From positions 1 through 44,819 of the forward strand of contig CAKKRP010000017.1 in assembly GCA_919902765.1 (NCBI GenBank): 44,819 nt of DNA. Direction: 5' to 3'. Under the pieces are notes generated by a model. It saw nothing but the letters and a program-made list of their open reading frames with translations. It had not been told where the DNA came from and ran no database searches. This document shows, one piece after another, positions 1-44,819 of this stretch. The first letter of the stretch is position 1. Every line of letters begins with the position of its first letter. The stretch comes from Gammaproteobacteria bacterium (lineage in GTDB: Bacteria > Pseudomonadota > Gammaproteobacteria > S012-40). The position numbers were made by a program, and so were the translations under genes.

Positions 1-2
1 TG

Positions 3-527
3 CATTACAGCAAGCAGTTCTATGATAAAAATCACCACTGCATCTTTTGCTCCTTGATCGACGAGGCCTTGACTTATGAGGCCACGATCTATGATAGAGA
101 ATCGGGCCAAATAAAACGCAAAATCAATGTCGGGCAATACGTCATAGAAAGAGGCCAACGATTTATCGCCATCAAACCGTTTGCCAGCCGCTATGAATGG
201 GAGATACACATCTTACCGCTTGCTCACCAAGCCGATTTTTTACATATGGGCGATGCGGATCGCGCGGATTGCGCGCGCGTCATACAACGCACCATGGCCC
301 GTTTGGAGTCGTTATTGGGCGGCGTACAATACAATTTCTTTTTGCATTCGTTGCCGCATGATCCGGAATTTCGTGATCACACGCATAGCTATCACTGGCA
401 TATTGAAATATGTCCGCGCACCAGCATTCCCACTGGGTTTGAATTGGGGTCGGGATTATTCGTGAACACGGTCAGCCCTGAAGAGGCGGCTGAACGTTTA
501 CGGGGGGTACACTTAGACATTCTGTAA
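3..527 (+). CDS. galT: GalT-like UDP-glucose--hexose-1-phosphate uridylyltransferase, C-terminal part (5' cut by window edge)
   Basis: The reading frame is open from base 3, so the gene begins outside the window and about 174 codons are visible. The visible part starts just before a Cys pair (HHCIFC) of the kind that binds zinc in GalT, and later has the HIT-superfamily active-site segment SYHWHIEICPR. The tail (PTGFELGSGLFVN, then SPEEAAERLR) closely follows the usual end of the bacterial GalT-like family found near glycogen and sugar-phosphate genes. By family, it would exchange UMP between a nucleotide sugar and a hexose-1-phosphate in the cytoplasm. A first TTG at base 54 is not the real start because family-conserved residues lie upstream of it. 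The gene ends about 20 bp before a strong terminator. The exact sugar substrate is not visible. Confidence 0.88.
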   Translation, partial: HYSKQFYDKNHHCIFCSLIDEALTYEATIYDRESGQIKRKINVGQYVIERGQRFIAIKPFASRYEWEIHILPLAHQADFLHMGDADRADCARVIQRTMARLESLLGGVQYNFFLHSLPHDPEFRDHTHSYHWHIEICPRTSIPTGFELGSGLFVNTVSPEEAAERLRGVHLDIL

Positions 528-548
528 CCTCACCAAAAACTTTCGTAC

Positions 549-576
549 AAAAAAGCCCCGCAACGCGGGGCTTTTT
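549..576. terminator. Bidirectional rho-independent terminator
   Basis: A perfect 8-bp stem (AGCCCCGC / GCGGGGCT) with loop AAC is flanked by an A-run on the left and a T-run on the right, so it can act on both strands. It separates the galT-like gene from the convergent haem-lipoprotein gene that ends at 599. Confidence 0.93.
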
Positions 577-598
577 AATCCCTAGACTGAAAAATTTT

Positions 599-3500
599 CT
601 ATGGCACGCTACTACTCCAGACCTTGTAATCCATACTAAACTGCTGCCGCACCACTTGTTTCCAAACGGCGGTCGCCTTGCTACCGGCACCAACGCCGAC
701 ACGTGGATTTAATGCGTAGCCGTCAGTGTCGATGGTGTAGGACACGATCAACTCCGGTGACTGATTCCAACCGATATCAGGCCCGGTTTTATGATAATGA
801 TTTGACAATACGCGACTGGTAATGCCATCTGTCGCCAGCCACACCGCCGTAACATGCCCCGCATCATCTAACATAATAGATGGCTCAGTCTCGTCCACGG
901 CCGACATTGAGGCCTCCGCGCTGGACATTGAAACATGCATGGGTTCGCCCCACGTCAATGCACCACTAGCATAGAAATTTGAAAATACGTGATATGCGGT
1001 GTTGCCGTTCATCACTTCTTTTTCAGTCCATACCACCAACACGTCACCGGTGCGATTATATGCCACTGCCGGCACGCCGACGATCTGATCCTTCATTAAC
1101 ACGTTGTAATCTATATTGACCCACGCGCTCCAACTTCCATCAATATATTCCGAGGCCGCTAACGCGCCCCCTTGCGCCAACCCGCCACCATCGGTGTGCA
1201 ATACCATCAGTGGCAATCCCGGCTCACCATGTACGGCAACGTTCAGCGCTAGCGGCGTTGCGCCGGTATAGACGGTTGGCCCGCTCTGGATCGCCGACCA
1301 CACGCTATCCACTCCGTTGTTGATGCTGGCATGTGTCTTCCATTCCCCTTGCGGCAGCACCCCAGACATATGCAACCATGCGACGGTGAGGTTTCCATCG
1401 GCATCCATGGCAACCGCTGGCTCCATCGCAAAGCCATCCGTCACACTCAAGGTTTGCTCGGCCATCCAACTCGCCGCGACCGTACCGCTGGCCGGTATAT
1501 AGCGCCTGACATGTAAATCATTTCCAGTGGCCCAATACACCACCGCATGACCCGCTGTGCTTACCAACAGTTGATAGCTGTCCGGACCGGTAGCCCCGGA
1601 TTTTTCAGGCGTACCCCATGCAGTGCCGTTGAATTTATTAAAATACACATCTGCGCCATACAGCCAAATGGCATAGGCCTCGCCGTTGGCGCCGAACGTC
1701 TTGACTTGAGCGATATCGGAGGTCTTGCTTTGCGCAGCAGGCACCGGGTTTTTACTTGCCCAAGACACCGCCGCCGCATCGTAACGCTGCACGATATCTT
1801 CGCCGTTCGTGAATTTGCCGGTCGCATAATTAAAACCGGTGTTCTTACGCAAGGATAAAAAGCCCGAACCATTTTCACTCCACGCGAGCTCAGGGCCATG
1901 TACCAAGGTCAAAGTATTACTAGGTGCATTGATAGTCACCACATTGACGGGCACACCCCACGTGCCATTGATGACACCTCCACCCCCAGGGCTACCGCCG
2001 CCGCTATTCCCGCCATTGACGGCAGGACGCCATGCGACGGTGCTGTGACAGGTATCGCACGCCGCCGTCGTAGCCGCATGATTCGGACCCTTGCTCGATA
2101 TACCTGCGTAAGCCCCGCCGTGACAGTCTGCACACCCCGCCGTCGTTTGCGTGTGGTCAAATCCCAAAATAGGCGCAAATGCCGTCACTCTATGACACTT
2201 GTCGCACCCATCGCTGGCCGGTACATGGGTGGCGGGTTTGCCCTTAATCGCGCCCAACGCGCCACTATGACAACTTACGCACGTACCCAGTACTTGCGCG
2301 TGGTCTATCGCTATAGGCAACCACGTCGGCAACTTGTTTGCACCCACAGGTGCCGTATGGCATGCGTTACACATATCGCTAGCGAGGATATGTGTAGCAG
2401 GTTTGCCGCGTACTACCGTCGCCGCTGCATCCGTGTGACAAGTCACACAATCGCCCAACACTTCGGCGTGATCGACAAAAACCACGGGTTTCCATACTTC
2501 TGCACTATGGCATGCGCTACATTTGTCTGCCGCTGCAATATGCGTCAGCGGTTTACCACGCGCCGCTACATTATTATGACAAGAAACACAAGTACCATTT
2601 ACCGCCGCATGGTCAACCTTGACGGCGGGTTTCCATTTAACGACTGCATGGCACGCTGCGCAGGTGTCTTGTGTATTAATATGGGTCAGCGGTTTGCCGC
2701 GCGCGGCGGCGCCATTGTGACAAGATACGCAATTGTCGATAAAACCCGCGTGTCCCGGCGGAATCGGCGAGGCAGGTGGCGGTGGCGGGCTGGAGCCCAC
2801 GACCACATCCACCGCTTGTCCTTGCTGCGTGCCTTTGGTGCTAGACCAAATTGCGTAATCCGTTTTGGTAGCGGAACTTGTCGCTTGCCGCCACACGACG
2901 ACCAAACCATTGCTATCGTTTAACGCGATTTGCGGCTGCTCGACTTTGACGCCACGCGTATTGTAAAAGGCCACTAAATCGGCGGCCGCAGGCCACACCG
3001 GATTAGCCGCGAAATCCGTATACGCCACCAATACCTCGCTGGTTAAGGACGTATCCTCCGCCCATGTCAGCGCGATCACTTTGGATGCATTGAGTTTCAC
3101 GTGCGGGGTATGCACGACAGACGCGATGGCACCATTGGCGCCATCTACGAGGCGGCCCAGGGCGCTGACGCGCCGCACTTGATTCCAACCCTTGCTTGGC
3201 GAATAAGTACGCGCATAAATCCCATTTACCGCGAGTGTGCCGACGACTGACTCTTCACGCCACGCCGCCACCGCATTACCCATATCATCAAAACTTACGC
3301 TAAAATCACTGCCCGCCTTGCGGGATGCACGTTGGGCGGTATCAAATGGGCGTGCGCCCATCCAACCATTGGTCGCATCGTACGTCGCAATATGTAAGGC
3401 GCCAGCGTTTGCGGATTCACCCGCAAAATACACTAATTGCGCGCGACCCGACGTGTTATCGACCAGGAGTTGCGGGTTCGCAAGCGTATTCACCGCACCG

Positions 3501-4381
3501 CCCGCAGTACCGATCGTCACGGGCGTACTCCAGCCCGATGCGGTGTACGCTGCCGCCCACAACCCCAACACGCCGGCAGCACTCGTTTCCGTCCAAGCCA
3601 CGGCGACCGTGCCCGGCGTGGTCACAGGGGGCGTGCCGGTATCGGTTACACTCTGAAACATCACCGGGCGCGCCAAATTTATATCTACCGCACTGCGCAC
3701 TAAACTTTTGTCTTCCACCGCCCATTCCGTGCCGTTAAAACGCGCGATATTCAGTGTTGTACTGCCATTTGCGGAATCCACACTACCGACCACTAAGGCG
3801 GTACTATCGTCGCTAGAATTGACCGGCGCGGCCCAATTTCCGGCACCGATGTTAGTCGCGGCAGCATCCCAACCTGCACCTGATTCGTAGCGATTCACCA
3901 TGATGTCGGCACCCTGCCGCCAGGTCGCATAAACATTGCCGCGATAGCGATTGACCGCGAATTCAAACATCGAGGCGTCTGCTAAATTCGCCCCGTTATC
4001 GCTAGGTTGGGTCACGGCCCACGGTTGCGGCGCGATGTATTTATAGGCGGCGTTATGACCATCGGTGTATAAACCCGTTTGAATATCGAGGTCGGTCAAC
4101 AACCGCCAACTGACAAAGGCGTTGCCTTGTCCGTCGCCCACCAATTGCGGCCCGCGCAACATATCGGAGGACTCGTTCGATGCGCTCTCGCTAGCAAGTT
4201 TGGTAGGCACCGACCACGCACCTGCGATGCGGACACGGGCCGTTAGACTGGACGGATCTTCATCCGCTGCGATTCTGCCGGACGTGGGCGGCGATCCTAG
4301 ACCACATCCTGAAATCAATACTGCAATTAGTGCGTTTAGGCCTAAAAACCGCCACGATATTGCGCGAAAATAAAACGACAT
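599..4381 (-). CDS. Decahaem c-type cytochrome lipoprotein with two flanking beta-propeller-like regions
   Basis: A 1260-residue protein. The start is the ATG at 4381, behind GGAGG, rather than the in-frame ATG 15 codons upstream; it then opens directly with a hydrophobic segment and a lipobox (LISGC), so a membrane-anchored lipoprotein is predicted. Residues about 551-779 hold ten CxxCH haem-binding motifs arranged as five two-haem repeats (C-x2-CH, a GKPxTHI stretch, C-x2-CH, then DHA before the next). The extra conserved His in THI and DHA could be distal ligands. On both sides are long stretches (about 40-530 and 800-1260) with many repeats containing AW or TW after small residues, suggesting beta-propeller or sialidase-like folds. 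A PPPPPASPIPPG linker precedes the haem block and a Gly-rich linker follows it. A role in envelope or extracellular electron transfer is inference. No redox partner or cytochrome-maturation gene lies nearby. Confidence 0.85.
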   Translation of the reverse strand: MSFYFRAISWRFLGLNALIAVLISGCGLGSPPTSGRIAADEDPSSLTARVRIAGAWSVPTKLASESASNESSDMLRGPQLVGDGQGNAFVSWRLLTDLDIQTGLYTDGHNAAYKYIAPQPWAVTQPSDNGANLADASMFEFAVNRYRGNVYATWRQGADIMVNRYESGAGWDAAATNIGAGNWAAPVNSSDDSTALVVGSVDSANGSTTLNIARFNGTEWAVEDKSLVRSAVDINLARPVMFQSVTDTGTPPVTTPGTVAVAWTETSAAGVLGLWAAAYTASGWSTPVTIGTAGGAVNTLANPQLLVDNTSGRAQLVYFAGESANAGALHIATYDATNGWMGARPFDTAQRASRKAGSDFSVSFDDMGNAVAAWREESVVGTLAVNGIYARTYSPSKGWNQVRRVSALGRLVDGANGAIASVVHTPHVKLNASKVIALTWAEDTSLTSEVLVAYTDFAANPVWPAAADLVAFYNTRGVKVEQPQIALNDSNGLVVVWRQATSSATKTDYAIWSSTKGTQQGQAVDVVVGSSPPPPPASPIPPGHAGFIDNCVSCHNGAAARGKPLTHINTQDTCAACHAVVKWKPAVKVDHAAVNGTCVSCHNNVAARGKPLTHIAAADKCSACHSAEVWKPVVFVDHAEVLGDCVTCHTDAAATVVRGKPATHILASDMCNACHTAPVGANKLPTWLPIAIDHAQVLGTCVSCHSGALGAIKGKPATHVPASDGCDKCHRVTAFAPILGFDHTQTTAGCADCHGGAYAGISSKGPNHAATTAACDTCHSTVAWRPAVNGGNSGGGSPGGGGVINGTWGVPVNVVTINAPSNTLTLVHGPELAWSENGSGFLSLRKNTGFNYATGKFTNGEDIVQRYDAAAVSWASKNPVPAAQSKTSDIAQVKTFGANGEAYAIWLYGADVYFNKFNGTAWGTPEKSGATGPDSYQLLVSTAGHAVVYWATGNDLHVRRYIPASGTVAASWMAEQTLSVTDGFAMEPAVAMDADGNLTVAWLHMSGVLPQGEWKTHASINNGVDSVWSAIQSGPTVYTGATPLALNVAVHGEPGLPLMVLHTDGGGLAQGGALAASEYIDGSWSAWVNIDYNVLMKDQIVGVPAVAYNRTGDVLVVWTEKEVMNGNTAYHVFSNFYASGALTWGEPMHVSMSSAEASMSAVDETEPSIMLDDAGHVTAVWLATDGITSRVLSNHYHKTGPDIGWNQSPELIVSYTIDTDGYALNPRVGVGAGSKATAVWKQVVRQQFSMDYKVWSSSVP

Positions 4382-4777
4382 GTCACCCCTCCATAGCAGA
4401 CGAATCGGAGAACTATAGCCCCACATACTATGAACAGAGTTTACACGACTGAGGAATTCACAGGTGCTCGCTGTTCAGAAGTATAATTTTATACCACTAT
4501 CCAGCCGCAAACTTAAATAACACTTTCGTTGACGCATACGCGAGGGTCTAGCAAACACATTTTGCGAACATGGCGGTTCGAAAAATGGCAGCACGTCCCT
4601 GTGCCGCACAAAGCCCTGAATTTGTCAGAGCATTAAGATTATATACGCAATTTAGAAAAGTAAAAGGTGGATTTTCAATTTATTAACTTTTCACCAACTC
4701 GCTCGTATCTTTTGTGAGGAAATATCGACACAGTATAATTTCCGTCTGGACAACATCAATGCGTTTTTAAAACTGTA
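4382..4777. other. Intergenic region upstream of the cytochrome gene
   Basis: About 400 bp, more AT-rich than its surroundings, between the 3' end of the RsmB-like gene and the start of the decahaem gene (both minus strand). It must hold the promoter of the cytochrome gene, but I could not pick a convincing -35/-10 pair. A palindromic AT stretch (GTATAATTTTATAC) lies near 4481 and a second TATAAT-like stretch near 4734. No tRNA, no terminator with a T-run and no supported gene were seen. Confidence 0.5.
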
Positions 4778-6067
4778 TCACTCACGCGCTAACACCGCAC
4801 AGTAAAATCCATCCGTCGCGTGCCGATGCGGCAATAACGTCAAACTCCCGTCGTTCACAGTCTGTTGCGGAATTGCGACCGCCTGGCGTGCCAATAGCGT
4901 CGCAATATCCAGCATATGAAATTGCGGATGTTGCTCCAAAAAGGCGCGCACTATCTCACCGTTTTCCGCGTGCAATAGGCTGCACGTACTGTAGATCAAC
5001 CGCCCCCCGGATTTCACATAATTTGCGGCTTCCGCGAGGATTTGAGATTGTGCCGCGTTCAAATGCGTTAAATCGATATCACGCCATTTAATATCAGGGT
5101 TGCGGCGCACCGTACCGGTGCCAGAGCAAGGCGCATCCACCAGCACGCGGTCCGCCTGCCCCCAACGCCTGGATAATTCCTCCGCTTGTTCCGCATGCCA
5201 GGGCACCACGCGAATATTGTCGAGACCGGCGCGTACATAACGCGGTTTGATCTGACTCAAGCGCCGCTCGTTCACGTCCATTGCAATCACTTCGCCGGTG
5301 TTTTCCATCAATGTCGCAAGATGTAAGGCCTTGCCACCCCCGCCGGCGCAAAAATCCACGATGCGTTGACGACGCTTTGGTTCGACGGCATACGCTAACA
5401 ATTGACTGCCTTCGTCCTGCAATTCGAACAACCCGTCGCGAAATGCGCGCGTGTTAAATAACGCGCCGCGTTGCGCGCATCGCAATCCCACGGGAGAATA
5501 GGGCGTCGGCGCGGTGTCTATCGCCTCGGCTGACAAGGCCGCTTGCGTTTTTTCGCGCGTCGCCTTATGCGTATTGACGCGCATATCGACGGGCGCGGGA
5601 CGATTGAGCGCCGTCGCCAGCAAAATGGTTTCCGGTTCACCGAATTGCCGCACTAACGCGTCGCATAAACTATCCGGCAAATTCAACCGCACGGCCAACG
5701 GCCAAGTCGTGTGATCGCGACCGCGCAAGGCCTCCACCCACGCGAAAACATCCGGCGCAAAATGCGTATCCGCGATGGCGCGCGCGCTCCACCCGCTTTC
5801 TTTTACCAAGTAGGCCACCACCATACGCTGACAACGCTCGGATAAAAGTTGCGACGATTCAACTCCGCCCCAGCCTTCCAAGGTGCGGCGCGCGCGCAAG
5901 CAACCGTAGACGGCCTCGGCGACGAATCCGCGATCGCGTGCGCCCATATTGCGATTGGCGCGAAAATGTTGTTCCAATACACGGTCCGCAGGCACGCGTC
6001 CCGTTAAGATTGCCGCCAACAGTTGCGCCACGGCAACCAGGTGTTGGGAACGCAAAACCGGCTTCAT
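4778..6067 (-). CDS. RsmB/NOP-family rRNA (cytosine-C5) methyltransferase
   Basis: A 429-residue cytoplasmic enzyme expected to place an m5C mark on 16S rRNA using S-adenosylmethionine. The N-terminal ~140 residues look like the NusB-like RNA-binding domain of RsmB (GARDRGFVAEAVYGCLR). The methyltransferase core shows the SAM loop (DFCAGGGGKALHLA), the motif IV catalytic Cys region (DAPCSGTGTVRRNPD) and the motif VI Cys (YSTCSLL), the two-cysteine signature of m5C enzymes. The start ATG at 6067 overlaps the modC stop as ATGA, so it is probably co-transcribed with the molybdate genes. It is not next to fmt/def, the usual rsmB setting, so I leave the symbol blank; it may be an RsmB paralogue. 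Confidence 0.88.
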   Translation of the reverse strand: MKPVLRSQHLVAVAQLLAAILTGRVPADRVLEQHFRANRNMGARDRGFVAEAVYGCLRARRTLEGWGGVESSQLLSERCQRMVVAYLVKESGWSARAIADTHFAPDVFAWVEALRGRDHTTWPLAVRLNLPDSLCDALVRQFGEPETILLATALNRPAPVDMRVNTHKATREKTQAALSAEAIDTAPTPYSPVGLRCAQRGALFNTRAFRDGLFELQDEGSQLLAYAVEPKRRQRIVDFCAGGGGKALHLATLMENTGEVIAMDVNERRLSQIKPRYVRAGLDNIRVVPWHAEQAEELSRRWGQADRVLVDAPCSGTGTVRRNPDIKWRDIDLTHLNAAQSQILAEAANYVKSGGRLIYSTCSLLHAENGEIVRAFLEQHPQFHMLDIATLLARQAVAIPQQTVNDGSLTLLPHRHATDGFYCAVLARE

Positions 6068-7125
6068 ATCGTGTGCGTCTCCGCGATCATAAAATGTTCA
6101 TCTTCCTGCCAATAACGCAGGTGTTCGGGCGCTGCGCTCAACACCACCGTTTCGCCTAAACGCGGCACGACAAAACGCCATGTCTGCAAGACATATAAAT
6201 GCGTCCCGTCCGCAGTCACACACGTCAGCTCACGCACGGGGCCTAGATCGGTAATATGGCGCAGAGTAGCGTGCAATAAACCCGGTGACGCCGCAGCGAT
6301 AGTCAGATGTTCGGGCCGTACACCGACCCAGCCGCCACGCCCCTCGCGCGCATGCACGGCGAGTGCGCCCCATGCGCCGTACGCGATCCCGGCGCGTAGG
6401 TGTTTTACCGGCAATAAATTTTTCCACCCGACAATTTCGGCGACGCGGAGTGTCGCGGGTTGTGCAAACACTTCTTCCACAACACCGGATTGCAATACCC
6501 TTCCGTCATCCAACACATACACTTGCGCAGCCAGTTGCCGCACCTCGTCCAAATCGTGACTGACTAATAAAATCGGAAATTGCGTGCGTTCAACCAATTC
6601 GCGCAATTCCACACGCAAGCGGTGCCGCAACGCAAAATCCACGGCTGAAAATGGCTCGTCCAAAAGCAATAATTGCGGCTCCATCGCCAACGCGCGTCCT
6701 AAAGCGACACGCTGACGTTGACCGCCGGAAAGCTGCGCCGGATAGTGCCCCGCCACGCGCACCAAATCCAAACGTTCCAGCCAGTTATTCACCTGCATTT
6801 GGCGTTGCGCAGCGGGTACGCCATAACCGATATTTTGCGCCACGGTGTAGTGATCGAACAACGCGTAATCCTGAAATACTACGCCACAGCGCCGACGTTG
6901 CGGCGACAGCCATATCCGTCGCACCGTGTCGCACCAAGTTTGTTCGGCATGCCGTATATTTCCGCGCGTAGGCGTTTGCAAACCCGCCAGGGCGCGTAAT
7001 ATCGTGGATTTACCGCTGCCTGAAGGCCCCAATAAAGCGGTGATCGCCCCAGCCGTGAGTTCGATATTGACATCCAATTCAAACGCGCCGCGTTGCAACG
7101 CCAACGCCGCTTGTATATGGCTCAT
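6064..7125 (-). CDS. modC: Molybdate ABC transporter ATP-binding protein ModC
   Basis: The ATPase that powers molybdate import through ModB. In order: Walker A (GPSGSGKST, about residues 33-41), Q-loop region (VFQDYALFDH), ABC signature (LSGGQRQRVALGRAL), Walker B (LLLLDEPFSAVD) and H-loop (LVSHDLDEV). A C-terminal extension of about 120 residues fits the molybdate-binding TOBE/Mop domain of ModC. An in-frame GTG lies three codons upstream, but the ATG at 7125 forms an ATGA overlap with the modB stop, the same arrangement as at the next junction, so I use it (353 residues). The order modA-modB-modC and the permease and binding protein next door support molybdate rather than sulfate; tungstate cannot be excluded. 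Confidence 0.93.
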   Translation of the reverse strand: MSHIQAALALQRGAFELDVNIELTAGAITALLGPSGSGKSTILRALAGLQTPTRGNIRHAEQTWCDTVRRIWLSPQRRRCGVVFQDYALFDHYTVAQNIGYGVPAAQRQMQVNNWLERLDLVRVAGHYPAQLSGGQRQRVALGRALAMEPQLLLLDEPFSAVDFALRHRLRVELRELVERTQFPILLVSHDLDEVRQLAAQVYVLDDGRVLQSGVVEEVFAQPATLRVAEIVGWKNLLPVKHLRAGIAYGAWGALAVHAREGRGGWVGVRPEHLTIAAASPGLLHATLRHITDLGPVRELTCVTADGTHLYVLQTWRFVVPRLGETVVLSAAPEHLRYWQEDEHFMIAETHTI

Positions 7126-7799
7126 CGCCACCACCCCGCTTGCCTACGATTCCAACTGTACACCGCCAGCAACACAATGAATGAAAATACAATCATCGCG
7201 GCGGAAAGACGATGCGCGGCTTGGTAATTGAGCGTTTCCACTTGCTCATAAATCGCGATCGAAATCACCTGCGTTTCTCCCGCAATATTGCCGCCTACCA
7301 TCAGCACTACGCCGAACTCGCCCACCGTGTGCGCAAATCCCAATACCGCAGCGATCAAAAATCCACGGCGCGCCTGCGGCACGGCGATATTCCAAAAGGC
7401 GCGCCAAGGCGATGCGCCCAAGGTCCACGCCGCCTCCAATGTGTGCCGATCTAATGATTCAAACGCGGCTTGCAACGGTTGCACAACAAAGGGCAATGAA
7501 TACAAACACGAGGCGATGACCAAGCCGCTAAACGTAAATGCCAACGGATGGCCTAGCCAATTTATCCATAGATCGCCCAACGGCCCCTGCGGCCCCAACA
7601 CGATCAATAAATAAAATCCCAACACCGTGGGTGGCAACACTAAGGGCAAGGCCACAATTGCCTCTATCGCTAATTTACCGCGACTCCCGTGCTGGGCAAG
7701 CCACCACGCCAAGGGCACGCCTATCACGAATAAGATCGCGGTAGTTGTACCGGCAAGACGCAATGTCGTTATTACGGCCGCCAAAATCGCTTCGTCCAC
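7122..7799 (-). CDS. modB: Molybdate ABC transporter permease ModB
   Basis: A 225-residue inner-membrane permease with about five hydrophobic segments. The ABC-coupling EAA-like loop is visible (LEAAWTLGASPWRAFWNIAVPQ), preceded by the typical ModB stretch LPLVLPPTVLGFYLL. It would form the homodimeric channel served by ModA and ModC. The start is a GTG at 7799, just 3 nt after the modA stop; the ATG slightly upstream is in another frame. The 3' end overlaps modC by 4 nt. Confidence 0.93.
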   Translation of the reverse strand: MDEAILAAVITTLRLAGTTTAILFVIGVPLAWWLAQHGSRGKLAIEAIVALPLVLPPTVLGFYLLIVLGPQGPLGDLWINWLGHPLAFTFSGLVIASCLYSLPFVVQPLQAAFESLDRHTLEAAWTLGASPWRAFWNIAVPQARRGFLIAAVLGFAHTVGEFGVVLMVGGNIAGETQVISIAIYEQVETLNYQAAHRLSAAMIVFSFIVLLAVYSWNRRQAGWWR

Positions 7800-7802
7800 G
7801 CC

Positions 7803-8561
7803 TCATTCCTCGCTGCTGTAACCGTAATTTTCGCTGATTTTTTTGCGCACTTCCGGGGTCCGTAAAAACTCCAACCAATGTCGCGCTACGGAATTTTTTT
7901 CCGCGCGCTTTAATAATATCGCCTGCTGTCGCAACGGTGGATACAGATCGCTGGGCACGCGCCAATAGCCGTCGCGTATGCCCGCTTCACGCAGTTGCGC
8001 AAGCGCGACAAATCCGAATTGGGCATTGCCGGTAGCCACGTATTGATAGGTTTGTGAAATATTTTCGCCCTGTATAATTCGCCATTGCGTGCTGTTTATA
8101 CCCAATGCGCGCAACACCGCGTGCGCCGCCGCCCCATAAGGTGCGGTCTTGGGATTGGCGATGGCCAGCGTCAAACCGCGCCGCGCGCGTAATATCTCAG
8201 CGCCATCGCCGTCGAGATCGCGCGCATGCGTGGTGGTCCATAATACCAGCGTCCCGATCGCATAGGTAAAACGTGTGCCAGCCACACCCAAGCCCTGTTG
8301 TTCGAGACGCCGGGGTTCATCGACATTGGCGGCGAGCAAGATATCGAACGGTGCGCCGTTGATGATTTGGGTATAGAGCATGCCGGTAGAGCCCGCGCTC
8401 AGCGCCACGGTGTCGCCATATAGGCGCGTAAACTCGGCCGCCAAGGCGCGCGCCGGCGCTAGAAAATTGCTCGCCACGGCAACCCGCGCCGTCGCCGCGA
8501 CCGCAGGTTGGCAGAACCCTACAACGCCACTCAACACCAAAATTAAAACGAGGTTTTGCAT
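7803..8561 (-). CDS. modA: Periplasmic molybdate-binding protein ModA
   Basis: The substrate-binding component. The chosen ATG (8561) follows AAGGGA and opens a clean signal peptide (MQNLVLILVLSGVVGF, cleavage likely after AVA-A); an ATG ten codons upstream (8591) would spoil it and overlap a regulatory site. Conserved ModA features are the LSAGSTGMLYTQI oxyanion loop, GAPFDILLAANVDEP, and ALAQLRE near the C-terminal lobe. Mature length of about 230 residues is normal. It is first in the modABC-rsmB-like operon and diverges from amtB. Tungstate or chromate binding is possible, but gene order favours molybdate. Confidence 0.92.
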   Translation of the reverse strand: MQNLVLILVLSGVVGFCQPAVAATARVAVASNFLAPARALAAEFTRLYGDTVALSAGSTGMLYTQIINGAPFDILLAANVDEPRRLEQQGLGVAGTRFTYAIGTLVLWTTTHARDLDGDGAEILRARRGLTLAIANPKTAPYGAAAHAVLRALGINSTQWRIIQGENISQTYQYVATGNAQFGFVALAQLREAGIRDGYWRVPSDLYPPLRQQAILLKRAEKNSVARHWLEFLRTPEVRKKISENYGYSSEE

Positions 8562-8584
8562 TTGTCCCTTACCACTCACCCATC

Positions 8585-8599
8585 GCACCACGATAGTGC
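8585..8599. promoter_or_regulatory. NtrC-like binding site 1
   Basis: GCAC-N7-GTGC, the dyad typical of NtrC (GlnG) enhancer sites, about 105 bp upstream of the amtB sigma-54 promoter. It lies between that promoter and the modA start. Confidence 0.55.
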
Positions 8600-8625
8600 G
8601 TTGTTATTGCATCTTGTTACAAATT

Positions 8626-8640
8626 GCACCAAATATGTAC
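8626..8640. promoter_or_regulatory. NtrC-like binding site 2
   Basis: GCAC-N7-GTAC with the full left half TGCACCA; one mismatch to the NtrC dyad. Its centre is 41 bp from that of site 1 (about four helical turns), as expected for paired enhancer sites. Confidence 0.45.
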
Positions 8641-8642
8641 AA

Positions 8643-8666
8643 CGTTTACCAACCATATACATAACT
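8643..8666. promoter_or_regulatory. Possible ModE-like operator
   Basis: CGTT-N11-TACATAAC resembles in spacing and right half the ModE operator of enterobacterial modA as I recall it. It lies about 80 bp upstream of the modA start. No modE gene is in the window, and the left half is weak. Confidence 0.3.
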
Positions 8667-8691
8667 AATTGTTTTTATAATACTTATTAAC

Positions 8692-8707
8692 TGGCACGCT
8701 GCATGCT
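8692..8707 (+). promoter_or_regulatory. Sigma-54 promoter of amtB
   Basis: TGGCACG-CTGC-ATGCT has the invariant GG-N10-GC of RpoN promoters and one mismatch to TGGCACG-N4-TTGCW. The predicted start point is about 25 bp upstream of the amtB ATG. With the two NtrC-like sites upstream this is the classic nitrogen-starvation architecture. Confidence 0.85.
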
Positions 8708-8742
8708 AGCCGCCCCGCAATGATCACCATCGGAGAGCTACC

Positions 8743-9945
8743 ATGTCTGTGGAAACCCTGATCGCGGGGAATAATGTCCTATTTTTGTTGTTGGGCGCCA
8801 TTATGGTGCTCGCGATGCACGCCGGTTTTGCGTTTTTAGAACTGGGCACCGTGCGGCGCAAAAATCAGGTCAACGCCCTGGTCAAGATTATGGCCGATTT
8901 ATCAGTTTCCACATTAGCCTATTTTTTCATCGGCTATACCCTCGCCTATGGTCAAAACTTCTTCGGCGACGCCCAGCAATTGACGCAAAAAAACGGTTAC
9001 GATTTAGTGAAGTTTTTCTTTCTGCTGACGTTTGCGGCCGCTATTCCCGCCATTATTTCCGGCGGTATCGCCGAACGCGCGCGTTTTTATCCGCAACTCG
9101 CCGCCACCGGCCTGCTGGTCGGATTGGTGTATCCATTTTACGAGGGAATCGCCTGGAACGGCAATCTGGGATTCCAAGATTGGCTTAATGCGGCGACCGG
9201 CGCAAAATTCCATGACTTTGCGGGTTCTGTAGTCGTACACGCCATGGGCGGCTGGATCGCGCTGGTGGCGGTGATGTTATTAGGCCCGCGCCACGGTCGC
9301 TATGGTAAAGACGGCGTTATCTACGCCCATCCTCCTTCCAATATCCCGTTCCTTGCGTTAGGCGCATGGATACTCACCGTTGGTTGGTTTGGTTTCAATG
9401 TCATGTCGGCGCAAACCATAGACGCGATCAGCGGCCTGGTCGCGGTTAATTCATTAATGGCAATGGTGGGCGGCACCTTGGTGGCCTTAGTCGTGGGCAA
9501 AAACGACCCAGGCTTTTTGCACAACGGGCCTTTGGCTGGATTGGTCGCAGTGTGCGCCGGATCGGATATCATGCACCCAATTGGTGCGTTGATCACCGGG
9601 GCCGTCGCTGGAGGGATGTTTGTTTGGTTATTCACGCTGACCCAAAATCGCTGGAAAATCGATGACGTACTGGGCGTTTGGCCATTGCACGGCCTATGCG
9701 GCACCTGGGGGGGCATCGCCGCCGGTATATTTGGCCTCAAGTCCTTGGGCGGTATGGGCGGGGTATCCTTCAGCGCGCAATTGATGGGTACCGGGCTGGC
9801 GATCGTCGTTGCCTTACTCGGCGGATTAGTTGTCTATGGCGCGTTAAAGGCCTTGGTCGGTCTGCGCTTGAATAAAGAACAAGAATACGAAGGCGCGGAT
9901 TTGAGCATCCACAAAATACAGTCTACGCCGGAATATGATCGTTAA
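8743..9945 (+). CDS. amtB: Ammonium transporter AmtB
   Basis: A 400-residue inner-membrane ammonium channel with about 11 hydrophobic segments. It has the pore twin histidines (H166 in DFAGSVVVHAMGGW and H316 in DVLGVWPLHGLCGTWGG) and the conserved Asp158 just before the first. The N-terminal AFLELGTVRRKN and the RARFYPQ stretch are also typical. The start follows GGAGAG. A cleavable signal peptide is not obvious. Expression is probably driven by RpoN and NtrC under nitrogen limitation. The usual PII partner gene glnK is not adjacent; the next element downstream is the cobalamin riboswitch. Confidence 0.96.
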   Translation: MSVETLIAGNNVLFLLLGAIMVLAMHAGFAFLELGTVRRKNQVNALVKIMADLSVSTLAYFFIGYTLAYGQNFFGDAQQLTQKNGYDLVKFFFLLTFAAAIPAIISGGIAERARFYPQLAATGLLVGLVYPFYEGIAWNGNLGFQDWLNAATGAKFHDFAGSVVVHAMGGWIALVAVMLLGPRHGRYGKDGVIYAHPPSNIPFLALGAWILTVGWFGFNVMSAQTIDAISGLVAVNSLMAMVGGTLVALVVGKNDPGFLHNGPLAGLVAVCAGSDIMHPIGALITGAVAGGMFVWLFTLTQNRWKIDDVLGVWPLHGLCGTWGGIAAGIFGLKSLGGMGGVSFSAQLMGTGLAIVVALLGGLVVYGALKALVGLRLNKEQEYEGADLSIHKIQSTPEYDR

Positions 9946-9970
9946 AAGAATTAAGGTATACTCCCCCCCA

Positions 9971-10161
9971 CTCAGGTGTCCCCCCACGGTATTTGCCTTA
10001 AGGGATTAAACGGGAAGTGGGTGCGTCCTTGCGACTAACCCCACGCTGCCCCCGCAACGGTAAACGAGTTCAACCAGCACACGCCACTGCGCAAGCGGGA
10101 AGGCGCTGGGCCTAAGACCTGATGATTAGGCTTAGCTCGTCAGCCCGGAGACCGGCCTGAG
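9971..10161 (+). ncRNA. Cobalamin riboswitch aptamer
   Basis: The consensus blocks occur in order: CGGGAAGTGGGTG, GCTGCCCCCGCAACGGTAA, GCCACTG, GGGAAGGC, and a B12 box that fits the consensus (AGCCCGGAGACCGGCC at 10142-10157). Closing stem P1 is CTCAGG (9971-9976) with CCTGAG (10156-10161). It precedes cobO, so adenosylcobalamin should repress the operon. Confidence 0.96.
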
Positions 10162-10234
10162 CAAATTGTTACTCGGCATTGCGGAGGGCGATGCGCGCGG
10201 TTGGCCTTGCTCATCTCATCGCTCCCGTGCCACC

Positions 10235-10252
10235 TCTCCGTCATCACGGAGG
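10235..10252 (+). promoter_or_regulatory. SD-sequestering hairpin (riboswitch expression platform)
   Basis: CTCCGT-CATC-ACGGAG forms a 6-bp stem, extendable by a U-G pair, whose 3' arm contains the GGAGG placed 4 nt before the ATG at 10257. No T-run follows, so control of translation initiation rather than transcription is expected. TGAGCAA at 10158-10164, overlapping the P1 3' strand, can also pair with TTGCTCA at 10207-10213, a possible alternative structure. Confidence 0.65.
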
Positions 10253-10256
10253 ACCT

Positions 10257-10301
10257 ATGTTTAGCCGTCATGCATTTCATGTTCTGCGAGGTATTGCGTG
10301 A
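10257..10301 (+). CDS. 14-codon leader ORF coupled to cobO
   Basis: The peptide is MFSRHAFHVLRGIA. Its ATG follows the GGAGG held in the riboswitch hairpin, and its TGA overlaps the GTG start of cobO as GTGA. A second SD (GAGG at 10288-10291) for cobO lies inside it. The arrangement suggests that ribosomes loading on the leader ORF open or reinitiate at cobO. The peptide itself shows no recognisable motif and may matter only through its translation. Reality is inferred from SD spacing and overlap, not from homology. Confidence 0.55.
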   Translation: MFSRHAFHVLRGIA

Positions 10302-10897
10302 ATCCTCCAGACAATAAACATCGCGTGCGTATGCAACGCAAAAAAGAGCATATCGACACGCGCATCGCCGAGGCCAATATTGATCGCGGCGTCATTGTCG
10401 TCAACACCGGCAACGGCAAAGGCAAAAGCAGTTCCGCATTTGGGATGGTGGCGCGCGCGTTAGGACACGACATGCGCGTCGCCGTCATACAATTTATCAA
10501 AGGCTCGTTTTCGACCGGAGAAGAGACCTTTTTTAGGGGTTTTCCGGCAGTCGATTATCATGTGATGGGTGAAGGGTATACCTGGGACACGCAAGATCGC
10601 GAACGCGACACGCGCACCGCGATGACGGCTTGGCATAAAGCCAATGAATTTTTGGTCAATCCCAAAATCTCGTTAATCGTTTTGGATGAACTCAATATCG
10701 CGCTCAAACATCGCTATATTCCAGTCAGCGATGTCATCAGCGCGCTGCGAATTCGTCCGCCACATCAACACGTGGTGATTACCGGCCGCGCGGCCCCGCA
10801 GGAAATTATCGATGTCGCCGACACGGTGACGGAAATGCAAGATATTAAACATGCGTTTCGCGCTGGCGTCACTGCGCAACTTGGCATTGAATTGTAA
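10298..10897 (+). CDS. cobO: Cob(I)yrinic acid a,c-diamide adenosyltransferase (CobO/BtuR/CobA)
   Basis: This enzyme transfers the adenosyl group of ATP to Co(I) corrinoids. The P-loop is NTGNGKGKSSSAFG, followed by VAVIQFIKGSFSTGE, GEGYTWDTQ, the Walker-B-like LIVLDELN and the tail IKHAFRAGVTAQLGIEL, all matching BtuR. Length of 199 residues is normal. The GTG start keeps the N-terminal region (residues 1-30) seen in family members; ATG at 10331 would remove part of it. It is first in the cobalamin operon and probably translationally coupled to the leader ORF. Confidence 0.95.
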   Translation: MNPPDNKHRVRMQRKKEHIDTRIAEANIDRGVIVVNTGNGKGKSSSAFGMVARALGHDMRVAVIQFIKGSFSTGEETFFRGFPAVDYHVMGEGYTWDTQDRERDTRTAMTAWHKANEFLVNPKISLIVLDELNIALKHRYIPVSDVISALRIRPPHQHVVITGRAAPQEIIDVADTVTEMQDIKHAFRAGVTAQLGIEL

Positions 10898-10900
10898 ACA

Positions 10901-11824
10901 ATGTTCAATTTTCTAATCATCATCGCGGCCTTAGTACTGGATCGTTGGTTGGGCGAACCGGCGCGCTGGCACCCATTGGTAGGATTCGGGCGTTTTGCGC
11001 AGCGCGTCGAACACGCGTTATATGGACAGCACGATACGCAGCGCCGCTGGCGCGGCACGCTCGCCGTATTGATAGTCGTAACTCCCGTCATCGCCGTCGC
11101 AGTTGTATTGGGCACCTCCACTTGGCACGCCGTTACGGATATATTTTTATTGTATCTCGTCATCGGCTGGCGCAGCCTGGAAGATCATGCACAGAGGGTT
11201 TTGCTGGCATTAGATCAACATGATTTAAACGCGGCGCGTGTCGCCGTTGGCATGATAGTGAGCCGCGACACGCGCGCGTTATCGACACAAGATATCAGCA
11301 CGGCCACCGTAGAATCCGTGTTGGAAAACGGGAATGACGCCCTCTTCGGCGCGCTGTTTTGGTTTCTTATTTTGGGTGCGCCAGGGGCCGTCACCTATCG
11401 CTTAATCAACACCTTGGATGCGATGTGGGGATACAAAAACACGCGCTATTTACACTTCGGATGGGCCGCCGCGCGCCTCGACGACGCGCTGAATTATGTC
11501 CCGGCGCGCCTAACAGCGCTCGCGTATAGCCTGGCCGGGGACGTGCGCGCGGGCTTCGCTTGTTGGCGTAGGCAAGGCGGATCATGGAAAAGCCCGAATG
11601 CCGGACCGGTGATGGCGGCAGGTGCAGGCAGCCTAGGCGTGACGTTGGGTGGCACCGCGATTTACCACGGGATTGCACAATCACGCCCGGCCCTAGGCCT
11701 TGGTCGTGCGGCCTGCGCATCGGATATTTCCGGCGCGTTAAAATTATTACGCCGCGCGCTGGTAGGGTGGTTAGCGACAATCGCTTTGGTGATACAACTG
11801 CGGTATTTTTATGTCCAATATTGA
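10901..11824 (+). CDS. cbiB: Adenosylcobinamide-phosphate synthase CbiB (CobD in Pseudomonas naming)
   Basis: An integral membrane enzyme that attaches aminopropanol (phosphate) to adenosylcobyric acid. Family hallmarks are LDRWLGEPARWHPLVGFGR at the N-terminus, SRDTRALSTQDISTATVESV in the middle with NGNDALFGALFW, and YRLINTLDAMWGYK. Several hydrophobic segments are visible, and 307 residues is the usual length. It starts 3 nt after cobO and overlaps the next gene by 14 nt. Confidence 0.94.
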   Translation: MFNFLIIIAALVLDRWLGEPARWHPLVGFGRFAQRVEHALYGQHDTQRRWRGTLAVLIVVTPVIAVAVVLGTSTWHAVTDIFLLYLVIGWRSLEDHAQRVLLALDQHDLNAARVAVGMIVSRDTRALSTQDISTATVESVLENGNDALFGALFWFLILGAPGAVTYRLINTLDAMWGYKNTRYLHFGWAAARLDDALNYVPARLTALAYSLAGDVRAGFACWRRQGGSWKSPNAGPVMAAGAGSLGVTLGGTAIYHGIAQSRPALGLGRAACASDISGALKLLRRALVGWLATIALVIQLRYFYVQY

Positions 11825-12818
11825 ACATACTCCACTCTTGCACCACGGCGGCCGCCTACGCGCTGCCGCCGCGCGCTACCGCATTCCGTTGACGGACTGG
11901 TTAGATCTATCCACCGGTATCAACCCGCGCGGCTGGCCGGTACCAACCATTCCCGCCGAACTATGGCAGCGCTTGCCCGAAGACGACGACGCATTAGAAG
12001 AATCCGCGCGCGCGTATTATGATTGCAGCGATGTCTTGCCAACGGCGGGTTCGCAAGCCGCGTTACAACTATTGCCGCGTCTGCGGGCGGCCAGTCGCGT
12101 GGGCGTATTGCATCCGAGTTATCAAGAACATGCATACGCATGGCGGATGGCGGGCCATACCGTACACGAGTTCACACCTGACCGCTTGGAACTGGCAATT
12201 CCACGCCTCGATGTCGTCATCCTCGTCAATCCCAACAATCCCAGTGGCGAGTGTTTTGATCGTGAAACCCTCCTCGCCTGGCATCATGCGCTGGCATTGC
12301 GCGGCGGTTGGTTGATCATCGACGAGGCGTTTATGGATGCGACGCCACACCTGAGTATGGCGCCCTATTGCCATGCGCCAGGATTAATTGTGCTGCGTTC
12401 GCTGGGAAAATTTTTCGGCTTAGCGGGCGCGCGCGTAGGTTTCGTATGTGCCGAAAACAATATACTTGATCCATTGCGTGTACGCTTAGGCCCTTGGCCT
12501 ATCGCATCGCCAGCACGTTGGATAGCGATCAAGGCGCTCAGCGACTCCCCGTGGCAACGCGCTGCACGTGATTATTTGCATACATCGACATGGCATCTCG
12601 CTCAATTGTTGTCGGATCACGCACATGCTCCCCATGGCGGCAGCGCATTTTTTCAATGGCATTGCAGCGATGATGCGCAGGTTTTACATGAGCGACTTGC
12701 GCAACAAGGCATACTCACACGTTTTTTCGATCATCCGAAAAGCATACGTTGCGGGCTACCGCAAGATGTATCGGCCTGGCGCCGCCTGACATCCGCATTA
12801 AAAAACGCTGTTCAATAA
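11811..12818 (+). CDS. cobC: L-threonine-O-3-phosphate decarboxylase (CobC; Salmonella CobD)
   Basis: A PLP enzyme of the aminotransferase fold that makes aminopropanol phosphate for the cobalamin side chain. Visible features are [13 protein letters not shown] and [13 protein letters not shown] at the N-terminus (typical of CobC), NPNNPSGE, the Asp of the cofactor site in [10 protein letters not shown], the Schiff-base Lys in [10 protein letters not shown], and ARVGF. At 335 residues it is of normal length. Its TAA shares one base with the ATG of cobQ (TAATG). Confidence 0.92.
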
Positions 12819-14320
12819 TGCCGCAGACGAATAAAACATTGATGATACAAGGCACGACCTCCGATGCAGGCAAGAGCACGGTGGTCACGGGTCTGTGCCG
12901 CGCATTACTGCGGCGTGGGCTGCGTGTCGCGCCCTTTAAACCGCAGAATATGGCGTTGAACAGCGCCGTCACCTCGGACGGCGGAGAAATCGGCCGTGCC
13001 CAAGCGGTGCAGGCCCACGCCGCCGGTTTAGAACCGCATACCGACATGAATCCGGTGTTATTAAAGCCTACCACCGATCAAGGCGCGCAAATTATTCTGC
13101 ACGGTCACGCTATCGGCACGATGCGTGCGCTGGAATATCACGCCTATAAACCGTTAGCAATGCAGGCCGTCATGAGCTCTTATGCGCGGTTAACGCAGCG
13201 TTATGAAACGATTCTTGTAGAAGGCGCGGGTTCTCCGGCGGAAATTAACCTACGCGTCAATGATATCGCCAATATGGGCTTCGCCGAGGCCGTGGATTGT
13301 CCGGTGATTTTGGTGGCGGACATCGATCGTGGCGGCGTGTTTGCGCATATCGTGGGCACGCTCGCATTGCTCAGCGATTCCGAGCGTACGCGCATTATTG
13401 GCGTGATTATCAATCGTTTTCGCGGCGATCTCGCCTTATTGCAACCCGGATTGGAGTGGTTGGAGCAGGAAATTCACAAACCGGTGTTAGGCGTGCTGCC
13501 GTATTTGCCGAATTTATATCTGGAGGCGGAGGATAGCGTGGCGTTGCGCACCGCCCATACACCGCCGCACACCACGCCACGTTTACGCGTCATCGTGCCG
13601 GCCCTGCCACGCATCAGCAATCACACGGATTTCGACGCATTGCGCCTGCACTCGCGCGTAAACTTGCAATTTACCGGCGCACACACAACTATTCCTGACG
13701 CCGATTTAATCATATTGCCCGGATCAAAAGCGGTGCGTCAAGATCTGGCGTGGTTGCGGGAAAACGCATGGGATCGCGCTATTGCGCGGCATTTGCGCTA
13801 CCACGGCAAGCTCATCGGCCTATGTGGCGGCATGCAAATGTTGGGGCGGCTCATTCATGATCCGCACGGATTAGAAGGCGTCGCGGGCAGCAGCCCCGGG
13901 CTTGGTTTGCTGGATTTTGAAACCACATTAGAACATGCAAAACAATTGCGCCAAGTCAACGGATCGTTATGCCTAGGTGCGGCGCCTGTGCAAGGTTATG
14001 AGATACACATGGGCGTCACGCGCGGCCCAGCCCTGGAATTTCCGGCGGTGCGTTTGGCCACGCACAACGACGGCGCGATCAGCGCGGATGGGCAAATTAT
14101 CGGCAGTTATATACACGGTTTATTCGATCATCCCGAGGCTTGCAAGGCCTTGCTGGCCTGGGCGGGCGACACGTCCGGCACGGCCTTGGATATGGCGCTG
14201 TTGCGCGATCAACACATTGATGCGCTCGCGGATATGCTGGAACAACACCTTGATATCGACGCACTGATCAACTCAATGCGCAATTTCAATTTAAAAAAAT
14301 ATGCGGCGATCAGCGCATGA
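12818..14320 (+). CDS. cobQ: Cobyric acid synthase CobQ
   Basis: A glutamine-dependent amidotransferase that converts adenosylcobyrinic acid a,c-diamide to adenosylcobyric acid. It has an N-terminal synthetase P-loop ([17 protein letters not shown]), [14 protein letters not shown] and a [11 protein letters not shown] stretch, then a C-terminal class I-like glutaminase domain with the catalytic Cys in [10 protein letters not shown] and His in YIHGLFD. The start is the ATG at 12818, which overlaps the previous stop; the in-frame ATG 23 codons upstream lies inside cobC and lacks family sequence. 500 residues, usual length. Confidence 0.95.
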
Positions 14321-14838
14321 AAACCTTGATACTCGGCGGCGTACGTTCAGGAAAAAGCCGTTTGGCGGAAAACATAGCGCTGGCCAGCGGCCTGGATGTC
14401 GTGTATATCGCAACCGCTTTGGCTCTTGACGACGCCATGCAAACGCGCATAGAGACGCATCGCACGCGTCGCCCCGGCGCGTGGCATACGCTGGAAGAAC
14501 CCTACGCGCTGACCGACACATTATCGGAAATCGCGCATCCTGAAAAATGCATCATTGTCGATTGCCTTACGTTGTGGTTAACCAATTTACTGCTGCGCGA
14601 AGATCCTGCGCGCTTAAAAAACGATCTCGAACATTTGTATACAGGGTTGCCAAAACTGGCTGGCACTCTCATTTTTGTCAGCAATGAAACCAGCCTCGGC
14701 ATCACCCCTATGGGCGAGTTGACGCGCCTATTTGGCGATACCGCAGGCATTATGCATCAACAATTGGCAGCGCTGTGCGACCGCGTGATACTCACCGTCG
14801 CGGGCCTGCCACTAACTTTGAAAGGTGAGTCAATATGA
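14317..14838 (+). CDS. cobU: Adenosylcobinamide kinase / adenosylcobinamide-phosphate guanylyltransferase
   Basis: A 173-residue bifunctional enzyme that phosphorylates adenosylcobinamide and then activates it with GMP from GTP. It shows the N-terminal P-loop [29 protein letters not shown], the [15 protein letters not shown] segment containing the guanylylated-His region, and [18 protein letters not shown] overlaps occur at both ends, with cobQ before and cobT after. Called CobP in Pseudomonas naming. Confidence 0.95.
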
Positions 14839-15896
14839 ATAATGATATCGCGTGGTTGACCATGCCGACGGCCGTACTTGACGAAAAATCGCGCACCGCC
14901 GCCTACCAACGTCAACAAGTATTGACCAAACCGGCGGGTTCGCTGGGTCAATTAGAATCGCTGGCCATACGCTTGGCGGCCATGCAACAAACCGCTGCTC
15001 CTACACTCACCTATGTCACGATTGCGGTGTTCGCGGGCGATCACGGCGTGGCCAACGAAGGCGTATCACTGTTTCCGCAGGCCGTGACCGCCGAAATGGT
15101 ACGCAATTTTGCGCGCGGTGGTGCGGCCATCAGCGTGTTGGCGCGTCAACTCGACGCGTCATTGGAAGTGATTAATCTGGGCACTGTGTTGCCTATCGAA
15201 TCGCTGACCGGCGTGCGCCATTACGACCTGGGTCCCGGCACGGCCAATTTCACACACGCACCTGCGATGACAGAACATCAATTGGCGCGCGCGCTCCACG
15301 CCGGTCGTCATGCCGTGGAACGCGCTAAATTAAACAATGTTCAATTATTTATCGCAGGCGATATGGGCATAGGCAACACCACCGCCACCACCGCACTGGC
15401 CAGCGCGTTATTAAATCAAACGCCAGCGACGCTCAACGGCCCCGGCACCGGCCTAGACGCCAGCGGTGTCGCGCACAAGACCCAAGTGATACAACGCGCC
15501 CTGGATTTGCACCTCCCCCATATCAACAGTCCACTCGAGGCCTTGCGGCGCTTGGGTGGATTTGAAATCGCCGCCATGACAGGCGCCTATATCGCATGCG
15601 CGCAACTGGGAATACCGATATTGGTCGATGGTTTCATTGCCACTGGCGCCGCGCTGGTCGCCGCGCGCATTCAACCCGCTGCACGCGACTGGATGTTATT
15701 CGCGCACGCCTCGGCGGAACCAGGCCATAAAATGTTAGTGCAGGCCTTAGACGCCCAACCGATTTTAAACTTAGGCATGCGGTTGGGCGAAGGCAGCGGC
15801 GCGGCGGTCGCGGTGCCCTTGTTAAGACTCGCCTGCGCGTTGCATAATGAAATGGCTACGTTCGCCGAAGCGGGCGTGTCGGAAAAACATTCATAG
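14835..15896 (+). CDS. cobT: Nicotinate-nucleotide--dimethylbenzimidazole phosphoribosyltransferase CobT
   Basis: This enzyme makes alpha-ribazole phosphate, the lower-ligand nucleotide. Typical elements are [12 protein letters not shown] near the N-terminus, [17 protein letters not shown], the nicotinate-binding [30 protein letters not shown], and [18 protein letters not shown] with the catalytic-base Glu. 353 residues, normal. Its presence implies the cell can attach a benzimidazole-type lower ligand. No bluB is seen here. Confidence 0.96.
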
Positions 15897-15943
15897 TCGC
15901 GGCAAATTCAACCGCGTTCGTTTCTTCGGTAGATTTCTTTATC

Positions 15944-15968
15944 GACCCCCTGCGTCCGCGCGGGGGTC
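15944..15968 (+). other. Hairpin between cobT and cobS
   Basis: A 7-bp GC stem GACCCCC / GGGGGTC with an 11-nt loop sits in the only sizeable gap of the cobalamin operon. No T-run follows, so it is more likely an RNA-processing or stability element than a terminator. Confidence 0.5.
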
Positions 15969-15986
15969 ATAACAGGAAAGTTCAAC

Positions 15987-16760
15987 GTGCGTATATTTTA
16001 CCCTTTACTGTTCGCGCTACAATTTTTAACACGCTTACCCGTGCGCCTGTCACATTTGCCGGACAATAAAATCATCGGCCGTTCGCTGATGTATTACCCA
16101 TTGGTGGGCTTATTGATCGGTTCGTGCTTGAGTGCATTGCACTACGGGTTGCTGAGCATTGCCGCTCCGAATATATTGCGCGCGGCGATAGAAGTGACCT
16201 GCTGGGTGTTGATCACCGGCGCACTCCACCTCGACGGACTTGCGGATATGGTAGACGCCTGGGCAGGTGGACGCGGCAATCGACAACGTACACTGGACAT
16301 CATGAAAGACCCCACCAGCGGTCCGATGGGCGTGAGCGCCTTGATGTTGATCTTGCTGCTCAAATTTTCGGTATTGAACAATATATTTTATTCACAATGG
16401 TATATTTTACTACTGACACCCTTCGTCGCACGTTGCGCGCTGGTGTGGCTTTTTGTCTCTATGCCCTATGTGCGGCGCGGCGGACTCGGCGAGGCCTTGT
16501 CTCGACATGCACCAAAACGTAGCGCCAAAGTGCTTGCATTTATCTGTGTCGCCGGTGCTTTAGCATTGTTTAAAATCCCTGCGGCGCTACTCCTTGCGAG
16601 CACGCTATTGGTGTACGCGATTTTCAGCTACACCCTACGCAGCCGTATCGGCGGCACCACGGGCGACACGGCAGGGGCGTTGGTGGAAATCGTGGAAACC
16701 GTTGCTCTGGTGGTCGCTACGCTAGCATTGCCAATCATAAACCGTTCGCTTTCGCTATAA
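15987..16760 (+). CDS. cobS: Adenosylcobinamide-GDP ribazoletransferase (cobalamin synthase) CobS
   Basis: The membrane enzyme that joins adenosylcobinamide-GDP and alpha-ribazole (phosphate), the last assembly step. Signatures are ALQFLTRLPVR near the start, the acidic metal-binding stretch LHLDGLADMVDAWAG, DPTSGPMGVSAL, and GGTTGDTAGALVEIVET near the end. About six hydrophobic segments; 257 residues. GTG start with AGGAAAG upstream. Last gene of the operon; it lies 90 bp after cobT and could have some independent regulation. An alpha-ribazole phosphatase gene was not found. Confidence 0.95.
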   Translation: MRIFYPLLFALQFLTRLPVRLSHLPDNKIIGRSLMYYPLVGLLIGSCLSALHYGLLSIAAPNILRAAIEVTCWVLITGALHLDGLADMVDAWAGGRGNRQRTLDIMKDPTSGPMGVSALMLILLLKFSVLNNIFYSQWYILLLTPFVARCALVWLFVSMPYVRRGGLGEALSRHAPKRSAKVLAFICVAGALALFKIPAALLLASTLLVYAIFSYTLRSRIGGTTGDTAGALVEIVETVALVVATLALPIINRSLSL

Positions 16761-16822
16761 AGCGAGCTGGAAAGCGTGTTTTTATTTGGACCCAATTCAT
16801 TGTCATGCCCTCCAAACTTTAA

Positions 16823-17398
16823 TCACTCGCCCACCCTGCCGACCACATCGGCGTAAATATTTTTGACCGGGATTGCAAATCCTATGGATGCAAAATCAAC
16901 GGTGTCACCGTCTTGATAATGGATCATATGCGCTAGCCCATGCTCAAACTGATAGCGTGTCACTTCCACACGATCCTGCGCGACGGTAAAATATTCCGCT
17001 AACGATGGGAGCGTGCTATAGGCCGAGAGTTTTTCAAGCTTATCCCGCGTCTCTGTTGATGGCGATAGCACTTCGATAATCAGCACGGGTTTGTCTCTAA
17101 AATATTCGCTAGCGGGATTTTTTTCACACGATACCACTACGTCAGGGTAGTAAAAGCGGTCGATCAGTTTTGTTTGGATACGCACCTTCATGTCAGAGAT
17201 GTAAACCTGGCACGGCCGACCCTTAAGGTGCCGCCTGATTTCCGAATAGAGCGATCCGGCAATCAAATTGTGCGCGCTACTGGCGCCGACCATGGCCACG
17301 ACGTAGCCATTATCGTATTCGTGTTTGATGTCGGAACTGATCTCACCACTCAGATATTCGTCTACGGTGACCGTTGCTATCTTTGATGCCAATGCCAT
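16823..17398 (-). CDS. Uma2-family (DUF820) PD-(D/E)XK nuclease-like protein
   Basis: A 191-residue protein whose pattern matches the Uma2 family: VTVDEYLS near the N-terminus, HEYDNGYVVAMVGAS, HNLIAGSLYSEIRRHL, the FYYPDVVVSC strand with the catalytic-type Asp, VLIIEVLSPSTETRDKLEKL with the Glu and Lys of a PD-(D/E)XK core, and SLAEYFTVAQD. The biochemical function of the family is not established. Start at the ATG (17398), which fits the family start better than an in-frame ATG 11 codons upstream. It is a lone gene between the cobalamin operon and a spondin gene, with no toxin, methylase or transposase beside it. Confidence 0.85.
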   Translation of the reverse strand: MALASKIATVTVDEYLSGEISSDIKHEYDNGYVVAMVGASSAHNLIAGSLYSEIRRHLKGRPCQVYISDMKVRIQTKLIDRFYYPDVVVSCEKNPASEYFRDKPVLIIEVLSPSTETRDKLEKLSAYSTLPSLAEYFTVAQDRVEVTRYQFEHGLAHMIHYQDGDTVDFASIGFAIPVKNIYADVVGRVGE

Positions 17399-17734
17399 CG
17401 CTATGCCCCTAAAAACAGGAAAAACAATCACACCTTTCCTTGCAGTTTATACGGCGCTCATCGACCATACAAGCAATATACCCCTGATTTTACCGACTCG
17501 TCTAGGCGTGTGTGCTATTGGTAAGTGTCTATCGATATGGAGGGCGGTAGCACAACTACCTTCGGTACAGGTAAAAATCTATTACCCCAACGTCCAAGCA
17601 AAATTATCTTGCCGTGATAAAAAAAAGACAATTGCGTTAAGGGGTCGTGAACTCTCCCCGTCATGATGACAACAGGTGGGCACGGTAATGGTGCCGCGCC
17701 ACCTCAATGATCCCATTATCCCACAGGAGTTCGT
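17399..17734. other. Intergenic region with a palindrome
   Basis: About 340 bp between two divergent genes. It contains an inverted repeat at 17674-17704 (AGGTGG ... CCACCT), inside which GCAC-N7-GTGC (17680-17694) forms a second dyad. This could be an operator or an RNA hairpin in the leader of the spondin gene. AGGAG at about 17722 is the SD of the next gene. I saw no other gene or RNA here. Confidence 0.45.
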
Positions 17735-18409
17735 ATGAAAATTTTTGCGCTTTCCACCTTGGCCGCTGCAATGGCCGCCAGTGTTATGTTTGCGGTCGGC
17801 ACGGTACACGCGGACGACGATGACGGTGTAATGACGTATGCGGTTACCATCACCAACATCACACGCGGTCAAATCATAGCACCGCCTGCCGTGATCGCAC
17901 ACAACGGCGACTACAGAATGTTTATGGCAGGCAAGCCCGCAAGTTTGGAACTGGCGCAGCTTTCCGAGGCCGGAAACGGTGGCGCCGTCACTAGCGCCGC
18001 TACCGGTATGCCTGCGGTTTACAGCACCGCACTAGGGAATGGCGGCATCCTGCCCGGCATGTCGCAAACGATAGAAATACAAACCACCAAATATTTTTCC
18101 GAATTCACGGTGGGTGCGATGTTGGCAACCACCAATGACGGCTTTATGTCTATCAGCGGTGTGCGTGCGCCTAAGCGCGGCGCCACCACGGTCGAGGCGA
18201 TAGGTTATGACGCCGGCAGCGAGGCGAACTCGGAAGATTGCGCGTATATTCCTGGCCCACCGTGCGGCGACAAGCGCCATAACCCGGCACCCTCTGAAGG
18301 CTATGTGCATGTACACGCCGGATTTCATGTCGGAGGTAGCGGATTGAACCCCGCGCAACACGATTGGCGTAATCCGGTAGCGCAGATTGAGATCAAACGC
18401 GTAAATTAA
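17735..18409 (+). CDS. Secreted spondin-domain protein
   Basis: A 224-residue protein with a clear signal peptide (MKIFALSTLAAAMAASVMFA, cleavage near VHA-D). The mature part follows the bacterial spondin_N pattern: YAVTITNITRGQIIAPPAV at the start, many small residues, SEFTVGAMLATTNDGF in the middle, and the His-rich GYVHVHAGFHVGGSGLNPAQHDWRNPVAQI ending near IKRVN, written here only to mark the region (about residues 186-224). In animal F-spondins this domain takes part in matrix interactions; the bacterial role is not known. Four Cys (at ANSEDC, GPPC and nearby) may form a disulfide pair. Followed by a strong terminator, so it is probably monocistronic. Confidence 0.85.
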   Translation: MKIFALSTLAAAMAASVMFAVGTVHADDDDGVMTYAVTITNITRGQIIAPPAVIAHNGDYRMFMAGKPASLELAQLSEAGNGGAVTSAATGMPAVYSTALGNGGILPGMSQTIEIQTTKYFSEFTVGAMLATTNDGFMSISGVRAPKRGATTVEAIGYDAGSEANSEDCAYIPGPPCGDKRHNPAPSEGYVHVHAGFHVGGSGLNPAQHDWRNPVAQIEIKRVN

Positions 18410-18436
18410 TCACAATCCTTAGTACCGTTGACATTA

Positions 18437-18474
18437 AACTCACCCGTTACACATATGCGGGTGAGTTTTTATTT
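18437..18474 (+). terminator. Rho-independent terminator of the spondin gene
   Basis: Stem AACTCACCCG / CGGGTGAGTT (10 bp) with an 11-nt loop, followed by a T-run, 28 bp after the stop codon. Confidence 0.92.
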
Positions 18475-18568
18475 CTAAAAAAATCGTAACTCTTGAGTAA
18501 CTTAACTCTAAACCGTTGAAAATACGGACTCTGGCCCCCTGCTGAATAATTACATATAAAACTCTAAT

Positions 18569-18597
18569 AAAAAAAGGCCCGTCCTGACGGACGAGCC
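18569..18597 (-). terminator. Rho-independent terminator of the TPPAGF-repeat gene
   Basis: Read on the minus strand: GGCTCGTCC-GTCA-GGACGGGCC, with one G-T pair, followed by seven T. It lies about 26 bp downstream of the repeat-protein stop. Confidence 0.9.
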
Positions 18598-18622
18598 CTG
18601 AACAGCTATTAATCGCTTCAGA

Positions 18623-19078
18623 CTACAACGGCACAGCGGGCGCTGCTGGTGCAGCCGCTGGACGCGTGGGGCGTGTAAATCCTGCGGGAGGTGTAAACCC
18701 AGCCGGAGGTGTAAACGCCGGTGGCGTAGCGCCTACCGGCCGCGTTGGCGGAGTACCGCCTGCCGGAGGCGTGAATCCTGCTGGAGGCGTAAACCCTGCG
18801 GGAGGCGTGAACCCTGCCGGAGGCGCGAACCCTGCCGGAGGCGTGAACCCTGCTGGAGGCGCGCACCCTGCTGGAGGCGTGAACCCTGCTGGAGGCGTAA
18901 ACCCAGCAGGCGGAGTCACGCCCGCCGGTGGCGTTATGCCTGCGGGCGGCGCAGGACGCGTCACACCAGCGGGAGGTGTTACGCAAGGCCGACCACCACA
19001 GGGCAAGCCCACAGCGTACGCCGGTATCGCGGCAAGATTGCCCAATACGACTAAAGTTCCTAACCCAAATATGCGCAT
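18623..19078 (-). CDS. Secreted TPPAGF hexapeptide-repeat protein
   Basis: A 151-residue protein of unknown function. The start (19078, after GGGGGAA) opens a signal peptide (MRIFGLGTLVVLGNLAAIP, cleavage near AYA-V). The mature protein begins LPCGGRPC, with two Cys, and is then almost entirely about 15 copies of a hexapeptide, mostly TPPAGF with V, I, C or G at the last place, ending in a Pro/Ala-rich tail. There is no anchor or LPxTG signal. Such low-complexity Pro/Gly chains are expected to be extended or flexible, possibly in the cell envelope. It has its own SD and terminator. Its position downstream of rplT, where pheST is common in gammaproteobacteria, is noteworthy. Confidence 0.72.
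   Translation of the reverse strand: MRIFGLGTLVVLGNLAAIPAYAVGLPCGGRPCVTPPAGVTRPAPPAGITPPAGVTPPAGFTPPAGFTPPAGCAPPAGFTPPAGFAPPAGFTPPAGFTPPAGFTPPAGGTPPTRPVGATPPAFTPPAGFTPPAGFTRPTRPAAAPAAPAVPL
18675..18985. repeat. 18-bp tandem repeat array (encodes TPPAGF)
   Basis: About 15 units of an 18-bp sequence like GGAGGCGTGAACCCTGCY (plus strand), with one irregular patch in the middle (18720-18770). Units differ mainly at synonymous or one-base positions, suggesting expansion by slippage or recombination. Copy number may vary between strains. Confidence 0.9.
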
Positions 19079-19252
19079 AGATTCCCCCACTGTTAGTTGT
19101 TGCGGTAGACTAAGTATAGATGCCTGCCTTACAAAAACATCAATCAACATTACTGATCACTACGATAGCGAGTTTTGTGTTAATAACCCCTTAACGCAAA
19201 ATCACCGTGTTTGACGCCGCAATATATATTTTTGTCGTTTAGTCCCAACAAC

Positions 19253-19282
19253 AAAAAAAGCGGCCACTGAGGGCCGCTTTTT
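19253..19282. terminator. Bidirectional terminator after rplT
   Basis: AAAAAGCGGCC / GGCCGCTTTTT is a perfect 11-bp inverted repeat with loop ACTGAG. For the minus strand it closes the thrS-infC-rpmI-rplT operon. Confidence 0.93.
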
Positions 19283-19303
19283 AAGCACTCGCACAAAAAC
19301 TAC

Positions 19304-19660
19304 TTACGCCAACGCTGCCTTGGCCTGGTCCGCCAATTGACCGAAACCGGTCTTGTCGTACACGGCGATGTCGGCCAGCACCTTACGGTCGATTTCGATA
19401 TTGGCCTTTTTTAAGCCGTTCATAAAGCGGCTATAGGACAAACCGAATTCACGGGCGGCGGCGTTGATACGCACGATCCATATGCCACGGAACTGACGTT
19501 TGCGGTCGCGACGATCGCGGTACGCATATTGCGCGGCCTTGATGACGGCTTGATTGGCGACACGAAACACACGGCTACGCGCGCCTTGATAGCCTTTAGC
19601 ACGCTTCAAAACCTTTTTGTGGCGTGCGCCAGCGGTTACACCACGTTTAACTCTTGCCAT
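19304..19660 (-). CDS. rplT: 50S ribosomal protein L20
   Basis: A 118-residue basic ribosomal protein. [39 protein letters not shown], the [11 protein letters not shown] segment and [18 protein letters not shown] are the standard L20 sequence. L20 is needed for early 50S assembly and in enterobacteria represses rpmI-rplT translation. SD AGAGGAA. Last gene of its operon. Confidence 0.98.
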
Positions 19661-19705
19661 CGCTAGATTCCTCTTACGCTATGATTGATTATAAAACCGC
19701 ACGCA

Positions 19706-19903
19706 TTACGCGTAGGGCATCATGCGCTCTATGCGATGATCATCGGTGTCGCTGACGTACGCGGGCGAACCCAATTGACGCTTACGCTTGGAGCTCTTTT
19801 TGGTCAAAATATGACGCAAATGCGATTGGCCGCGTTTAAAACCGCCGCCACCAGTGCGCTTGAATCGCTTTTTCGCACCGCTATTGGTCTTCATCTTAGG
19901 CAT
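19706..19903 (-). CDS. rpmI: 50S ribosomal protein L35
   Basis: A 65-residue basic protein matching L35 ([20 protein letters not shown], then [19 protein letters not shown]). It lies between infC and rplT in the conserved order. SD GGAG is spaced normally. Confidence 0.98.
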
Positions 19904-19963
19904 AACACTCTACTCCGCATTTAATGTGGGGTCTGTGTACTCGACCTGAGTACGCATAACCGA

Positions 19964-20494
19964 TTACGACTTTTTCTTCGGCGCAATGACCATGACCATC
20001 TGACGGCCTTCCATCTTCGCATGTTGCTCGACGATGCCGTGGATGAGCAGGTCTTGTTCGACGCGTTGCAATAGCTTCACGCCCAACTCTTGATGCGCCA
20101 ATTCTCGGCCTCGGTAACGCAATGTCACCTTGGCCTTGTCCCCATCTTCAAGGAAGCGAATCAGGTTGCGTAGTTTTACCTGATAGTCGCCCTCTTCCGT
20201 CCCTGGCCGGAACTTAATCTCCTTAACTTGTATCTGCTTCTGCTTCTTTTTGGCGACCTGCTGTTTTTTGTTCTGTTCAAACTGAAACTTGCCAAAGTCC
20301 ATGATACGGCAGACAGGCGGGTCCGCAGTTGCGGCAATTTCCACCAAATCCAACTCAGCGTCATACGCCATCTGCTGAGCCTCCCGTGACGAAACGACTC
20401 CCTTTTGCTCGCCATCCGGGCCGATCAAACGAACTTGAGGCGCGTTAATTTCCTCGTTCAGCCGAACAGTACGCTTTGGTTTTTCAACAGCGAT
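19964..20494 (-). CDS. infC: Translation initiation factor IF-3, with an AUC start codon
   Basis: IF-3 prevents premature subunit joining and discriminates against non-standard start codons. The sequence shows [61 protein letters not shown] and the [15 protein letters not shown] tail. No ATG or GTG is possible at the 5' end: the only in-frame TTG (20509) lies inside the SD. Immediately after TTGGAGGACTGCAAC comes ATC (20494-20492), 8 nt from GGAGG, giving [15 protein letters not shown], which aligns in length with known IF-3. Use of AUU, AUC or AUA in infC is the known basis of its autoregulation. Starts 18 nt after thrS. Confidence 0.93.
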
Positions 20495-20512
20495 GTTGCA
20501 GTCCTCCAATAA

Positions 20513-22423
20513 TTACTGGCCGCGCGCGTCCACTTCAGCCATCAACTTGTGAATAATGTCTGCAACAGGCATTGTTCCTAAGTCTTGACCACTGCGTGTA
20601 CGCACAGCCAGGGCGTCGGCGGAGACCTCTCGATCACCCGCCACCAACAGATACGGCACTCTTTGAAGAGTGTGCTCGCGAATTTTAAAGCCTATTTTCT
20701 CATTTCTCAAGTCCGCAATTGCACGCAGGCCGTGTTTTTTCAGCCTTGCGACTGCCTCTGCGGCAAAATCTCCTTGTTTATCAGTGATATTCATCACAAC
20801 AATTTGTACAGGTGCCAACCACAACGGAAGCTGTCCGGCGTGGTGTTCGATCAAGATGCCAATGAAACGTTCCAATGAACCCAGGATGGCACGGTGCAAC
20901 ATGACCGGGACCTTACGGGTATTGTCCTCGGCCACATATTCGGCCCCCAGACGCCCAGGGGTATTGAAATCGACCTGGATAGTGCCGCACTGCCATATAC
21001 GGCCTATGCAATCCTTCAACGAAAATTCGATCTTGGGACCATAGAACGCACCTTCACCCGGTTGCAAATCCCAGGCTAAGCCCTTGTCGTTCAACGCCTT
21101 TTCCAAGGCATGTTCAGACTTGTCCCACACCTCGCCGGAACCCACGCGCTGCGCCGGGCGGGTCGAAAGTTTGATAATCACCTCGGTGAAGCCAAAGTCC
21201 GCATAGACCTTGTACAGCAGGTCGATGAAGTTGGAGACCTCGGGTTGGATCTGCTCCTCGGTGCAGAAGATATGCGCGTCGTCTTGCGTAAAACCACGCA
21301 CACGCATGATACCGTGCAAAGAGCCACTGGGTTCATTGCGGTGACAAGAACCGAATTCGGCCATGCGCAACGGCAACTCGCGATAACTCTTCAAGCCCTG
21401 GTTGTAAATCAAGATGTGGCAGGGGCAATTCATGGGTTTGACGGCGTAGTCACGTTCCTCTGAATGCGTGGTGAACATATTCTCGCGGAATTTTTCCCAA
21501 TGCCCGGAACGCTCCCACAGGCTACGTCCCACGACTGTGGGCGTTCTGACCTCTTGATAGCCATGCGCCTTGACGACGCCACGGATGTATTGTTCGACTT
21601 GCTGGTAGATCGTCCAACCCTTGTCGTGCCAGAACACCATGCCGGGCGCGAGTTCCTCGGTGTGAAATAGATCCAGCACCTTGCCGATCTTACGATGATC
21701 GCGTTTTTCCGCCTCTTCCAGTTGATGCAGGTAGGCATCCAGTTCTTTCTTATCGACGAAACCCACGCCGTAAATGCGTTGCAGCATCTCGTTTTTGGCG
21801 TCGCCACGCCAATAGGCACCGGCCACCTTGGTCAGTTTAAAGGCCTTCAGCTTGCCGGTGCCGGGCACATGCGGGCCACGGCACAGGTCGATGAAATCGC
21901 CTTGACGATACAGCGACAAGATCTCGCCTGCGGGGATATCTTCGATAATACGCGCCTTGAATTCCTCCCCCATGGTGCGGAAAAATGTGATGGCCTCCTC
22001 GCGCGGCAGGGTCGAGCGCTCGACTTTGATGTCTTGCTTGGCGAGCTCTTCCATCTTGGCTTGAATGCGCGCCAAATCGTCTTCGGTGAAACCTTTGACG
22101 TAACGAAAATCATAATAAAATCCATTTTCGACCGTCGGGCCTATGGTCACCTGCGCCTCGGGATAAAGCTGCTTGACCGCCTGCGCCAACAAGTGCGCGG
22201 TCGAATGACGGATGATCTCGACGGCCTCGGGGCTCTTGTCGGTGATGATAGCCAGGGTAATGTCGGTGTCGATCAGATACGAGGTATCGACGAGCTTGCC
22301 ATCGACTTTGCCGGCCAGGGCGGCCTTCGCCAACCCCGCGCCGATATTGGCGGCGACGTCGTAGACCGTGACTGGGTGTTCAAATGTGCGTTTAGAACCA
22401 TCGGGCAGAGTAACTACCGGCAT
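20513..22423 (-). CDS. thrS: Threonyl-tRNA synthetase
   Basis: A 636-residue class II synthetase. The N-terminal TGS domain ([19 protein letters not shown]) is followed by the editing domain ([16 protein letters not shown] with HxxxH, and [15 protein letters not shown]). The catalytic core has [12 protein letters not shown] with the zinc Cys, [20 protein letters not shown] (motif 2 region), [14 protein letters not shown], and motif 3 near [19 protein letters not shown]. The C-terminal anticodon-binding domain begins about [19 protein letters not shown] -10-like box lies at about 22457-22462 on the minus strand, giving a short leader; I saw no tRNA-like operator as in E. coli. First gene of the thrS-infC-rpmI-rplT operon. 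Confidence 0.97.
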
Positions 22424-22624
22424 GAGGACGTTTTCCTGGACATGTACATTAACGGGCTATGATAAAGGAAAAGTCGCGCGGGGGGTATCGCTTGGCGTAC
22501 GAAAACATCATCCTCCAGACCGCCACCCCGCTGCAAGCGCTCGCAGGCGCCGCTCGCGCCCCTCTTCCCGCCTAAATTAATGGCCGAAAACGCCGATAAC
22601 ATAGGCATTGCGGTCTAGGAGTCG

Positions 22625-22987
22625 ATGGCCATGTCCCAAGCCTTAGAGTATTTGAATATCCTCGATACATGGTTGCGCGCGAATTTAGAGGCGATTGCCA
22701 TCGCCCAGTCCGCAACGTTGTTAGTTATCTATGGCGATTACGTCAACGAAATCGTGCGTATCGCGCTCAAACCCTATCCATTTTTAGTGCGCTTAACCGC
22801 ATTCGTCATGATATGCGCCTTCGGGTTCGGCGCCATCGGTGTGTTCGCCGCCAATGTCTATAGTGAATTGCTTGCGAAACTCGATTACAGAATGTTAACG
22901 CCGGTGGTCGTGACGGTGTTTTTATTATTGGGGATGGCGGCGGAACGCGGCGTGTTGGCGCGTCATAAACCGGTGTTTGCGCGCTGA
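22625..22987 (+). CDS. DUF3392-family small membrane protein
   Basis: A 120-residue protein with three hydrophobic segments (about 26-40, 58-80, 90-105). It follows the DUF3392 pattern I recall from pseudomonads: a short amphipathic start, ATLLVIYGDYVNEIV, a central LVRLTAFVMICAFGFG and TPVVVTVFLLLGMAAERG near the end. Function is unknown. SD TAGGAG, start ATG at 22625; an ATG two codons later is also possible. Divergent from thrS with about 200 bp between. The same short family often stands alone, so context gives no clue. Confidence 0.75.
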   Translation: MAMSQALEYLNILDTWLRANLEAIAIAQSATLLVIYGDYVNEIVRIALKPYPFLVRLTAFVMICAFGFGAIGVFAANVYSELLAKLDYRMLTPVVVTVFLLLGMAAERGVLARHKPVFAR

Positions 22988-23162
22988 GCCGGGGAAATTT
23001 ATACCGATTGCCCTAATCCATTGTAGCCACGATTTGAAAAATCATTTTCTCGATGTCTTTTTATGAGCAGCTATCGTGTGATAGAAATAATAGTAATTTT
23101 CTATTTTTAACGCTCCAGTGTACCTCCCTGACAGGCGCAAATTAACCTATCATTACACTAAG

Positions 23163-23191
23163 TTGAATACATCTAGCGCGCAAACTATACA
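23163..23191 (+). promoter_or_regulatory. Candidate sigma-70 promoter for the DUF3943 gene
   Basis: TTGAAT and TATACA are separated by 17 bp and lie about 22 bp upstream of the ATG. The match is moderate (4 of 6 each). The surrounding 22988-23212 region is AT-rich and shows no gene or terminator. Confidence 0.4.
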
Positions 23192-23212
23192 AATTGGTTT
23201 AGAATAAACATT

Positions 23213-23995
23213 ATGCGATGCGGCGTGCTTAAATTAGGTGTTTTCCATTTTATACTGTGGTGCATGATTGCCGGCACGGCTCCGGCCTATGCGCAATCTT
23301 ACACCGCTTATGGGAGTGATATCAGTAACAACTCGCGCTCCTTCCACAGTGACGCCCCCGTGTTACAAGCCGCATTACCGATAAAAAAACGCGACTGGGC
23401 GGGTCTGGGACGCGACACCGGCGTGTTTATGGGCTCACAGTTTATTGTGATAGGCGCGCTCTATGTAATGCCCGTAGAGGTCTCCGGCTGGACGCGTGAG
23501 GATAAAGAAATCCCTATTCATAGACGCTGGAAAGATCATACACGGCAACTGGTTTGGGACGGCGACGCTTGGTATATTAATTATATGCTACACCCTTATT
23601 GGGGAGCTACGTATTATATCCGCGCGCATGAACGCGGATTCGGCGAATCCGGTTCTTTTTGGTATGCGATGTTGCTGTCTTCTTTATTCGAATATGGTGG
23701 GGAGGCCTTGTTTGAACCCGCTTCGTTGCAGGATATATTGATCACACCGATTTTTGGCATCATAGCCGGCCGCTGGTTTGAAGAAATTCGCGCGCCGATT
23801 TTGCTTAAATCGCAACGCGATCTGAATGATCAATGGGTGCTTTGGTTAACTGACCCCATCGGCGTCGCCAGCCGTTGGGTGGAGCGTAGGTTGCGCATAG
23901 ACACTCTGTTTGGTATCGGCGGGCTCGCGGTTTCTAAAGACAATGCGGCCGCTATTGTCTACACGCCAACTGTGAATATTGCGTTGAGATTTTAA
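23213..23995 (+). CDS. DUF3943-family envelope protein
   Basis: A 260-residue protein with a signal peptide (cleavage likely at AYAQS). The DUF3943 signature is present: WYINYMLHPYWGATYYIRA, a SSLFEYGGEALFEPASLQD segment with the EYG and EP residues, and ITPIFGIIAGRWFEE. The C-terminus ends in an outer-membrane-like beta strand with terminal Phe (VNIALRF). Several short hydrophobic stretches in the middle suggest membrane association. Function is unknown. It is convergent with the TonB gene, with only 8 nt between stops and no terminator. Confidence 0.78.
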   Translation: MRCGVLKLGVFHFILWCMIAGTAPAYAQSYTAYGSDISNNSRSFHSDAPVLQAALPIKKRDWAGLGRDTGVFMGSQFIVIGALYVMPVEVSGWTREDKEIPIHRRWKDHTRQLVWDGDAWYINYMLHPYWGATYYIRAHERGFGESGSFWYAMLLSSLFEYGGEALFEPASLQDILITPIFGIIAGRWFEEIRAPILLKSQRDLNDQWVLWLTDPIGVASRWVERRLRIDTLFGIGGLAVSKDNAAAIVYTPTVNIALRF

Positions 23996-24003
23996 TTTTG
24001 TCG

Positions 24004-24870
24004 TCAATCTCGTTCAATTACAAACGGGATAGTCCATTCAATCTCGGTCGCCACCGCACGACCGCCGACCCGTGCAGGTCGATATTTCAACGCCATCGCC
24101 AATCTCTCGGCCGCGTGCGCAAAACCATTCCCAGGGTCGTTGAGGGCTGTCGCCTGCACCACCGAGCCATCGTCATCGACAATTATTTTAACGCGCACGA
24201 CGGCCTCTAATCCCTGTTTTTTTGCTACTGGCGGATAAAATGAATTCTTCTGCTTCGCAGACAAGTTTTCCAAATATTCCGGTAACTGAGAAACCAGATA
24301 TACAGGCGCGTATTCGTTTGCTTTATAGGGTTTGACGCTTTCCGGTGCCGCTGCTTTATCCGCCATTTGTCCTTGCAAGGTGTTGCCAACGCCCACTTTA
24401 AACGAACCTGACTTGCCGGTAGATGACAGCGATATCCCCGTCACTAATACCGGCGGCGGCGCGGGCTTAGGCACTTCCACATTGGGCGGGGGCGGCACCG
24501 CCGCGATGATCGGCGGCGGTGGAAGGACGGGAATTTTGACCGCTTTTTTGGGCTTAGGCAGCGGCGGTGCGGTGTATTTTTCTAACACCGCCATTTCAAT
24601 TTTTTCATATGTCATTTTTGGCGCTTTGTCAGCCGCACTCACGGCCCATATCACCGCCACAAAAATGAAATGTATCAATGCGCTGAGCAGTGTCAACGCC
24701 GCGAATATTTTCAGCGGCGATAAGCGATCCCAACGGGTAAGGTGCGCCTCTCTTATTGTTAACGTCAGAATTGGAATTGCTCGCACTCGCGTGCGCTTAG
24801 GCAAGCGCGCATGCGTGCGCGTCGCTGCCATATTTGGTGCCGCTCCGACGCGTTCCGCGAGCATTTCCAT
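24004..24870 (-). CDS. TonB-type energy transducer
   Basis: An inner-membrane-anchored protein spanning the periplasm, expected to pass proton-motive energy from ExbBD to the receptor encoded in the same operon. It has an unusually long N-terminal cytoplasmic part of about 50 residues, one membrane segment (IFAALTLLSALIHFIFVAV), a Pro-rich linker (PPLPKPKKAVKIPVLPPPP and more) and a TonB C-terminal domain (SFYPPVAKKQGLEAVVRVKI, LKYRPARVGGRAV). The start is the ATG at 24870, sharing one base with the exbD TGA (TGATG); a TTG one codon upstream is less likely. 288 residues. The last of five genes in the operon. Confidence 0.9.
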   Translation of the reverse strand: MEMLAERVGAAPNMAATRTHARLPKRTRVRAIPILTLTIREAHLTRWDRLSPLKIFAALTLLSALIHFIFVAVIWAVSAADKAPKMTYEKIEMAVLEKYTAPPLPKPKKAVKIPVLPPPPIIAAVPPPPNVEVPKPAPPPVLVTGISLSSTGKSGSFKVGVGNTLQGQMADKAAAPESVKPYKANEYAPVYLVSQLPEYLENLSAKQKNSFYPPVAKKQGLEAVVRVKIIVDDDGSVVQATALNDPGNGFAHAAERLAMALKYRPARVGGRAVATEIEWTIPFVIERD

Positions 24871-25277
24871 CAAGCCTTTTTCTCTATTTGTATGGCGAAT
24901 TTAGTAATGCCTAGGGTCCGCAATAAATCCAACACATGCACCACCGAACCGTGCGACGCCGCCTTATCCGCACCTATGACGGCCTGCATATTTTGCTTTT
25001 CAACAGGGGCTGTTTTTACCGCGTCTATCAGCGCCTGATCAGACACTTCAAAGCCGTCCAGATATATTTTATTTTCTTTGGTCACCATCAACACCAAGGT
25101 CTTGGCGGTGGTTTCGCCCCCTGAGGCGGCTTGAGGCAGCTCCACCTCTATTGATTCTTTGACAATGTAGGTGGCCGTCACCATAAAAATAATCAGCAAC
25201 ACCAACATCACGTCCACAAACGGCGTGATATTAATGCCGGTGATTTCAAATTCGCCTTGCTCGTCGTTTACCGCCAT
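24870..25277 (-). CDS. exbD: ExbD/TolR-family biopolymer transport protein
   Basis: A 135-residue protein with one membrane segment just after the N-terminus (INITPFVDVMLVLLIIFMVT), carrying the conserved Asp essential for proton coupling, then a periplasmic domain with the typical LVMVTKENKIYLDG and VIGADKAASHGSVVHVLDLL. It forms the proton-driven complex with the ExbB upstream. SD GAGAG. Overlaps tonB by one base. TolR is less likely because the partner genes are TonB-type rather than TolA/TolB. Confidence 0.93.
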   Translation of the reverse strand: MAVNDEQGEFEITGINITPFVDVMLVLLIIFMVTATYIVKESIEVELPQAASGGETTAKTLVLMVTKENKIYLDGFEVSDQALIDAVKTAPVEKQNMQAVIGADKAASHGSVVHVLDLLRTLGITKFAIQIEKKA

Positions 25278-25301
25278 AAAATTCTCTCTTTTTAGACAAT
25301 T

Positions 25302-25988
25302 TTAGCGTCTTTGCGCTGCGTGCTCTGTTTCTACAACTACGGTTTTAAGATGGCTGGACAGGGCATGACCTATCACTTCGCTACGTGCAACGATGGTTTT
25401 TAACCAGCGGCCAAAGCCATTATAAACAGCGACAGCGGGGATGGCGACCATCAACCCTAAGGCGGTTGCAACCAAGGCCTCCGAGATGCCGGTCATGATA
25501 TTCGTCGCGCCGCCGGTGACAGCACCCGCTTTTGCATTGACCGCCAGTGCGGCGAATGCCTTAATAATACCCAGTACGGTGCCGAACAATCCGATGAACG
25601 GCGCATTATTCCCCAAGGTGCCTAAATAGGCGAGATAACGCTCATAATTCAGGCGTTCACGCACGATAGTCGCACGCACAATTTCTTCAACGGCCTCCGC
25701 GCCGCGTGCCACACCTTTCATGGCTTGACGCAACACTTCGGCCTCTAGGCCACACTTATCGCCCACCGCGCGTAGCGCGCCATCCAAATCACCGGCAATT
25801 AATTTGTCGCTGATATCTTTGACATCGCCCAGGGTATTTCGACGATAAAACAAGGCCCTCTCTATCATTATCGCCAGCGACGCGATAGACAGCGCTATCA
25901 ATAACCATATCACCCACCCCGTGCCTAGCGTCTCGAATATTCTTGCGAATAAATTGATGATGGGTTCGTTCATTGCCGCCTGGTTCAT
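25302..25988 (-). CDS. exbB: ExbB/TolQ-family (MotA/TolQ/ExbB) proton channel protein
   Basis: A 228-residue inner-membrane protein with three hydrophobic segments (about 20-40, 120-145, 165-190). The conserved LGTLGNNAPFIGLFGTVLGIIKAF block and the ALVATALGLMVAIPAVAVYN segment with the pore Thr are clear. Start at the ATG after AGGAGA. It is followed 24 nt later by exbD and preceded by the lipoprotein gene, so it belongs to the TonB operon. Confidence 0.93.
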   Translation of the reverse strand: MNQAAMNEPIINLFARIFETLGTGWVIWLLIALSIASLAIMIERALFYRRNTLGDVKDISDKLIAGDLDGALRAVGDKCGLEAEVLRQAMKGVARGAEAVEEIVRATIVRERLNYERYLAYLGTLGNNAPFIGLFGTVLGIIKAFAALAVNAKAGAVTGGATNIMTGISEALVATALGLMVAIPAVAVYNGFGRWLKTIVARSEVIGHALSSHLKTVVVETEHAAQRR

Positions 25989-25997
25989 TGTTGTCTC

Positions 25998-26996
25998 CTA
26001 TTGTAAAGTAATTTGCCGCTGCGCCCAAACGACGCCACCACGCCCATCGCGGACCACCAGCCAAATATTTACCGCCGCCGCCGGTAGCGTGGTCGGCTCT
26101 CGCCATTCGGTCGCAACGCCTTCGGTGTATGGTCTAGACAAGCGCGGATCCGGCTGCGTAGTAGTCTCCGCTTTTAATGTACCGGCATCCGCATACCAAG
26201 AAAATTCGTAGCGTTCTTTGCGTGGATCCAGCGTCCCGGTGATCCGATTGAATTCCGTGTAATCTTCCATATCTGCGGCAAGCACCACCGGCGCAATGTA
26301 GTGCGTACAGACGGAGACCGTGTTCCCGTTGCCATCAGTTGCTGTAACACGCTTATCGACATTGCAACTGCCATAGGTCCATGTCATGGCGGGCAACGAC
26401 ACCGCTCCATCAATATCGATTTCGCTAAGCGACGGATTGTGATTCGGTGTTAAATTAGTCGTGGACACCGCGATTTTTTTTACCGCAAATAATTCGTTTA
26501 CGCCATCGCCGACTTTAAGTTGTACGCGTATTTCCGGCGCGGGCGCAGTGCTCCCGTTGTTTAGCAATTCCACAAGCTTGGCCGGTTCTGGATCGTTCAA
26601 CGCTATGGCTTGCGAGAGCGGCAATTGCACGGCTGTACTAGCACCGCTTGCGACCAGCCTATATTGCGTTGCATCACAACGCGACGTAGTAGTTGATCCG
26701 CCGCCTGCGGGACCACCGCCCCCTCCACCCGCTGGATTTGGACCCGCTGCCGGCGCAATCTGACAATACCCCCATGCATAATTTAGCGTCGTAAACTGCA
26801 TACCGGGTTCCACCACCAGCGCAGTCATTGTCACCATGCCGCTGACCGGAATCGTCGCCTTGGTCAATTCCGGCGGGGACGCTTGAATGGCGAGGATTCG
26901 GCGGTCTTTGACGATGCCCGGCGTATCAAACTGGGTGCATGATGCAGTCACTAATGACGCAAAAAACACCATGAAATATAAATATTTTTTTTGCAT
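25998..26996 (-). CDS. Lipoprotein of the TonB operon, function unknown
   Basis: A 332-residue protein with a lipoprotein signal (FFASLVTASC, Cys20). The mature region contains several Cys (GYCQIAP, SRCDATQ, GSCNVDK, VSVCTHY), likely disulfides, and a glycine-rich linker near residue 95 (PAGGGGGGPAGGGS). The C-terminal part (WLVVRDGRGGVVWAQRQITL) looks like an Ig-like or PKD-like strand end. It starts 1 nt after the receptor stop, with SD inside the receptor gene, so it is translated with it. The context suggests a surface or periplasmic accessory for the cargo of the receptor, but no family was recognised. Confidence 0.75.
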   Translation of the reverse strand: MQKKYLYFMVFFASLVTASCTQFDTPGIVKDRRILAIQASPPELTKATIPVSGMVTMTALVVEPGMQFTTLNYAWGYCQIAPAAGPNPAGGGGGGPAGGGSTTTSRCDATQYRLVASGASTAVQLPLSQAIALNDPEPAKLVELLNNGSTAPAPEIRVQLKVGDGVNELFAVKKIAVSTTNLTPNHNPSLSEIDIDGAVSLPAMTWTYGSCNVDKRVTATDGNGNTVSVCTHYIAPVVLAADMEDYTEFNRITGTLDPRKERYEFSWYADAGTLKAETTTQPDPRLSRPYTEGVATEWREPTTLPAAAVNIWLVVRDGRGGVVWAQRQITLQ

Positions 26997-26997
26997 T

Positions 26998-29610
26998 TTA
27001 AAATTCTCCTCGGATGCCTAGCACGGGCAAAATCGGGAGACCGCGCAATGACGAACTTTTTGCATAACGATAATCCCATAGCGTGGCCTCGGGATTTTCA
27101 GAATTGAAAATGTTTTGGATATCTAAGTAGGCCGCGAGTTTCCATTGATCGTACGTCCACAATCGTTCGACACGCGCATCCAGTTGACTGAATGTCGCAC
27201 CGCGCGCCGAACCTGGCGCGCCATAAACGGGGGTATACCGATTATTGTCCGCATCATAGGTCGCACCAATCACCGGGGTCACGGGTCGCCCCGTGGTCAT
27301 GCGATAGCGTGTGCCTATTTCCCAACCTTTGGCAAATTTATAGGATGCGACCAAGGCCGCCATATGGGTTTGGTCGTAAGTACTGGGCACATAGGTGCCA
27401 ATGGTTTTATTGAAATCTTCAGCGCGCGACCACGTATAACTCAACCACCCGTAAAATCGTTCTGTCACATCATGTTTTAATAATATTTCTAATCCATAGG
27501 CGTGACCCGTGCCCGTGTTGTTAAAATTCTCGGGTACATAGGCGCCATCGCGCAACACGATATCGCGCGAGGCGACCGACAAATTCGATCGCCGACTATA
27601 ATAGGTTTGCATATCAAGGAATATGCCGGGTGTCAGTTGAAACTCGGCACCGCCACCTAATTGTTCGCTCTGTTCTAAACTCAGGTAGGGGTTGCCCAAT
27701 ATACGATCAAGGCGTTGCGGTAACGGTGTCTGACGATAAAGCCCGGCTCCGCCTTTCAGCGCGATAGTATCAGAGATGTCGTAACGCGCCGCAAATCGGG
27801 GCTCCAACGAGGTAGTATATCCGCCCGGCAATTTGTATTCTTCAACGCGCAAGCCTGGAATAATTTTCCACGCCTGTTTAGGTACCCAAATAATCTCTGT
27901 ATATACCGCACCCGCGCCGCCATAGATATTCTGTTCGCGCACTGCAGGCGCGGGGTTTGGATCTGCGGCGGTGGGATAACCCGCCGTTTCAAAACGCAAC
28001 TGATAGCGCGAGGCGAATCCTTCAGCGCCGATTTCAAATTTTACATCAGGGGAAAATTCCTTGCGTGCAAAACCGCGCAATCCGATATCAATGGAATCTA
28101 CATTCACTTTCAGCAATTCATTCACATCGGTGCTGGTGGGCGTAGTCCCCACCATGGGCGCGACCGAGACATTCCACCCGTCAGACAGGGTAGTCGTCCA
28201 TAACAAGCGTGTGCGATGGAATCCCGTAGCGCTATTCAATGAAAAATTCTGCGCGGGCACCACCCCGGTGGTGGAAATTTTTAACACGTCGTTAGAGCCG
28301 AACGTAGTCGCTTCGAAACGGTGTCCCGCCGCAGACAATGAATAGCGACCTTGATAATCCCAATAATAGGGAATTGCGATGACCGAACCTTGCCCCGCCG
28401 GTGTCGCCGCTTTGATCGCCAACGGCAACCACGCATCGACATAACTGCGCCGCGCCGCCAGGGTTAACGTCCCATATTCGCTATTCTCTCCCAGAGGCGT
28501 TTCAGTGTAAAACCGCGCATCCAACATGTCGATCTTCACCTCGCCGTGCATACGCGTAATTTTTGGCACATGCGTATCTACATCGACGACACCACCGATG
28601 GCGTGGCCGTATTTAGGACCAAACACCCCCGGATAAAAATTAATCGCTTCTATAAATGAGGGCGTGATAACCGACGGACCCGCACCGAAATGAAACAACA
28701 ACGGCACCGGCACACCGTCGATCAGCACTTGGCTATCGTTAGGCCGCGAACCGCGTACGATGAGCGCGCCCGAAATAAAGGCAGGCCGCCCCATGCCTGG
28801 CAGGCTCTGCAACACGCGCAACGGATCGCCCAAGGTGCCCGGCACCGATTTCAGTTCTTCTTTTTGCAAAACGCGCTTGACGACATCTTTTTTATCGCGC
28901 TCGCCCACCACGACAATTTCAGCGCCTCCCGCGATATTTTTCAATAAATATGCGGTAATTTCCACGACTTGCCCATCGGGAATATCTTCGGTAATTTCAT
29001 ATTTGCGATGTTTTAGTTCGGTAATCCGTATATGCGTTTTACCCAACGTGATGCCCCGCAATTCAAAATGGCCTTGTGCATCCGTTTCGGCAGTTAGATT
29101 TTGCTCGGGGATGTACACAACCGCGCCGCGCAACGGATTACGCGTGCCGCGCTCCAACACGCGTCCTTTGAGGTTGACAGGTTTTTCCACCTCCGGCGGA
29201 GGCGGCGCAAGGACTTCAAAACGATAACGATATTCAATGCGCACCAGGGCGGGTTTGCCATCGACCTCTGCGGGCGTAAATTCGGTTAGCAATAAGGCGG
29301 ATTTTGCCAATTCATCTAACGCGGGGTTAGGCGCGGAAGTCACCTCGACATGCGTGACCTTGCCTTGCGCATCTATGTCGATTTGCAATACCACCTCGAC
29401 GCTTTCACCAGGCAACAGAATTCCCGGGGGAATAGGCGCTTCGACCGCCTTGAGCAATTCGGGCGCCTTGGTCAATACACCCGGTGCGGCTGGCACACTT
29501 TCGGCCTCGCGGGATATTCCACGGTCATCGAATGCGTAGACATCGCTCATACAAATGCCACCGGCCAGGAACATAACCATTATTATTACATGCTTGCTTT
29601 TTTTTGTCAC
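26998..29610 (-). CDS. TonB-dependent receptor with N-terminal TonB-like and carboxypeptidase-regulatory domains
   Basis: An 870-residue outer-membrane receptor. In order: signal peptide (1-26), a TonB C-terminal-like domain (about 60-133; SVEVVLQIDIDAQGKVTHVEV, FTPAEVDGKPALVRIEYRYRF), a carboxypeptidase-regulatory-like beta domain (about 145-225; RVLERGTRNPLRGAVVYIPE), a plug domain (about 245-350; ALIVRGSRPNDSQVLIDGVP, YGHAIGGVVDVDTHVP) and a 22-strand-type barrel ending in GIRGEF with terminal Phe. No signal-transduction STN domain. The start is GTG behind GGAGG. Receptors with an internal TonB-like domain are known to me mainly from myxobacteria and relatives. Substrate unknown. First in an operon with lipoprotein, ExbB, ExbD and TonB. 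Confidence 0.9.
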   Translation of the reverse strand: MTKKSKHVIIMVMFLAGGICMSDVYAFDDRGISREAESVPAAPGVLTKAPELLKAVEAPIPPGILLPGESVEVVLQIDIDAQGKVTHVEVTSAPNPALDELAKSALLLTEFTPAEVDGKPALVRIEYRYRFEVLAPPPPEVEKPVNLKGRVLERGTRNPLRGAVVYIPEQNLTAETDAQGHFELRGITLGKTHIRITELKHRKYEITEDIPDGQVVEITAYLLKNIAGGAEIVVVGERDKKDVVKRVLQKEELKSVPGTLGDPLRVLQSLPGMGRPAFISGALIVRGSRPNDSQVLIDGVPVPLLFHFGAGPSVITPSFIEAINFYPGVFGPKYGHAIGGVVDVDTHVPKITRMHGEVKIDMLDARFYTETPLGENSEYGTLTLAARRSYVDAWLPLAIKAATPAGQGSVIAIPYYWDYQGRYSLSAAGHRFEATTFGSNDVLKISTTGVVPAQNFSLNSATGFHRTRLLWTTTLSDGWNVSVAPMVGTTPTSTDVNELLKVNVDSIDIGLRGFARKEFSPDVKFEIGAEGFASRYQLRFETAGYPTAADPNPAPAVREQNIYGGAGAVYTEIIWVPKQAWKIIPGLRVEEYKLPGGYTTSLEPRFAARYDISDTIALKGGAGLYRQTPLPQRLDRILGNPYLSLEQSEQLGGGAEFQLTPGIFLDMQTYYSRRSNLSVASRDIVLRDGAYVPENFNNTGTGHAYGLEILLKHDVTERFYGWLSYTWSRAEDFNKTIGTYVPSTYDQTHMAALVASYKFAKGWEIGTRYRMTTGRPVTPVIGATYDADNNRYTPVYGAPGSARGATFSQLDARVERLWTYDQWKLAAYLDIQNIFNSENPEATLWDYRYAKSSSLRGLPILPVLGIRGEF

Positions 29611-29742
29611 TCACCCTCCCCGGCTTGCCGCTTGATAAGACCGGCGCGCATTATACCACCACCGCTGACGCCAGATGTCATGCGAATTTTTGTGTTTTCG
29701 GAACTTTTACAAATCCGTAAAATTCTACCCAACTATCGGATT

Positions 29743-29776
29743 AAAAAAGCGGCATTCGCTTATTGACACGCCGCTT
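29743..29776 (-). terminator. Rho-independent terminator of the symporter gene
   Basis: On the minus strand AAGCGGC and GCCGCTT form a 7-bp stem around a 16-nt loop, followed by a run of T. It lies 18 bp beyond the symporter stop. Confidence 0.75.
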
Positions 29777-29794
29777 AACACCGATGTATGTCTT

Positions 29795-31075
29795 TCAATC
29801 TCTTAAGTGCGAAATTTCTCCCTCGCTACGCGCAATCACCGATGCTCCTACACTGTCAGAATAAACATTCACAGTTGTGCGACACATATCCAACACGCGA
29901 TCCACGGCCAATACCAAACCTATCGCCTCGGCGGGTAAACCCACGCTGGTCAAAATCATCGCAATCGCCACCAAGCTCGCGGCGGGGATTCCCGCGACGC
30001 CGATAGAGGTCAGCAAGGCGAGGATTACGATCATGATTTGTTGTGCAACGCTGAGATCCACACCATAGGCCTGAGCGATAAATAAAACGACCACACATTC
30101 GTACAATGCGGTGCCGTCCATATTAATCGTCGCGCCCAGGGGCAATACAAAACTGACGACGCGATTGGAAATGCCCGCGTTTTTTTCCGCGCAGTCCATA
30201 TTCAACGGCAGCGTCGCCGAAGAAGATGAGGTAGAAAACGCCGTCAGCAACGCAGGCGACATCGCGCGCAAATGGCGTATCGGCGATACCTTGGCGATGA
30301 ATTTAAGTATCAACGGAAGCACGACGAACATGTGCAACGCCAATCCTGAAAGCACCGTCACAAAAAAAACCGCCAATGGTTTGAAGGCCGCCAGACCGGA
30401 GACCGCCACGACCTTGGCCACCAAACCAAACACGCCCAGCGGCGCAAAGCGCATGACTAAATCGGTGATGCGCATCATGATCTGCAACGTGCCCTGCCAA
30501 AATGCATACTGCGTCTCTGCGTAGGGTTCGCCGATGCGCGCCAAAAAATAGCCAAATAACAGGCTAAACATGATCAGTCCCAACATCTCGCCCTCGGCGG
30601 CGGCGGCCACGACATTGGCGGGCACCATACGCAAAAATACCTCAACCAGATCGCTTGTGTCTTTGCCTTGCGCCTTGGCGGTGATTTGCGCGGCATCGGC
30701 TGTCAACCCTATAATCTCTTTCGCAGGCAGGCCGTCGATCATCCCCGGCGAAAAAATCTTCATCATCAACAAGCCGACGAGCGCGGCGATTAATGTGGTG
30801 GACATAAAATACACCATGGTCTTGAGGCCCATACGCCCCACGCCGCCGGCCGACCCTATGCCTGCAACGCCGACGATGATGGACGACACCACCAACGGCA
30901 CGACCAACATTTTTAGCGCGTTCAAAAACAGCGCGCCTATAAAGGCATAGATATCGATGCTGTTTATCCCGAGAATTGCGACATTTTTATCGGCGACCGT
31001 ACCGGCGACGATGGCGAGTAATATGGCAATCAGGATTTGCCAGTGCAGTTTTAGTCGTAGCAGTTGTTTGAACAT
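29795..31075 (-). CDS. Dicarboxylate/amino acid:cation symporter (DAACS family)
   Basis: A 426-residue inner-membrane transporter of the GltP/DctA family. Hallmarks are FLNALKMLVVPLVVSSIIVG, the serine-rich re-entrant loop TAFSTSSSSATLPLNMDCAE, the TM7 motif LPLGATINMDGTALYE and the DRVLDMCRTTVNVYSDS segment with the substrate-binding Asp/Arg and Asn. Start is the ATG behind AAGGAG (31075), not the one eight codons upstream. The Arg and Thr in DMCRTTVN suit glutamate, aspartate or C4-dicarboxylates; I cannot choose. Monocistronic by its terminator. Confidence 0.93.
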   Translation of the reverse strand: MFKQLLRLKLHWQILIAILLAIVAGTVADKNVAILGINSIDIYAFIGALFLNALKMLVVPLVVSSIIVGVAGIGSAGGVGRMGLKTMVYFMSTTLIAALVGLLMMKIFSPGMIDGLPAKEIIGLTADAAQITAKAQGKDTSDLVEVFLRMVPANVVAAAAEGEMLGLIMFSLLFGYFLARIGEPYAETQYAFWQGTLQIMMRITDLVMRFAPLGVFGLVAKVVAVSGLAAFKPLAVFFVTVLSGLALHMFVVLPLILKFIAKVSPIRHLRAMSPALLTAFSTSSSSATLPLNMDCAEKNAGISNRVVSFVLPLGATINMDGTALYECVVVLFIAQAYGVDLSVAQQIMIVILALLTSIGVAGIPAASLVAIAMILTSVGLPAEAIGLVLAVDRVLDMCRTTVNVYSDSVGASVIARSEGEISHLRD

Positions 31076-31190
31076 GTAACGCTCCTTGTGAATACGCACG
31101 ACGTTAATCTGCGCGCCTTACCATTTTGTCCACAATACACTCACCTATAAAGCCCTTTTATTAGCCGTATGGGTAGGATGTGACGCGCCT

Positions 31191-31233
31191 AAGCGAACCG
31201 CATCAGTCGCGCACGACACGGTTCGTATCGCTT
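31191..31233. repeat. Imperfect inverted repeat in the bioD-symporter gap
   Basis: AAGCGAACCG pairs with CGGTT...CGCTT across a 5-nt bulge. Two TAGGATG copies lie outside it (near 31174 and 31248), which gives the block the look of a dispersed intergenic hairpin element. It sits between bioD and the symporter gene, both minus strand. Confidence 0.4.
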
Positions 31234-31283
31234 TTATGCCGGTTAGGATGCGCCACACGTCTACCAACGGGTTTTTATCCGAT

Positions 31284-31961
31284 TTATAACGCGTTTAACA
31301 TCGCAGAGGGAGATAAATACGCATTCACCTGCGAAAAATTTTCCAAGCGCGGCACCACCCCCCAACAAGGGGCTGCGATGCGTTTTTTTAGGCTGTCCAC
31401 ATTGGCCATCGCGACCTTATCCGCCACATCCACCAAATTGGCGACCCAGCCCGCGAGGGGCAGCCCGCACGCAATAATATCGCGGACACTCAATAAGGCG
31501 TGATTTAAACATCCCAGGCGTATCGCGACCACCAACACCACGGGCAATCCCAATCGTTGCGCGAGCATTGCGATATCCGCGTCGTCATGCAACGGCACGC
31601 GCCATCCTCCCGCTCCTTCGACGATCACGATGTCGGCCTTTTTTTCTAAATTTGTGTATGCTGCGACTAATTTATCTAACGCAATTTTTTCTCCGACCGA
31701 CTGCGCGGCAAGATGCGGCGCCATTGCGGGGGCAAAACAATAGGGATTTATCGCGGCGTATTGGACAGCAATATTGGAATTTTTTTGTAATTCCAAGGCA
31801 TCTTCGTTGCGCAATCCAGCGCGCGTCATGATCGCGCCGCTGGCGACCGGTTTAAAACCCGCCACGCGTTGCCCGCGTTGCATGCATAGTCTCATCAACG
31901 CGATACTGAGCGCGGTCTTGCCCACGCCGGTATCTGTGCCGGTGACAAAAAACCCCGTCAT
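31284..31961 (-). CDS. bioD: ATP-dependent dethiobiotin synthetase
   Basis: This enzyme closes the ureido ring of dethiobiotin from diaminopelargonic acid, CO2 and ATP. The P-loop FFVTGTDTGVGKTALS is at the start, then VAGFKPVASGA, NPYCFAPAMAPHLAA and VIVEGAGGWRVPLHDD. The 225-residue length is normal. The ATG overlaps the bioC stop by 4 nt. Last gene of the bio operon. Confidence 0.95.
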   Translation of the reverse strand: MTGFFVTGTDTGVGKTALSIALMRLCMQRGQRVAGFKPVASGAIMTRAGLRNEDALELQKNSNIAVQYAAINPYCFAPAMAPHLAAQSVGEKIALDKLVAAYTNLEKKADIVIVEGAGGWRVPLHDDADIAMLAQRLGLPVVLVVAIRLGCLNHALLSVRDIIACGLPLAGWVANLVDVADKVAMANVDSLKKRIAAPCWGVVPRLENFSQVNAYLSPSAMLNAL

Positions 31962-32857
31962 CGTTTGAGAGAGGATAGTGGAATATGTACGACACCGTTG
32001 GCATTTTTTTGCGGTGGGTGTTTATCTTCCATGCGCCAGGCGTGGCCGTACACGACCTCATGCGTGGCAGGCAACACCCCGTCGCGCCGAAATTTTTCAT
32101 AGGCCTGCACCACGGCCTGCAGGCGTTGCTTGCCCATCAGGTGTTGGGGGCGCATACTAAATGCATTGTGCGCACCCAAGCGCTTTAATTCGCGCATCAA
32201 TTCCAACGCGTTTTTATAGGTGACGGTGAGGTGTTCGACATCCATCACCGGGTCGGCGAAGCGCGCGCGCACCAAGGCATCGCCGACATCGTGCATGTCC
32301 ATAAATAAATTGACATGCGCATAGGCATCCACCGCCTGCCAACTGGCGCGCAATTCTTTTAAAGTGTCCGGCCCCAAGGTCGAAAATAAAAATAAGCCGC
32401 CCGGTCGCAACACGCGGCGACATTCGGCAAAGGTGCGATCTAAGTCTTGACACCACTGCAAAGTCAGATTCGAAAAAACAAAATCGGCACTCGCATCGGC
32501 CAGCGGTAGATGCTCGGCATCCGCACACACATAATGCTCCAAACCACGCACGCGCCGCCACCATGAGCCGTGTTTACGCGCGATGTGCAACATCGGCGCA
32601 GCGATATCCAGTGATAACACATGTGCTTTAGGAAAGCGCTTTTCCAATAACCGCGTACCATAACCGGTGCCCGCGCCTAGATCGACAATACACGCGGGTT
32701 GGTGGCGTATGATATCCAGGCGTTCGACAACACGATTGGCGATCTCGCGTTGTAACACAGCGGCACTGTCGTAGGTTGCGGCGGCGTGTGCGAAATTCTC
32801 GCAGATACGTGTTTTATCGAGCCGCCAAAGCGCGTTATGATTGTCGGGTGAATTCAT
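31958..32857 (-). CDS. bioC: Malonyl-ACP O-methyltransferase
   Basis: This enzyme methylates malonyl-ACP so that fatty-acid enzymes can build the pimeloyl chain. SAM-binding motif I is IVDLGAGTGYGTRLLEKRFP, with the LSLDIAAPML acidic strand end, ADFVFSNLTLQWCQDL and FSTLGPDTLKELRASW, the last typical of BioC. 299 residues. ATGA overlaps occur at both ends. Works together with bioH, the next gene upstream in the operon. Confidence 0.94.
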   Translation of the reverse strand: MNSPDNHNALWRLDKTRICENFAHAAATYDSAAVLQREIANRVVERLDIIRHQPACIVDLGAGTGYGTRLLEKRFPKAHVLSLDIAAPMLHIARKHGSWWRRVRGLEHYVCADAEHLPLADASADFVFSNLTLQWCQDLDRTFAECRRVLRPGGLFLFSTLGPDTLKELRASWQAVDAYAHVNLFMDMHDVGDALVRARFADPVMDVEHLTVTYKNALELMRELKRLGAHNAFSMRPQHLMGKQRLQAVVQAYEKFRRDGVLPATHEVVYGHAWRMEDKHPPQKNANGVVHIPLSSLKR

Positions 32858-33621
32858 GAGGCGTGTAAAAAACCGTTTACGAGGTCGATAAATTGGGGCA
32901 AATGCGACACAAACGGCGCATGCGCCGCGCCAGGGATGATTTCCGCGCGCGCGCGCGGCAGCATGGCGGCGACGTGCGGCGCACCGCTGGCGGGCACCAA
33001 TACATCGTGTTGGCCGTAGATCAATAAGGTGTTACATGCGATATCCGCAAGCCGAGGACGCACATCGGTGTCTTGCAATATAGACAATCCCGCGCGCAAG
33101 GCCGCCGCCTGCGGACGACCCCCCGCCTGCAATCTTGCGCGCAAGATGCGCACGGTGTCACGCGCGTGTTCGCTGCCCTTGCATTGCAACATTAAAAATC
33201 GTTGCAAGGTTTGAGCGTAATCCACCGCGAGATTTTGCGCGAATTGTTCCAACACATTCGCGTGCATCGCATGCGGCCAATCATCGCGTTGCGCATTGCA
33301 GGGATTGGCGGTGACCAACACCAGTTTGGCGATGCGTTTAGGATGCGCCTCGGCGGCGGCCATCGCGACCAAGCCGCCCAAGGACCAGCCCAACCACGCG
33401 GCAGCCGGCGGAGCGACCGTCATCACTGCGTCGATGACTTCGCTCAAGGTGTAATTTTCCAACGTCGCGCTATGCCCATGCCCGGGCAGATCCACCAACG
33501 TCAAGCGCGCATATTGAGCGAGTATATGCGCGGCATCGCCCCAAATCTGTTGATTAAGCCCCCAACCATGCAACATTACCAAATCCGGACCGTCGCCTAG
33601 CGTTGTCGTGTGCAGCTTCAT
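32854..33621 (-). CDS. bioH: Pimeloyl-ACP methyl ester carboxylesterase
   Basis: An alpha/beta hydrolase of 255 residues that removes the methyl ester to stop chain elongation at pimeloyl-ACP. It has an oxyanion region ([12 protein letters not shown]), the nucleophile elbow GWSLGG, the Asp in YGQHDVLVP and the His in [11 protein letters not shown]. It lies between bioF and bioC with 4-nt overlaps, which supports BioH rather than another hydrolase. Confidence 0.94.
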
Positions 33622-34766
33622 GCCACACCCTCCAACGCGCTGAGTAAACGCTCGACATGATGAGCGGTGTGCGCGGCACTCAGCGTGACACGCAAACGCG
33701 CGCTACCTGTGGGCACCGTGGGCGGACGAATCGCACTGATCCAAACGCCTTGCGCGCGTAATTTTTCACTGGCGGCCACGGCATCGGCGGCCGCGCCGAT
33801 AATGATGGGTTGTATCGGTGTAGCGGAATCCAATAGGCGCAATCCCAATTGTCGCGCACCGTGCCGAAATGTTGAAATTAAATCGCGCAGATGTTCGCGA
33901 CGCCACGCCTCCGTTTGCACTAAACGCAAACTCGCGCGCGTGGCCTCCGCTAATGCGGGCGGTGTCGCCGTGGTATAAATATAAGGCCGCGATTCTTGGA
34001 TCAAGGTTTCAATAACGTCCTCGTCACCCGCGACAAATGCGCCAAAACAACCCAAGGCCTTACCCAAGGTCGCCATATAGATCGGCACGCTTGCCGTGGG
34101 GATTTGAAAATGTTCTAACACGCCCCGGCCCTGCGCGCCCAACACACCGAAGCCATGCGCATCGTCTATCATCAAACCTGCATTGTGATCACGCGCGCAA
34201 TCCGCCAAAGCCGGCAGCGGCGCGATATCGCCGTCCATACTGAATACGCCGTCGCACATGATAAGTTTATGCGCCGCAGAAGATTCGTTCAATAAGCCCT
34301 GCAATTGCGCGATATCATTGTGTGCATAACGTTTGAATCGCGCGTCGCTGGACAACCCGGCGTCGAGCAATGAGGCGTGATTTAAACGATCTTCAAACAC
34401 CGCCGCATGCCTCCCCAATAGCGCGCTGGCGATGCCCAGATTGGCCATATATCCCGTGGAAAACAACAAGGCGCGCGGATATCCGGCAAACGCCGCGAGT
34501 TCTTCTTCCAAGGCGTGGTGCGGCGCGTGATGCCCGCACACCAAGTGTGCAGCGGTACCGCCGACGCCATAACGCGCCGCACCTTGTTGCAGCGCATTTA
34601 TCACCTCAGGATGACGCGCCAAGCCCAAATAATCATTGCTACAAAAATTGAGTAAGCGCGCCCCGTTGACGATAGCGTACACACCCTCTACCGCGTCCAC
34701 GGTTGTGCGTGTGCGGTAGAGGTGTTGCGCGCGTCGCTGCGTCAACGCGACGGCGAGATCTTTCAT
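33618..34766 (-). CDS. bioF: 8-amino-7-oxononanoate synthase
   Basis: A 382-residue PLP enzyme that condenses pimeloyl-ACP with L-alanine. Typical features: [50 protein letters not shown], the cofactor Asp in [13 protein letters not shown] and the Schiff-base Lys in [17 protein letters not shown] overlaps with bioB and bioH. Confidence 0.96.
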
Positions 34767-35794
34767 GCAGGCGTGGTTTCGCGTGCGCGACGTTGTTGGG
34801 TATCGCCGCGTATTTCCAGGCCCAAATCCTTCATCATTTTGATATCGTCTTCGACACGTCTGCCCTTGGTGGTCAAATAGTCACCGACCATCACGCCCGA
34901 GGCCCCGGCCATAAAGATCATTGACTGCATATCACCAAGAAAATGACGCCCGCCCGCGATGCGAATTTCCGCTTTGGGCAACATGTAACGAAAGGTCGCT
35001 ATCGCGCGTAAAATTTCTAACGGCGAAAGCGGTGTTTGACCCGCCATCGGCGTGCCTGCGATCGGATTCAAAAAATTCAAGGGCACGGATTCCACGCCCA
35101 AATCGCGCAAGGTTTCCGCGAGTTCTATACGTTGATCTAAACTCTCACCCATGCCCAATATGCCACCCGCGCACACGCGCATCCCCGCCTCGGTTGCAAA
35201 GCGTATGGTGTCGATATTTTCTTGATAGGTGTGCGAGGTGCATACCTTATCAAAAAAACTCGCGGCGGTTTCGAGATTGTGATGATAATTTTCGAGGCCT
35301 TTTTGCTTCAAATATTGCGCATTTTCGCGATCCAACACGCCCAGACTCGCGCAACGCCCGACATCGCTTTGGGTTTGCAAGGTGTCTAAATATGCGGAAA
35401 CTTGCGTGCGTTCTTTATCCGAACGCAAGCCCCAACCTTTAGACACAATACCGAAATCGCTGACACCCCAGGCGCGCGCGCGTTGCGCCTGTTCGGCCAA
35501 TTGTGTCTCGGAGATGTAATTATATTTCGGTGCAGCGGTTTGATAATGGCCGCTCTGGCCGCAGAACGAACAATTCTCGGAACAATTGCCGGAACGCACA
35601 TTGGAAATCGCACACACCTCGACTTCATCGCCGCGATAAGTCTTGCGCAAACGATCGGCACCCGCCATCAACCACGGGGTATAGGCGTCGGGCAGCGCGA
35701 TCATCCAGCGCCCCTCATCGGCGGTCATCGCGCCCCCGGCCAAAATTCGCTGGGTAATCGCATCAATTCTGGTATAAATAGCATTGTCCAACAT
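34763..35794 (-). CDS. bioB: Biotin synthase
   Basis: A radical SAM enzyme inserting sulfur into dethiobiotin. The 4Fe-4S cluster motif CSENCSFC (C-x3-C-x2-C) is in [20 protein letters not shown]. Also visible: [33 protein letters not shown] and an [11 protein letters not shown] segment with the Arg ligand of the 2Fe-2S cluster. 343 residues. First gene of bioBFHCD, behind GGGAGGG and a near-consensus promoter. The bioA aminotransferase is not in the window. The motif [11 protein letters not shown] differs from the enterobacterial KTGGCPEDC form. Confidence 0.95.
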
Positions 35795-35844
35795 GCAGGC
35801 CCTCCCGTGGGCGGTGTGTCTATAACATGGAAACGACTGGCGTC

Positions 35845-35872
35845 ATCATAGCGTCATTTGCACGGCTGTCAA
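35845..35872 (-). promoter_or_regulatory. Sigma-70 promoter of the bio operon
   Basis: On the minus strand TTGACA (exact) is 16 bp from TATGAT (one mismatch), about 50 bp upstream of the bioB ATG. It overlaps the stretch just before the comF start on the other strand. I saw no convincing BirA operator (TTGTAAAC-type dyad) here. Confidence 0.7.
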
Positions 35873-35890
35873 CTCAGGAGGCCTCCACGG

Positions 35891-36589
35891 ATGAATATAT
35901 GGTCATTTTTTAACCACCCCTTACCAGGACGGTGTTTGCTATGCGGCGCTTACGCACTTGCGGGCCATGCGCTGTGTTCAGGCTGTTTCGATGATTTACC
36001 CATGCTGACAAGCACTTGCCCGCGTTGCGGTATCGCGCTACCGACTACCGGCACAGGGCTCCCCTGTGGTGCATGCCAAACTCATCCCCCGCCCTATGAA
36101 CGCACGATTGCATTGTGCGCCTACGCCGCGCCGCTGGAGCAATTGATCCAACACTTTAAATTTCACAATCGGCTGACCATTGCCCCGACACTGGCGCGCA
36201 TGTTCGCAGCGCGCGTGGCCGATTTACCCCTGCTGCCTGAGGCGCTCATTCCGGTGCCTTTGCACATTTCGCGGCTACGCCAACGCGGTTATAATCAAGC
36301 CGTGGAACTCGCGCGGCCATTGAGCCGTTTATTAAACATTCCCGTCGATCTACACTCATTACAACGCACGCGCGCCACCGCCCCGCAATTGGAACTGGAT
36401 GCCGAGGCGCGTCGCAAAAATCTACGCAACGCCTTCCAAGTAGTGCGGCCGATTAACGCGCGACATGTCGCAATCATAGATGACGTGATGACCACCGGCA
36501 GTACCGTCGCGGTGATCGCAAAATTATTACGCAAACACGGCGTTGAACGCATCGACGTGTGGGTGATGGCGCGCACGCACATCAACTAA
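35891..36589 (+). CDS. comF: ComF-family (GntX) phosphoribosyltransferase-like protein
   Basis: A 232-residue cytoplasmic protein. The N-terminal zinc-finger region (CLLCGAYA, CSGCFDDL, CPRCGIALP, CGACQTHPPP) is followed by a type I phosphoribosyltransferase fold with the PRPP loop VAIIDDVMTTGSTV. In competent bacteria the family assists uptake of transforming DNA; in enterobacteria (GntX) the role is less clear. The start is the ATG at 35891, with AGGAGG 10 nt before; a TTG at 35858 would lie in the bio promoter. The association of comF with bioB, facing away, is common in gammaproteobacteria. Confidence 0.9.
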   Translation: MNIWSFFNHPLPGRCLLCGAYALAGHALCSGCFDDLPMLTSTCPRCGIALPTTGTGLPCGACQTHPPPYERTIALCAYAAPLEQLIQHFKFHNRLTIAPTLARMFAARVADLPLLPEALIPVPLHISRLRQRGYNQAVELARPLSRLLNIPVDLHSLQRTRATAPQLELDAEARRKNLRNAFQVVRPINARHVAIIDDVMTTGSTVAVIAKLLRKHGVERIDVWVMARTHIN

Positions 36590-36613
36590 CACACATTAAA
36601 GGACACATATCAT

Positions 36614-37213
36614 ATGCACAAACCCTATTCCGAATCTTGCGAGCAAAATCGCGCGCCTATCATCGAAATATTGCGCGTCGAATTCGCGGATCGCACCGCC
36701 GTGTTGGAGATCGGCAGCGGCACCGGTCAACACGCGGTGTATTTCGGTGCCGAATTAACACATTTAACCTGGCAAACCAGCGATGTCGCAGAACATCATC
36801 CCGGCATCAATGCGTGGTTACGCGACGCCGCCCTGACCAATGTCATCGTCCCCATAGACTTAGATGTGCGCGAGCCCACCCATTGGCCCACGCAAAAATT
36901 CGACGCGATCTTCAGCGCCAACGCAGTGCATATCATGAGTTGGGACGCTGTAATAGCGATGTTCACAGGATTGGGACAGGTGATGACGGAAAATGCGATA
37001 CTCGCGCTATACGGCCCATTTGATTTCGACGGAAAATTCACCTCGGAGAGCAATGCGCGCTTTGATCAATGGTTGAAGAACCGCGATCCGCTGAGCGGTG
37101 TGCGCAATTTTGAAGACATCAATGCGTTGGCGACCGCGCAGGGATTGCGATTGCAGCAAGTTTATGCGATGCCTGCGAATAATAGGGTGTTGGTTTGGGG
37201 GAGGGGTGAGTGA
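36614..37213 (+). CDS. DUF938-family SAM-dependent methyltransferase-like protein
   Basis: A 199-residue protein with the DUF938 pattern: PYSESCEQNRAPIIEILR at the start, the SAM-binding VLEIGSGTGQHAVYFG, DVREPTHWP, DAIFSANAVHIMSWD, then LYGPFDFDGKFTSESNARFD and RDPLSGVRNFEDI. Substrate unknown. SD AAGGA. It follows comF by 24 nt and may be co-transcribed with it. Confidence 0.88.
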   Translation: MHKPYSESCEQNRAPIIEILRVEFADRTAVLEIGSGTGQHAVYFGAELTHLTWQTSDVAEHHPGINAWLRDAALTNVIVPIDLDVREPTHWPTQKFDAIFSANAVHIMSWDAVIAMFTGLGQVMTENAILALYGPFDFDGKFTSESNARFDQWLKNRDPLSGVRNFEDINALATAQGLRLQQVYAMPANNRVLVWGRGE

Positions 37214-37403
37214 TTCATATTTGTCGCTATGAAATAGGATCTACTATACTTCATATCACTACCCAAAAGTTAGTCCGGGTCGTTGCCGTATGTTCCTGTT
37301 AGATGATCCGGGTGCCAACCTTCATTCAAATGCACAAGCCGACGTACTGAAGCCAATGAACAAACTCAGCAAGGATATTTCAATGTATGCTACCAACATC
37401 ATT

Positions 37404-38303
37404 TCAAACCATCACACCCCGATACGGATTTTGCTCAAACCACGCGCCTAAAAACCGCATCACCGCGCGTATACGCGTGTTGTATTGCACATCGCGGTGG
37501 CACACCACCCACAATTGCAATGGCGGCAGCGGAATATCCGGCAATATGCGTACTAACTCCGGCCACCGGCGCGCGAGGCCGACGTGCGTCGCGGTGATGC
37601 CTGCACCGGCGCGTATCAAATTGATTTGAGCCAGCAAATTATCGGTGCGCAACGGAAAATCTTCGCGCGCGAGCTGATATCCGAATTGCGCCGCTGCGTC
37701 GATGAAGTCGCGCCCTTGATCCATGCCGATGACATCCAGTTTTAGCAACTCTTCAAAGGTCTTGGGTTTACCGTGGCGGCGCAAATAATCTTTGTGCGCG
37801 AAAAATCCCAGGGCCATATCCGGTAGGCGACGCGCGACTAAATCCGGTTGTGTGGGTTGGTACATGCGCAACGCGACATCGGCCTCACGTTTATTCAAAC
37901 TGCTGGTGGCATTGGTAATGACGATTTCTATTTGTATTCCGGGATATTTCTTGCGCAACGCCGCAATCGCCGAGGGTAACAAATAATATCCAATAATTTC
38001 GTTCGCACTGATGCGCACCTCGCCCGCGATCTCCACCGCCAAGCCCGTCGCTTGGCGTACGAATGCGAGCGCGCCATCTTCCATGCGCATGGCGGCATCC
38101 ATCAAAGACTGACCTTGCTCGGTCAACTGTAGCCCTTGGGTAGTGCGTTTGAATAAATTTAATTTCGTCGCCGCCTCCAAGGCCTGGATCGCGCGCGTCA
38201 ACGTCGGTTGAGATTCCCCCAATTCACGCGCCGCCGCAGACAGGCTACCTGCGCGCGCCACCGTCAAAAATGCGCGTATCAACCCCCAATCTATGCTATT
38301 CAT
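37404..38303 (-). CDS. LysR-family transcriptional regulator
   Basis: A 299-residue regulator with an N-terminal winged helix-turn-helix (SLSAAARELGESQPTLTRAIQALEA, about residues 16-42) and a C-terminal periplasmic-binding-like effector domain (EIAGEVRISANEII, PGIQIEIVITNATSSLNKREADVALR). This subtype (DVALRMYQPTQPDLVARRLPD) resembles regulators of small oxidoreductase genes. It is divergent from the NAD(P)-binding gene at 38397, with a 93-bp gap that probably contains its binding site. Effector unknown. Confidence 0.92.
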   Translation of the reverse strand: MNSIDWGLIRAFLTVARAGSLSAAARELGESQPTLTRAIQALEAATKLNLFKRTTQGLQLTEQGQSLMDAAMRMEDGALAFVRQATGLAVEIAGEVRISANEIIGYYLLPSAIAALRKKYPGIQIEIVITNATSSLNKREADVALRMYQPTQPDLVARRLPDMALGFFAHKDYLRRHGKPKTFEELLKLDVIGMDQGRDFIDAAAQFGYQLAREDFPLRTDNLLAQINLIRAGAGITATHVGLARRWPELVRILPDIPLPPLQLWVVCHRDVQYNTRIRAVMRFLGAWFEQNPYRGVMV

Positions 38304-38396
38304 AATTGAATACCCGGCATCTATTTATGCCAATTCCTTAACCACCCTTGAATGGTCATACTATCACCATCGACCAACACTGACTAGGAGTACGTT

Positions 38397-39380
38397 ATGA
38401 AAAAGGCTTTGATTATGGGTATCACCGGCACCTTTGGCAGCCACGTCGCACGCGCCTTGGCGGCCCAAGGCTGGGCCATCCGCGCGCTGATGCGCGATCC
38501 CGCCAAGGCCCCGGAGGCGGCGCGCGATTACGACCTACAACGCGGGGACGCAGGCGATATCGACAGCATCCGTCGCGCCGCTGCGGATGCCGAGGTCATC
38601 GTGTATGCGGTCAACCCTCCGTATTATGCCTGGAACAACACCGCCTTGCCGTGGTTAAACAATGCAGTGACCGTCGCTGAGGAACGTGGTCTCACGCTAA
38701 TATTTCCCGGCAATGTCTATGTACACGATCCTGCTGACGGCCCTGTGTTCGACGAGCAATCGCCTTCGCGGCCGATCACTTCTAAAGGCCGGATACGTGT
38801 GGCGATGGAAGAACGTTTGCGCCTCGCCGCCAACCAAGGCGCACGTGTGATTCTGGCGCGCGCCGGTGATTTTATTGCCGCCGATGCCAAATCGGCGTGG
38901 CTCGCCGCGCTGTTAAAAAAAACCAAGCGGGGTTATACATTACATGCGCCCGGTCCACGTGATTTAAAACACACCTGGGCCTACGCGCCTGATCTCGCAC
39001 ATGCGGTCGCCGAATTGATCGCACGACGCGCTGAATTAACTGCATTTAGCGCGTTCCATTTTGGCGGTTATCACCTCAGTTTTGACGAAATGGCCGCCGC
39101 GATACAGCAGGCAACCGGCACCCATGTCAACATAAAAAATTTTCCGTGGTGGATAATGCGCAGCGTCGCGCCGTTTTCTCCATTTGTGCGCAGCTTGTTG
39201 GAAATGCGCTATTTATGGAATCGAGAGATTTGTTTGGATGATGGTAAATTGCGGCGCATTTTAGGGTCTGCGTTAAAACATACGGACGTGGCTACCGCGT
39301 TGCGGGATGCGGGGTTTATTGCCGGCGCAGAGACTACGAGAGACGTTATACTCAACCCAAAGCGGGCCGCAAACCCTTAA
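38397..39380 (+). CDS. NAD(P)-binding epimerase/NmrA-like Rossmann-fold protein
   Basis: A 327-residue protein with the nucleotide-binding motif GITGTFGSHVARAL at the N-terminus, the DAGDIDSIRRAAADAEVIVYAV stretch, and a KGRIRVAMEERLRLAANQGARVI helix in place of the usual YxxxK region. Atypical short-chain dehydrogenases of the NmrA/SDR-a5-like type have this layout. It may be an oxidoreductase, epimerase or redox sensor. SD TAGGAG. Probably controlled by the divergent LysR protein. Terminator 12 bp downstream. Confidence 0.85.
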   Translation: MKKALIMGITGTFGSHVARALAAQGWAIRALMRDPAKAPEAARDYDLQRGDAGDIDSIRRAAADAEVIVYAVNPPYYAWNNTALPWLNNAVTVAEERGLTLIFPGNVYVHDPADGPVFDEQSPSRPITSKGRIRVAMEERLRLAANQGARVILARAGDFIAADAKSAWLAALLKKTKRGYTLHAPGPRDLKHTWAYAPDLAHAVAELIARRAELTAFSAFHFGGYHLSFDEMAAAIQQATGTHVNIKNFPWWIMRSVAPFSPFVRSLLEMRYLWNREICLDDGKLRRILGSALKHTDVATALRDAGFIAGAETTRDVILNPKRAANP

Positions 39381-39391
39381 TACCCGTTCCT

Positions 39392-39426
39392 GACCGCAAG
39401 CCTCAATCCGCCTTGCGGTCGTTTTT
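39392..39426 (+). terminator. Rho-independent terminator
   Basis: GACCGCAAG / CTTGCGGTC is a 9-bp stem with an 11-nt loop followed by GTTTTT, right after the NAD(P)-binding gene. Confidence 0.92.
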
Positions 39427-39538
39427 CTACGAAAAATTCTTACCATAAACAATTACCCGCGCTTAGAGCGAACAAAGCTATTCGAGTCTCTACCAAACTA
39501 GGTTAAAATACCCCACCTCCGCCCCACTCTGGATCGCC

Positions 39539-41158
39539 ATGTTGCGCCTCACCGAAATCAAACTGCCCATCGCCCATCCCGAAGGCGCACTACGGGCGGC
39601 CATATTGGAACGCCTGGGCATCCAAGATGCCGATCTAATTGATTTCACCATCGCGCGCCAGGGCCACGATGCGCGCAATAAAAACGCGATCTATTTCGTC
39701 TATACCGTTGATGTGCGGGTAAAAAATGAAGCCGCTGTGCGTGCGCAATGCGCAGGCAACCCGCGCGTCACGGCCTCGCCCGACACTGAATATCGCTTTG
39801 TCGCGCGGGCACCCGCGTCCCTGCCCGCCCGCCCCGTCGTCATCGGTATGGGGCCTTGCGGATTTATGGCGGGCCTGTTGCTCGCGCAGATGGGCTTTCG
39901 ACCGATTATTCTCGAGCGCGGTAAAGAGGTGCGCCAGCGCACCCGAGACACCTGGGATTTATGGCGCAAACACCATCTGCATCCGGAGTCCAATGTCCAA
40001 TTCGGTGAGGGCGGCGCGGGCACCTTTTCCGACGGCAAATTGTATAGCGGCGTGAAAGATCCGCGTCACTTAGGGCTGAAGGTAATGCAGGAATTCGTGC
40101 AGGCCGGGGCGCCGGAAGAAATTTTATATGTCGGCAAACCGCACATCGGTACATTTCGCTTGGTCAGCATGATCGAAAAAATTCGTGCGACAATAGAATC
40201 ACTGGGCGGCGAGATCCGGTTTGAATCGCGCGTCGATGATTTCGATATTGTCGATGGAGCTGCGCGAGGACTGACCCTTTCCACCGGGGAATATATCGCT
40301 GCGAATCACGTCATTCTGGCGGTCGGCCATAGCGCGCGCGATACATTCCAAAAATTACATCAGCGCGGCGTCTATATCGAGGCCAAACCATTTTCGATCG
40401 GTTTTCGTATCGAACATCCGCAATCGATGATAGATCAATGCCGCTTGGGGCCGCACGCCGGTCATCCATTGCTGGGTGCGGCGGATTATAAACTGGTACA
40501 CCACTGCAAAAATGGGCGTTCGGTATACAGTTTTTGTATGTGCCCCGGCGGCACCGTGGTCGCAGCAGCGTCGGAAGAAGGTCGCGTCGTCACCAACGGC
40601 ATGAGCCAATATTCGCGCAACGAACGCAACGCCAATGCCGCCATCGTCGTCGGCATTACACCGGAAAAAGATTTCCCGGAACACGTGCTGGCGGGTATTG
40701 ATCTGCAACGCCGGTGGGAGGAACGCGCGTTTGCATTGGGCGGACGCGATTACAATGCACCTGCGCAATTGGTCGGTGATTTTCTCGTAGGCAAACCGTC
40801 TACACAACTCGGCGCGGTGTTACCGTCTTATCAACCTGGTGTGAATTTGACAGACTTGTCTACCGCCTTGCCGGACTATGCCATCACCGCGATCCGCGAG
40901 GCGCTGTCGGCTTTTGATAAGCAAATAAAAGGCTTTGCGATGCATGATGCGGTATTGACCGGCGTAGAGACCCGCACCTCGTCGCCGATACGCATCAAAC
41001 GCGATCCAAAAAGCTACCAAAGTATGAATACGCGCGGGCTCTATCCCGCAGGCGAAGGCGCAGGCTACGCGGGCGGCATCCTCACCGCTGCTATCGACGG
41101 CATTGAAGTTGCGGAAGCGGTGGCCTTGAGCATGGTCTATACGACGGTGAAACAATAA
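39539..41158 (+). CDS. COG2509-type FAD-dependent oxidoreductase
   Basis: A 539-residue uncharacterised flavoprotein. A small N-terminal domain of about 95 residues (MLRLTEIKLPIAHPEGALR, FTIARQGHDARNKN) precedes the FAD-binding loop (VVIGMGPCGFMAGLLLAQMG), then NVQFGEGGAGTFSDGKLYSG, CPGGTVVAAASEEGRVVTNGMS and the C-terminal YPAGEGAGYAGGI. This is the pattern of a widespread family annotated as NAD(P)/FAD-dependent oxidoreductase or, loosely, dehydrogenase; the reaction is unknown. A TTCGAG-17-TAAAAT promoter-like pair lies near 39480-39508. The next gene starts directly after its stop. Confidence 0.9.
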   Translation: MLRLTEIKLPIAHPEGALRAAILERLGIQDADLIDFTIARQGHDARNKNAIYFVYTVDVRVKNEAAVRAQCAGNPRVTASPDTEYRFVARAPASLPARPVVIGMGPCGFMAGLLLAQMGFRPIILERGKEVRQRTRDTWDLWRKHHLHPESNVQFGEGGAGTFSDGKLYSGVKDPRHLGLKVMQEFVQAGAPEEILYVGKPHIGTFRLVSMIEKIRATIESLGGEIRFESRVDDFDIVDGAARGLTLSTGEYIAANHVILAVGHSARDTFQKLHQRGVYIEAKPFSIGFRIEHPQSMIDQCRLGPHAGHPLLGAADYKLVHHCKNGRSVYSFCMCPGGTVVAAASEEGRVVTNGMSQYSRNERNANAAIVVGITPEKDFPEHVLAGIDLQRRWEERAFALGGRDYNAPAQLVGDFLVGKPSTQLGAVLPSYQPGVNLTDLSTALPDYAITAIREALSAFDKQIKGFAMHDAVLTGVETRTSSPIRIKRDPKSYQSMNTRGLYPAGEGAGYAGGILTAAIDGIEVAEAVALSMVYTTVKQ

Positions 41159-41944
41159 ATGAACATCGTTCAATTATCATCAAAAGAAAATGCGCATTAT
41201 AAACATCTCAAAAAAATCGCGGCCTCTGCGCAAGCGCGGCGCGAACATGCGCAAACACTGCTCGACGGCATACACCTGCTCACCGCACTCGCGGATAGCC
41301 ATGGCGCATTGACGGATGTTATTGTGCGTCACGGCGCGGAACATCATCCCGAAATCGCACAGTGTCTAACGCGGTTTCCCGGTACGCGTATCATTTTATT
41401 GGACGAAAAGCTGTACGATGCGATCTCGCCCGTCACCACACCGGTCGGCATTATGGGATTATTTTCGATTCCAAAACCGCCCTTGCGCCTGCACGCGTGC
41501 GCGGTGTTGTTAGAAAATATTCAAGACCCCGGTAATCTAGGCGGATTGTTACGTACGGCGGCGGCGGCGGGTGTGGGCGCGGTGTTTTTATCTGCCGGTT
41601 GCACCGAGGCATGGTCGCCCAAGGCCTTGCGTGCCGGGATGGGCGCGCATTTTTCTCTGGATATACACGAACAACAACATTTGCCGCAAATCGCCGCGCA
41701 ATACACCACCAGCATCGCAACACAATTGCACGCTCCGTTATCCATTTACGACCTCGCCTTTGGCGATTCCGTTGCATTTATTTTTGGTAACGAGGGCGCG
41801 GGATTAAGGACTGAACTGGCACTTTGCGCGACCCACCAAGTCCACATCCCTATGCCGGGCAGAATGGAATCGCTGAATGTGACGGCAGCGGCGGCAATAT
41901 GCCTGTTTGAGCGCGTGCGCCAACTGAGCGTACACCAGGGTTAA
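41159..41944 (+). CDS. SpoU/TrmH-family RNA 2'-O-methyltransferase
   Basis: A 261-residue knotted (SPOUT) methyltransferase. The three family motifs are visible: [34 protein letters not shown] and [18 protein letters not shown]. The N-terminal ~85 residues look like the substrate-binding domain ([20 protein letters not shown]) seen in RlmB/TsnR-like members. The target RNA is probably 23S rRNA, but the exact site is not visible. It begins at the base after the flavoprotein stop and is followed 4 nt later by rluF, so the three form one operon. Confidence 0.9.
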
Positions 41945-41948
41945 TAAT

Positions 41949-42650
41949 ATGCGTTTAAATAAATACCTCAGCGAAACCGGCATGTGTTCACGTCGCGAGG
42001 CGGATGCATGGATAGAAAAAGGGCGCGTCAGCATCAATGGCAAGCGCGCCGAACTCGGCACGCAGGTGAACGACGGTGACGAGGTCCGCGTCGATAATCG
42101 CGTGGCGGGCACGCAGCAAAAGAAAAAAAAGGTGTATATCTGCCTGAATAAACCCGTCGGCGTCACCTGTACCACCGAACTCAAGGTCACAGACAATATT
42201 ATAGATTTCATCGGCCACCCGGAACGCATTTTCCCAATCGGGCGTTTGGACAAAGAGTCGGAAGGTTTGATCTTATTAACCAATAATGGCGACATCGTGA
42301 ACGAAATATTACGCGCCGAAAATAATCATGAAAAAGAATATATCGTCACCGTAGATAAGCCGATTACAGATTTCTTCATCACGGGCATGGCCAAGGGGGT
42401 CAATATTTTAGACACCGTCACCCAACCCTGCGTGGTTCAAGCGATCAATAAATTTGTATTTCGTATTATTTTGACCCAAGGCCTAAACCGCCAGATACGC
42501 CGCATGTGCGAGGCCTTTGGCTATGAAGTCAAACGTCTGCAACGCGTGCGTATTATCAACATCACATTGGGAAATCTAAAGCCCGGTCGTTGGCGCAACT
42601 TGACCGAGGCGGAATTGCGTGGTTTATTGCCAAAACGCGAGGTGTGGTGA
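41949..42650 (+). CDS. rluF: 23S rRNA pseudouridine synthase RluF
   Basis: A 233-residue enzyme of the RsuA family. S4 RNA-binding domain ([21 protein letters not shown]) at residues 1-50, then the catalytic domain with the conserved Asp in [30 protein letters not shown], and the [28 protein letters not shown] stretch (about residues 176-203). The KESEGL form and overall length suit RluF rather than RluB/RluE or RsuA. Immediately follows the TrmH-type gene. SD is weak. Confidence 0.9.
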
Positions 42651-42744
42651 AAATTATATGACACCGGCATGGAAGCGCGTCTTCTATTTTAAATCTTAGC
42701 GACATCCCCGCGTAACATTCGCCCGCTATCGTAACCACACGCCG

Positions 42745-42764
42745 GAGTCACGTCGTTCTGACTC
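42745..42764 (+). other. Small hairpin upstream of the phosphatase gene
   Basis: GAGTCA / TGACTC with an 8-nt loop. No T-run directly follows. It may be part of the leader or an operator. Confidence 0.35.
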
Positions 42765-42769
42765 TGTTA

Positions 42770-42796
42770 TTTATTCAATTTATTAAATTTATTCAT
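42770..42796 (+). repeat. Three 9-bp AT-rich tandem repeats in the phosphatase leader
   Basis: TTTATTCAA, TTTATTAAA and TTTATTCAT follow each other without gap, ending about 8 bp before the Shine-Dalgarno GGAGAG. The 9-bp period differs from the 11-bp period of a Pho box, so PhoB control is not shown. Confidence 0.8.
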
Positions 42797-42817
42797 TTAC
42801 CCGTTGGAGAGATTTCC

Positions 42818-44380
42818 ATGCCGACCCTCATCAAGAAGACCTTGGCTGTTGCTGTCGCGACGACCATGCTCACGACTAGCATCGCGCCCGCATTGGCCGC
42901 GACACCCGCAGTGCAAGGCCCGGAAGCGGTAGCGGATTGGTATCAAGCAGGACAACAATTCGTGCGCGACGCCGAACGTTTGCGTCCGAATCTACGCCGC
43001 GCCAAAAATGTCATTCTATTCGTAGGTGACGGTATGGGCGTATCCACGGTGACCGCCGCGCGCATTCTCGAAGGCCAATTAAATGGCAAATCGGGCGAAG
43101 AAAATCGCCTTTCCTTCGAGCGTTTTCCCTATACCGCATATTCCAAAACTTATTCTTGGGATCAACAAACTTCGGATTCTGCGCCAACCATGACCGCGAT
43201 GATGACCGGTTACAAGGCGCGTGAAGGTATGCTGGCGGTTGATCACCTCACCGCGCGCGGTGAGTGCGATCCGACCGTGATTACCGCACATGCACTGCCG
43301 ACCTTGCTGGAACAAGCCGCTGCAGCGGGCAAGGCCACCGGTGTTGTGACGACCGCCCGCTTGACCCATGCGACTACGGCGGCAACTTACGCCCACACCT
43401 CGGTACGCGATTGGGAGGCGGATGCAAATAAACCCGCAGGCTGCGGCGTTAAAGATATCGCGCAACAACTGATCGAAGTTTCACCGACTGTGCGCAGTAG
43501 TCTGCGCGTGGCAATGGGCGGCGGACGGACGTATTTTATGCCTAAGACGCAATTGGACCCGGAATATAATAAAAAAGGCCTGCGCAATGATGGTCGCGAT
43601 CTCACCGCCGAATGGATAAATACGCGCGGCGCCGATGCAAAATATGTGTGGAACCGCGCGGGTTTCAACGCCGCTACGCCTGTTAACACAAACTATTTAT
43701 TGGGGCTGTTCGAAAACAGTCATATGCAATATGCCGCAGATCGCGCCAGCGACAAGGCAGGTGAACCTTCGCTTACCGAGATGACTGAAAAGGCCATCCA
43801 ATTGCTCGCCAAGGGCGATAAGGGCTTTTTTCTGCACGTAGAAGGCGGTCGTATCGACCATGCACATCACGCCGGTAACGCCAAACGCGCACTGCTCGAT
43901 GCCATCGAAATGGCCAAGGCGGTGCAAAAGGCTTATGAATTGACCGATCCGCGCGAGACCTTAATTATCGTCACCGCCGATCATAGCCACACCTTTACCA
44001 TCGCAGGTTATCCACATCGCGGCAACGGCATTGTAGGTCTAGTGTCTAGCGTTCCCGCCGTGGACGGCGCGCCGACGGTTCTTGACAAAGATAAGTTAGG
44101 CCTGCCCTACACGACGCTTGGCTACGCCAATGGCCCCGGCTGGCGCGACGCGCTCGTCAGCGGCGCGAAACGTCCTGACTTGACTGGCGTGGACACCACG
44201 CATCTCAATTTCCTGCAAGAATCCGCAGTGCCGCTTGATTCGGAGACCCACGCAGGCGAAGACGTGGGTATCTACGCCACCGGCCCGATGGCGCATTTGA
44301 TTCATGGTTCAATGGAACAAAATTGGATATATCACGTGATGAAGACGTCGTTCGATTTCGATGACGATAACCGTCGCTAA
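42818..44380 (+). CDS. phoA: Alkaline phosphatase (PhoA family), periplasmic
   Basis: A 520-residue enzyme. Signal peptide 1-28 (ALA-AT cleavage). Metal and active-site residues: D71 in VILFVGDGMG, the nucleophile Ser121 in QTSDSAPTMTAMMTG, the His/Asp metal ligands in FLHVEGGRIDHAHHAG, DH in IIVTADHSHTF, and the final metal-binding HAGEDV near residue 485. It would release phosphate from phosphomonoesters in the periplasm. The internal region with GVKDIAQQLIEVSP and GGGRTYFMPK is typical of the longer bacterial/eukaryote-like PhoA type rather than the enterobacterial form. SD GGAGAG. Terminator downstream. Confidence 0.95.
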   Translation: MPTLIKKTLAVAVATTMLTTSIAPALAATPAVQGPEAVADWYQAGQQFVRDAERLRPNLRRAKNVILFVGDGMGVSTVTAARILEGQLNGKSGEENRLSFERFPYTAYSKTYSWDQQTSDSAPTMTAMMTGYKAREGMLAVDHLTARGECDPTVITAHALPTLLEQAAAAGKATGVVTTARLTHATTAATYAHTSVRDWEADANKPAGCGVKDIAQQLIEVSPTVRSSLRVAMGGGRTYFMPKTQLDPEYNKKGLRNDGRDLTAEWINTRGADAKYVWNRAGFNAATPVNTNYLLGLFENSHMQYAADRASDKAGEPSLTEMTEKAIQLLAKGDKGFFLHVEGGRIDHAHHAGNAKRALLDAIEMAKAVQKAYELTDPRETLIIVTADHSHTFTIAGYPHRGNGIVGLVSSVPAVDGAPTVLDKDKLGLPYTTLGYANGPGWRDALVSGAKRPDLTGVDTTHLNFLQESAVPLDSETHAGEDVGIYATGPMAHLIHGSMEQNWIYHVMKTSFDFDDDNRR

Positions 44381-44397
44381 CATTTAGGCAAACCGTC

Positions 44398-44428
44398 CCG
44401 GCGCATATGCTAATCGTGCGCCGGTTTT
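44398..44428 (+). terminator. Rho-independent terminator of the phosphatase gene
   Basis: CCGGCGCA / TGCGCCGG is an 8-bp stem with an 11-nt loop followed by TTTT. Confidence 0.9.
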
Positions 44429-44458
44429 GCTAATTTTTTCGCGTGAGATTAAACCCGT

Positions 44459-44767
44459 ATGCGTATTCGATATTTTACATTTAGCATAGTTTTACTTTTC
44501 CATACCGCCGGTATTTATGCGCAGAATACCGGCACTACCCGCGAATTTCCGCCGCTTGCCGCACACTATACCGAGACACTCCAAGCCAAAAACAAGCCAT
44601 CCACTACCGACGAGTGGTATCTGACCCGACGCGACGACCAAGTTGAAACCAGCCGTGGACTCTACAGCGAGGTGTGGCAACGCGATGCGCGCGGAGAACT
44701 GACCTTGACCCGTGTATTCCATCAAGAGGGACTCGCCCAGAAGCGGGCGAGCCCCTTAACTTCACGT
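44459..44767 (+). CDS. Secreted protein gene, apparently interrupted by an intron (3' end missing)
   Basis: The reading frame opens at ATG with a signal peptide (MRIRYFTFSIVLLFHTAG, cleavage at IYA-Q). The mature part, TREFPPLAAHYTETLQAKN then DEWYLTRRDDQVETSRGLYSEVWQ, RDARGELTLTRVFHQE, looks like a real, moderately conserved small periplasmic protein of unknown function. No stop is met before the window end, but from about 44726 the frame runs through a hairpin and then the start of a group II intron, so the native C-terminus is not in the window. The SD is weak. Confidence 0.55.
44728..44755 (+). terminator. Terminator-like hairpin next to the intron
   Basis: CTCGCCC / GGGCGAG (7 bp, 6-nt loop) is extended by GGG/CCC across one mismatch. 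Only two T follow, so termination itself would be weak. Group IIC introns typically insert just downstream of such hairpins; the putative intron starts 12 nt later. Confidence 0.6.
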
Positions 44768-44819
44768 GTGTGCCGGGCATGGCACGTATCTATGTCGGTG
44801 AAAGTCCGGCAGCCAGGTT
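44768..44819 (+). mobile_element. 5' end of a group IIC intron (cut by the window edge)
   Basis: The last 52 bases begin GTGTGCCGGGCATGGCACG and continue with TCTATGTCGGTGAAAGTCC. This matches the known opening of class C bacterial group II introns (GUGUGCCCGGCAUGG ... GGUGAGAGUCC, as in the Oceanobacillus intron). The preceding hairpin fits the class C insertion habit. The reverse transcriptase/maturase gene would lie outside the window. Confidence 0.75.

Follow-up and report, generated by a model that had tools for sequence, protein, structure and literature searches.

What is the role of a lipoprotein that carries ten haem-binding motifs between two propeller-like regions? A gene for such a protein lies in a 44,819-nucleotide stretch of gammaproteobacterial DNA (contig CAKKRP010000017.1), called the window here. 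The minus-strand open reading frame spans 599–4426 and encodes 1275 aa counted from the first ATG. Residues are numbered from that codon unless the numbering of the original prediction is stated. The start at 4381 (M16) is preferred because a Shine-Dalgarno-like GGAGGGG stands immediately before that ATG, and it gives a 1260-residue protein. Promoter and terminator scans gave results no better than chance. The gene and its parts are listed below with the evidence for each.

4386..4392, minus strand: Shine-Dalgarno-like GGAGGGG ahead of the ATG at 4381 (sequence read)
599..4381, minus strand: coding sequence of the propeller-haem-propeller lipoprotein, with the reading frame open to 4426 (sequence read)
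4304..4381, minus strand: lipoprotein signal peptide ending in LISG-C, with Cys41 and Gly at +2 (direct reading and orthologues)
2804..4246, minus strand: N-terminal propeller domain, residues 61–541 (homology to the C flank, repeat count, fold match and orthologues)
2756..2791, minus strand: Pro-rich linker, residues 546–557 (direct reading)
2033..2752, minus strand: ten-haem block of five two-haem repeats, residues 559–798 (motifs, Pfam and kinship to giant cytochromes)
1976..2017, minus strand: Gly-rich linker, residues 804–817 (direct reading)
602..1975, minus strand: C-terminal propeller domain, residues 818–1275 (AlphaFold2, Foldseek and repeat count)

The architecture of the protein is firm. 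The signal peptide ends in a lipobox with Cys at +1 (RAISWRFLGLNALIAVLISG-C), and the product is a predicted lipoprotein. The lipobox (LISGC, residues 37–41) is found at the equivalent place in orthologues. Cysteines are confined to Cys41 and the ten CxxCH motifs. The original prediction had described ten CxxCH motifs in five two-haem repeats between two flanks of AW-type repeats, with Pro-rich and Gly-rich joints and a lipid anchor, and the sequence bears out each of these parts.

The CxxCH motifs start at residues 566, 589, 613, 636, 660, 686, 716, 741, 765 and 790 (residues 551–775 in the numbering of the original prediction). Shuffled versions of the protein contain a mean of 0.011 such motifs and a maximum of 1. 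The five two-haem repeats are 47–56 residues each. The block also holds exactly ten non-motif histidines, one per haem, at GKPxTH and xDH positions. These would suffice for bis-His ligation of all the haems, which are presumably loaded. Pfam matches in the block are to Cytochrome_C7, Paired_CXXCH_1 and Cytochrom_c3_2. A joint AlphaFold2 model of the N flank and haem block reached pTM 0.54, and its haem part cannot be relied on, since the model contains no haems.

The closest kin of the haem block are giant cytochromes. Almost the entire block aligns both with a 67-haem cytochrome of the same genome (46%, 231 bits) and with the 47-haem member of a PCC3-type cluster (41% over 263 columns, 203 bits). 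Matches to the 21-haem cytochrome of periplasmic type (24%, 63 bits) and to the MtoA-like decahaem (27% over part, 55 bits) of the same genome are weak. Haem spacing is 24.9 aa per haem, compared with 24–25 in the giant cytochromes of the same genome. Judged by sequence likeness, the block is a short segment of that genome's giant "wire" cytochromes (46–67 haems) and no generic decahaem. A generic DmsE/MtrA decahaem was rejected on the TIGR03508 score, 57.7 bits against a cut-off of 192.2, and on the weak match to the genome's own MtoA-like protein.

The two flanks (481 residues at the N terminus, 458 at the C terminus) align as homologues from end to end, with 21% identity and a phmmer E-value of 2.5e-16. 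The symmetrical layout thus reflects a domain duplication, and this homology rules out two unrelated flanks. A blade profile built from the G004 and G007 orthologues only, with the window sequence left out, found approximately eight AW-type repeats per flank, several of which are weak, and zero in the haem block. The repeat length is approximately 57 aa per blade. The blade number, about eight per flank, is a repeat count and not a reading of inspected coordinates, and the rings are expected to close.

Structure prediction points the same way. An AlphaFold2 model of the C flank, made from four alignment rows, is all beta with pTM 0.80 and pLDDT 74.8. Its top PDB matches in Foldseek are propellers, namely Photorhabdus PLL/PHL lectins, GH93 enzymes, PL24 lyases and sialidases. 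The N-flank model is weaker, and its top Foldseek matches are again propeller proteins, PHL among them. The likeness to lectins is at the level of fold (13–15% identity; TM 0.44–0.49, normalized by query length), and scores for other propeller classes are similar. Both flanks are predicted to be beta-propellers. A single non-propeller domain was ruled out by the flank homology, the C-flank model, the Foldseek matches and the repeat count. The propeller-haem-propeller layout of the original prediction is thereby upheld.

No Pfam, NCBIfam or PDB sequence family matched the flanks above cut-off, so they are treated as an unnamed propeller family. Sialidase, NHL and PQQ propellers were considered and found no support in Pfam and motif searches. 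The flanks contain no Asp-box, and BNR_4 falls below cut-off (E = 0.008–0.04). The PQQ tryptophan-docking motif A.D..TG...W is absent from both flanks, and no PQQ family in Pfam matches them. Residues invariant across all six flanks are mostly Trp, Gly and Pro, i.e., structural, and include no lectin or other known binding-site signature.

These searches bear on whether the protein could be a redox enzyme, with catalytic propellers (of oxidase, lyase or glycosidase type, or with a PQQ or copper cofactor) and haems that shuttle electrons. Propellers hold the active sites of many redox enzymes, including cd1 nitrite reductase and the PQQ dehydrogenases. Sialidases, GH93 and PL24 enzymes are among the fold matches, and in the FoxE/FoxY pair an eight-bladed propeller is the separate partner of a di-haem protein (PMC10654088). 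However, catalysis would have to be reconciled with the missing Asp-box and PQQ docking motif, with PQQ, sialidase and NHL scores all below cut-off, with flanks that lack Cys and have few conserved polar residues, and with the existence of haem-less multi-propeller relatives. An enzymatic role is quite improbable.

Proteins with the same order of parts, which the original prediction had proposed to look for, are encoded in two further genera of the uncultured gammaproteobacterial order to which the window belongs. The G004 orthologue is full length with 1219 aa and 10 haems. The G007 orthologue ("Gammaproteobacteria bacterium isolate 8_1_Jan_SF_Bin103", contig JAOUJM010000156.1) is full length with 1322 aa and 14 haems. 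Identity between genera is approximately 31% overall, with the haem-block motifs kept. G001, a genome of the same genus, carries an N-terminal fragment (the first 266 residues) that runs to the end of a contig, next to rsmB as in the window. Conservation across genera and the rsmB synteny in G001 rule out an assembly chimera. The lipoprotein is present in 4 of the 13 genomes examined from the order (a single family).

Wider searches returned little. Searches of contigs gave no match with the whole protein and matched only the G007 contig with the C-flank profile, and the C flank matched no plasmids. Samples from outside the order (369 genomes of the class and 398 of the phylum) yielded one full-length flank domain, in G048, where it stands alone without haems. 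The remaining matches there were partial and to generic AW-repeat proteins.

Within the order, the parts occur in other combinations. Four lipoproteins of G004 (818, 824, 791 and 744 aa) have one propeller followed by 10–14 haems, and the last three of these are encoded in tandem. Haem-less lipoproteins with one to four propellers occur in G004 and G007. The haem protein is no isolated oddity but one conserved form within a modular protein family of a single uncultured order. A domain tree groups the C-terminal propellers of the haem protein with those of the haem-less multi-propeller proteins (one clade, 95/96) and places the N-type propellers outside that clade. The tree suggests an old propeller tandem that either gained a haem block by insertion or lost one; branches are long and the details are unsafe.

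Two observations concern the surroundings of these relatives. The three tandem paralogues (L095, G004:C5, 3673–10933, minus strand) have two formylglycine-generating-enzyme-like proteins encoded further along. At three places (L092, L093 and L096), haem-less forms with two to four propellers adjoin proteins that combine PPGxHRMPDG repeats with a Met-rich, barrel-like C-terminal part, a pairing that matches no named family and is possibly a two-gene surface system.

The family also bears on whether the haems matter to the main function. The protein may be an adhesin or matrix lipoprotein that needs no electron path, its haems being secondary features that store charge, sense redox state or persist as an inherited insertion. 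An independent job for the propellers is suggested by the haem-less multi-propeller lipoproteins beside a barrel-like protein, and haem number varies from 10 to 14. Secondary haems, however, fit poorly with haem-block motifs that are kept between genera at approximately 31% overall identity, and with haem-bearing members that have multiplied into tandem paralogues. We consider this reading unlikely.

The original prediction noted that no porin, partner cytochrome or maturation gene is adjacent, and nothing of the kind is found beside the gene. Its neighbors in the window are rsmB, an ABC transporter, amt and cob genes. Pfam scans of 20 other window ORFs found no cytochromes. The window holds no second multihaem gene, and its other CxxCH or CxxxCH motifs are single and scattered. 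Linkage to a porin or cytochrome is also absent beside the G004 and G007 orthologues, and no conserved operon partner was found.

Elsewhere, the same genome encodes a rich set of electron-transfer proteins. A PCC3-type cluster lies on a contig other than the window's (L033, G000:C139, 5963–15155, minus strand). It encodes a 47-haem cytochrome (1241 aa), a TPR-plus-barrel-like protein (759 aa), a 21-haem cytochrome (527 aa) and an inner-membrane protein (317 aa). The inner-membrane protein contains two WX3HX13H motifs and one SGXXG motif, which are given for the PCC3 inner-membrane protein (PMC5566968). The inner-membrane protein and porin of this cluster have strong-scoring matches in G001, G004 and G007, and a cluster like it, with cytochromes of 47 and 21 haems, is present in G004 (L099). 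Two giant cytochromes with 67 CxxCH (L031, 6527–11764, plus strand) and 46 CxxCH (L032, 1–3890, minus strand) lie outside any porin cluster seen. An MtoAB-like locus (L107, G000:C117, 6656–10238) encodes a monohaem protein, a 347-aa decahaem and a 723-aa porin of the MtrB/PioB family. CcmF is also encoded.

By these gene contents, the host cell carries several electron conduits. The suggestion that the lipoprotein may be self-contained is not supported, since conduits and CcmF are encoded elsewhere in the genome, from whose giant cytochromes the haem block represents a segment. A further locus (L034, G000:C57, 6301–10649) encodes a second porin-like protein adjoining 7- and 14-haem ORFs. One in-frame TAG lies in this region, which may reflect a disrupted cytochrome gene or an assembly error.

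Comparison with known systems places the haem domain with a known kind and the propellers with a known fold. The best fold matches of the C flank are the Photorhabdus PLL/PHL lectins (6rgr, 8q81). These lectins have seven blades of approximately 46 aa each, whereas the flanks have about eight of approximately 57 aa, share 13–15% identity with them, and have no identified sugar-site residues in common with them. Ten haems and a link to outer-membrane electron transfer are shared with MtrA/MtoA (DmsE-family) and MtrC-type decahaems. MtrC and OmcA have split-barrel domains of their own, not propellers.

PCC3 extracellular multihaem cytochromes (MHCs) have been described by He et al. 2017 (PMC5566968) and in Gallionellaceae (PMC10734462). 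The lipoprotein shares their haem-repeat type, with approximately 24 residues per haem and a separate distal His, and its haem block is 41% identical to the 47-haem cytochrome of the C139 cluster. In contrast, it has only 10 haems, two large propeller flanks and a lipid anchor. Described PCC3 wires are encoded with a porin, a periplasmic MHC and an inner-membrane protein, whereas the lipoprotein gene is unlinked to a porin. It is not classed as a PCC3 subunit because its gene lies outside such a cluster and its chain carries large domains besides the haem wire.

Propellers have been associated with large multihaem cytochromes in other extracellular electron transfer systems. Six-bladed propeller proteins are encoded beside 16/26-haem cytochromes in SEEP-SRB1 and Geobacter (PMC5539420) and in Desulfovibrio ferrophilus (DFE_0451/0452/0463; PMC8322314), and the NHL proteins UetHI belong to the Uet conduit (PMC10734462). 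The lipoprotein shares this association. However, those propellers are separate polypeptides with six or seven blades or of NHL type, whereas its own belong to a different, unnamed family and flank the haem wire on either side within a single polypeptide. The original prediction had called the layout unfamiliar, and a search of literature outside subscription journals found no published propeller-haem-propeller fusion. The combination, the two-sided duplication and the surrounding family appear new.

We tentatively favor an outer-membrane lipoprotein whose propellers dock a short ten-haem wire to surface partners in extracellular electron transfer, a reading to which we give somewhat less than an even chance. 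The lipid anchor would hold the protein, most likely on the outer surface. The propellers would bind a surface partner, for which the candidates are a giant cytochrome or porin complex, a mineral, another cell and the glycan matrix that the cell itself makes. Many fold matches of both flanks are lectins or glycan-active enzymes. Electrons would then pass through the ten bis-His haems between the bound partner and the cell's own porin-cytochrome conduits. We infer a surface role mainly because the haem block is of outer-surface type and the cell has several conduits. Points that weigh against this reading are the missing linkage to porin or cytochrome genes, the lack of a known binding-site signature in the flanks and a likeness to lectins that is confined to the fold. 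The earlier suggestion that the protein conducts electrons and brings its own binding modules gains support from these results, with binding as its putative element.

The protein may instead face the periplasm as a carrier, a reading that we consider doubtful. Lol sorting to the outer membrane places lipoproteins in the inner leaflet by default, the Gly at +2 of the lipobox fits ordinary Lol sorting, and we know of no surface-export signal. Propeller proteins beside 16/26-haem cytochromes have also been predicted to be periplasmic (PMC5539420). A periplasmic carrier is, however, at odds with a haem block of the extracellular giant type rather than the 21-haem or MtoA type, and with fold relatives that are mostly extracellular glycan binders or enzymes.

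On the favored reading of a surface-docked wire, a broader proposal can be made, which is speculative and somewhat less likely to be right. Propeller-clamped haem wires may form a new class of extracellular electron-transfer component. They would act as modular connectors built from interchangeable propellers, of which a protein may have one, two or several, haem-bearing or not, and would link short wires to giant cytochromes, to the matrix or to minerals in cells of an uncultured order that runs several outer-membrane conduits at once. It is an open question how porin conduits are connected to the long cytochrome wires of the outer surface and to their targets. Here, a wire and binding modules are joined in one polypeptide, and the one-propeller, two-propeller and haem-less variants make docking testable domain by domain.

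Two other loci in the window were noted. A TonB-dependent receptor (26998–29610, minus strand) matches a TonB C-terminal domain at residues 72–132 and has a carboxypeptidase-regulatory-like domain preceding the plug; an ExbB-like gene is nearby (25302–25988). An ordinary cobalamin riboswitch (9957–10174, plus strand, 95 bits) precedes the cob cluster at 10298–14320.
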